From positions 38,479 to 84,911 of the forward strand of contig JAPLDG010000228.1 of assembly GCA_026391845.1 (NCBI GenBank): a stretch of 46,433 nucleotides of DNA, read 5' to 3'. The position numbers and the translations under genes were made by a program. Shown here in pieces: positions 1 to 46,433 of the stretch. Every line of letters starts with the position of its first letter. Positions within the stretch are counted from its first letter, which is position 1. Origin of the DNA: Bacteroidota bacterium. Lineage in GTDB: Bacteria; Bacteroidota; Bacteroidia; Bacteroidales; FEN-979. Below the pieces are notes generated by a model, which was not told the DNA's origin, searched no databases, and saw nothing but the letters and a program-made list of their open reading frames with translations.

Positions 1-2
1 CC

Positions 3-1346
3 CTGGCCGGACTTTTCACCATCGCGCTCGGAAACGGTCTGTTCAAAGGAAATTTGCAGGCATTGGTTGGGCAAATGTATGACAATGAGAAATATGGAAA
101 GCTCAGGGATTCAGCCTACAGTGTATTTTATATGGGAATAAATATCGGTGCATTCTTTGCGCCAAGCGCTGCAAGTGGTGTGCGTAGCTGGTGGCTGCAC
201 TCACATGGGTTTAATTACGATCCTGATTTGCCTGCCCTGTGTCACCGGATGATGGGTGGCACACTGACAGATACTTCCAAACTGCAGGATCTGGCCAATA
301 AGGCAACCATGTCCGGAACTCCGGTCACTGACTTGACGGCGTTTGCTCAGAATTATGTCGAGGTGTTTTCCACGGGGTACAATTATGCATTCGGAGTTGC
401 TGCCATCGCCATGGTGATTTCGCTGGTCATCTATATGATTTTCAAAAACATCTTACCCGATCGCAAGGCAATGGTTCAGAAAGATTCTTCCATTATCAAG
501 ATGCCATGGGAACAGGAAAAGAAACGTTTAATTGCCCTCGGGCTTGTATTTTTTGTGGTCATTTTCTTTTGGATGTCATTTCACCAGAATGGATTAACCT
601 TAACGCTCTTCGCCCGTGACTATACCGACAAACAGGTTGGGCCATTTACCTATATCTTTTTCTATCTGCCTGCATTTCTTTCTTTGATCGGGATCATTTT
701 CGGGATCATGATGATTACAAAAAAGGTGATCAAACCGATCATGCGTGCTGTCGGTGGTGCACTCATTCTGGCCGGTGGCGGGTTGCTATATTATTTCTAT
801 TCCACTTTTACGGTTGAAAACACGATTTCGCCGGAGATTTTCCAGCAGTTTAACCCGATCATGATCGTGTTTTTAACCCCTGTTGTCGTTGCCTTGTTCG
901 CTTTCCTGCGTAAGCGTGATATCGAACCATCAACGCCACGCAAAATCGGAATCGGGATGCTTTTGGCTGCTGCTGGTTTTATGCTGATGATGTTTACCTC
1001 ATACAGTCTGATTTCACCGGCTGATCTGCATGGCGAACCAGCACCTGACCGTGTTTCTCCCTATTGGCTGATCAGCACCTACCTTGTTCTGACATTTGCT
1101 GAATTGTTCCTTAGCCCCATGGGATTGTCTTTTGTCTCTAAAGTTGCCCCTCCGCGCTTTCAGGGGTTGATGCAAGGTGGCTGGCTGGCAGCAACGGCTG
1201 TTGGCAATTCACTGTTGTTCGTTGGTACTTTTGTGTACTCGCGGCTTGAACTCTGGCAGGCATGGATGGTATTTGTTGTTTGTTGCCTGTTATCAGCAGC
1301 ATTCATCTTCTCTATCATGAAAAGGCTTGAAGCTGCTACAAAGTAA
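3..1346 (+). CDS. POT/PTR-family peptide MFS transporter, 5' truncated by the window edge
   Basis: Frame stays open to the left edge (LAGLFTIALGNGLFKGNLQALVGQMYDNEKYGKLRDSAYSVFYMGINIGAFFAPS). The GNGLFKGN and FYMGINIGAF motifs are typical of proton-dependent oligopeptide transporters. The listed start at 54 is a TTG inside the gene. Confidence 0.9.
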   Translation: MAGLFTIALGNGLFKGNLQALVGQMYDNEKYGKLRDSAYSVFYMGINIGAFFAPSAASGVRSWWLHSHGFNYDPDLPALCHRMMGGTLTDTSKLQDLANKATMSGTPVTDLTAFAQNYVEVFSTGYNYAFGVAAIAMVISLVIYMIFKNILPDRKAMVQKDSSIIKMPWEQEKKRLIALGLVFFVVIFFWMSFHQNGLTLTLFARDYTDKQVGPFTYIFFYLPAFLSLIGIIFGIMMITKKVIKPIMRAVGGALILAGGGLLYYFYSTFTVENTISPEIFQQFNPIMIVFLTPVVVALFAFLRKRDIEPSTPRKIGIGMLLAAAGFMLMMFTSYSLISPADLHGEPAPDRVSPYWLISTYLVLTFAELFLSPMGLSFVSKVAPPRFQGLMQGGWLAATAVGNSLLFVGTFVYSRLELWQAWMVFVVCCLLSAAFIFSIMKRLEAATK

Positions 1347-1373
1347 CATGGTATAATTTCCTGACTATTTTTG

Positions 1374-1426
1374 TCCGGCGGGTTGGAGAGGCTATTGGAT
1401 GTGTCTCTGAACCGCCGGATTTTTTT
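1374..1426 (+). terminator. Rho-independent terminator downstream of the POT transporter
   Basis: Arms TCCGGCGG(G)TT and AACCGCCGGA, with an inner GAGAG/CTCT pairing, followed by seven T. Confidence 0.75.
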
Positions 1427-1443
1427 CAACCCATACATGTTGA

Positions 1444-2424
1444 ATGTTGAATTTCGAAAGGTTTCCCTGGGGTCATTCCCGTCGATTTAACTCCTATACC
1501 GAGCACATCCGGAAAACCTTTGGCGGACGGATGCAAAAGGTAGTGGTCAATGCCGGATTTACTTGTCCGAACCGTGATGGCTCCAAAGGAGTTTGTGGTT
1601 GCACGTATTGCGACAACGAGGCATTCAACCCATCCTATTGCAACCCTGTTGAACCAATTCACAGCCAGATTGCACAAGGAATCAGTTTTCATTTGGTCCG
1701 TTATCGCAAAGCTTCAAAATACCTGGTGTATTTCCAGCCATTCAGCAATACCTATGCGCCACTGCCGAAGTTGAAAATTTTATACGAAGAGGCTCTTGCC
1801 TATCCGGATGTGGCAGGTCTTGTGATCGGTACCAGGCCTGATTGTATTGACGACGACAAATTGGATTACCTCATGCAATTGTCACATAAATACTATATCC
1901 AGATTGAATATGGTATTGAATCCTGTTACGACCGGACCCTGAATCGGATTAACCGGCAGCACAATTATTCCATCGGAGAACAAGTTATCAGAAAAACACA
2001 CGAACGTGGCATTAAAACCGGAGCACATTTTATTTTCGGCCTTCCGGGAGAGTCGCCTGACGAAATGCTGGCCTGTGCAAAAATGATCTCGGAACTGCCG
2101 CTTGATTCGGTTAAGTTTCATCAGTTGCAGATTGTTCAGGGAACAAAAATTGCACGCGAATTTGAAGAAAATCCATCAGATTTTCATCATTTCAGTTTGG
2201 AAGGTTATGTCGCATTCATTGTCAGGTTTATTGAACGTCTGAACCCGGCTATTGTCATTGAAAGGTTTTCTGGCGAAGTACCACCGAGGTTCATGAAGTC
2301 GGATACCGGCAATGGCCAGCCTGTACAACAAGGTTGGGGATTAATACGGTACGATGCCGTGTTGCGGTTGATTGAACAGGAATTAGAACGGCAGGATACC
2401 TGGCAGGGGAAATATTACACGTGA
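1444..2424 (+). CDS. TIGR01212-family (YhcC-like) radical SAM protein
   Basis: CPNRDGSKGVCGCTYCDNEAFNPSY, GTRPDCIDD, YGIESCYDRTLNRINR and GLPGES motifs; full-length 326 aa. Confidence 0.88.
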   Translation: MLNFERFPWGHSRRFNSYTEHIRKTFGGRMQKVVVNAGFTCPNRDGSKGVCGCTYCDNEAFNPSYCNPVEPIHSQIAQGISFHLVRYRKASKYLVYFQPFSNTYAPLPKLKILYEEALAYPDVAGLVIGTRPDCIDDDKLDYLMQLSHKYYIQIEYGIESCYDRTLNRINRQHNYSIGEQVIRKTHERGIKTGAHFIFGLPGESPDEMLACAKMISELPLDSVKFHQLQIVQGTKIAREFEENPSDFHHFSLEGYVAFIVRFIERLNPAIVIERFSGEVPPRFMKSDTGNGQPVQQGWGLIRYDAVLRLIEQELERQDTWQGKYYT

Positions 2425-3104
2425 ATAGAAACGTTCGAGGCCATGATGGCTCTTGAAATGGCTGTTTGCAATAGTTTGATCATCTCTTCGGTTTCAGTTG
2501 CAGGTGTTTTAAACTGCGTAATCTCGTTGATCCGGCCACGCAATTTAATATATTGTATGTATCCGCCGAAGTTTTTCCGAACCATTTTACAATTATTCAT
2601 CACAACGAGCATCATTATTTCCTGATCCGATAGTACATGGCCGGAAACAATGCTTTCGCAGATCTGCTCCTGCAGTTTTTGTTTTAGTGGTGCATTGAGT
2701 AATGGGTACTTCGTCTGATAAAATACAACCAGCAAACTGTATTCTTCCCTGCCGATCACTTTGTTGCTGATCAATTGTTTTAAAATAGTTTTTCTGAGCA
2801 GGAGCTTTTTATAAACAATGCGCTGAATCCACGAACGGAGGCTTCGTGGTTTCTTCGATGATTTTATCAGGTTTAAAACCCGGTCGAGTATCACATCATC
2901 CGTTGATTTTGCATTGATGACAACGACTTCGTCGATGGTAAATCTGATCCTGCCTTTCTGATATAACTCAAACAGGATAGATCCGACCAAACCGAATTTT
3001 ATTTTATGCTCTGCTGACCCAAACCACCCTTTATCATCCAGGGCAAGCAGGACAATCTTTTGTAGAAAGGTCAATTCCATATTTTGTTCAGATTTTTCCA
3101 TCAA
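2415..3104 (-). CDS. GPP34 (GOLPH3/VPS74-like) family protein
   Basis: MELTFLQKIVLLALDDKGWFG...KIKFGLVGSILFELYQKGRI with a C-terminal conserved-looking helical region; resembles bacterial GPP34 proteins. Confidence 0.7.
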   Translation of the reverse strand: MMEKSEQNMELTFLQKIVLLALDDKGWFGSAEHKIKFGLVGSILFELYQKGRIRFTIDEVVVINAKSTDDVILDRVLNLIKSSKKPRSLRSWIQRIVYKKLLLRKTILKQLISNKVIGREEYSLLVVFYQTKYPLLNAPLKQKLQEQICESIVSGHVLSDQEIMMLVVMNNCKMVRKNFGGYIQYIKLRGRINEITQFKTPATETEEMIKLLQTAISRAIMASNVSIHV

Positions 3105-3161
3105 CTAACGGGGAAATTTATTCCGGCGATAAAAATAAAGAAAATTTTACTGCAAAAGCAA

Positions 3162-3923
3162 TTAATTAAAGGTTCCTCCCAGGTAAAGTTTTGTCTTTTC
3201 CATTTTCGGATTGCCAAAAACCTCCTCCACACTTCCCTGTTCAATTACATCACCCAGATACATAAATACAACGTTATCGGCGATTCGCTTAGCCTGGCGC
3301 AGAACATGGGTAACCAGCACAATGGTATAATCGTTTTTCAGCTTGACGAATGTCTCCTCAATAAACTGGCTGGATATCGGATCCAATGCAGAGGTGGGTT
3401 CGTCTGCCAGAATAATCTCAGGATTAACCGCCAGTCCGCGGGCAAGACAAAGCCTTTGCTGCTGGCCGATGGAAAGTCGTGAAGCTGGCTCGCGTAACCG
3501 GGTCCGGATCTCATCCCACAAATTGGCCTGCTGGAGGTAATGCATGACAAGTTTATGGGTCTCCCTGCGATTTCTTATTCCTCTCAGTTTTAATGCATAA
3601 GCGATATTATTGTAAATGGTCATCGGAAGGGGGTATGGACGTTGCGATAACAGTCCCATCTGCTGACGCAGTTTATAAATATCTTCCTTTGCCGCCAGGA
3701 TGTTGTTGTCGTCAATCATGATCCGGCCGCTCACCTTTAATTCCGGATAAAGATCAGTAAGCCTGTTCAAACACTTAAGAAGTGTGGTCTTCCCACACCC
3801 AGAGGGGCCCAGGATCACTGTAATTTTATTTTTGGGGATATCAATATTGACATTCCGGAGAATCTGGGTTTTCCCGGCAAATACATTCAAATCCCTGATC
3901 TCTATTTTTGTATTATGATCCAT
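3162..3923 (-). CDS. pstB: Phosphate ABC transporter ATP-binding protein
   Basis: Walker A GPSGCGKTTLLKCLNRL, signature LSIGQQQRLCLARGLA, Walker B ILADEPTSALDP; encoded after pstC/pstA on the same strand. Confidence 0.9.
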   Translation of the reverse strand: MDHNTKIEIRDLNVFAGKTQILRNVNIDIPKNKITVILGPSGCGKTTLLKCLNRLTDLYPELKVSGRIMIDDNNILAAKEDIYKLRQQMGLLSQRPYPLPMTIYNNIAYALKLRGIRNRRETHKLVMHYLQQANLWDEIRTRLREPASRLSIGQQQRLCLARGLAVNPEIILADEPTSALDPISSQFIEETFVKLKNDYTIVLVTHVLRQAKRIADNVVFMYLGDVIEQGSVEEVFGNPKMEKTKLYLGGTFN

Positions 3924-3935
3924 CCCATATTCCAG

Positions 3936-4663
3936 CTAAAAATTTATTTTTGTCTTGTGATACCGTTTGCCAAGTCCCCGGGAGAACAAACTTGCAGATG
4001 GTCGGTATAGCCCGCAGTGAATAACACAGCTGCAGCATCACCGATTCCCCGTCCGAATGACAGTAAAACCGCCGTTATAATCCCGGAGAATGACTGTCGT
4101 GTAAATATTTTGAAGGCGATCTCCGACTTGTTTGAGCCCAGTGAATAGGCTGCTTCCTGCAGTCCGACCGGCACGGTTGACAATATTTCATCCATTGAGC
4201 GAATCATGATGGGGAGGATGAACAGGGTAACAGTAAGGATACCGGCTAAAAGTGATGTTTGCAGTCCAAAGAAAATCAACAGGGAGAAGCCAAAGGCACC
4301 ATAAACAATTGACGGGATTCCCCAAACCAGATCGAGCAGAAAGCGGATGATGCTGATCATGCGTTTATGTCTGATCAGAAATACGTTGAGATAAAGTGCA
4401 ACCGGTAAGCCGATCAGGAAGGCCAGCAGGGTAGCGCCACTTGCAAGCGCGAGAGATCCGAGAATCGCATTGAGTATTCCGCCGCCTTTTCCATAATAGT
4501 ATCCGCCCTGCGGAACTTGTGTAAGCATTTCCCAGGAGATGGATTTCAGCCCCTTTTCAAAAATGCTATAGATGATGATGGCAAGAATGGCAAGAATGAA
4601 ATAGGTCGCAAGAATCATCAGCAACTTGAAAAACTTTTCTTCAACTTTTTGCGCTCGTGTCAA
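3936..4663 (-). pseudogene. pstA: Phosphate ABC transporter permease PstA with out-of-frame C-terminal deletion (239 aa ORF 3944..4663)
   Basis: Typical PstA up to GRGIGDAAAVLFTAGYTDH, then a non-homologous tail LQVCSPGDLANGITRQK*. The other frame across the same bases reads ASLFSRGLGKRYHKTKINF* (stop at 3936-3938), which looks like a native PstA C-terminus. Confidence 0.75.
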
Positions 4664-4666
4664 TGT

Positions 4667-5557
4667 TTAATATTTGTTGTATTTGACAATGAAAAAATGC
4701 ATGACCAGATTAAAAAAAAGGGAAACTGCCAGTAGCAGCAAGGCAGCGAACATCAAGGCAGAATCGTATTTGGGGATAGAGAGCATCTCCCCGTAATTAT
4801 TTGCTATGAGTGCGGGCAGGGTATAACCCGGATCAAACACGCTTTTCGGCAGTCGCACCACATTTCCAACCACCATCAATACAGCCATGGTTTCACCAAA
4901 TGCCCTGGCCAGTCCAAACCCGAAAGCTGCAATAATTCCCGGTAGTGCTTTTCTGACAAGCACATGTTTGATGGTTTGCCACTGAGTGGCGCCCAATGAC
5001 AAGGTTGCCTCTTTTAATTCTGTGGGAATAGCCCTGAAAATTTCAATCAGGATATTCAACACAAAAGGGATGATCATGATGGAAAGCACAAAAGCGGCGG
5101 CGAGGATGCTGTATCCCATGGTTTTAACGCCCATCCACGGACCAAGGTACCTTGAAATAAAAGGTACAATAACGAGTATTCCCCACAAGCCATACACCAC
5201 AGATGGAATGCCGGCAAGGATATCGATGGCCGGATGCATGATTCTGAGGAAGTACTTTTTTGTGTACTGGGTGACATAGATCGCCGTAAGCAAACATACC
5301 GGCGCGGTAATCAGCATTGCGACCACGGTCACCCAAATGGAACCGATGATAAACGGATAGAACCCGAATTTCCCGGCTGAAGGTCTCCAGGTTTTTGAAA
5401 AGATAAGATCGAACAGGGAATAATCATGAAGGAGCAGTACGGATTTCAGATAGAGACCTATGAACAGCAGAAATGGCAACAAGGCAACCAGCAGCAAACT
5501 GATGATCATCCATGTGGAATTAACGGTATGACGCTGTGCCCGGTTGAGAAGATACAT
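4667..5557 (-). CDS. pstC: Phosphate ABC transporter permease PstC
   Basis: GKFGFYPFIIGSIWVTVVAMLITAPVCLLTAIYV, AGIPSVVYGLWG, ATQWQTIKHVLVRKALPGIIAAFGFGLARAFGETMAVLMVVGN. Confidence 0.9.
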   Translation of the reverse strand: MYLLNRAQRHTVNSTWMIISLLLVALLPFLLFIGLYLKSVLLLHDYSLFDLIFSKTWRPSAGKFGFYPFIIGSIWVTVVAMLITAPVCLLTAIYVTQYTKKYFLRIMHPAIDILAGIPSVVYGLWGILVIVPFISRYLGPWMGVKTMGYSILAAAFVLSIMIIPFVLNILIEIFRAIPTELKEATLSLGATQWQTIKHVLVRKALPGIIAAFGFGLARAFGETMAVLMVVGNVVRLPKSVFDPGYTLPALIANNYGEMLSIPKYDSALMFAALLLLAVSLFFNLVMHFFIVKYNKY

Positions 5558-5558
5558 T

Positions 5559-6548
5559 TCAGTCCAACTTTTGCAGTTCGGTGGTGATTTGTTCAGGTTT
5601 AATCATGACATATCCGGCTTCTGTGACGTACTTTTGGCCATCAGACATTACCCACTTTAAAAAGGTCTTAACCAGCATATTTGTGGGCTTTCCTCCCGAA
5701 ACGAGATAGAGGTCGCGGGCAGGTGGTGATGGATATTTCCCTTCATTGATGGCCTTCATCACCAGATCCATGCTGCCGTAAAAATCTTCATCGGGGTCAA
5801 TAACGCCGTTTCCATTCAGGTCGATGGGCACAACATCCAATCCGGCATATATTTTCCGGGTTGACATTTCATAAACAAACCCAAGATTGTTAAAACCGAT
5901 TCCTTCGGGTGTTCGTCTTACTGCATCAGCAACACCAGGATCACCATTTACACCCAGCCCTTGCAAATCTTCCTGCTTTTTCCCATTCAGGTACTTTGCC
6001 CACATTTCAGCGGCTCCACAGGCATCTGATCGGGTAAAAACATTGAGTTCGACTTTGGAGCTATTGCCGACAGCCTGTCCCCAGGTTTTCACATTGCCAC
6101 TGATAAATATATCATAGAATTTCTGCCGGGTCAATCCTTTCTTCTTCAAGTCGGCAAGTACCGGATTGCTTGCATTGATTGTCGGTAAAACCGCATCCTT
6201 TGCCACGGCTATCCACCAGGCGCCTTTTGCCTGTTCTTCCGGGCTCACCGATTTAGAGTACATTCCGAGGTCAACCATTTTTGAGAGCGCATCTGTCATT
6301 CCTTTTCCGGCGCCGCCGGCAGAAACATTGACAATTACCTCCGGATGCAACTTCTGAAACTCCTCCGCCCATTTAACTGCCATTGGATAGAGTGCGAATG
6401 CACCGGAGAGTGTGATCTTGCCTTTCAAGGTATCGTTAACCGAACCTGATGTTTTTTTCCCCGACTGATTACACGCGGTCAACCCGATCAGCCAGATAAA
6501 TCCGGCAAAAAGGCAGCATGAAACAAGGTGATTTCTCCATTTCATCAT
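5559..6548 (-). CDS. pstS: PstS-like phosphate/substrate-binding lipoprotein carrying an EF-hand-like loop
   Basis: Lipoprotein signal (IGLTACNQ), LSGAFALYPMAVKWAEEFQKLHPEV...SAGGAGKGM, located upstream of pstC; DLNGNGVIDPDE loop near the C-terminus. Confidence 0.85.
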   Translation of the reverse strand: MMKWRNHLVSCCLFAGFIWLIGLTACNQSGKKTSGSVNDTLKGKITLSGAFALYPMAVKWAEEFQKLHPEVIVNVSAGGAGKGMTDALSKMVDLGMYSKSVSPEEQAKGAWWIAVAKDAVLPTINASNPVLADLKKKGLTRQKFYDIFISGNVKTWGQAVGNSSKVELNVFTRSDACGAAEMWAKYLNGKKQEDLQGLGVNGDPGVADAVRRTPEGIGFNNLGFVYEMSTRKIYAGLDVVPIDLNGNGVIDPDEDFYGSMDLVMKAINEGKYPSPPARDLYLVSGGKPTNMLVKTFLKWVMSDGQKYVTEAGYVMIKPEQITTELQKLD

Positions 6549-7519
6549 GCAAGATTGTTTAAAAAGTGGTTAATGATATCTTCTACGCGTATTCCCTCAG
6601 CTTCAGCTTTATAGTTTCTCACGATGCGGTGCCGAAGCACTGAAATGGCCACTGCCCGCACATCCTCAATGTCGGGCGAATATTTTCCATTGAGCACTGC
6701 ATGACATTTTGCACCCAGAATCAGGTACTGCGAGGCCCTGGGGCCTGCTCCCCAGGTAAGGTATTCGTTGGCCCATGAGTTTGCCTTTGATGTTTTCGGT
6801 CTGGTTGAAGAGACCAGGTTCACGGCAAAGTGATATACATTATCCGGGACCGGAATTTTGCGAATCAGATTTTGAAAAAAGAGGATTTCCTCTCCGGATA
6901 AAACCACCGAGGGAGTCACTGTTTTTTCTGTTGTCGTTGCTTTAACAATCCGGATCTCCTCCTCAAATGAGGGATAATCAAGCCAGATGTTGAACATAAA
7001 CCGGTCGAGCTGGGCTTCCGGCAAGGGATATGTGCCTTCCTGCTCAATTGGATTCTGTGTGGCAAGTACGAAAAAAGGTTCTGCCAGATGATAACTTGTT
7101 CCAGCCACTGTTACAGCTTTTTCCTGCATTGCTTCAAGCAGGGCCGACTGTGTTTTAGGCGGGGTACGGTTGATCTCATCTGCAAGGATAATATTGGCAA
7201 AAATCGGTCCTTTGATAAAGCGGAAGTGTCGGTTTTCATCCAGGATCTCCGTGCCGATGATGTCAGAAGGCATCAGGTCGGGGGTAAATTGTATCCGGTT
7301 ATAGCTAAGGCCCAACGCCTTTGACAGCGTATTCACCATCAATGTTTTAGCCAACCCAGGCACTCCAACCAGCAGACAATGTCCTTTACAGAAAATGGCG
7401 ATAAGCAGGTTTTCCACTACTTCATCCTGACCAACAATTACCCTGGCTATTTCTTCTTTTAAAAGGTTATATTTTTTTACGAGTGCATTTACTGCTTCTA
7501 CATCTGAGGAAAACTGCAT
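6545..7519 (-). CDS. MoxR-family AAA+ ATPase
   Basis: GHCLLVGVPGLAKTLMVNTL, ILADEINRTPPKTQSALLEAMQEKAVTVAG, FVLATQNPIEQEGTYPLPEAQLDRFMF. Overlaps the pstS start by 4 nt. Confidence 0.93.
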   Translation of the reverse strand: MQFSSDVEAVNALVKKYNLLKEEIARVIVGQDEVVENLLIAIFCKGHCLLVGVPGLAKTLMVNTLSKALGLSYNRIQFTPDLMPSDIIGTEILDENRHFRFIKGPIFANIILADEINRTPPKTQSALLEAMQEKAVTVAGTSYHLAEPFFVLATQNPIEQEGTYPLPEAQLDRFMFNIWLDYPSFEEEIRIVKATTTEKTVTPSVVLSGEEILFFQNLIRKIPVPDNVYHFAVNLVSSTRPKTSKANSWANEYLTWGAGPRASQYLILGAKCHAVLNGKYSPDIEDVRAVAISVLRHRIVRNYKAEAEGIRVEDIINHFLNNLA

Positions 7520-7530
7520 GATATTATGTT

Positions 7531-8907
7531 TTAGTTTTTAATCCATTTCCGCTCGAATGAACAATTGCGAAAATCATCCTTAATTGAAATATAGGTTGAA
7601 TTCACTTTTTTGGTCATCCACTCATCAATTACTTCCTGCTTTTTCATATCCAGTGCCATTTGCTGAATTCGGGCATAGTCATCTTCCAGGTTCGCTTTAT
7701 GCGGATTTGTCCGGGTTTTGAGGAAGTATATCCGGTAATCCTGTTTTCCCCTTTCGTTTGTAAGCACTGGAGACGATACGTCGCCGGTTTTCAATTTATC
7801 AATGACGAAAAAAATCTTGGCATCTATCTGACTTGCTTCGAATCTGCTATTTCCGCTTACCGGGTTAATCATCAAGCCGCCGCTGTTTTTCCCGGGATCG
7901 TCTGAATATTTGACAACCGCTATATCAAAAGTTGTCTTTTTATTGGTGATGAGAGATGCGACGCTGTCGAGTGTTGCCTTAGCCTTGCCCAGGTTCAGCA
8001 AGGATACTTTCGGCTGGACCAGGATATGACGAACATTGATGTATTCACCCCGCCGTTCGATCATCTGAATGAGGTGGTAACCGTCTTCCGTTTCCACAAT
8101 GTCGGAAACTTCACCTGGTTTCAACCTGAAAGCAGCGGCTTCGAATTCCGGACGCATTTCACCACGTTTAAACATCCCAAGCTCTCCGCCTTGCTTTGAA
8201 GAGCCGGGATCTTCAGAGTAAAGAACAGCGAGGGTACTGAAATCATCTCCCTTGGCAATTCGTTCCTTAAAACCTTTAAGCTTATCTTTTGCCTCCTGTT
8301 TTTCGGTATCGCTGATCAGGGGCTGCTTTACAATCATGCCAATTTCAAATTCCGAATTGATCAATGGAATACTGTCTTTGGGGATTTTTTTAAAAAAAGC
8401 CTTCACCTCTGAAGGTGTTATGGAAGCATCCTTGGTGATTTTCTGTTGTTCCTGCTCGGTAAGCATCTGTTCTTTAATAACATCCCGGAGTTCGTTCTTT
8501 ATTTCGAGCAATGACTTGCCAAAATGCTCTTCCAACCGGTCTGGAGATCCGGCCTGTGAAATGAAATACCGCATCCTTCTGTCCATCTCGAGTTCAACCT
8601 GGGCATCGGTCACCGATATGCTATCAACCTGCGCCTGATGCAGTAAAAGTTTCTGAAAAAGCAAATTTTCAAAAATCTGACATTTCAATTTCGGGGCAGT
8701 TCCCTGAATATTGCCCTGGCTGCGAATTTGAAAATACTGGTTTTCCACATCTGATTTAAGGATCACATTCCCCCCTACAATTCCGACTACACCATCTATA
8801 ACTGTGTCCTGCAAGGATTGGGCCGGCAGTGATATCGTCAGCCAACACGTTACAGGGATAAAAAAAAGAGCAAATCGGAAAATTTTCATATTTGTTGTTT
8901 TGGGCAC
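7531..8907 (-). CDS. SurA-like periplasmic peptidyl-prolyl isomerase (parvulin type)
   Basis: Signal peptide, SurA-N-like region (VVGIVGGNVILKSDVENQ), parvulin motifs YSEDPGSSKQGGELGMFKRGEM and VSDIVETEDGYHLIQMIERRG. Confidence 0.88.
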   Translation of the reverse strand: MPKTTNMKIFRFALFFIPVTCWLTISLPAQSLQDTVIDGVVGIVGGNVILKSDVENQYFQIRSQGNIQGTAPKLKCQIFENLLFQKLLLHQAQVDSISVTDAQVELEMDRRMRYFISQAGSPDRLEEHFGKSLLEIKNELRDVIKEQMLTEQEQQKITKDASITPSEVKAFFKKIPKDSIPLINSEFEIGMIVKQPLISDTEKQEAKDKLKGFKERIAKGDDFSTLAVLYSEDPGSSKQGGELGMFKRGEMRPEFEAAAFRLKPGEVSDIVETEDGYHLIQMIERRGEYINVRHILVQPKVSLLNLGKAKATLDSVASLITNKKTTFDIAVVKYSDDPGKNSGGLMINPVSGNSRFEASQIDAKIFFVIDKLKTGDVSSPVLTNERGKQDYRIYFLKTRTNPHKANLEDDYARIQQMALDMKKQEVIDEWMTKKVNSTYISIKDDFRNCSFERKWIKN

Positions 8908-8916
8908 TGTCTCCGT

Positions 8917-9756
8917 TTAATATATCTCAAACGCGTTTTTCTTTTGTGCACTGGTGAACAGATCCTCCTGCATTCGGCCTATCATTTCAATCTTCCTTTT
9001 ATTGAGAATAATATCACGAATCCGTTGTTTTTCAAAATTTAGCGGTGAAACACTCTCCTTGATTTTAAAGTCCTTGAAACGAACCAGGTAAACAAACATG
9101 GAATCCTGATATTCGAGATCGCGGTGGTTCTTTAAAAACTCTTCCTGGTTGTATGTTTTGAGGGGTATTTGTTTTAATAAATCATTGAACAGCAGCCAGT
9201 TTTCACTGTCAAGGAAATAATCAGCAGCGTTTTTCTCACACAATGCTGCAAGTTTTTCTTTGTCCTCGGGATCCGATCCGGTCATTAATTTTTTAATCTG
9301 CTTTGCGACGGTTGATTTCAATGGCAATTTGACATATTGCAACTGCACGATATTGTCTTTTAATAAAAAATTTTGCTGGTTGGCATCGTAATAGTTTTGA
9401 GTTTCCTCTTCTGTTACAAGTGTGTCCAATTTTTGCGTGACAAGCGCATTTTCATAAGTATAAATCGTCAGGGAGTTTTTGTAGTTTTCCAATTGTTTGG
9501 TAAAATCCATCTGAGCGCTGGTCAGATTCTTCTCCGCCTGTTGGATAATGAGCCGCTGACGAACCCAGCTGTCGATAAAACTTTGGGACATCAGCACGCT
9601 GTCCTTTGGCAATGTACCGGGTGCAACGACCCCTTTCAGATCTGATTCATAAAGATATTCATCATAAACCCTTGCCAACACCCTCTCATTTTTTTTTTTG
9701 AAAAATGTTGAGCAGGAGGTGGCAAAGATCAGAAGCAGGATGATTGTGCGGTTCAA
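8917..9756 (-). CDS. SurA_N/PPIase-like lipoprotein
   Basis: Short signal with lipobox-like FATSC, VLARVYDEYLYESDLKGVVAPGTLPKDS, DSWVRQRLIIQQAEKNL; lies between two parvulin genes. Confidence 0.65.
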   Translation of the reverse strand: MNRTIILLLIFATSCSTFFKKKNERVLARVYDEYLYESDLKGVVAPGTLPKDSVLMSQSFIDSWVRQRLIIQQAEKNLTSAQMDFTKQLENYKNSLTIYTYENALVTQKLDTLVTEEETQNYYDANQQNFLLKDNIVQLQYVKLPLKSTVAKQIKKLMTGSDPEDKEKLAALCEKNAADYFLDSENWLLFNDLLKQIPLKTYNQEEFLKNHRDLEYQDSMFVYLVRFKDFKIKESVSPLNFEKQRIRDIILNKRKIEMIGRMQEDLFTSAQKKNAFEIY

Positions 9757-9762
9757 TTGGCT

Positions 9763-11754
9763 TTATTTAATTTTCGCAAGCACAGCAGCGTCAACCACAA
9801 CCGGATATTTGGCTCTTAGCGAGGCGATCCACTCTTTTTCAAGATAATTCTGATAATCGGCTGTAATAAGTCCCCTGGCTTCATTCAGTTCTTTAATCTG
9901 AGGCTTTAATACTTTACGAATATAGACAAAAACAGTAGTGCCTTTGTCGACCATATCGTTTGAGAAACCAGGTGTCCAGGGGATGGAATCTATCAGTTTA
10001 TTATCTTTACGTGAAAATTTTCCACTCTCGATTGTTACTATCTGCAGGGAGTCTGTGTTAATTTCCTTCATCAGATCGTTGTCAGACAATCCTGATTTGG
10101 CAAAGTTTTTAACTTTTTGCACCAGCTTGGCATCCTTTACAGTGTAGATGCTGGCATCGAGTCGAGTCTCCCATTTATAGTTGCTTTTGTTCTTTTGATA
10201 ATATGCATCCAGGCCGAGCGTGTCTTTCACTGCTTTCGACCATACTTTCTGGTCAGTAAGATCAAAGAGCAGAATACCATCCCGGTATTCGCCCATGAGC
10301 GCCCTGAATTCCGGGTATTTTTGTTCCAGTTGAGAATTTTCCCATGCCAATAAACTTTCGTCGAGGAAATCAGCATATTTCTTGTCCACATAGGTCTCTA
10401 TGCTTTGCTTTTCCTGTTTGCGCTGGCTTGATGCCAAATAGTTTGCAAAATCAGTCTGGAGATATGAATTATTTCCAATTTTGAAGATCATACCTGTGAG
10501 ATCATTGGCAAGTAAAGCATTCCATTTTCCAAAGAAAATACTGTCTGTCACCACCTTATAAAATGCTTTCCTGGCTTCCGGATTTTCTGTAACACCATAT
10601 TCGCTTTTGATTCTGGCGATCACGATGGTGCGTGTTTGATCACCCCGGTTATCCTTCATAATCTTCTGCTTCAATTCAACCTTCTCTTCCTCGAGCGGCT
10701 TTTGTGTCTTACGCTCAATCAGCTTCACAATATGCCAGCCATAGCTGGTGAGAATTGGTTTGGTATAATCACCAAGGCTGTCTAATGAATAGATGGCTTC
10801 AACAAACTCGGGAACCATTCTGTTTACGCCAAAAGCGGGAAGTACACCGCCTTTTGCAGCAGATCCCTTGTCGTCGGAATATGTTTTTACGAGATCCTCA
10901 AATGAAACACCACCCTTTAACTTCATATAAACCGAATCAATTCGTTTCTGTATTCTGGCGGAATCTTCGGCAGTTGCATTTTTGGGGATGGAAAGAAATA
11001 TATGGGCAACAGTTACTTTTCCGAGTGCTGGCCTGCGTGCGGTTATTTTTATGAGATGATAGCCATATTCGGTGCGAACCGGCATGGAAACACTTCCAAC
11101 CCCGGTCATCCAGGCTCCGTTTTCAAAGGCATACACCATATCAAACACAGCAAAAAAACCAAGATCACCCTTATTTCCTTTCAGAAAAGGATGCTGTTGG
11201 GTGGCTTCGCGGTCCTTCGCTGATGGGTCTTCTGAAAATTCAACAGCAACTGCTTCAAAAGTGCTGCCATTCATCAGTTTTTCCCTGGCGGCCATTGCTT
11301 TCTTGTACGCCACCAAAGTGTCTTCCGGAGTTGCATCCGGCGCCAGCCTGAAAAAAACATGACTTGCACGCAAATCTGTTTTTTCACGTTCATAAGCCTC
11401 CAGTATAAGCTGGTTCAGGGTGGCTTCATCGGTAAAGTAAGGTTTGGCAAGTTGTTCACGATATCCATTCAACTCTTTTCTGAATGAGGCGACTGTATCA
11501 AGCCCTAATTCCTCAGCCTGCATGACTTTGAGTTTGAAATTAATGAACAAATCAAGGTATTCATCCAACGATTTTTTGTCAATCGTTTCACCTTTCACAT
11601 TATTTTTCTGATAAATGTTCAAAAATTCACTGACATAGATCCGCTTGCCCGCGATGGTCATCAGCGCTTCATCATTATTGACCTGAGCTGTTGAGGTGAA
11701 GAACGAAACGAGTAATAAAACCGGTAAAAACACTTTTCCTTTCAAGCTATTCAT
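9763..11754 (-). CDS. Peptidyl-prolyl isomerase with two parvulin domains
   Basis: Two copies of the parvulin signature: FSEDPSAKDREATQQHPFLKGNKGDLGFF...YGYHLIKI and YSDDKGSAAKGGVLPAFG...YGWHIVKLIERK. Confidence 0.88.
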   Translation of the reverse strand: MNSLKGKVFLPVLLLVSFFTSTAQVNNDEALMTIAGKRIYVSEFLNIYQKNNVKGETIDKKSLDEYLDLFINFKLKVMQAEELGLDTVASFRKELNGYREQLAKPYFTDEATLNQLILEAYEREKTDLRASHVFFRLAPDATPEDTLVAYKKAMAAREKLMNGSTFEAVAVEFSEDPSAKDREATQQHPFLKGNKGDLGFFAVFDMVYAFENGAWMTGVGSVSMPVRTEYGYHLIKITARRPALGKVTVAHIFLSIPKNATAEDSARIQKRIDSVYMKLKGGVSFEDLVKTYSDDKGSAAKGGVLPAFGVNRMVPEFVEAIYSLDSLGDYTKPILTSYGWHIVKLIERKTQKPLEEEKVELKQKIMKDNRGDQTRTIVIARIKSEYGVTENPEARKAFYKVVTDSIFFGKWNALLANDLTGMIFKIGNNSYLQTDFANYLASSQRKQEKQSIETYVDKKYADFLDESLLAWENSQLEQKYPEFRALMGEYRDGILLFDLTDQKVWSKAVKDTLGLDAYYQKNKSNYKWETRLDASIYTVKDAKLVQKVKNFAKSGLSDNDLMKEINTDSLQIVTIESGKFSRKDNKLIDSIPWTPGFSNDMVDKGTTVFVYIRKVLKPQIKELNEARGLITADYQNYLEKEWIASLRAKYPVVVDAAVLAKIK

Positions 11755-11811
11755 TGTTTACAGTATTAATTAGACAATTAGACAACGTTTAGAATTCGAC
11801 TTTATTGATTT

Positions 11812-11829
11812 CCGGGAATAAATTCCCGG
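11812..11829. repeat. Palindrome CCGGGAATAAATTCCCGG
   Basis: 8-bp arms CCGGGAAT/ATTCCCGG with 2-nt centre, between guaB and the PPIase gene. Confidence 0.8.
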
Positions 11830-11840
11830 TTGGTCATTTT

Positions 11841-11856
11841 CGGGAATACATTCCCG
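11841..11856. repeat. Palindrome CGGGAATACATTCCCG, second copy of a tandem pair
   Basis: 7-bp arms CGGGAAT/ATTCCCG, 11 nt from the first palindrome; both preceded by a short T run. Confidence 0.8.
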
Positions 11857-11864
11857 TGCGTGAG

Positions 11865-13294
<1,430 letters not shown>

Positions 13295-13305
13295 AATTAA
13301 GTGTG

Positions 13306-13313
13306 CAAATGTA
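13306..13313 (-). promoter_or_regulatory. Bacteroidota -7 promoter-like motif TACATTTG upstream of guaB
   Basis: Minus-strand match to TAnnTTTG 12 nt before the guaB ATG; no clean -33 element seen. Confidence 0.4.
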
Positions 13314-13407
13314 CAAAAAAATATTATTCAATTATCCCCACATAAAATCCTGAACATCTCTTCATGCAAAATCCCAGGAGTGTAGGAAAGAAAGTGATTT
13401 GATGGAC

Positions 13408-14043
13408 TTATTCTGCTTTGATTGAGGCTGTGATGATATAATCCAATTCAGGGAATTTCTTTTTAAGATAGCCGTTCCCAAAAATCATCACTGAATCCTG
13501 ATGATTTGCGGGCTCAAAGCCATACCCTGCAAAAAGCGATTCAATGACCTCAAAACCCGAAGTAATTCTTCCGACCGGAGGAAAACCATGCAATCCATTG
13601 TAGTTGATTGTGTCGAGTTTGTCATTGTCCTTCAGGTTGATAAACAGCTGTGCAGTTCTGCTGTTCATCCCGTCGCGGGCATAAGAGATTGTGCCCTTCT
13701 GGTTCTTTGCCCGCACCGGCTCATCGGGAATCGGGTTTTTGTCCCAGAAATAATTAACATCTTTGTCATTCCCGATTCCGAACTGCACCACATAGCCTTT
13801 TTGAACCCTGAATAGTGCATTTTGATTGTAGAATCCGGTTGCCAATAGCTGATATAGTCTGTCGGCTCCGGCCGGGGACCATTCCCGGGTAACTTCAATG
13901 GTAAAATCGCCGCGGGTCGTGTTAAAAACTGCCTGAAAAGTGGGCGGTGAATGCGCCATCAGCATGGATTGGCTCGGTATGGTCTGCCCTATGTCCTGTT
14001 TCCAGATCAACAATAATAATATCAGAATACAAAACTTTTTCAT
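13408..14043 (-). CDS. Cyclophilin-type peptidyl-prolyl isomerase
   Basis: FNTTRGDFTIEVTREWSPAGADRLYQLLATGFYNQNALFRVQKGYVVQFGIG...GTISYARDG...AQLFINLKDN. Confidence 0.9.
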   Translation of the reverse strand: MKKFCILILLLLIWKQDIGQTIPSQSMLMAHSPPTFQAVFNTTRGDFTIEVTREWSPAGADRLYQLLATGFYNQNALFRVQKGYVVQFGIGNDKDVNYFWDKNPIPDEPVRAKNQKGTISYARDGMNSRTAQLFINLKDNDKLDTINYNGLHGFPPVGRITSGFEVIESLFAGYGFEPANHQDSVMIFGNGYLKKKFPELDYIITASIKAE

Positions 14044-14108
14044 GCGAAGGTTTTATCCCTCCATCCCTTGTCCGAAAGAAGGTTATGAGAGAATGAAGAC
14101 GCGGTTTA

Positions 14109-16223
14109 TCAGTGCATTACAACCACTTTTTTTACAACAGTGGATTCCCTGGTGGTTATCTGAATGAGATATAAGCCTGACGACATTCCTGAGATGTTGA
14201 ACTGAACTGACTTCTGATGATCCATCGTGACGATCCGCTGGAGGCACCTTCCCTGGCTGGTCATCAGGTCGATGGTTGACCCGGCCGGAAGGTTTTTCCC
14301 GGCAAATTCAACATTCAGGTGATCTGAAGCGGGATTGGGGAATATGTTAACCGGAAACTCTGCCATATGGGCATGATCATTGATCCCGTTGAATGAGTTG
14401 CCGTTGGGAAGCCGGTTGGTGGCAAATGATTTATTGACTGTGTCTGTCGCCATTTGCAGTTTCTGGAGGGAATTCATGAGGGTATCCGTGCCAAATTTAG
14501 CCCATGCAAAGATAAATGCAATGTCAAGTTCCTGGACATCACCGGGTTTGAAGGTAAAGGGGCCGGTAACTCCTAATCCCCGGCGGTCTCCCGGATTATT
14601 TGAAGCGGTTGTTTCTGTCCAGTCTTTAGGGCCGTTGGGCGAAAAGCCACCAGTGCCCCAATTCAGGGAGTCGGACAAACCAGGAAACATGAAATTGCAT
14701 TCAGGGCCGTAACCGCCTGCCCCTGCATGTCCGTTGCCTCCATAAATCATTCGGGAGCCATCCTTCCATTTGCCGCTTAGAAACAAATAATAGTACTGTG
14801 CGTATTGCGGATCGGTCATATATGAAGGAATACCTGAGGCAGAATTCCCGATATACATGAATTTCGTCATTCCAAAGCGCTCATTATCCACAATGGAATC
14901 GCCGAAATTCTGCCCGTTTATGCTAAAATCGCACAGTAGGGCCCCGGTATTATCGTATCTCGGATTATCGAGACCATCCGGGTCCATATACGGACCAGCC
15001 AGGATGGCAACCGCCTGCACGGGAGGATGTGCACCATATGCGTAACTCTGGCCCGTGCCATCGACGGGTGTTCCGTTATATCCGTAATACATGCTTCGCT
15101 TCACATCGCAGGCAACATAATCATCCATCGCATATCCAAGGTCGATATCCGAGTAAACGCCCAGCAGGGTGCTGTCGTAGGTGATTTGTGACCGGTTGTA
15201 TATTTTGTAATTTAAAAATATGGTATTCTTCAGCGCCGAATCTTCGGGTATGTAGAAAGCATAAGCCATCCCATGAATTTCAACCTTTAATTTTGCCCCC
15301 ATTGATTCCCGATGGGGCCCCCGATCGTCATTGAAGATAAAAAACAGCGCCTGATCTCCCCTGATTTCCGGGTAATCGCCATTGAGGGGTTCGTAGAGGC
15401 CATCTTCATTTACGTCGAAAAAGGGCGCCAGTTTCGATGCCTGCCCCAGCGAGGTATTCCCGTTGCCAGGCCATTCCAATATATCGTGAATGGGTTTATA
15501 CCCTGATTCGGTATAATGGGTTTTGTGATAGTCTATGTCACTTTTCTTCAAATTCCAGATACGGTTCCAGATGGTATCCTGGTAGATCGAATATTTCGTT
15601 GAATCCATGATCGGACCGGCATAGAAGTCAGGATTATACCAGGGATTAGAATTGGAGGGCCCCTGACGATAACGTTCCCCGGCAAAATGAAGGCTATCCT
15701 CTCCCTCCACTCCTCCGATCCACAAGGAATTTGAAAACATGGAGGTTTTACCACTCCCTTTCGGAGCCACAAATTCCGCATTTTCATAAAAGAAATGCAG
15801 GCCGGATGCATTAAACCTTGCGCTTATGTTGTTGATGTCGAGATAACCGAAACTGTTGTCATGAATCCGGAAGAGGATCTTAGCAGAACCGGTATCCCCT
15901 GACATGGTCGATAAGATATAAGAACCGATTACGTCATTGTTATTTCCCCACTTGGAAATAGAAAAAGAAAACTGCCATGTTGCTCCGTGAAATTTACGGC
16001 AAACTACGCGCCCCCCTCCATTAAGGGAAACAATTCTAAGAGTATCTGTTGAAGAAATTGTATCATTCCCTAAAATATTGTAATATAATTCTACCCCCGG
16101 ATACAAATCGATGGTATCGTTCACGGCTTTGAGGCCCCTCACCTGTGAAAAAGATGGAAAACAGAGGGTTGTCAGTAATAAAATCCCGAAAATGGTGAAA
16201 ACACTACCTGAAAAGTTTCTCAT
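14109..16223 (-). CDS. Secreted protein with T9SS type A C-terminal sorting domain
   Basis: N-terminal signal peptide; C-terminus VNIFPNPASDHLNVEF...GLYLIQITTRESTVVKKVVVMH. Confidence 0.85.
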   Translation of the reverse strand: MRNFSGSVFTIFGILLLTTLCFPSFSQVRGLKAVNDTIDLYPGVELYYNILGNDTISSTDTLRIVSLNGGGRVVCRKFHGATWQFSFSISKWGNNNDVIGSYILSTMSGDTGSAKILFRIHDNSFGYLDINNISARFNASGLHFFYENAEFVAPKGSGKTSMFSNSLWIGGVEGEDSLHFAGERYRQGPSNSNPWYNPDFYAGPIMDSTKYSIYQDTIWNRIWNLKKSDIDYHKTHYTESGYKPIHDILEWPGNGNTSLGQASKLAPFFDVNEDGLYEPLNGDYPEIRGDQALFFIFNDDRGPHRESMGAKLKVEIHGMAYAFYIPEDSALKNTIFLNYKIYNRSQITYDSTLLGVYSDIDLGYAMDDYVACDVKRSMYYGYNGTPVDGTGQSYAYGAHPPVQAVAILAGPYMDPDGLDNPRYDNTGALLCDFSINGQNFGDSIVDNERFGMTKFMYIGNSASGIPSYMTDPQYAQYYYLFLSGKWKDGSRMIYGGNGHAGAGGYGPECNFMFPGLSDSLNWGTGGFSPNGPKDWTETTASNNPGDRRGLGVTGPFTFKPGDVQELDIAFIFAWAKFGTDTLMNSLQKLQMATDTVNKSFATNRLPNGNSFNGINDHAHMAEFPVNIFPNPASDHLNVEFAGKNLPAGSTIDLMTSQGRCLQRIVTMDHQKSVQFNISGMSSGLYLIQITTRESTVVKKVVVMH

Positions 16224-16478
16224 AATTTATCCTCCTGGAATTTGAGTTAATTGTTAGGTTTGTTTGCTCAATTGACTCGTAAATATACGAAAAAAATGAG
16301 TGAAGTCAAGCAATGCATGGAAAATTATTGACTCAACTTACCGAACACCCCGGCCATTGAAAAAATCATCTGTTTTTTCAAAATTATTTCCGGCTGATTT
16401 TTATTTCACAGAATAAGTACTAATTTTATCCGGTCATTCACAGATGGTTAGATAGAAACATTCTAAATTAAAACGGAT

Positions 16479-17969
16479 ATGAAATTACCAAAATCGACAT
16501 CAAACTGGGTCAGCATTACTGGTTTTATCTTTGCGGTGAACAGCTTCATCCTCATCGTTGTATTATTTATTCAGGCATTGCTTTCATCACATTCAAATCC
16601 ATACAACGGGATATTCACCTACATCATTCTTCCTGCGATTCTTGTGATCGGCCTGCTTATGATCCCGCTGGGCATGCTGATAAACCGGAAAAAAACACAC
16701 GATCCGGAAAACCGCTGGCCGGTATTGGACATGAATGTTCCAAAGCAGCGTCAGAAACTGGTGATGGTGTCGATATTCACATTTTTGTTTTTAATAGTCT
16801 CCGCCATGGGAAGTTACGAGGCATTCAACTATACCGAATCGGTTGAGTTCTGCGGTAAACTTTGTCACCAGGTCATGGAACCTGAATATGTAACCTACCT
16901 TCATTCACCGCATGCCCGTGTGGCGTGTGTTGAATGTCACGTTGGCGAAGGGGCAGGTTGGTATGTAAAGTCGAAATTATCAGGGTTGTACCAGGTTTAT
17001 TCGGTCATGTTCCACAAATTTCCTCAGCCCATCGAAACGCCCATCAAGGATTTGCGCCCGGCCCGCGAAACATGCGAGCGGTGCCACTGGCCTCAAAAAT
17101 TTTATGCCCGGAAACTTCGCAGTCAACGGGTTTATATCACCGATTCCCTGAATACAGAATTTAACTACTCCCTGCTGATGCGGATTGGTCCGAATTACAG
17201 TGCAATGGGGCTGATTGAGGGAATTCACTGGCACATTAACAAAGATATGCGCATCGAATACATTGCCTCTACCCAGGATCGTGAAACGATTCCATGGGTG
17301 AAATTCACAAATCTGAAAACCGGGGATGTTCAGATCTTCCAGGATACAGATAACATGCTTGATAAAAAAGCGATCGATACACTGCCGCACCGCATCATGG
17401 ACTGCATGGATTGTCACAACCGCCCGTCGCATGCCTACAAATCCCCGATGGTGTATGTTGATAATGCCATGATTACCGGGGATATTCCCAAGGAACTCCC
17501 ATTTATTAAAAAGGTCGCCATGAATGTGCTCAAAGGTCCGTTCACCAATAAGGATTCTGCTTTTATGTACATCCGCGACAGTATCACCAACTTCTATAAA
17601 ACCGGCTATCCATCTATCTATCAGGCTCAAAAGCCCTTGATTGACAAAGCCATCGCAGGGATTCAGCAGGAGTTTTCGCTGAACGTGTTTCCGTTTATGC
17701 GGGCATCCGCGAACAAGTATCTGAACCATATCGGGCACCTTGAATCCGATGGGTGTTTCCGTTGTCATTCCGACCGGCATAAGAGCGAGAAGAGCAAAAC
17801 CATTTCCCGTGATTGCAACTTATGCCATACCATTATCGCACAGGGGCCGACCGCAAACATGCAATATTCAACGATTGATAATCTCATGGAGTTTCAGCAT
17901 CCCATCGATATCAAGGACAAATGGAAAGCCTATTTCTGCACGGAATGTCACAGGGAATTGTATCCTTAG
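16479..17969 (+). CDS. NapC/NirT-like membrane-anchored multiheme cytochrome c
   Basis: N-terminal TM segments; six CXXCH motifs (CVECH, CERCH, CMDCH, CFRCH, CNLCH, CTECH) plus one CX3CH (CGKLCH). Confidence 0.85.
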   Translation: MKLPKSTSNWVSITGFIFAVNSFILIVVLFIQALLSSHSNPYNGIFTYIILPAILVIGLLMIPLGMLINRKKTHDPENRWPVLDMNVPKQRQKLVMVSIFTFLFLIVSAMGSYEAFNYTESVEFCGKLCHQVMEPEYVTYLHSPHARVACVECHVGEGAGWYVKSKLSGLYQVYSVMFHKFPQPIETPIKDLRPARETCERCHWPQKFYARKLRSQRVYITDSLNTEFNYSLLMRIGPNYSAMGLIEGIHWHINKDMRIEYIASTQDRETIPWVKFTNLKTGDVQIFQDTDNMLDKKAIDTLPHRIMDCMDCHNRPSHAYKSPMVYVDNAMITGDIPKELPFIKKVAMNVLKGPFTNKDSAFMYIRDSITNFYKTGYPSIYQAQKPLIDKAIAGIQQEFSLNVFPFMRASANKYLNHIGHLESDGCFRCHSDRHKSEKSKTISRDCNLCHTIIAQGPTANMQYSTIDNLMEFQHPIDIKDKWKAYFCTECHRELYP

Positions 17970-18046
17970 CCGGTCACACCTGCAAACCCCATTTCCCCCG
18001 CATCCCTTCTTCGGTAAGGCTACTCTTTATGCACATCTTTTTATTA

Positions 18047-18113
18047 CACAGTGAGCCACAGAGAAGGTACAGATCTGTGGCTCTTCTATGTGCCTTCTCT
18101 GTGGCCCTCTGTG
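18047..18113. repeat. Imperfect 27-bp inverted repeat (CACAG..GCCACAGAGAAGG / CCTTCTCTGTGGC..CTGTG)
   Basis: Left arm 18047-18073, right arm 18087-18113, about 22/27 positions complementary, 13-nt loop; intergenic between the multiheme cytochrome and nhaD. Confidence 0.8.
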
Positions 18114-18163
18114 CAACAATTTGTTAACTTAACGAGCATAATTTAAAACCTGAGAGAAAAACC

Positions 18164-19444
18164 ATGTTCTATTTGATGATCGTTGTCTTTGTTATAGGTT
18201 ATACCGCGATCGCCCTGGAGCATCCGCTCAGGGTCAATAAATCGGCCACAGCCCTGCTACTTGCCGTTGCGATGTGGTTTCTTTTCACCATTGCGCGCCC
18301 TGAAAAACTTTTGAATCAGGCATTATTGCATCACCTGGGCGAAATATCGGGAATTCTTTTTTTTCTACTGGGCGCCATGACCATTATCGAGTTGATTGAC
18401 TCCCACGAAGGATTCCGGATCATCACCGACAGGATCAAAACAACCAATAAGGTTAAACTTCTTTGGGTGATCAGCATCATCTCTTTCTTTCTATCGGCGG
18501 TGCTGGATAATCTGACCACCGCAATTGTGATGGTAGCCTTGCTGCGCAAACTGATCGGAGATAAGAAGGAACGATGGTTTTTCGCAGGGATGGTAATCAT
18601 TGCTGCAAACAGCGGAGGGGCATTCAGTCCGATCGGAGATGTAACCACCATCATGCTGTGGATTGCAGGACATGTTACCACCGTGAACATCATTGTAAAA
18701 ACAGTCCTTCCCAGCGCTTTGTCAATGGTGATTCCCCTGTTGCTGATTTCAATTACCATGAAGGGTGATATACAAAGACCTTATAAGGCGATGGCTGATC
18801 AAGGAAATCCGACGACTCCTCTTCAACGAAACATCGTTTTTTTTCTTGGAACCGGATTGCTGCTCTTTGTTCCTGTTTTTAAAGCCCTGACGGGTTTGCC
18901 ACCGTATATGGGAATTTTGCTGGCTCTCGGGATTTTGTGGGTGGTTACTGAAATCATGCACAAGTCAAAGAATGACGAATACCGGTCGAGGGTCACTGTT
19001 GCCGGCGTTGTGCGCAGAATCGACACGCCCATTGTCCTCTTTTTCCTTGGAATCCTGTTGGCGGTAGCGGCGCTTGATTCGGCCGGACATCTTGAGCTGC
19101 TGGCTGCAAGCCTGGATCAATATGTTGGGAATTTATACATTATCAATGTGATCATCGGGTTACTGTCTTCGATTGTCGATAATGTTCCCCTTGTAGCCGG
19201 AGCCATGGGGATGTATCAAAACACTTTCCCACCCGATCATTATTTCTGGGAAATGCTGGCATATTGTGCCGGAACAGGTGGAAGCATTCTGATTATCGGT
19301 TCGGCAGCCGGGGTTGCGGTGATGGGCATGGAGAAAATCGATTTCATCTGGTACCTTAAAAATATTTCGTTATGGGCACTGATTGGGTATCTGGCGGGTT
19401 CGCTGGCTTACTGGGGGTTGAGTGTGGTTGTTTTTACTGCGTGA
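18164..19444 (+). CDS. nhaD: NhaD-type Na+/H+ antiporter
   Basis: IALEHPLRVNKSATALL, VLDNLTTAIVMVALLRKL, NSGGAFSPIGDVTTIMLWIAG, SSIVDNVPLVAGAMGMY. Confidence 0.9.
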   Translation: MFYLMIVVFVIGYTAIALEHPLRVNKSATALLLAVAMWFLFTIARPEKLLNQALLHHLGEISGILFFLLGAMTIIELIDSHEGFRIITDRIKTTNKVKLLWVISIISFFLSAVLDNLTTAIVMVALLRKLIGDKKERWFFAGMVIIAANSGGAFSPIGDVTTIMLWIAGHVTTVNIIVKTVLPSALSMVIPLLLISITMKGDIQRPYKAMADQGNPTTPLQRNIVFFLGTGLLLFVPVFKALTGLPPYMGILLALGILWVVTEIMHKSKNDEYRSRVTVAGVVRRIDTPIVLFFLGILLAVAALDSAGHLELLAASLDQYVGNLYIINVIIGLLSSIVDNVPLVAGAMGMYQNTFPPDHYFWEMLAYCAGTGGSILIIGSAAGVAVMGMEKIDFIWYLKNISLWALIGYLAGSLAYWGLSVVVFTA

Positions 19445-19474
19445 CACGTGACGCGTGACGCGTGACGCGTGACG
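19440..19474. repeat. 7-bp tandem repeat (CGTGACR)x5
   Basis: CGTGACA CGTGACG CGTGACG CGTGACG CGTGACG read directly; includes the nhaD stop codon. Confidence 0.95.
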
Positions 19475-19478
19475 ACAG

Positions 19479-20087
19479 TTATTTTGAGGTGTAGGTGGTG
19501 TGGACGGTGATGTATCCCGGGTAGGTGAGTGCGGAGCCGGCAATGACCATCGTAGGTTTTAATTTAATTTTAAACCGGGTCGGAGTGCTGCCGGTCCCTG
19601 TCAGATTCATACAGAAATTGAGCATGGCATTGGCCGATTTTCCTGAAAGCACCTGTTTCAAATCGAGCCCGACTTCCATGGGAATGGTGGAAGAACTTAA
19701 TGCCGGAATCATGAAAGGTTTGTCAAGCAGACCCGATGTCATCTGGATATCGTCAATAAAAAGAATCCATTCAAGCCTGTTAAGACCCGCTTCCTCTGGA
19801 TTTGGGTTTCGTCCTTCAAGGTTGAGCTGTAGGGAAAGAGGGAAGGTGGGACCGGTAAATCCTGCCAGAATGCGCGCCACATCACCCATACCCAGGTCAC
19901 TGATTGAATGGATATACTGAAGTTCAACCCCGGCCAGATTTACATTTTGCACCGACTGAATGCGAAAATCGCATTTTGCGAGATTTGACACTTGCCGGGC
20001 CTGCTTCGCCACACCACAACCGGAAAAAGGAATTGCGAATAAGGGCAAGAGGAGTATAAAAATTATCAGATGACGGGACTGTGACAT
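19479..20087 (-). CDS. LEA14/WHy-like lipoprotein of unknown function
   Basis: Lipoprotein signal (FSGCG), beta-rich region with VNLAGVELQYIHSISDLG...LEGRNPNPEEAGLNRLEWILFIDD. Confidence 0.55.
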   Translation of the reverse strand: MSQSRHLIIFILLLPLFAIPFSGCGVAKQARQVSNLAKCDFRIQSVQNVNLAGVELQYIHSISDLGMGDVARILAGFTGPTFPLSLQLNLEGRNPNPEEAGLNRLEWILFIDDIQMTSGLLDKPFMIPALSSSTIPMEVGLDLKQVLSGKSANAMLNFCMNLTGTGSTPTRFKIKLKPTMVIAGSALTYPGYITVHTTYTSK

Positions 20088-20115
20088 TTGGCATTATTTG
20101 ATTTGACCGCACATT

Positions 20116-21300
20116 TCATCGTAAAAGTGTAACCGTGCCCTTGTTGCTGGTTTTTGTTTTTTTATTGTCTTCGTAGAAAATCACCCATACATAATCACCT
20201 TCCGGACAAATCTCACCTTTTAGCGTGCCATCCCAGCTCAGCAAAATATTGTCGGAAGAAAACACCATTTGTCCCCAACGGTTGAATATTTGAATATTAT
20301 ACAGCGTGATGTTTTCAGGGGGCAGTCCAAGGATCAGGAAATAATCATTCAGCCCGTCGCCATTGGGTGTGAACGCGTTTGGAATATAAGGGACCACATA
20401 AACCGTTATTTCATCTGTGAACTCCTCTCCGCTGCACAAGGTACAATAGGCGCGATAAGTGGTTGTCTGCGATGGCGTGACCACGAAACTTTGCTGGTCT
20501 GACAAAAATTCAGAACCTTGATACCAGCGGTAGCTGATCTTGTTGCCCGGAGTAATCGGTTGAAAATGATATGGAACAGTGGCAACCTGGAAGCTATCCA
20601 CCGAAGTTGGCGTGTACATCCAGGCCATGGTGTCGGCTGTCCAGGAAGTTGCATTATAGCCCGGAACTGAAAACCCGATATACCCGTCAATATTCTGCAA
20701 TCCAAGGGTGGCTTTGTTTCCATAGTGATCAGGGCAGGCAGGTTTGTGGAAAATATGGTTTTCGACGCTGTTATTATCCTCATTCAATACGATCTGAAAA
20801 GTAACGGTTGAACTTGCGCAGTTGTACAACGGACATTCGCACCACATCACGACCAGTTTGCGTTTTGGCGCATTTCCGATTGTTTGATAGAAAATAAAAG
20901 GACTGCCGTCCATCGTGGGATTCAGATCCTGAAACGGACCCAGGATGCAGTTTTTGGGGCTGTAATCGGCTGCGCTGGGGATCGCAATCGGTTGCCGGAT
21001 ACCGGATGAGTTCGGGTTTGGACTGAAACTGATCCATCCATTGGCGCCGATATAAAACAAACTGTATTTATTGCCGAAAAAGGAAAAATCGAAACCGATG
21101 GGAAACGGGCCCTGAACCCAATCTTCAAGATCGGGAAGTGAAGGAACACCATTGCCGACAAGCCCGTAGGAGGCTGTGAGGGTTACCGGAACTCCCGGGT
21201 TGATGGTATCATTGTTACCCGCGGAAAACTGAGGGAAAATTTTCCCGGAGAAAAAAAAGAGGAGAAAAATGAATATGGTTAGAAACTTTATGTTTTCCAT
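20116..21300 (-). CDS. Gliding-motility-associated C-terminal domain (CHU_C, T9SS type B) secreted protein
   Basis: C-terminus IPNAFTPNGDGLNDYFLILGLPPENITLYNIQIFNRWGQMVFSSDN...WDGTLKGEICPEGDYVWVIFY. Confidence 0.9.
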   Translation of the reverse strand: MENIKFLTIFIFLLFFFSGKIFPQFSAGNNDTINPGVPVTLTASYGLVGNGVPSLPDLEDWVQGPFPIGFDFSFFGNKYSLFYIGANGWISFSPNPNSSGIRQPIAIPSAADYSPKNCILGPFQDLNPTMDGSPFIFYQTIGNAPKRKLVVMWCECPLYNCASSTVTFQIVLNEDNNSVENHIFHKPACPDHYGNKATLGLQNIDGYIGFSVPGYNATSWTADTMAWMYTPTSVDSFQVATVPYHFQPITPGNKISYRWYQGSEFLSDQQSFVVTPSQTTTYRAYCTLCSGEEFTDEITVYVVPYIPNAFTPNGDGLNDYFLILGLPPENITLYNIQIFNRWGQMVFSSDNILLSWDGTLKGEICPEGDYVWVIFYEDNKKTKTSNKGTVTLLR

Positions 21301-21352
21301 TTTATGTTTTCACATTTCCAGGCAAATATCCAGATTTTATCTGAAATAATTT

Positions 21353-21360
21353 TACTTTTG
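21353..21360 (+). promoter_or_regulatory. Bacteroidota -7 promoter-like motif TACTTTTG upstream of glyA
   Basis: Match to TAnnTTTG 60 nt before the glyA ATG. Confidence 0.4.
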
Positions 21361-21420
21361 TTCCTCCAAAGGACCCTAATTCAATTCAACGATATTTAAT
21401 CTCCAAAATTTTACCCTGCT

Positions 21421-22701
21421 ATGAAAAAAGATAGTGCTATTTTCAAGGTCATTAAGGATGAATTGCATCGGCAAACCAGCGGACTGGAGCTGATCGCATC
21501 GGAAAACTTTGTCAGCGACCAGGTATTGAAAGCCATGGGATCCTGCTTAACCAACAAATATGCCGAGGGATATCCCGGGAAACGATATTATGGCGGTTGC
21601 CAGAATGTGGACATTTCGGAACAGCTTGCCATTGACCGTGCAAAAGATTTGTTCAATGCCGAGTGGGCCAATGTTCAGCCACATTCCGGCGCACAGGCCA
21701 ATATGGCTGTGCTGATGACCTGCCTTAAACCCGGCGATACCTTCATGGGTCTTGATCTTGCTCACGGAGGTCATCTGTCGCACGGATCGCCTGTTAATTC
21801 ATCAGGCATTCTTTATAAGGCCGTGGCCTACCAGGTTGAGCAGGAGTCGGGTATGATCGACTACGACAAAATGGAAGAAAAAGCGCTTTCACTCAAACCC
21901 AAACTGATGATAGCCGGCGCATCTGCCTACTCGCGCGACTGGGATTACAAACGCATGCGGAGTATTGCAGATAAAATAGGAGCCTTGCTGCTCGCCGACA
22001 TTGCCCATCCGGCTGGTCTGATCGCGCGCGGACTTCTCAACGACCCCATGCCCCACTGCCACATCGTAACCACCACTACGCATAAAACGTTGCGTGGTCC
22101 GCGCGGAGGCATGATTCTCATGGGCAAGGATTTCGAAAATCCATGGAAACTCACAACCCCAAAAGGTGAGATCAAAATGATGTCGCAATTGCTTGATTCG
22201 GCTGTTTTCCCGGGAATCCAGGGTGGACCGCTGGAGCATGTCATCGCAGCAAAGGCAGTCTCCTTTTTTGAAGCGCTTTCCGATGAATATATGGACTATA
22301 TCATCCAGGTGAAAAAAAATGCATCAGCCATGGCCAAAGCATTCATGGACAAGGGTTATCATGTTATCTCAAACGGAACAGACAACCACCTGATGCTCAT
22401 AGATCTGAGAACAAAATTCCCGGAAATCACAGGGAAACAAGTCGAAAACACGCTGGTAAAAGCAGACATCACGGTGAATAAAAATATGGTTCCTTTCGAC
22501 AGCAGGTCTCCATTCCAGACATCGGGCCTGCGGGTTGGCACACCGGCGATTACCACCCGCGGATTGAAGGAAAAGCACATGGTAAAGATTGTAAATCTGA
22601 TGGATGAAGTAATCGGCGACATCGAAAATGAATCAAAAATCCTGATGGTACGTAAAAAAGTCAACGAGATGATGGCGGAATTTCCGCTGTTTGCTTACTA
22701 G
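21421..22701 (+). CDS. glyA: Serine hydroxymethyltransferase
   Basis: [74 protein letters not shown]. Confidence 0.97.
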
Positions 22702-22702
22702 G

Positions 22703-22763
22703 AACAATGCAAACAATGTAAGCAATGCCAGCAATGTAAACAATGCAAACAATGTAAGCAATG
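22703..22763. repeat. 9-bp tandem repeat ([AR]RCAATGYA), seven CAATG units
   Basis: CAATG at 22705, 22714, 22723, 22732, 22741, 22750 and 22759, exact period 9; the last ATG is the sixA start. Confidence 0.95.
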
Positions 22764-23255
22764 AAAACCCTGTACCTGATGCGCCACGCCAAATCCTCAT
22801 GGGAAGAGCCTGGCGTATCTGACTTCGATCGTCCGTTGATTCCCAAGGGTATCAAAAAAACCAATATGATCGTGGAATTTTTACTAAAAAAAGAGACTTC
22901 CATTGATCTGATGATTTCGAGCCCGGCGGTTCGTGCTTACGAAACTGCAAAGATTCTGGCAGCGGGATTGAATTATCCTGTAAATAAAATCAAAACAGAC
23001 CGGAAAATTTATGATGGATATTACGACCGGATCCTTGACATCATTTACAGCACCTCCAATGACCTTCAATCCCTGATGATTTTCGGTCACAACCCGACCA
23101 TTACAAACCTTGCTAACCTGTTTCTGCATCCCGGGATGGAGATCATGCCGACCTCCTGTGTGGTTTGCCTTTCGTTTAACACCGAAAAGTGGGAAGATAT
23201 TCCGTCAAATGAGGCCATTCAGGAGTTTATTGTATTTCCCAAGATGTTGAAATAA
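22761..23255 (+). CDS. sixA: SixA-type phosphohistidine phosphatase
   Basis: TLYLMRHAKSSWEEPGVSDFDRPLIPKG, SSPAVRAYETAKIL, IFGHNPTITNLAN. Confidence 0.92.
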   Translation: MKTLYLMRHAKSSWEEPGVSDFDRPLIPKGIKKTNMIVEFLLKKETSIDLMISSPAVRAYETAKILAAGLNYPVNKIKTDRKIYDGYYDRILDIIYSTSNDLQSLMIFGHNPTITNLANLFLHPGMEIMPTSCVVCLSFNTEKWEDIPSNEAIQEFIVFPKMLK

Positions 23256-23256
23256 C

Positions 23257-25380
23257 ATGGCAGCCAGACAAAAAGTACCCATCCTGAACCGTGACCTCAA
23301 CTGGCTTTATTTCAATGGCCGTGTGTTGCAGGAGGCAGCCGATTCACGCAATCCCCTGCTTGAACGGTTAAAGTTCCTGGGAATTTTTTCAAATAACCGT
23401 GATGAATTTTTCAGGGTACGTGTTGCCACCCTGAACCGTATGCTGAAGGTGGAACGGGTTCATTACGACGCCCCCGTGAACCCAAAAAAGGCGTTGAAGG
23501 AAATCGGCATGTTGGTCCAAACCCAGGAGCGTGAATTCATGCAGGTTTATGAAAAAATTTTAAGTGACCTGAAGCATCATGATATTTTCATTGTCAACGA
23601 AACTCAACTTTCTGATTCTCAAGGAATATTCGTTCGTAAATATTTCAGGGAGCAAGTCCGGGGCGGACTATTCCCCATCATGATCAGCAGTTTGCGCGAC
23701 ATCTCATCCCTGCGCGATAAATCCATTTACCTTGCAGTTACCGTCGGACGAAAGGACAAAGCGCTCAAAGATGATTATGCGCTGATTGAATTACCCACTA
23801 AGACCATTTCCAGGTTTCTTATTCTGCCAACCGAGGGTGAGAAACGCTATATCATCCTGCTCGATGACATCATCAGGTACTGTCTCTCCGAAATATTTTC
23901 CATTTTCGGATATGACACTTTTTCGGCTTATACGGTAAAGATCACCCGGGATGCCGAAATTGATATCGACACCGATGTGTCCAAGAGTTTTCTGGAGGTG
24001 ATGACTGAAAGCCTGAAACAGCGGAAACGCGGGATACCGGTACGGTTTGTTTATGATAAGGCAATCCCGCAGGACTTGTTGAAGATCATCACAAAACGGC
24101 TTGAAATCACGAAAGACGATCCGATCAGGGGCGGCGGACGGTATCATAACTTCAAGGATTTCATGGGATTTCCTAATCTGGGCCACCGCGAGTTGGAGTA
24201 CGAGCCACTGGTTCCGCTTTTACATAAGGACCTACCGATGAACAGAAGCATCTTATTGTCTATCAGGCAGAAAGATATCATGCTTCATTATCCCTACCAG
24301 TCGTTTCAGTACATCATTGACCTGTTGCGCGAAGCTTCCATTGATCCGAAAGTACGGTCGATCAAAATGACGATTTACCGGGCGGCAAAAAATTCGAGTG
24401 TGATCAATGCCCTGATCAATGCCGCCAGAAACGGCAAATTTGTGACCGTATTCATGGAATTGCAGGCAAGGTTTGATGAGGAGGCCAACATCTTCTGGAC
24501 CGGAAGGTTGCGCGAAGAGGGGGTGAAAGTCATTCACAGCATTCCCGGATTTAAGGTTCACAGCAAACTTATCCTGATCCGGCGAAAAGAGAACAACAGC
24601 AATTTCTTTTTTTCCTTTATCGGAACCGGAAATTTCAATGAGGACACTGCCAAAGTCTATTCCGATGTTAGTCTGCTTACTGCCGATCAACTAATCTGCA
24701 ACGATGTTGTGAATGCATTTCACCTCATTGAAGAGAGCTATCGTCCGTACAAGTTTAAGGCGCTGGTTGTAGCTCCGGTCAACATGCGCAACTTCTACAT
24801 TAAAATGCTGCATAATGAGATTCGCCATGCGGAGGAGGGCAGGGAAGCCTGGGTGATCATCAAGCTGAACAGTCTTGTTGACGGGGCCATGGTAAAGAAA
24901 CTATACAAAGCAAGCCAGGCCGGCGTTAAAATAAAACTCATCATCCGCGGAATCTGCACACTTGTTCCCGGAATACCCGGTTTGAGCGAGAATATTGAAG
25001 CCATCAGCATTGTTGACCGTTTTCTTGAACATGCCAGGATCCTGGTCTTCTGCAATGGCGGCGACAATCAATATTATATTACTTCCGCCGACTGGATGGT
25101 GCGTAATTTCGACAACCGTATTGAGGTGGCAACTCCTGTAAAAGACCCTGACATTCAGGAACAACTGCGAAAAATGCTCGAAATTCAATTGTCAGACAAT
25201 GTAAAAGCCAGATTGATCGGTCCGGAAGAACAAAACAAATACAAAAAAACGAGCGGGCCAGCCATCCGGTCTCAGGTGGAGATATATGATTACCTGAAGA
25301 AGCAGATGCAGGCGAATGAAGGGAATGCTGGCAATGCTGGCAATGCAGACAATGCAGGCAATGCAGAATATAAATTGTAA
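23257..25380 (+). CDS. ppk1: Polyphosphate kinase 1 with a repeat-encoded C-terminal tail
   Basis: NRDLNWLYFNGRVLQEAADSRNPLLERLKFLGIFSNNRDEFFRVRVA, FMELQARFDEEANIFW, IPGFKVHSKLILI, FIGTGNFNEDTAKVYSD. Confidence 0.96.
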   Translation: MAARQKVPILNRDLNWLYFNGRVLQEAADSRNPLLERLKFLGIFSNNRDEFFRVRVATLNRMLKVERVHYDAPVNPKKALKEIGMLVQTQEREFMQVYEKILSDLKHHDIFIVNETQLSDSQGIFVRKYFREQVRGGLFPIMISSLRDISSLRDKSIYLAVTVGRKDKALKDDYALIELPTKTISRFLILPTEGEKRYIILLDDIIRYCLSEIFSIFGYDTFSAYTVKITRDAEIDIDTDVSKSFLEVMTESLKQRKRGIPVRFVYDKAIPQDLLKIITKRLEITKDDPIRGGGRYHNFKDFMGFPNLGHRELEYEPLVPLLHKDLPMNRSILLSIRQKDIMLHYPYQSFQYIIDLLREASIDPKVRSIKMTIYRAAKNSSVINALINAARNGKFVTVFMELQARFDEEANIFWTGRLREEGVKVIHSIPGFKVHSKLILIRRKENNSNFFFSFIGTGNFNEDTAKVYSDVSLLTADQLICNDVVNAFHLIEESYRPYKFKALVVAPVNMRNFYIKMLHNEIRHAEEGREAWVIIKLNSLVDGAMVKKLYKASQAGVKIKLIIRGICTLVPGIPGLSENIEAISIVDRFLEHARILVFCNGGDNQYYITSADWMVRNFDNRIEVATPVKDPDIQEQLRKMLEIQLSDNVKARLIGPEEQNKYKKTSGPAIRSQVEIYDYLKKQMQANEGNAGNAGNADNAGNAEYKL
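25315..25363. repeat. 9-bp tandem repeat (AATG core, period 9) at the 3' end of ppk1
   Basis: AATG at 25315, 25324, 25333, 25342, 25351 and 25360; encodes NEGNAGNAGNADNAGNA. Confidence 0.95.
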
Positions 25381-25400
25381 ATTTTAAAACGTTTTTCTTT

Positions 25401-25715
25401 GTGGTTGTTTTGAAATTCATATGGCGTATCCTGATTAATAAATTCTTCCTGACAACGGTGGCATTTATTGTTTGGATGTTGTTTTTCGACAGCAACAGCC
25501 TGCTGATACGCAACCATTTGCAAGAAAAACTGGATGTACTGAACGTCGAAAAGCAATTCTATCTCCAGGAGATCAGAAAGGACTCAACACTGACCAATCA
25601 AATAATGACAGACAGCGCACAACTTGAAAAGTTTGCGAGGGAGCGCTACCTAATGAAAAAAGAGACAGAGGATCTGTTCCTGGTCATTGACACTACTGCG
25701 GATCGACATCCATGA
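25401..25715 (+). CDS. Septum formation initiator family protein (FtsB/DivIC-like)
   Basis: Small protein with one TM helix, a coiled-coil (LQEKLDVLNVEKQFYLQEIRKDSTLTNQIMTDSAQLEKFARERYLMKKETEDLFLV); FARERYxMK is characteristic. Confidence 0.8.
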   Translation: MVVLKFIWRILINKFFLTTVAFIVWMLFFDSNSLLIRNHLQEKLDVLNVEKQFYLQEIRKDSTLTNQIMTDSAQLEKFARERYLMKKETEDLFLVIDTTADRHP

Positions 25716-28194
25716 GCACCTTAACCGGCCTGAAATCCGGATTCTGATGGAATTGCTCAACCATATCCATGAGTTTTGTTTTCATCGCAGCTGCTGACAC
25801 CCCGCGTTCCATCTTGAACATGATGTGCTTGATATAATAGTTCATGATCCGGGATACCATTGGGAATTCAGGGCCCAGGATTCTCTTTCCGAAGACATTC
25901 CGCAACGACTTCGCCAGTGCATCTGCTGCTTTATTCAGCAAATCAGGGTCTTTGTGTTTCAACTTCAGAAGGATGAGTCGTGAAAAAGGGGGATATTTGA
26001 ATTTTTGGCGCTCCACCAATTGCTGTCTGAACATTGCGGGATAATCATTTTTCACCACATCCATGATCACCTGGTGGTTGGGTTGAAAGGTCTGGATGAT
26101 CACTTTGCCTTGTTTGTATTTTCGTCCCGATCGTCCGCTAACCTGCGCCATAAGCTGAAAGCTGCGTTCAGCCGCCCTGAAATCGGGGTAGCTCAGCATG
26201 TTATCGGCATTCAGAATGCAGACCAGGCTTACATTATCAAAATCGAGGCCTTTGGTCACCATTTGGGTACCAACCAGAATATCGATTTTCCGGGCTTCGA
26301 AATCACCAATAATCTGTTGAAGGGAGTGTTTGCTTCGGGTCGTATCGAGATCCATGCGGGCAATCCGGGCCTTTGGGAAAATCAATCCAAGTTCTTCCTC
26401 TACTTTCTCGGTTCCGAATCCTTTCATTTTAATGTGAACTCCCTGACAATCCGGGCACTTGTCGGGGATTCTTGCGACATATCCGCAATAATGGCAGCGC
26501 AACTGATTGATTTTCTTATGATAAACGAGCGTAACATCGCAGTTTTTACAGGAAGGCATCCAATGGCACAGATCACATTCGAGACGCAGAGAAAATCCCC
26601 GCCGGTTTTGAAACAGGATTGCCTGTTCTCCAAGACCAAGCGCATTTTCCATCTGGCCGAGTAATGCAGAAGAAAAATGTGTTTTCATCAATCCCCGGCG
26701 CAATGATTCTTTCACATCCACAATCTGAATCTGCGGCATTTTCATATTTCCGAAGCGCTCAGACAATTCGACCAGTCCATATTTTTCCTGCCTCGCGTTG
26801 AAGTAGCTTTCAACTGAAGGAGTTGCGGAGCCCAGCAGGGTTTTTGCTCCATGCAGATAGGCCAGGTATATGGCAGCATCACGACCGTTATATCTTGGGG
26901 CTGGATCCATTTGCTTGAAAGAGGAGTCATGCTCTTCATCCACTACCACAAGCCCAAGGTTGGAAAACGGCAGCATCAGGGAAGACCGGGCTCCAAGAAT
27001 AATGTCATATTTTCTGCCGGATGGCTGACCGGAAGTGCCTGTATTAAGAACTGAATTCCAGATTTCAACCCGTTCGTGCACATTGAAGCGGGAATGATAA
27101 ACGCCGACCCTGTCGCCGAAATACTTCCTTAACCTGCTGACTATTTGCGTGGTAAGGGCAATTTCCGGCAACATGAAGAGCACCTGCTTCCCCTTGTCAA
27201 TGACTTCACGGATGAGTTTGATATAGAGTTCCGTTTTTCCGCTGGAGGTAACGCCATGCAGTAAAACCACCTCCTTTGTTTCAAATGTCTGCCTGATCTT
27301 TTTAAGTGCAGCCTGCTGTCCGCCAGTTAGTTCTATCTGTTCAGTATCCGACTCCTGCCCTGCCAGTTCAAAACGGCTGACAAGTTTATGATAAGGCTCC
27401 AGGACGCCTTTTTTAATCAGGATATCAAGCTGGGCCTGATTTCCTTTGGATTGTTTCAGCAGTTCCTGGCGTTTCACCTCCTTCAGTTCTTCAAATCCGT
27501 AACCTGATAACCTGATGAAAACCATGAGGATCTCCAGTTGCTTTTTAGCGCGCTTCTCAAGGTGATCAAAAAGCGTTTTTAAAGCATCTTCGTCATCTGC
27601 GTAAACAGGCATGAGCCTCACAAAAATCCCACGTTTAGGTTTATAGGGGTCATTTAACTCTTCTTCAGAAACAATGACTCCCTTTTCCATGAGGGTTTTT
27701 ATCACAGGGATGGTCTTCTGCAGATCCAGAATTTTTGCAACCTCGGAGATGGCAATGCTTTTCCGGTGATGGAGCGCTTCAATCAACAGCAATTCCTTCT
27801 CATTCAGCCCGGAAAGGTCGTCGGGCAATACCGGGTTTAAGGCAATCTTTGATTCGCTGGCCAGTTTAAAAGCGGAAGGCAGCGCCGCATTCATCACCTC
27901 TCCCTGGTAACACAGGTAATAACCTGCCAGCCAATCCCAGAATTTCCGTTGAACCGCTGTGACAATCGGCGCTTCATCCAGAATAGAAAGAATGTATTTT
28001 GGGATATGGGTTGTGGGTGAAATTTCATGTACCCGGATCACGAGCGCTGTATAAATTTTCCTGGCTCCGAACTGAACAACCACCCTGACTCCCTCCTGAA
28101 TCTGTTCATTCAGTTCAAAGGGTACACGATAGGTGAATGCACCAGCCACAGGAAGCGGCAATAACACATCAGCAAACAGGGTGATCCGTTCCAA
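25693..28194 (-). CDS. priA: Primosomal protein N' (replication restart helicase)
   Basis: LLHGVTSSGKTELYIKLI, VVVDEEHDSSFKQMDPAPRYNGRD, zinc-binding CDLCHWMPSCKNCDVTLVYHKKINQLRCHYCGY, VGTQMVTKGLDFDNVSLV, QVSGRSGR. Confidence 0.97.
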   Translation of the reverse strand: MERITLFADVLLPLPVAGAFTYRVPFELNEQIQEGVRVVVQFGARKIYTALVIRVHEISPTTHIPKYILSILDEAPIVTAVQRKFWDWLAGYYLCYQGEVMNAALPSAFKLASESKIALNPVLPDDLSGLNEKELLLIEALHHRKSIAISEVAKILDLQKTIPVIKTLMEKGVIVSEEELNDPYKPKRGIFVRLMPVYADDEDALKTLFDHLEKRAKKQLEILMVFIRLSGYGFEELKEVKRQELLKQSKGNQAQLDILIKKGVLEPYHKLVSRFELAGQESDTEQIELTGGQQAALKKIRQTFETKEVVLLHGVTSSGKTELYIKLIREVIDKGKQVLFMLPEIALTTQIVSRLRKYFGDRVGVYHSRFNVHERVEIWNSVLNTGTSGQPSGRKYDIILGARSSLMLPFSNLGLVVVDEEHDSSFKQMDPAPRYNGRDAAIYLAYLHGAKTLLGSATPSVESYFNARQEKYGLVELSERFGNMKMPQIQIVDVKESLRRGLMKTHFSSALLGQMENALGLGEQAILFQNRRGFSLRLECDLCHWMPSCKNCDVTLVYHKKINQLRCHYCGYVARIPDKCPDCQGVHIKMKGFGTEKVEEELGLIFPKARIARMDLDTTRSKHSLQQIIGDFEARKIDILVGTQMVTKGLDFDNVSLVCILNADNMLSYPDFRAAERSFQLMAQVSGRSGRKYKQGKVIIQTFQPNHQVIMDVVKNDYPAMFRQQLVERQKFKYPPFSRLILLKLKHKDPDLLNKAADALAKSLRNVFGKRILGPEFPMVSRIMNYYIKHIMFKMERGVSAAAMKTKLMDMVEQFHQNPDFRPVKVLMDVDPQ

Positions 28195-28213
28195 CTAAAA
28201 AAGCTTTAAAGCT

Positions 28214-29194
28214 TTACAGGGCAAGGATGCGCGACATTTCGAGCATCTCCTTATTGATATCTTTATTGTGTTTGATGGCCTTATCAAACGAGGTAAAAAC
28301 AACCTCCTTGTTTACGATCCCGGCCATTTCACCGCGATGTCCCTGCAGCAAGCCTCTCACCGCCACAAATCCCAGGGTGCTTGCCAAAACGCGGTCGTAG
28401 GCGCTTGGCGAACCTCCACGCTGGACATGTCCCAGGATGGTTACCCTGGCATCCATTTCGGGAAGCTTTTCTTTCACTTTTCTGGCAACTTCATACGCGC
28501 CTCCCATGTCATCCCCTTCAGCAACGATCACGATGCCCGATGTTTTGCTTCTGCGCCAGTCATGCTTCAGCAAGCGCGTCAGGTTGTCGATGTAGGTTGT
28601 GGTTTCGGGTACGAGGATGAACTCGGCGCCGCAAGCGATGCCGCTGCGCAATGCGATGAATCCTGCATCACGGCCCATAACCTCGATAAAAAAAAGCCGT
28701 TCATGGGAATTTGCCGTATCCCGGATTTTATCAGCAGCTTCTACAACCGTATTTACAGCTGTATCGTACCCGATGGTTGCATCGGTGCCATAAAGGTCAT
28801 TGTCGATGGTACCGGGTAATCCAATGATCGGAAAGTCAAATTCCTTATCAAAAATGGAAGCGCCGGTGAAAGTGCCATTACCCCCAATGGTCACAAGGGC
28901 TTCGATGTTGTGCTCTCTGAGATTGTTATAGGCCTGCAACCGACCGTTATAATCCATAAAACGCTTGCTGCGGGCGGTTTTCAGTATTGTCCCCCCCCGC
29001 TGGATGATGTTCGATACCGAATTACTGTACATCTGTTCGATCTGGTTGTCGATCATCCCTTCATAGCCGCGGTAGATACCGAAAACATCCAGCCCTGCAA
29101 ATATTGCGCTTCGTACAACTGCTCTTATGGCTGCATTCATTCCCGGGGAATCTCCTCCGGAGGTCATCACACCGATTCTGGTTATCTGTGGCAT
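28214..29194 (-). CDS. pfkA: ATP-dependent 6-phosphofructokinase
   Basis: GVMTSGGDSPGMNAAIRAVVR, IGGNGTFTGA, GLPGTIDNDLYGTDATIGYDTA, EVMGRDAGFIAL, GHVQRGGSPSAYDR. Confidence 0.96.
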   Translation of the reverse strand: MPQITRIGVMTSGGDSPGMNAAIRAVVRSAIFAGLDVFGIYRGYEGMIDNQIEQMYSNSVSNIIQRGGTILKTARSKRFMDYNGRLQAYNNLREHNIEALVTIGGNGTFTGASIFDKEFDFPIIGLPGTIDNDLYGTDATIGYDTAVNTVVEAADKIRDTANSHERLFFIEVMGRDAGFIALRSGIACGAEFILVPETTTYIDNLTRLLKHDWRRSKTSGIVIVAEGDDMGGAYEVARKVKEKLPEMDARVTILGHVQRGGSPSAYDRVLASTLGFVAVRGLLQGHRGEMAGIVNKEVVFTSFDKAIKHNKDINKEMLEMSRILAL

Positions 29195-29376
29195 AGCTTG
29201 TTGATTTTTGTTGATTGCTTTTTAAAAAGTGGACAAGTTGGTGGCTGCCCGTTATGCATCATGATTATTAACGCTGCATGGTGAATTTATCCGGCAAAAT
29301 TACAAAATTTGATCTCTGAAGTATCGACTTTACCTCTTTCTCGATTCCGATCAGGAGAAAAACAGGGGTCGCCGGA

Positions 29377-30570
29377 TCAGGATGATGGCGCGCTGATACT
29401 GTTTCCACCTGCATATCCTTTCTTCCCGGCAAACAGATCAAACTTTAAAAACCTGCATTCCAGCGGACCGTTGAACACCGGAATCCTGCGTGATGGACGC
29501 AAGCCGATAAACTTAATCGATTCAAGATCAGAGGATATGAACCACGCGGTATAACCGGCAAATTTTCTTTTTAAGGTGTCGCCAATCATTTTATAAAACA
29601 CGAGCGAATCCTCTATTTGCAAACGCTCATCATAAGGAGGGTTTGAAATGATAAAGCCCTTTTCAAATGGCGGATGAGAATCCTCAAAAGTTTTGATTTC
29701 CAGGCTAATATCGTCGTATAGACTGGTAAAGCGCAGATTCTCACGGGCAGAATCGATCGCGCGGTCGGATCGGTCGGCGCCATGCATTTTCACCTTCATT
29801 TCTTTGATACCGGCATTAGAATCCTCCTTCACTTTCTCCCAGAGCGCTTCATCGTAATCACGCCACTTCATGAACCCCCATTCTTCCCGAAAGAAACCGG
29901 CCGGCATATTTTTAGCCAGCATCGCCGCTTCAATGAGAAGAGTCCCCGACCCGCACATCGGGTCGAACAAGGGCGTCATGGTATCCCATTCAGACAGTTT
30001 CACCAATCCTGCCGCCAAAACTTCATTGATGGGCGCCGGGCCGGTGCTTTTGCGATACCCGCGCCGGTGCAGCGACTGCCCCGAAGAATCGAGGGCAACC
30101 GTGCATGAGTCTTTGAAAAGGTGTACATTTACCTTCAGATCAGGATTCTCAAGGTCAACCGACGGCCGTTTGCCCGATTTATCCCGAAGCCTGTCAACAA
30201 TGGCATCTTTCGATTTCTGGGCAACAAACTGTGAATTTGTAAAAACCGTGTAAGAAATTACCGCATCGATCGCAAGGGAGTGGTCTGCATCCAGAAAGTC
30301 CTCCCAGGGAAATTCATACATTTTTTCGTAAAGATCCTTTTGTTCTAATATTTCAAAGTGAAACAGCGGCTTCAGAATCCTCAGGGCGGTTCTGCAGGCA
30401 TAATTGACCTTGTACATTGTTTCGGTATCACCCGAAAAGGAGACAGCACGGTTCAGTTTCATGACATCAGCGGCGCCGAGGGATTCCAATTCGTGCAACA
30501 GCACATCTTCAAGTCCGGAAATCGTCTTTGCAATTAATGGGAATGTTGTTTTTTTTTTCACTTCTGCCAT
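29377..30570 (-). CDS. THUMP domain class I SAM RNA methyltransferase (RlmL N-domain/YpsC-like)
   Basis: FPLIAKTISGLEDVLLHELESLGA, DPMCGSGTLLIEAAMLAKN, ISNPPYDERLQ. Confidence 0.9.
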   Translation of the reverse strand: MAEVKKKTTFPLIAKTISGLEDVLLHELESLGAADVMKLNRAVSFSGDTETMYKVNYACRTALRILKPLFHFEILEQKDLYEKMYEFPWEDFLDADHSLAIDAVISYTVFTNSQFVAQKSKDAIVDRLRDKSGKRPSVDLENPDLKVNVHLFKDSCTVALDSSGQSLHRRGYRKSTGPAPINEVLAAGLVKLSEWDTMTPLFDPMCGSGTLLIEAAMLAKNMPAGFFREEWGFMKWRDYDEALWEKVKEDSNAGIKEMKVKMHGADRSDRAIDSARENLRFTSLYDDISLEIKTFEDSHPPFEKGFIISNPPYDERLQIEDSLVFYKMIGDTLKRKFAGYTAWFISSDLESIKFIGLRPSRRIPVFNGPLECRFLKFDLFAGKKGYAGGNSISAPSS

Positions 30571-30617
30571 ATCGGATTGTGCTAATTTTTCGGAAAGTTA
30601 CGATTATTTTAAATTCT

Positions 30618-30625
30618 TACCTTTG
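30618..30625 (+). promoter_or_regulatory. Bacteroidota -7 promoter-like motif TACCTTTG
   Basis: Match to TAnnTTTG 17 nt before the ATG of the DUF5686 gene. Confidence 0.4.
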
Positions 30626-30642
30626 AAAAAAATCAATCATCC

Positions 30643-33162
30643 ATGATCCGTCGCGCTGTCTCTTTTCTGCTGATTCTGATATTCACCTCCATCACCTGCT
30701 TTTCCCAGGATTCATTTTTGGTAACAGGCAGGGTTGTTGACTCCAAAACAAGGGAGTCGCTGGCTTTCGTCAACATCGTCATAAACAACAACAGCAGTAA
30801 GGGAGGAACGACCGATATCGATGGCAAATTCAGTCTGAGATCATCTCAACCGGTAAAAACGCTGACATTAAGCTATGTTGGCTATGAACCGCTTGTCGTT
30901 CAACCTGGCAGCCAAACCAAGGGCATCATCATACAAATGACACAGAAGGATATTGATCTCCGGGAGGTAGAAATTCTTCCCGGCATCAACCCTGCACACC
31001 GGATCATTCGCAATGTCATTGACAACCGCGATATCAATGATCCCGAAAAGGTAACAACTTTTTCTTATACCGCCTATGATAAAACTGTTTTCACCGCAGA
31101 TAATGACACAACCCTCAAAGGTGATTTTGCAGCCCTTGTGGATACTTCAATGATGCAGGGCGCCAACGGGATCGGTATCGGTTTTTCCATGCAGGCAGAC
31201 TCCATGAAAACGGATACCGCGATGAAAGATTCAACATCGCAGTTCATTGAAAAACTTATCAGCAGTCAGTACCTGTTCCTGATGGAAAATGTGACCAAGC
31301 GGAAATTCATGGCGCCCGATAAAAATTACAATAAAGTGGTTGCCACCAAGATGTCTGGCTTTAAAGATCCCATTCTGGTGTTCCTCGCCACTCAAATTCA
31401 ATCTTTTTCTTTCTATAAACCCATCATTTCGATCATGATGAAGGATTATATCAATCCGATCGGAAGCGGTAGTTTCAGTAAATATTTCTTTAAAATTGAA
31501 GACACAACCTATGTCGGGAAAGACACGGTTTTCATTTTATCCTTCAGGCCTAGAAAAGGGACAAATTTCGATGGAATGAAGGGCATTATTTCCATCAATA
31601 CACACCATTGGGCCATTCAGAATGTTACGGCAGAACCATACCCCAATACAGGAGGATTCATGATCAGGATCCATCAGTTGTACGAACTGATCGACGGTGC
31701 GCAATGGTTCCCTGTACAACTCAATACCGATGTCGCCTTCAACAACATGAGAATCGGGAAATACAAGGCAGTAGGCAGCGGACGCAGTTATATCCGCGAC
31801 ATCGTGCTCAACCCGGAACTGGTTCGCCGCGAATTCAACCACCTTGATGTTGAAGTTGATAAGGATGCCACCTCCAGAAGCGAACCATACTGGAACCAGT
31901 ATCGTGTTGACAGCCTCAGCAGGAAAGACCGGCAGACTTATAAAGTGCTGGATAGTGTAGGTGCGGCGAATAATTTCGACAAGATGGCCAAAACCCTCCA
32001 AACCCTGCTCACCGGCCGCATTCCCTGGGGCCCGGTTGATCTTGACATCAACCGGTTTCTCAATTATAACACATATGAGGGATTGGTGATTGGCGCCGGC
32101 TTGCATACCAACGACCGCCTGTCGGACTGGTTCAAAATCGGGGGATTTTATCAGTATGCGTTTGGGGTTTCGACCTCAAAATACGGCGCTGATGTGCGTT
32201 TTTTAGTAAACCGTCGTCACGACATTTCCATCAAAGCATCCGGCTTTTATGACCTTGTTGAATCAGGTGGCGTGAGCTACCCGACTGATTATGAATCAAT
32301 TTTATCCGGCAATTTCGTGCAGCTGATGCTTAAAAAATTCGACAGGACCCAGAGCTTCAACTTCTCCGTTGACTTCCGGGCCTTAAAGTATGTTTTGTTC
32401 AACGCCGGGATTTCCAACAATTTCAAGAAATCCACTACCGATGACCTTGCCACATTCGAGGGAAATGCAACAATCCTTCAGGACCAGTTCCGGTTTACAA
32501 CCATAACGGCCGGATTCAAATGGGCTTATGGGGAGAAGTTCATCCAGACCAGCAACAATAAAATCTCGCTTGGCACGAACTATCCGATAGTCTGGTTCGA
32601 ATATACCCGGGGTATAAAAAACTTTCTTGATGGCGAATTTGATTATGACCGCTTCGACCTGAAGATTCGTAAAACGTTCAACCTGAAGTATCTGGGAAAA
32701 TTCACCGTACAATTCAACGGCGGCCTGGTTGACCAGCCAATCCCGGCGACAAACCTTTATTACTCGCCTGCAAGTTACCGGCTTTTCACTCTTTTTGCGC
32801 CCAACAGCTTTGGTACCATGAGAAACAATGAATTTCTATCCAGCAAATATGCATCCCTGTACCTCTACCACGACTTCGGGTATCTGCTTTTCAAGGGTAA
32901 AAAGTGGTTTCATCCGGAATTCGCCCTCTCCCAGAACATCGGATTCGGCTGGCTCGACAACCCTGAGAATTACACCTCTATCAGTATCTATCCAAAGGTA
33001 ATGAACCTGGGTTATTACGAATCAGGGCTGCTGATCAACAACCTCATCAACCTCAAAATTTACACCATTGGCATTGGCGCTTTTTACCGCTGGGGACCTT
33101 ACTCATTTGATCAGGTGGGAGATAATTTTGCCTATAAGATTTCGATGATATTTCCTTTTTAG
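30643..33162 (+). CDS. DUF5686 / CarboxypepD_reg-like domain outer-membrane protein
   Basis: N-terminal FLVTGRVVDSKTRESLAFVNIVINNNSSKGGTTDIDGKFSL...LTLSYVGYEP, then INRFLNYNTYEGLVIGAGLHTNDRLSDWFKIGGFYQYAFG and a beta-barrel-like C-terminus ending in FPF. Confidence 0.88.
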   Translation: MIRRAVSFLLILIFTSITCFSQDSFLVTGRVVDSKTRESLAFVNIVINNNSSKGGTTDIDGKFSLRSSQPVKTLTLSYVGYEPLVVQPGSQTKGIIIQMTQKDIDLREVEILPGINPAHRIIRNVIDNRDINDPEKVTTFSYTAYDKTVFTADNDTTLKGDFAALVDTSMMQGANGIGIGFSMQADSMKTDTAMKDSTSQFIEKLISSQYLFLMENVTKRKFMAPDKNYNKVVATKMSGFKDPILVFLATQIQSFSFYKPIISIMMKDYINPIGSGSFSKYFFKIEDTTYVGKDTVFILSFRPRKGTNFDGMKGIISINTHHWAIQNVTAEPYPNTGGFMIRIHQLYELIDGAQWFPVQLNTDVAFNNMRIGKYKAVGSGRSYIRDIVLNPELVRREFNHLDVEVDKDATSRSEPYWNQYRVDSLSRKDRQTYKVLDSVGAANNFDKMAKTLQTLLTGRIPWGPVDLDINRFLNYNTYEGLVIGAGLHTNDRLSDWFKIGGFYQYAFGVSTSKYGADVRFLVNRRHDISIKASGFYDLVESGGVSYPTDYESILSGNFVQLMLKKFDRTQSFNFSVDFRALKYVLFNAGISNNFKKSTTDDLATFEGNATILQDQFRFTTITAGFKWAYGEKFIQTSNNKISLGTNYPIVWFEYTRGIKNFLDGEFDYDRFDLKIRKTFNLKYLGKFTVQFNGGLVDQPIPATNLYYSPASYRLFTLFAPNSFGTMRNNEFLSSKYASLYLYHDFGYLLFKGKKWFHPEFALSQNIGFGWLDNPENYTSISIYPKVMNLGYYESGLLINNLINLKIYTIGIGAFYRWGPYSFDQVGDNFAYKISMIFPF

Positions 33163-33172
33163 CCTGGAAAAT

Positions 33173-33200
33173 CGTGACACGTGACACGTGACACGTGACG
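33173..33200. repeat. 7-bp tandem repeat (CGTGACR)x4
   Basis: CGTGACA x3 + CGTGACG, 11 nt after the DUF5686 stop; same unit as 19440-19474. Confidence 0.95.
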
Positions 33201-33225
33201 AAGCATCTCACCACCGCACTCAATG

Positions 33226-33308
33226 TTACTTTGTTACTTTGTCACTTTGTCACTTTGTCACTTTGTCACTTTGTTACTTTGTTACTTTGTTCTTTGTCAC
33301 GCGTCACG
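33226..33308. repeat. 8-bp tandem repeat (TYACTTTG)x~9 ending in TCACGCGTCACG (inverse of CGTGACGCGTGA)
   Basis: TTACTTTG x2, TCACTTTG x4, TTACTTTG x2, degenerate TTCTTTG, then TCACGCGTCACG. Confidence 0.93.
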
Positions 33309-33362
33309 AATTTAGATTGATTCAAAATTACTTCATCCCCGGCGAAGGTTTAATTATTTATT

Positions 33363-33370
33363 TACATTTG
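33363..33370 (+). promoter_or_regulatory. Bacteroidota -7 promoter-like motif TACATTTG upstream of the respiratory operon
   Basis: Match to TAnnTTTG 28 nt before the ATG at 33399. Confidence 0.45.
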
Positions 33371-33398
33371 TACATATAAATTCCGACAACAGAGAATT

Positions 33399-34370
33399 AT
33401 GGAAGATATTAATAATCCGCATTCCCCCAATGAATCTGACAATGAAAAAGGTTCCACGCGCAGGAACTTTCTAAAAAATCTCGGGCTGGCTGGCGTTGGT
33501 GTCGCTACCGGTGCTGCGGCGCTATACTCAGGACACATCTTTGAAGCAAAAAAGAATGTATCAGGTGACCAAAGGGTATTGCTCACGCAGGACGGAAAAC
33601 TGGTTCAGGTTGATTCACTTGAAATCAAAGCGCTGAACAAGGATAAGGAGGAGCTTCATGAATCGATGTGGCGCGGAGGCATTCCCGGCAAACGGTGGGT
33701 GATGGTAACCGACCTTTCGAAGTGCCGTAACGCCCGCAAATGCATCAGTGCGTGCCAGGATGCGCATCAGCTGCGCCCGGAACAGTATCATATGAATACG
33801 CTCCAGATGCAGGATGCTCCCGGAACAGCGCCGTACAATATGCCCAAAAACTGCCAGCATTGCGACAATCCTCCCTGTGTTGCCGTTTGCCCTGTTGATG
33901 CTACCTATAAACGTCCGGATGGCATTGTGATCATTGAAAATGACCGATGCATCGGATGCCGGTTTTGCATGGCCGCCTGCCCCTATTCAGCGCGTATTTT
34001 CAACTGGATCGAACCCAAAGATGCAGCCATTCATGAAGGTCAGGACTACAATGCAGAGTTGAATGTTCCTCAAAAAATGGGGACCGTTTCCAAATGCCTT
34101 TTCAGCGCCGACCGTCTGCGCGAAGGGAAATTACCATACTGTGTTGAAGCATGCCCAAACGGAGTCTATTATTTTGGTGATGAAAACGAAGATGCCGTGA
34201 CCAATGGTACGACGAAAGAGACTGTCAGGCTGAGCAAGCTTCTGCGTGACAATGGCGGCTATCAGCTGATGCCCGAACTGGGAACCAAGCCCAGGGTTTA
34301 CTATCTTCCGCCAAAAAACCGTCTGTTCCCGTTTGAAGAATCCAACGATTTAACACCCGAAAAAGCATGA
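33399..34370 (+). CDS. Tat-exported 4Fe-4S dicluster (DmsB/ActB-C-terminal-like) electron transfer subunit
   Basis: Twin-arginine signal STRRNFLKNLGLAGVGVATGAAAL; motifs CRNARKCISAC, CQHCDNPPCVAVCP, CIGCRFCMAACPY and CLFSADRLREGKLPYCVEACP. Confidence 0.9.
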   Translation: MEDINNPHSPNESDNEKGSTRRNFLKNLGLAGVGVATGAAALYSGHIFEAKKNVSGDQRVLLTQDGKLVQVDSLEIKALNKDKEELHESMWRGGIPGKRWVMVTDLSKCRNARKCISACQDAHQLRPEQYHMNTLQMQDAPGTAPYNMPKNCQHCDNPPCVAVCPVDATYKRPDGIVIIENDRCIGCRFCMAACPYSARIFNWIEPKDAAIHEGQDYNAELNVPQKMGTVSKCLFSADRLREGKLPYCVEACPNGVYYFGDENEDAVTNGTTKETVRLSKLLRDNGGYQLMPELGTKPRVYYLPPKNRLFPFEESNDLTPEKA

Positions 34371-35698
34371 TGACCATGGATGACAACAAATTGACTTTCG
34401 ATAAACTCACCAGTGATCTTACCCATCATATCCGGATCAATAAAGGGTTCCTGATCTGGATGGGTTTTTTAACTATTTCGCTTTTTATTTGCCTGTATGC
34501 TTATACGATCCAATTGCGCACGGGATTGGGTGTTGCCGGGATCCGCGATTACGTCACCTGGGGAATGTACCTCGCCAACTTTGTATTCTTTGTTGCCGCC
34601 AGCCTCATCGGAATGCTTGTCAGCGCCGTACTTGGTTTGATCGGCATGAAATGGATTACACCGATCACCCGGATTGCCGAAACAATTGCGGTGGCTTTCG
34701 CAGCAGTTGCCGGACTGGTCATTGTTTCCGACATGGGTCGCCCCGAGCGGCTCGCCTATGTATTTATTTATGGAAGACCTCAATCACCAATCCTCTGGGA
34801 CGTTACAGTGATCACGACATACTTCGTGCTGAGTCTGCTGCTGCTGTTTCTCCCGCTCATCGCCGATATGGCCATCATTCACCGCAAAGTGGACAACCTG
34901 CCATCATGGCTCAAACCCGTTTACAAATCTTTATCACTGAATTTTACCGACAACCCCCAACAGAACAAGATCATCAACCGTTCCATCCGCATCCTGCTGA
35001 TCCTGCTGATCCCGGCTGCTCTGTCAATCCATACGGTTACATCCTGGCTGTTTGCCGTAACATCACGGGCCGGGTGGGACAGCACCGTCTTCGGCCCCTA
35101 CTTCGTTTCAGGTGCATTTGTTGCCGGTTCGGCTGCCGTGATCATTGCCATGTTCTTCTTCCGGAAGAATTACAAACTTCAGGATTATCTCACTGATGTG
35201 CATTTCAACAACATGGGAAAAGTTCTGGCAACTGTTTCCCTGGTTTATCTCTACTTCAATATCAACGAGTTTCTTGTTCCCGGCTATAAACTGAAACGTG
35301 CCGATGCTGTTCATCTTCAGGAACTATTTGCAGGCAAAGATGCCATCCTGTTCTGGCTGATCCAGGTAGGCGGGTTGCTTCTGCCCATACTTTTCATGCT
35401 GTTCCGCCGTTTCAGGAAGCCGCTGCCAATCATGCTGATTTCAGTTGCAGTGCTGATCGCAGCCTGGTTCAAACGATATCTGATTGTGGTCCCCACCCAG
35501 GAACATCCGTTTCTTCCCATCCAGCATGTGCCGCAAAATTTCATGCACTATTCGCCAACCCTGATCGAGACCCTGATTACCATCGCACCGTTCATCATGG
35601 TTCTGATTATCATCACCCTGATTTCAAAATTTTTTCCCGTTATCCCGCTTCATGACAAAAAAAAAAAAAAAGGCATTGATCATATTAAGTTCGATTAA
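34367..35698 (+). CDS. NrfD/PsrC-family polytopic quinone-interacting membrane subunit
   Basis: Overlaps the FeS gene by 4 nt; about 10 hydrophobic segments; WGMYLANFVFFVAASLIGMLVSAVLGL...WITPITRIAETIAVAFAAVAGLVIVSDMGRPERL. Confidence 0.87.
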   Translation: MMTMDDNKLTFDKLTSDLTHHIRINKGFLIWMGFLTISLFICLYAYTIQLRTGLGVAGIRDYVTWGMYLANFVFFVAASLIGMLVSAVLGLIGMKWITPITRIAETIAVAFAAVAGLVIVSDMGRPERLAYVFIYGRPQSPILWDVTVITTYFVLSLLLLFLPLIADMAIIHRKVDNLPSWLKPVYKSLSLNFTDNPQQNKIINRSIRILLILLIPAALSIHTVTSWLFAVTSRAGWDSTVFGPYFVSGAFVAGSAAVIIAMFFFRKNYKLQDYLTDVHFNNMGKVLATVSLVYLYFNINEFLVPGYKLKRADAVHLQELFAGKDAILFWLIQVGGLLLPILFMLFRRFRKPLPIMLISVAVLIAAWFKRYLIVVPTQEHPFLPIQHVPQNFMHYSPTLIETLITIAPFIMVLIIITLISKFFPVIPLHDKKKKKGIDHIKFD

Positions 35699-35719
35699 CA
35701 CAGAAATACATCAGGAACT

Positions 35720-36622
35720 ATGCGTTTCAAAAAATTATTATTCATCCTCTCCATTATTTCATTCGTAACACGGATTTCAGCTCAAACATGGGTTGTTCCC
35801 GACGATCAGAAAGCGGTTGTGGCCCCGGTTAAATTCACTGCCGACATGCAGAAACAAGGGGAGCAGCAGTATCTGAAAAACTGTCAGTCGTGCCATGGAT
35901 TGATGGGCAAAGACAACTGGGCAAAACTCACACCGCCACCAGGAGACCTGTCAAAAGAAAAAGCTCAGGTTCAAACCGATGGCGAACTTTTTTACCGGAT
36001 CACGGCCGGAAAAGTACCAATGCCCGAATTTCGCAACATCCTGACCGAAGATGACCGCTGGAGCGTGATCGCTTACCTTCGTACTTTCAATCCGAAATAT
36101 ATCCAGCCCACCCCTGTTGCAAAGGCAGCATTCACGGGCAGAATCGTAACACTTGCCCTGGAATACAGCGACCCCATGAAAAAAATCGTTGTTACCGCCA
36201 GCGAGCAATTGAAAGATGGTCAAACAGGTTTGGCTGCCGGTGTGGAAATCATGCTGTTTGTTAAACGGTATTTTGGCAGGATGCAGGTGGGCGAAATCAA
36301 AACGACCAATGCACAGGGCAAGGCTCTTTTTGAATTTCCCGCTGATCTGCCCGGCAACAAAGATGGATTTGTTGAAATTTCGGCCATGGTCAATGATCCG
36401 AAAAGTGTCATGAAAACCACTCCTGCAAACGCAAGCTTTGCCATTGGAATAAAAACCGACAAACCTGGTCTCACCGAAACCCGGGCATGGTGGTCAACAC
36501 GGGATCATGCGCCCATCTGGATTATCCTCACATATACACTTTCCGTGATTATTGTCTGGGGTTTCATAATCTATATTGTGTATTCGATCATGAAGATTAA
36601 AAAATTAAGCAGGGAGGTGTAG
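35720..36622 (+). CDS. Membrane-anchored monoheme cytochrome c with Ig-like middle domain
   Basis: Signal peptide, GEQQYLKNCQSCHGLMG, YRITAGKVPMPEFRNILTEDDRWSVIAYLRTF, C-terminal TM helix. Confidence 0.85.
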   Translation: MRFKKLLFILSIISFVTRISAQTWVVPDDQKAVVAPVKFTADMQKQGEQQYLKNCQSCHGLMGKDNWAKLTPPPGDLSKEKAQVQTDGELFYRITAGKVPMPEFRNILTEDDRWSVIAYLRTFNPKYIQPTPVAKAAFTGRIVTLALEYSDPMKKIVVTASEQLKDGQTGLAAGVEIMLFVKRYFGRMQVGEIKTTNAQGKALFEFPADLPGNKDGFVEISAMVNDPKSVMKTTPANASFAIGIKTDKPGLTETRAWWSTRDHAPIWIILTYTLSVIIVWGFIIYIVYSIMKIKKLSREV

Positions 36623-36660
36623 GAGACAATGCGGGAAGTGCGAAGGGTAAATAGAAGACT

Positions 36661-37458
36661 ATGAAAAATAGAAATTTTGGTTTTGGTATTCTGATGCTGG
36701 TTATTGCAGGATTGTTATCTATACCGGCAGTCGCGCAGGTAGAGGGGTTGGAAGAGGAAGTGGGCATTGTGGAACATCTGGATACGATCATTCCTGCAAA
36801 TATTACGTTCAACAATGAACAGGGCCAGCCGGTTCAACTCAAATCGTTGATTACCAGACCGACAATTCTGACACTTGTTTATTATGACTGCCCCGGAATT
36901 TGCCCGCAACTGCTTTCCGGGGTTTCGGATGTCATTGAAAAAATCGGACTTGAACTTGGCAAGGATTACCAGGTGATTACCGTCAGTTTCAATGATGACG
37001 ACACGCCTGAAGCCTCCGTCGAAAAGAAAAAGAATTTTTTACGGGCCCACAGTAAACCCAGGGCGGAAAACTGGACCTACCTGACGGGCGACAGTGCCAA
37101 CATCTATTCACTGACCCATGCTGTCGGGTACAATTTCACCCGGGCGGGCAATGATTTCATGCATCCATCCTGCATCATGGTTCTCAGCCCGCAAGGCAAA
37201 GTAACCCGTTATCTTTATGGAACTTCATACCTCCCGTTTGATGTAAAAATGGCGCTCATTGAAGCTCAGAAAGGACAGTCAAGGCCTACGATCAACCGGG
37301 TGCTGGAATATTGTTTCAGTTATGACCCCGAAGGAAGGAAATACACCCTTCAGGTGACAAAAATTACGGCAACCATCATCATATTCTTTGCGGTAGCGCT
37401 CTTTATCATTCTCATTGTGCGGTCGTCACGGAAAAAATCAAAAACACAAAACACCTAA
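36661..37458 (+). CDS. SCO1/SenC family copper chaperone
   Basis: LVYYDCPGICPQLLSGVSDV (CxxxC), NFTRAGNDFMHPSCIMVLSPQGKVTRYLYG. Confidence 0.92.
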   Translation: MKNRNFGFGILMLVIAGLLSIPAVAQVEGLEEEVGIVEHLDTIIPANITFNNEQGQPVQLKSLITRPTILTLVYYDCPGICPQLLSGVSDVIEKIGLELGKDYQVITVSFNDDDTPEASVEKKKNFLRAHSKPRAENWTYLTGDSANIYSLTHAVGYNFTRAGNDFMHPSCIMVLSPQGKVTRYLYGTSYLPFDVKMALIEAQKGQSRPTINRVLEYCFSYDPEGRKYTLQVTKITATIIIFFAVALFIILIVRSSRKKSKTQNT

Positions 37459-37459
37459 T

Positions 37460-39070
37460 ATGACAGAAGAAAAGACTCATCACCCTGAGCCAAGTTACCT
37501 TGTTGATACCGGTAAGTATAAAGGCCTGATGGCCTGGCTTACATCGACCGATCATAAGCGTATCGGACTGATGTACATGTATGCCATGATGGTGTTTTTC
37601 GCGGTCGGGGTTTTGCTCGGCATGATCATGAGAATAGAACTGTTCTTCCCGGGCCAGCAGTTCTATGGCCCGCAGATGTACAACGGAATATTCACCATTC
37701 ACGGAATCATCATGATCTTCACGGTCGTCATTCCCGGATTGGCCGCCGTGTTCGGAAATTTTTCAATGCCCATTATGATCGGCGCCAAAGATGTTGCCTT
37801 TCCCCGGCTGAATTTGTTTTCATTTTATCTTTATGTGCTTGGAGCTGCCATCGCCCTTGCTTCGCAATTTATGGGAAATGGTCCGCCGGATACCGGATGG
37901 ACATTCTATGCGCCTTACAGCATACAAACCCATACCAATGTTGTTGCAGCAGTTTTTGGCGCATTTGTGCTTGGATTCTCATCCATCCTTACCGGATTGA
38001 ACTTTATCGTGACCATGCACCGCATGCGCGCTCCCGGGATGACATTTTTTAAAATGCCACTGTTCCCTTGGTCGCTTTATGCCACAGCCTGGATCCAGGT
38101 CCTTGCCACGCCCATCGTCGGGATCACCTTGCTGATGATCATTGCCGAACGTTGGTTGCGCATCGGATTTTTCGATCCCTCCCTGGGGGGCGACCCTGTT
38201 TTATACCAACACCTGTTCTGGATATATTCCCATCCCGCCGTTTATATCATGATTCTTCCGGCCATGGGGGTGATCACTGAAATTATTCCCACTTTCTCCC
38301 AAAAAAAGGTTTTCGGCTACAGGGCCATCGCCATTTCCAGTTTGGCTATTGCTCTGGTGGGATACTTCGTGTGGGCTCATCACATGTACACGTCCGGTAT
38401 GAGTGCAACCGCTCGCTGGATATTCTCACTGCTCACCTTCCTGGTAGCTGTTCCCAGCGCCATAAAAGTTTTCAACTGGGTTGCCACCATGTACAAAGGC
38501 TCAATTTCGGTAAAACCGCCTTTCCTGTTCGCCCTCGGATTTATCTTCCTGTTCATGATCGGGGGAATGACCGGGTTATCGCTTGGAGCCCTGGCCACCA
38601 ATATTCATGTGCATGACACGGCTTACGTGGTGGCCCATTTTCATTACATCGTTTTTGGCGGTGTCGGGTTTGCTTTCTTTGCAGCCATCTACTACTGGTA
38701 CCCCAAAATGTACGGCCGGATGTATAACTTTAAAATGGCCAACTGGTCTTTTGTTTTCCTCTTCAGCGGATTCAACCTGCTCTATTTCCCACAATTTATC
38801 ATCGGGATCATGGGCATGCCCCGCAGATATTTTGATTACCTGCCACAGTTTACATTCGGCCATCAGCTTTCATTCTTTGGCGGAGTTTTACTCGTCATCG
38901 GGTTTGTCATCATGCTGATCACACTGTTTAGCAAAAAAGGCGCTAAAGCCCCTGATAATCCCTGGGGAGGAAGAACTTTTGAATGGAGAATTCCATCTCC
39001 CCCTCCGCTTGAAAATTTTGACATCATGCCGGAAATGGGAGAGAATGAACAGCCATATGACTATAAATAA
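37460..39070 (+). CDS. ctaD: Cytochrome c oxidase subunit I, A2-type heme-copper oxidase
   Basis: GIFTIHGIIMIF, FWIYSHPAVYIMILPAMGVITEIIPTF, VWAHHMYTSGM, HDTAYVVAHFHYIVFGGV; ATG at 37460 in the frame of ORF 37415..39070. Confidence 0.96.
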   Translation: MTEEKTHHPEPSYLVDTGKYKGLMAWLTSTDHKRIGLMYMYAMMVFFAVGVLLGMIMRIELFFPGQQFYGPQMYNGIFTIHGIIMIFTVVIPGLAAVFGNFSMPIMIGAKDVAFPRLNLFSFYLYVLGAAIALASQFMGNGPPDTGWTFYAPYSIQTHTNVVAAVFGAFVLGFSSILTGLNFIVTMHRMRAPGMTFFKMPLFPWSLYATAWIQVLATPIVGITLLMIIAERWLRIGFFDPSLGGDPVLYQHLFWIYSHPAVYIMILPAMGVITEIIPTFSQKKVFGYRAIAISSLAIALVGYFVWAHHMYTSGMSATARWIFSLLTFLVAVPSAIKVFNWVATMYKGSISVKPPFLFALGFIFLFMIGGMTGLSLGALATNIHVHDTAYVVAHFHYIVFGGVGFAFFAAIYYWYPKMYGRMYNFKMANWSFVFLFSGFNLLYFPQFIIGIMGMPRRYFDYLPQFTFGHQLSFFGGVLLVIGFVIMLITLFSKKGAKAPDNPWGGRTFEWRIPSPPPLENFDIMPEMGENEQPYDYK

Positions 39071-39100
39071 CGAAACTGAGAAGTAGCGAAATTATTAAAA

Positions 39101-39130
39101 ATCGTAATTTTTAATTTCTAAATTTTAATT
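39101..39130. repeat. AT-rich intergenic repeat ATCGTAATTTTTAATTTCTAAATTTTAATT
   Basis: Shares ATCGTAATYTTTAATTT with 39744-39774 and ATCGTAATT with 40085-40116. Confidence 0.7.
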
Positions 39131-39136
39131 TGATTT

Positions 39137-39730
39137 ATGGAACATCGCGACGACATTGGTGCAAAACTTGGCATGTGGGTCTTTATTTTTACGGAAATCC
39201 TGCTGTTTGGCGGATTATTCCTCGTATATGCGATCATGCGCCTCAGCTATTCCAACGAATTTCACCAGGCAGCTCACCACCTGAATGCATTTATCGGAAC
39301 CATCAACACAATTGTACTCCTGGTAAGCAGCGCTACCGTTGCCATGTCGATCACGGCAGTGCAAAAAGGGAACAACAAACTTGCTGTTCTCCTGTTGTTC
39401 ATAACCCTTATATGTGCTGCTGTGTTTATGGTCAATAAATATTTTGAATGGGGACACAAAATTCACATCGGCCTCTATCCGGGTTCCGACCTGATGGTTT
39501 CACTGAGTCACGGGCAGGTGATGTTTTTCAGCTTATACTATTTTATGACCGGATTACACATGTTCCATCTGGTTGTCGGAGGAATTATCCTTACCATCGT
39601 CATGATTAAAGTTCAAACCGGAACGATCAACGCAAGCCGTTATGTCCTGCTGGAAAATGGCGGACTTTACTGGCATCTGGTCGATTTGATCTGGATATTT
39701 TTATTCCCGCTGTTGTACCTTATCACATAA
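39137..39730 (+). CDS. ctaE: Cytochrome c oxidase subunit III
   Basis: KLGMWVFIFTEILLFGGLF, GLHMFHLVVGGI, YWHLVDLIWIFLFPLLYL. Confidence 0.93.
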   Translation: MEHRDDIGAKLGMWVFIFTEILLFGGLFLVYAIMRLSYSNEFHQAAHHLNAFIGTINTIVLLVSSATVAMSITAVQKGNNKLAVLLLFITLICAAVFMVNKYFEWGHKIHIGLYPGSDLMVSLSHGQVMFFSLYYFMTGLHMFHLVVGGIILTIVMIKVQTGTINASRYVLLENGGLYWHLVDLIWIFLFPLLYLIT

Positions 39731-39743
39731 AGAAATAGCAAAA

Positions 39744-39774
39744 ATCGTAATCTTTAATTTTTAATTCGTAATTC
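39744..39774. repeat. AT-rich intergenic repeat ATCGTAATCTTTAATTTTTAATTCGTAATTC
   Basis: Second copy of the same degenerate family, between coxIII and coxIV. Confidence 0.7.
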
Positions 39775-39781
39775 TCAACAT

Positions 39782-40066
39782 ATGCATACCGAAACTGTTC
39801 ACATAACCCCCTACCGGGCCCATGCCTGGGTGCTGATCGCGCTCCTTGCACTAACATTTGTCACCATTACCGTTACCTGGATTGATTTATCCGCACTAAC
39901 GGTGGCCATTGCATTATTGATAGCCTCGGTAAAAGCCTATATCGTGCTGACAAATTTCATGCACCTGAAATTCGAATCATCCCTGTTCCGGGTATTTGTA
40001 GGCATGGTATTGGCCATTTATGTGCTTGTAATTTTATTTACATTGTCCGATTATTTGTTCAGGTAG
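39782..40066 (+). CDS. Cytochrome c oxidase subunit IV family protein
   Basis: 94 aa, three hydrophobic segments, ALTVAIALLIASVKAYIVLTNFMHLKFE. Confidence 0.88.
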   Translation: MHTETVHITPYRAHAWVLIALLALTFVTITVTWIDLSALTVAIALLIASVKAYIVLTNFMHLKFESSLFRVFVGMVLAIYVLVILFTLSDYLFR

Positions 40067-40084
40067 AGAAGTGAACTGATGACA

Positions 40085-40116
40085 ATCGTAATTCGTAATT
40101 CCTAATTCGTAATTTT
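40085..40116. repeat. AT-rich intergenic repeat ATCGTAATTCGTAATTCCTAATTCGTAATTTT
   Basis: Third copy, between coxIV and coxII, with internal TAATTCG repeats. Confidence 0.75.
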
Positions 40117-40121
40117 ACAAT

Positions 40122-41027
40122 ATGGGTGCTTCAAATTTTACCGAAGGTGTTGATCTGGCCTTTAAGGTCATTTTCGGAATCAGCCTGTTTTTCCTAGTTG
40201 GAATTACAACGGTGATGCTCTATTTCGTTTACCGCTACAACAGGAAAAGGCATCCGCATGCTGTTCAGTTTAAAGACAATAACATCCTGGAAATCACTTG
40301 GATTACTATTCCATTAATCCTGGTATTGCTCATGTTTTATTATGGATACATCGCTTTCAGTCCACAGCGTATTGTTCCCAAAGATGCCATTCCCATTACG
40401 GTAATCGGCAAAATGTGGGTATGGACCTTTGAATACCAGGGTGGAAAACAGTCGCCTGTTCTGGTTGTTCCTATCAATAAAGCAGTTAAACTGAATCTTC
40501 ATTCCGATGATGTCATTCACAGCCTGTATATTCCCGCATTCCGGATCAAGGAAGATGTAGTCCCCGGCAAGAATAATTACATGTGGTTCATCGCCCAACA
40601 GCTTGGCGAATATGACGTGTTGTGTACCGTTTATTGCGGATTGCGGCACTCTTACATGGAAACCAAAACAAAAGTAGTCTCCGAGGCTGAATATGAAGCC
40701 TGGCTGAAAGCGTTGCCTGAGAAATCGAATGAGCCTGAGGGCCTGCTGATTTTGAAGAAAAATGCCTGTACCGGTTGCCATTCCATTGATGGTTCCAAAA
40801 TTGTAAGCGCATCTTTTAAAGGGCTTTATGGAAAGACGGAAAAAGTCGTCACCAATGGAACAGAACGCTCGGTCACTGTTGATGACGAATACCTCAAATC
40901 ATCTGTGTATGAACCTGATAAAGACCTGGTTGCAGGCTATCAGAAAGGCATCATGAAAACTTACAAAGGCATTGTATCTGAGGATGAAATGACCAAGGTC
41001 ATCGACTATTTAAAGAGTATCAAGTAA
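40122..41027 (+). CDS. ctaC: Cytochrome c oxidase subunit II with fused cytochrome c (caa3 type)
   Basis: CuA motif CTVYCGLRHSYM; C-terminal heme motif NACTGCHSIDGS. Confidence 0.94.
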   Translation: MGASNFTEGVDLAFKVIFGISLFFLVGITTVMLYFVYRYNRKRHPHAVQFKDNNILEITWITIPLILVLLMFYYGYIAFSPQRIVPKDAIPITVIGKMWVWTFEYQGGKQSPVLVVPINKAVKLNLHSDDVIHSLYIPAFRIKEDVVPGKNNYMWFIAQQLGEYDVLCTVYCGLRHSYMETKTKVVSEAEYEAWLKALPEKSNEPEGLLILKKNACTGCHSIDGSKIVSASFKGLYGKTEKVVTNGTERSVTVDDEYLKSSVYEPDKDLVAGYQKGIMKTYKGIVSEDEMTKVIDYLKSIK

Positions 41028-41041
41028 ATTACTGTTATCCT

Positions 41042-41908
41042 TTGCAAACCTCCGGCCTCCGCGTAATTTTTGTTTTAACAAGGTTTCCTGTTTCGCTGGC
41101 TGTTACCTTCACTGCTTTTGCAGCCCTGGTACTTAGCCCTGTTCACCTCAGCCTCTCATCCCTCATCCCGGTTGCCGGTATTTTCCTGCTGGCATCGGGG
41201 GCTTCAGCATTCAACCAATACCAGGAATGGCCTTATGATGAAAGAATGGAGCGTACGAAAAAACGACCGATCCCTTCACGCCGCATCACCACGGCAGAAG
41301 CGCTGAGATACGCCATGATGTTCATCATCGGAGGCATGCTGATCCTGCTCTATTATGCTCCGCCGGTCTGTTTTATCCTTGGATTCATCAATCTGATGTG
41401 GTACAATGGTATTTATACCTATTTGAAACGTAAAACAGCCTTTGCCGTCGTTCCGGGTGCCCTCACCGGAGCCATCCCGATATTCATGGGCTGGACAGCC
41501 GGGGGCGGGTCGCTGCTTGCCCCGGAAGTTCTGTTCCTGGCCTTTTTCCTGTTCATCTGGCAAATGCCCCATTTCTGGATGCTGACCCTGAAATATGGCC
41601 ACGAATACCGCAATGCCGGATTCCCTGTGCTGACCGATTTTTTTTCTGAATTTCAAATAAAAACCATTGTCATGGGATGGATGATCGCTTCATCAGGTGC
41701 CTCCATCATGCTGGTCTATTTTAAAATCCTTCATCTTCCTGCCTTCGGATTTACCATCATCGGCTTGAACATCGTATTACTGCTGCTGATGGCATATCAA
41801 CTGTTTTTTGCTTCAATCATGCGTTACCGCCTGATTTTCATTTCTGCAAACCTGTTCATGATGATCGTGATGCTTTCACTGATCGCCGACCGGTTTATCA
41901 TTGGCTGA
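41042..41908 (+). CDS. cyoE: Protoheme IX farnesyltransferase (heme O synthase), TTG start
   Basis: SAFNQYQEWPYDERMERTKKRPIPSRRIT, PIFMGWTAGGG, FLFIWQMPHFWMLTLKYGHEYRNAGFPVL. Confidence 0.9.
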   Translation: MQTSGLRVIFVLTRFPVSLAVTFTAFAALVLSPVHLSLSSLIPVAGIFLLASGASAFNQYQEWPYDERMERTKKRPIPSRRITTAEALRYAMMFIIGGMLILLYYAPPVCFILGFINLMWYNGIYTYLKRKTAFAVVPGALTGAIPIFMGWTAGGGSLLAPEVLFLAFFLFIWQMPHFWMLTLKYGHEYRNAGFPVLTDFFSEFQIKTIVMGWMIASSGASIMLVYFKILHLPAFGFTIIGLNIVLLLLMAYQLFFASIMRYRLIFISANLFMMIVMLSLIADRFIIG

Positions 41909-42065
41909 GGGAGCTCATGGATGAAGAAATCTGAAAACAACCTTCTTCACAATTTTAATGTATGAGAGTTGAGGGTCAGGGATATTTCATAGAATGATCT
42001 TTGCGGAAAAATAGTAAATTTGTAAAACCAGCCGGCAATGGCCGTCATTTAAAAAAAATTCGCAA

Positions 42066-42269
42066 ATGAAATTAAAAATTGTTATTCACGAAGCCGAAGA
42101 GGGAGGATACTGGGCTGAAGTACCATCACTTCCCGGTTGTGCATCACAAGGTGAGTCGATGGTAGAACTGATTAAAAACCTCTATGATGCCGTTGAAGGA
42201 TGCCTTGCCATCGACATGGAGAATATCCACCTGGAGAACAAGGATACAGTTATGGAACTCGCAGTCTGA
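42066..42269 (+). CDS. hicB: HicB-family antitoxin
   Basis: MKLKIVIHEAEEGGYWAEVPSLPGCASQGESMVELIKNLYDAVEGCL. Confidence 0.9.
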   Translation: MKLKIVIHEAEEGGYWAEVPSLPGCASQGESMVELIKNLYDAVEGCLAIDMENIHLENKDTVMELAV

Positions 42270-42271
42270 AA

Positions 42272-42478
42272 ATGAAAACCATTGGTGGAAAAAGAATGTG
42301 CAAACTCCTTGAAAGTAAAGGCTGGAAGCTTGCACGGATAACAGGAAGTCATCATATTTATCTCACCGAAGGCAGAAATATCCGGATCACGGTTCCCGTA
42401 CATGGCAGCCAGGATCTGAAACTAGGTCTGCAAAAATTCATCATGAAGCTTGCGGAAATCTCTGAGGAGGAACTATAG
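42272..42478 (+). CDS. hicA: HicA-family mRNA interferase toxin
   Basis: MKTIGGKRMCKLLESKGWKLARITGSHHIYLTEGRNIRITVPVHGSQDLKLGLQKFIMKLAEI. The catalytic-type GSHHIY is present; in-frame internal start of ORF 42200..42478. Confidence 0.9.
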   Translation: MKTIGGKRMCKLLESKGWKLARITGSHHIYLTEGRNIRITVPVHGSQDLKLGLQKFIMKLAEISEEEL

Positions 42479-42486
42479 TGGCTGGT

Positions 42487-45400
42487 ATGTCTGAATTAAA
42501 ATCCCTGTTGGAAGATTGGAAAAGCCTGGATCATCCTGACCCGGATGGCAAACAGATTGCACTCAAAATTATTGAAGTATCAGAGAAGATTTGCAACAGC
42601 CACCAGGAAAATTCAGTTCCCCGGGACCTCTGGCTCCGCTTCCTTGACATCACCAAAAACCCTGCTTTTCTGCAGGCACTCGGCGACGAAAAAAGCCGTA
42701 AGAGATGGTCTGAAACCGTATTCCTGATCATCCAGCATACCAATTACAATCTCCGCGACATGATGGAACAGCGGGTATCCGAACATCCGCATCATGTTTT
42801 GTTTAAAGATATGTCATCGGCCACGGCGATCGACTGGACCTATGAACAAATTTACCGGCATCTCCGGGAGATAACCAGTGTGCTGTATCAAACCGCCGGA
42901 GCAGATCCAAGGGTTGCACTTTATACTGAAAACTGCCTGGAAGGGGCCTGCACAGACCTTGCCTGCCTGATGTTCGGCATCTTTGATACTCCGCTGAGCC
43001 CGCATTTCAAAATCGAGGTGCTGCTTCCCATTTTCGACGAGTTAAAGATAAACATTGCTTTGGCTGATACCGAAGAGCGGCTGATGGTCCTTCAGAAGAT
43101 CCGTGAAAGAGCAGCGATCAAATTCACCATTTTTTCATTGCAGGCAGTCACGCTTAAAACCCGCGACATTCCTTATCTGGTGGAGGAATGTAAAAAAATC
43201 TCCCGTTGGGATATGGATTTAATCCTTGATCGTCTGCCCGTTCATCCCAACAACCGGGTCGCAACAACCATGTTCACCTCAGGAAGTACCGGCCTTCCCA
43301 AAGGCGTTTCATTCTCGGCTTATAATATTGTTTCCAAACGGTTTGCCCGGGCTGCCGCATTACCACAGGTAGGCAATGAAGTATTTCTCTGTTATCTTCC
43401 TCTTTTTCATACTTTTGGCAGATACCTGGAGATGACCGGCGCCATTTTCTGGAACGGCACATACATATTTGCCGGCAATACTTCAGCGGAGACCCTGCTT
43501 TCATTGTTCCCAAAAATGAACCCTTCGGGATTTATCAGCATTCCGCTGCGCTGGCAGGAACTTTTTGAACGATGCCAGGAGAAGATCAGCCATGTTGAAA
43601 GTCCCGAACTCAAAGAGCAGGCTGTTCGCGAAGTCGTCGGTCTGCGATTGCATTGGGGCTTGTCGGCAGCCGGCTATCTTGATCCGGAGGTATTCAGATT
43701 TTTCAACCATTATGGAATCCATCTGAACAGCGGTTTTGGCATGACCGAGGCCACAGGGGGTATTACCATGACACCTCCCGGAATGTACCGGGATTTCACC
43801 GTCGGAACGCCTCTGCCAGGAGTACAAACCCGGCTCACGGAAAATTCGGAGCTCGAACTGAGCGGACACTATATTGGCCGTTACCTTGAAGCCGCCGGAC
43901 CTGACGATCTCATCCCATATCCTGTTTCTGCTGAAAAAGATGTGTGGCTTTCGACCGGCGATGTGTTTAAAATTTCAAAGGATGGATATTACCAGATTGT
44001 TGACCGGGTGAAGGATATCTATAAAAATAACCGTGGACAAACAGTTGCTCCTCAGGTCATTGAAAAGAAATTTTACAAGGTTCCGGGGATTCAGAATGTT
44101 TTCCTCGTAGGCGACAACCGCCCCTACAATGTATTGCTCATCGCCCCCGACAGATCCGACACCATTTTCAATGCTTTGCAAGGCAACAACACGAGCGAAT
44201 ATTTTCATCAGATCGTTATGGCGGCCAACAGCGATGTGGCTCCGTATGAAAGGGTGATCAATTTCGCACTTCTTGACCGGGATTTCAGCGCTGAAAAAGG
44301 CGAACTCACCCCGAAAGGTTCTTTTAACCGTAAAGCCATTGAAACCAATTTCAAGGATATTATTGAAGCGCTGTATCAAAGCTCCGTTGTGAAAATCGAT
44401 GCCGGTTCTTTTACAATATCCATCCCCAAATGGTTCTTCCGCGACCTGGGGATTCTGGAAACAGATATCCGTTATGAACAGCATCGATTGATCAACCGAC
44501 GCGATAAATCAACCCTGATTGTCCGTGCGTTGAAAGGGAAATGGTTTCAGATCGGCCACTTAAAATACCACATTGATTCTTCCAGCATCGACATGGGATT
44601 GATCGCCCGTCAGCCAAAAATATGGACCGGAAACCCTGCGATGATTGCCTTCTGTCCGGTTAAGGAGGGTTGGGACGTTCCCATGAAAAACATCTCGGCA
44701 AACGTTTACCTCCACACGTTTAAAAAGCTCGATGAAAAAAACTTCCCGGTTATAAAATCGATTCGCGATCAGCAGTTGATCGAGGTGAACTACCTTATCT
44801 TTCGAATGTTTTTCCGGGATTTGCATGAAGCGTTTCAGGCAACTGACGAACTTGGGAAAATTCTCATTCATGCCGAACCACGACTGGCGATTGTCATCAG
44901 GCACCGGTTGGAAGCGCTGGCTTATCACCCGGAGGAGGAGATTCGATGTCTCGCCTATCGGCTCATTCTGCTCAAGGCGCCGAATCCGGAAGATATTCAA
45001 AAAATGCCCTCTTTCATCGATTCCGGGCTCTCCTTTCTCAATGAAAAATCAATTCGGGAGATCGCCTCCAGCAATTTCGGGAAACACAGGCTTGATGCAC
45101 TTAAACAAAGGCTCTATTGGTACCGCACACGCCTGAGCTGGCCTGCTTCAAAAAAGCATCGGCAGGCATTCGGCGATGTGTTGGAGATGCTTTACAACTT
45201 TGCAGCGCTGCACCTTGAATATTATGTCCCGGTACGTGCTGAACTTTCACGCTGGATTCTTCACAAAGAAGATGCATCACTTTCAAAACTGGCGGAAAAA
45301 TATTTTTATTCACTGGCAGCTGTTTTCGAAAAAGAATTCGAAAAGAAGCCAACCCGTGAAAAGCTTTCCGGATGGAGATCAAAGCTGGTGTTTGAACACG

Positions 45401-46433
45401 GAATTTCGGACTCAGAAAAAAAACGCATCACCAAAATTTTTCATTCAACTACGTTCCTTAAAGAGAGTATTATTCTCACCTTTAATGAACGTGACTTTAA
45501 GTTGGAAGATGTTACCGACAAGGGGATTTGGATTTTGCGTTTGCTTGCGTTCAAAGAATTTAAACATTACAGGCTATCCATCAACACCACTGAAGGCAAG
45601 CATTTCGACCTTCACATGGTGCTGAGCGAGAATCCTGATTTCAGGCCCCGGCCGGAAACATTTTACTGGCTGGCTTCGCTGGCAGGGTTTCCCTATGGAC
45701 CCGCTGTGGCGCCGATGCTTGGAAGCAGCAGGCCAAACCTTGGGGTTCTGACAACACAATATATAGGGGGTTTGACCGCATGGGATAAAATCCGCGAGTT
45801 GTCTGAAATCCATCGTTCATCCGGTTTTATCCGGGGCAATGCCTGGAAAAAGATCTTTATCAAATCTTTTTCGGTTATCTTTAAAGCCTGGCATCACAGT
45901 GGTTACCAGATCGTTCCGGGAGCTATCTCCCCATCTAACGTGGCCATTCCGGAAATGGACTTCCGCGAAAGCGCCGTAATCTTATCCCTTGCCGGATGGT
46001 CTGCATATAAAAACACCCTATCGCTGGTAGAACCGATGCTCCAGGATTATTACTGCAAAACTGCCTCGATCTATCCCTGGTGCCGAAACCAACTCGAAGT
46101 TACCTGGATCTTTGATGCGTGCATTGAGGGTCTGGGGAAAGAAGAAGCCGTGAAATTCCTGAAAAAACTAAAGTCTGACCTCAGATCGAAATCACTGACT
46201 TGTTTTGATTCAACAGAGATGCTGTCGCATCTTGATGAGTACCTTGAAACTGCCATCAAACAATTCTATTTGCCGGTGGCCCTGTTCAGTGCCATAGATC
46301 AGTATCAGGACTGGTATAAAATGAATCCGCTCACAACCTGCGCCGCAAAAGAACAAACATGCATTGAATTGCTTGAACTTTATAAATTGCAGCACGATGC
46401 AGAACTGATTCGCTACTTCCTGTATCGGCATAC
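42487..46433 (+). CDS. Giant AMP-binding (ANL superfamily, acyl-CoA synthetase-like) protein with long C-terminal extension, 3' truncated by the window edge
   Basis: I translated frame 1 line by line: no stop from 42487 to 46433 (>=1315 codons). Motifs: FTSGSTGLPKGVSF, GMTEATGG, STGDVFKISKDGYYQIVDRVKDIYKNNRGQTVAPQVIE and KGELTPKGSFNRKAIE. The ~680 aa after the ANL domain match no family I can name. Confidence 0.88.
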   Translation, partial: MSELKSLLEDWKSLDHPDPDGKQIALKIIEVSEKICNSHQENSVPRDLWLRFLDITKNPAFLQALGDEKSRKRWSETVFLIIQHTNYNLRDMMEQRVSEHPHHVLFKDMSSATAIDWTYEQIYRHLREITSVLYQTAGADPRVALYTENCLEGACTDLACLMFGIFDTPLSPHFKIEVLLPIFDELKINIALADTEERLMVLQKIRERAAIKFTIFSLQAVTLKTRDIPYLVEECKKISRWDMDLILDRLPVHPNNRVATTMFTSGSTGLPKGVSFSAYNIVSKRFARAAALPQVGNEVFLCYLPLFHTFGRYLEMTGAIFWNGTYIFAGNTSAETLLSLFPKMNPSGFISIPLRWQELFERCQEKISHVESPELKEQAVREVVGLRLHWGLSAAGYLDPEVFRFFNHYGIHLNSGFGMTEATGGITMTPPGMYRDFTVGTPLPGVQTRLTENSELELSGHYIGRYLEAAGPDDLIPYPVSAEKDVWLSTGDVFKISKDGYYQIVDRVKDIYKNNRGQTVAPQVIEKKFYKVPGIQNVFLVGDNRPYNVLLIAPDRSDTIFNALQGNNTSEYFHQIVMAANSDVAPYERVINFALLDRDFSAEKGELTPKGSFNRKAIETNFKDIIEALYQSSVVKIDAGSFTISIPKWFFRDLGILETDIRYEQHRLINRRDKSTLIVRALKGKWFQIGHLKYHIDSSSIDMGLIARQPKIWTGNPAMIAFCPVKEGWDVPMKNISANVYLHTFKKLDEKNFPVIKSIRDQQLIEVNYLIFRMFFRDLHEAFQATDELGKILIHAEPRLAIVIRHRLEALAYHPEEEIRCLAYRLILLKAPNPEDIQKMPSFIDSGLSFLNEKSIREIASSNFGKHRLDALKQRLYWYRTRLSWPASKKHRQAFGDVLEMLYNFAALHLEYYVPVRAELSRWILHKEDASLSKLAEKYFYSLAAVFEKEFEKKPTREKLSGWRSKLVFEHGISDSEKKRITKIFHSTTFLKESIILTFNERDFKLEDVTDKGIWILRLLAFKEFKHYRLSINTTEGKHFDLHMVLSENPDFRPRPETFYWLASLAGFPYGPAVAPMLGSSRPNLGVLTTQYIGGLTAWDKIRELSEIHRSSGFIRGNAWKKIFIKSFSVIFKAWHHSGYQIVPGAISPSNVAIPEMDFRESAVILSLAGWSAYKNTLSLVEPMLQDYYCKTASIYPWCRNQLEVTWIFDACIEGLGKEEAVKFLKKLKSDLRSKSLTCFDSTEMLSHLDEYLETAIKQFYLPVALFSAIDQYQDWYKMNPLTTCAAKEQTCIELLELYKLQHDAELIRYFLYRH

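Follow-up and report, generated by a model that had tools for sequence, protein, structure and literature searches.

A giant fusion of ANL ligase-like, kinase-like and GNAT domains as a candidate regulator of the citrate cycle

The stretch of DNA analysed here (46,433 nucleotides, G000:C328:38479–84911, hereafter the window) ends within a gene for a giant protein, in which an ANL half resembling AMP-forming acyl-CoA ligases is followed by a small beta domain, a helical stretch, a predicted pseudokinase and a C-terminal GNAT domain. The whole protein lies outside annotated families, its parts being variants of known domains whose combination has no description in the libraries searched. Since the gene adjoins genes for citrate-cycle enzymes in two separate lineages, we propose that it encodes a probably undescribed regulator that acts post-translationally on the entry arm of the cycle, via lysine acylation by the GNAT domain, a tentative reading to which we give a probability of a little under 40%.

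An interrupted gene and its family

As the original prediction stated, a single frame is open from 42487 to the window edge, with 1,315 codons counted from an ATG, and a GTG located three codons 5' of it (42478) is an alternative start. The frame has no stop within the window, whose last base is also the last of contig C328 (84911), and it was missed by the ORF track because open-ended ORFs were skipped and this one reaches the contig end. The closest full-length reference, L003 (1,529 residues), is colinear with the frame and 83% identical to it, and the existence of such full-length homologues argues against a chance open frame: this is a genuine gene, interrupted by the assembly. The original prediction had sought the sequence to the right, and its distal part was found at the edge of another contig of the same genome, C223 (G000:C223:3263), as 110 codons that are 94% identical to L003; the GNAT end of the gene is followed there, 93 nt on and on the same strand, by icd, a complete gene for an NADP-dependent isocitrate dehydrogenase. 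The join between C328 and C223 is inferred from colinearity with the homologues, and residues 1316-1419 or so (about 104 codons) are absent from both contigs. The extension following the ligase-like part, first estimated at about 680 residues, thus amounts to about 890 and ends in the GNAT domain beyond the window.

One GTDB genome scan yielded 58 loci, the majority of which are colinear across the whole query; they come chiefly from Bacteroidales, Ignavibacteria, Calditrichota and Bradymonadales. The family is found in 80 or more genomes, and its complete members measure 1,513–1,711 residues. A single architecture prevails throughout, in the order ANL half, beta domain, helical stretch, pseudokinase and GNAT; the two halves, whose co-occurrence had been singled out for checking, are always found together, and the tail is of full length in all four taxa at about 20% identity. 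With a profile of the middle part, matches were obtained in 21 of 397 genomes sampled from the window's phylum, in 23 of 41 genomes of Calditrichota (the phylum of L052) and in 3 of 189 genomes of the phylum of L058, while among 290 genomes of the window's class only the window's own genome matched. Each complete match occupies one frame of 1,515–1,719 residues from stop to stop, the shorter ones lie nearly all at contig ends, and one family frame (L128) has an internal stop. In the same profile search, the middle part never occurred on its own in the sampled genomes. Neither a plasmid collection nor the PADLOC defence models gave a match, and the open-licence literature held no description of an ANL-GNAT fusion, of a pseudokinase/GNAT regulator or of the Melioribacter copy of the gene.

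Table 1. Features of the giant gene and its upstream neighbour, in window coordinates
Feature	Position	Strand	Basis or remark
Upstream neighbour, heme o synthase-like (cyoE/ctaB)	41042..41908	+	NCBIfam TIGR01473, under its cut-off
5' portion of giant gene	42487..46433	+	1,315 of about 1,530 codons; end of contig C328 cuts gene
ANL (AMP-forming acyl-CoA ligase-like) half, residues 1-640	42487..44406	+	Pfam AMP-binding and AMP-binding_C_3
A10 region GELTPKGSFNRKAIETNF	44299..44352	+	Ser in place of canonical A10 lysine; Lys two residues upstream
Small beta-rich domain, about residues 641-750	44407..44736	+	AlphaFold2 model of L003; boundaries approximate
Alpha-helical stretch, about residues 761-990	44767..45456	+	AlphaFold2 model
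Degenerate protein-kinase-like domain, about residues 1000-1293	45484..46365	+	AlphaFold2 and Foldseek, two distant members

Domains of the giant protein

Three domains are identified by Pfam in full-length members, namely, AMP-binding (PF00501), AMP-binding_C_3 (PF23562) and the C-terminal GNAT (PF00583), the first two covering residues 94-457 (E=6e-44) and 516-632 (E=7e-12) of the window frame. In line with the original prediction, no carrier-protein or reductase domain was detected by Pfam in the window frame or the full-length homologues. The ANL half resembles FadD/FAA1-type ligases, and the listed NCBIfam ligase models all score far under their cut-offs. With the FAA1/FadD15-type long-chain acyl-CoA synthetases (PF00501 plus PF23562), the giant protein has in common the N-terminal 640 residues and motifs A3, A5, A7 and A8, but it differs from them by a replaced A10 lysine and by its additional residues. 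Of the full set of ANL motifs initially claimed, the A3 P-loop, A5, A7 and A8 are indeed retained, a few members showing single-residue changes, whereas the A10-like lysine lies off its canonical place, TPKG[S/T] replacing TPTLK.

The A10 lysine is required for normal adenylation in ANL ligases. Short matches to the ANL half in the window's own genome include ordinary ligases, among them FAA1-type enzymes with the canonical motif, and two of these, which align with the family without gaps in this region, read GEITPTLKLKR and GEISPTLKLRR, with the canonical lysine present. The family consensus is GELTPKG[S/T]xxR[K/R]: the canonical position is occupied by Ser or Thr in all 48 aligned members, every one of which carries a lysine two residues upstream. 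The protein offers a natural case in which to probe ANL function without the standard adenylation residue.

The middle part, of about 745 residues, was matched by no Pfam or NCBIfam model, and comparison with PDB sequences gave nothing credible, whether a single sequence or a 48-member profile was used. The AlphaFold2 model of L003 residues 641–1388, built with 48 homologues (pLDDT 89.3, pTM 0.86), displays a small beta domain and a helical stretch, followed by a region with the strand and helix order of protein kinases. The HEAT-like spacing suggested for this part is weakly supported, by the modelled helical stretch and by a weak HEAT_2 match (E=3e-4) in one homologue, L058.

The corresponding kinase-like region of L060, an Ignavibacterial member about 20% identical to those from Bacteroidales, was modelled apart, from the same homologue set as L003, with a pLDDT of 90.7. 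When the models were submitted to Foldseek, as had been advised for the C-terminal half, the best 50 PDB matches of each model were almost all kinases or kinase-fold phosphotransferases, and the matches in a viral structure library were mostly ordinary protein kinases. The L060 model superposes on PRPK with a TM-score of 0.62 (normalised to PRPK) and an rmsd of 4.9 Å, pointing to an overall fold similar to that of Bud32/PRPK; in contrast to the latter, the giant protein lacks the catalytic Lys/Asp/Asp, shares 13-15% identity and gives no sequence-profile match. According to column counts over 48 members, no lysine stands at the beta3 Lys position, which is His in 37; the HRD aspartate is replaced by Ala, Ile, Asn and others, Asp occurring in just three; and the DFG position reads Ser/Thr, Leu/Phe, Thr/Ser/Ala. 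The loop Asn (43 of 48) and the Asp of the beta7–beta8 hairpin (46 of 48) are retained. Having a kinase fold in the models but none of the three catalytic residues (beta3 Lys, HRD Asp, DFG Asp), the domain is classed as a pseudokinase.

With regard to the C-terminal GNAT domain, PF00583 scores 37.4 bits in L003 against a cut-off of 20.7 and is also detected in L060, L058 and L052. Most members keep the acyl-CoA loop, as QGKGIA or RRKGIS, together with an upstream acidic residue. By sequence, the nearest solved structure is the GCN5 histone lysine acetyltransferase, at a weak E=7e-4, and the domain's score against the NCBIfam Pat model falls well short of the cut-off. The likeness to GCN5 and the conserved loop would thus permit, rather than prove, lysine acetylation.

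Linkage to citrate-cycle genes and its interpretation

The original prediction pointed to possible PEP/pyruvate or kinase genes in the vicinity. None was seen; the recurrent neighbours encode citrate synthase, aconitase and isocitrate dehydrogenase, and the kinase-like part sits inside the giant protein and not in an adjoining gene. In Bacteroidales, icd lies downstream on the same strand at 25 loci, 15–223 nt away, and aconitase is divergent, 53–191 nt upstream, at 23 loci, in 18 of which citrate synthase adjoins aconitase. The window's branch has the giant gene between a cytochrome oxidase/heme o synthase cluster and icd, with citrate synthase and aconitase together on a separate contig, C103. 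In Ignavibacteria, citrate synthase stands directly 5' of the gene on the same strand, 18–390 nt away, at 15 loci, which include a few duplicates of the same genome.

In a FastTree phylogeny of 82 members, those linked to citrate-cycle genes fall into two clades, of 27 and 22 rows, between which are placed basal Bacteroidales, Calditrichota and Bradymonadales, whose loci show no such linkage. The gene order beside the giant gene differs between the Bacteroidales and Ignavibacteria clades, as do their citrate synthases, which fall into separate NCBIfam subfamilies, NF010635 and NF007128, and share 25% identity. Given the separate clades and the distinct citrate synthase subfamilies, the two linkages look independent rather than inherited as one pair.

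These features lend indirect support to one part of the original proposal of a multi-domain activating enzyme founding a new pathway or signalling system: the multi-domain nature is borne out, and the pseudokinase fold, the GNAT domain and the citrate-cycle linkage favour a regulatory role, but not a new pathway. In the mechanism that we consider, the GNAT domain would acylate lysines on citrate synthase, isocitrate dehydrogenase or both, probably with acetyl taken from acetyl-CoA. The ANL half, by way of a nucleotide or acyl-adenylate that it binds, and the pseudokinase might serve as metabolite sensor, for docking of the target or for supply of the donor. Pure sensing by the ANL half is disfavoured, as the ATP motifs are retained in nearly all members. 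Acetylation alters the activity of citrate synthase and isocitrate dehydrogenase from E. coli, and of the isocitrate dehydrogenase from M. tuberculosis (PMC11254643), which makes a GNAT-based regulator of the citrate node the most economical explanation. Adjacency of genes is no proof of a physical target, so that the citrate-cycle enzymes are candidates in this respect, and the target may be something else, given that Calditrichota, Bradymonadales and basal Bacteroidales are devoid of the linkage; the Calditrichota are the main weakness of the regulatory reading.

A conserved fusion of 1,500 residues beside citrate synthase or isocitrate dehydrogenase is a concrete candidate for control of citrate-cycle flux. 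Bacteroidota, Ignavibacteria and Calditrichota seem to lack well-studied citrate-cycle regulators such as AceK, the isocitrate dehydrogenase kinase/phosphatase. The giant protein resembles AceK in its kinase fold and its genetic link to the isocitrate node; unlike AceK, it lacks the catalytic residues, and a phosphatase function is not expected. Homology with AceK was considered and rejected, as the catalytic Asp is missing and no profile similarity was found in a comparison of low sensitivity with one AceK sequence. The PatZ/Pka-type protein acetyltransferases also fuse an acyl-CoA synthetase-like part to a GNAT domain. The giant protein shares with them this pairing in a single chain and, as proposed here, the control of central metabolism. 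However, PatZ has an NDP-forming synthetase fold and no kinase-like domain, whereas the ligase fused here is assigned to ANL by Pfam. A more elaborate version of the regulatory reading, which we regard as doubtful, is a self-contained device in which the modified ANL half would make or hold the acyl-adenylate or acyl-CoA and the pseudokinase would either dock the target or sense a citrate-cycle metabolite, leaving the GNAT domain to acylate both citrate synthase and isocitrate dehydrogenase. If true, the protein would correspond to AceK in function, with unrelated chemistry, in lineages around Bacteroidota.

The main rival is a biosynthetic enzyme, in which the acyl group of a carboxylic acid, once activated by the ANL half, would be passed by the GNAT domain to an amine on a lipid or small molecule; the pseudokinase would act as a scaffold, and the citrate-cycle neighbours would reflect only the supply of acetyl-CoA or 2-oxoglutarate. 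ANL and GNAT chemically form a complete activation-transfer pair, the ATP motifs A3, A5, A7 and A8 are conserved, and a lipid role also fits the presence of hpnC, hpnD and hpnE next to the gene in many Ignavibacteria. This possibility is nevertheless somewhat less likely than the regulatory reading, considering the absence of a carrier domain, the replacement throughout the family of the lysine needed in normal adenylation and the lack of a conserved biosynthetic cluster around the gene; furthermore, it leaves the recurrent linkage to citrate synthases of different families unexplained. The similarity of the ANL half to FadD/FAA1-type enzymes could also suggest an ordinary acyl-CoA ligase of fatty-acid use with an inconsequential accessory tail, which is improbable in view of the retention of the full-length tail across the four distant taxa, the absence of the A10 lysine from its canonical place and the FAA1-type ligases with the canonical motif already present in the same genome. 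Least probable of all is an unusually active kinase-like domain modifying isocitrate dehydrogenase, as AceK does, by phosphorylation or AMPylation: the kinase fold, the retained Asn and hairpin Asp and the position of icd as next gene in Bacteroidales would accord with it, but the three catalytic residues are gone, and AceK gives no profile match and falls outside the 50 best fold matches.

Other flanking genes

The cyoE/ctaB-like gene upstream of the giant gene in the window is the final gene of the cytochrome oxidase cluster and is considered to lie outside the system; the same cluster includes, at 40122-41027, a protein resembling cytochrome oxidase subunit II, whose C-terminal part bears a c-type heme motif (CTGCH). 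In Ignavibacteria, the squalene synthesis genes hpnC, hpnD and hpnE precede the giant gene and citrate synthase on the same strand at loci L055, L057, L053, L084 and L087, and likewise at L091, L092, L094, L098 and L099. The citrate synthase encoded beside the giant gene in Ignavibacteria (L055:8233-9549, L060:8222-9529) is a eukaryotic-type (Si) enzyme resembling NF007128/TIGR01793. In Calditrichota, the closest upstream gene is often not a citrate-cycle gene but one for a long protein of the surface type that contains LVIVD, Ig and PKD domains, as at L118:12846-16940, with similar genes in L119-L124 and L126.
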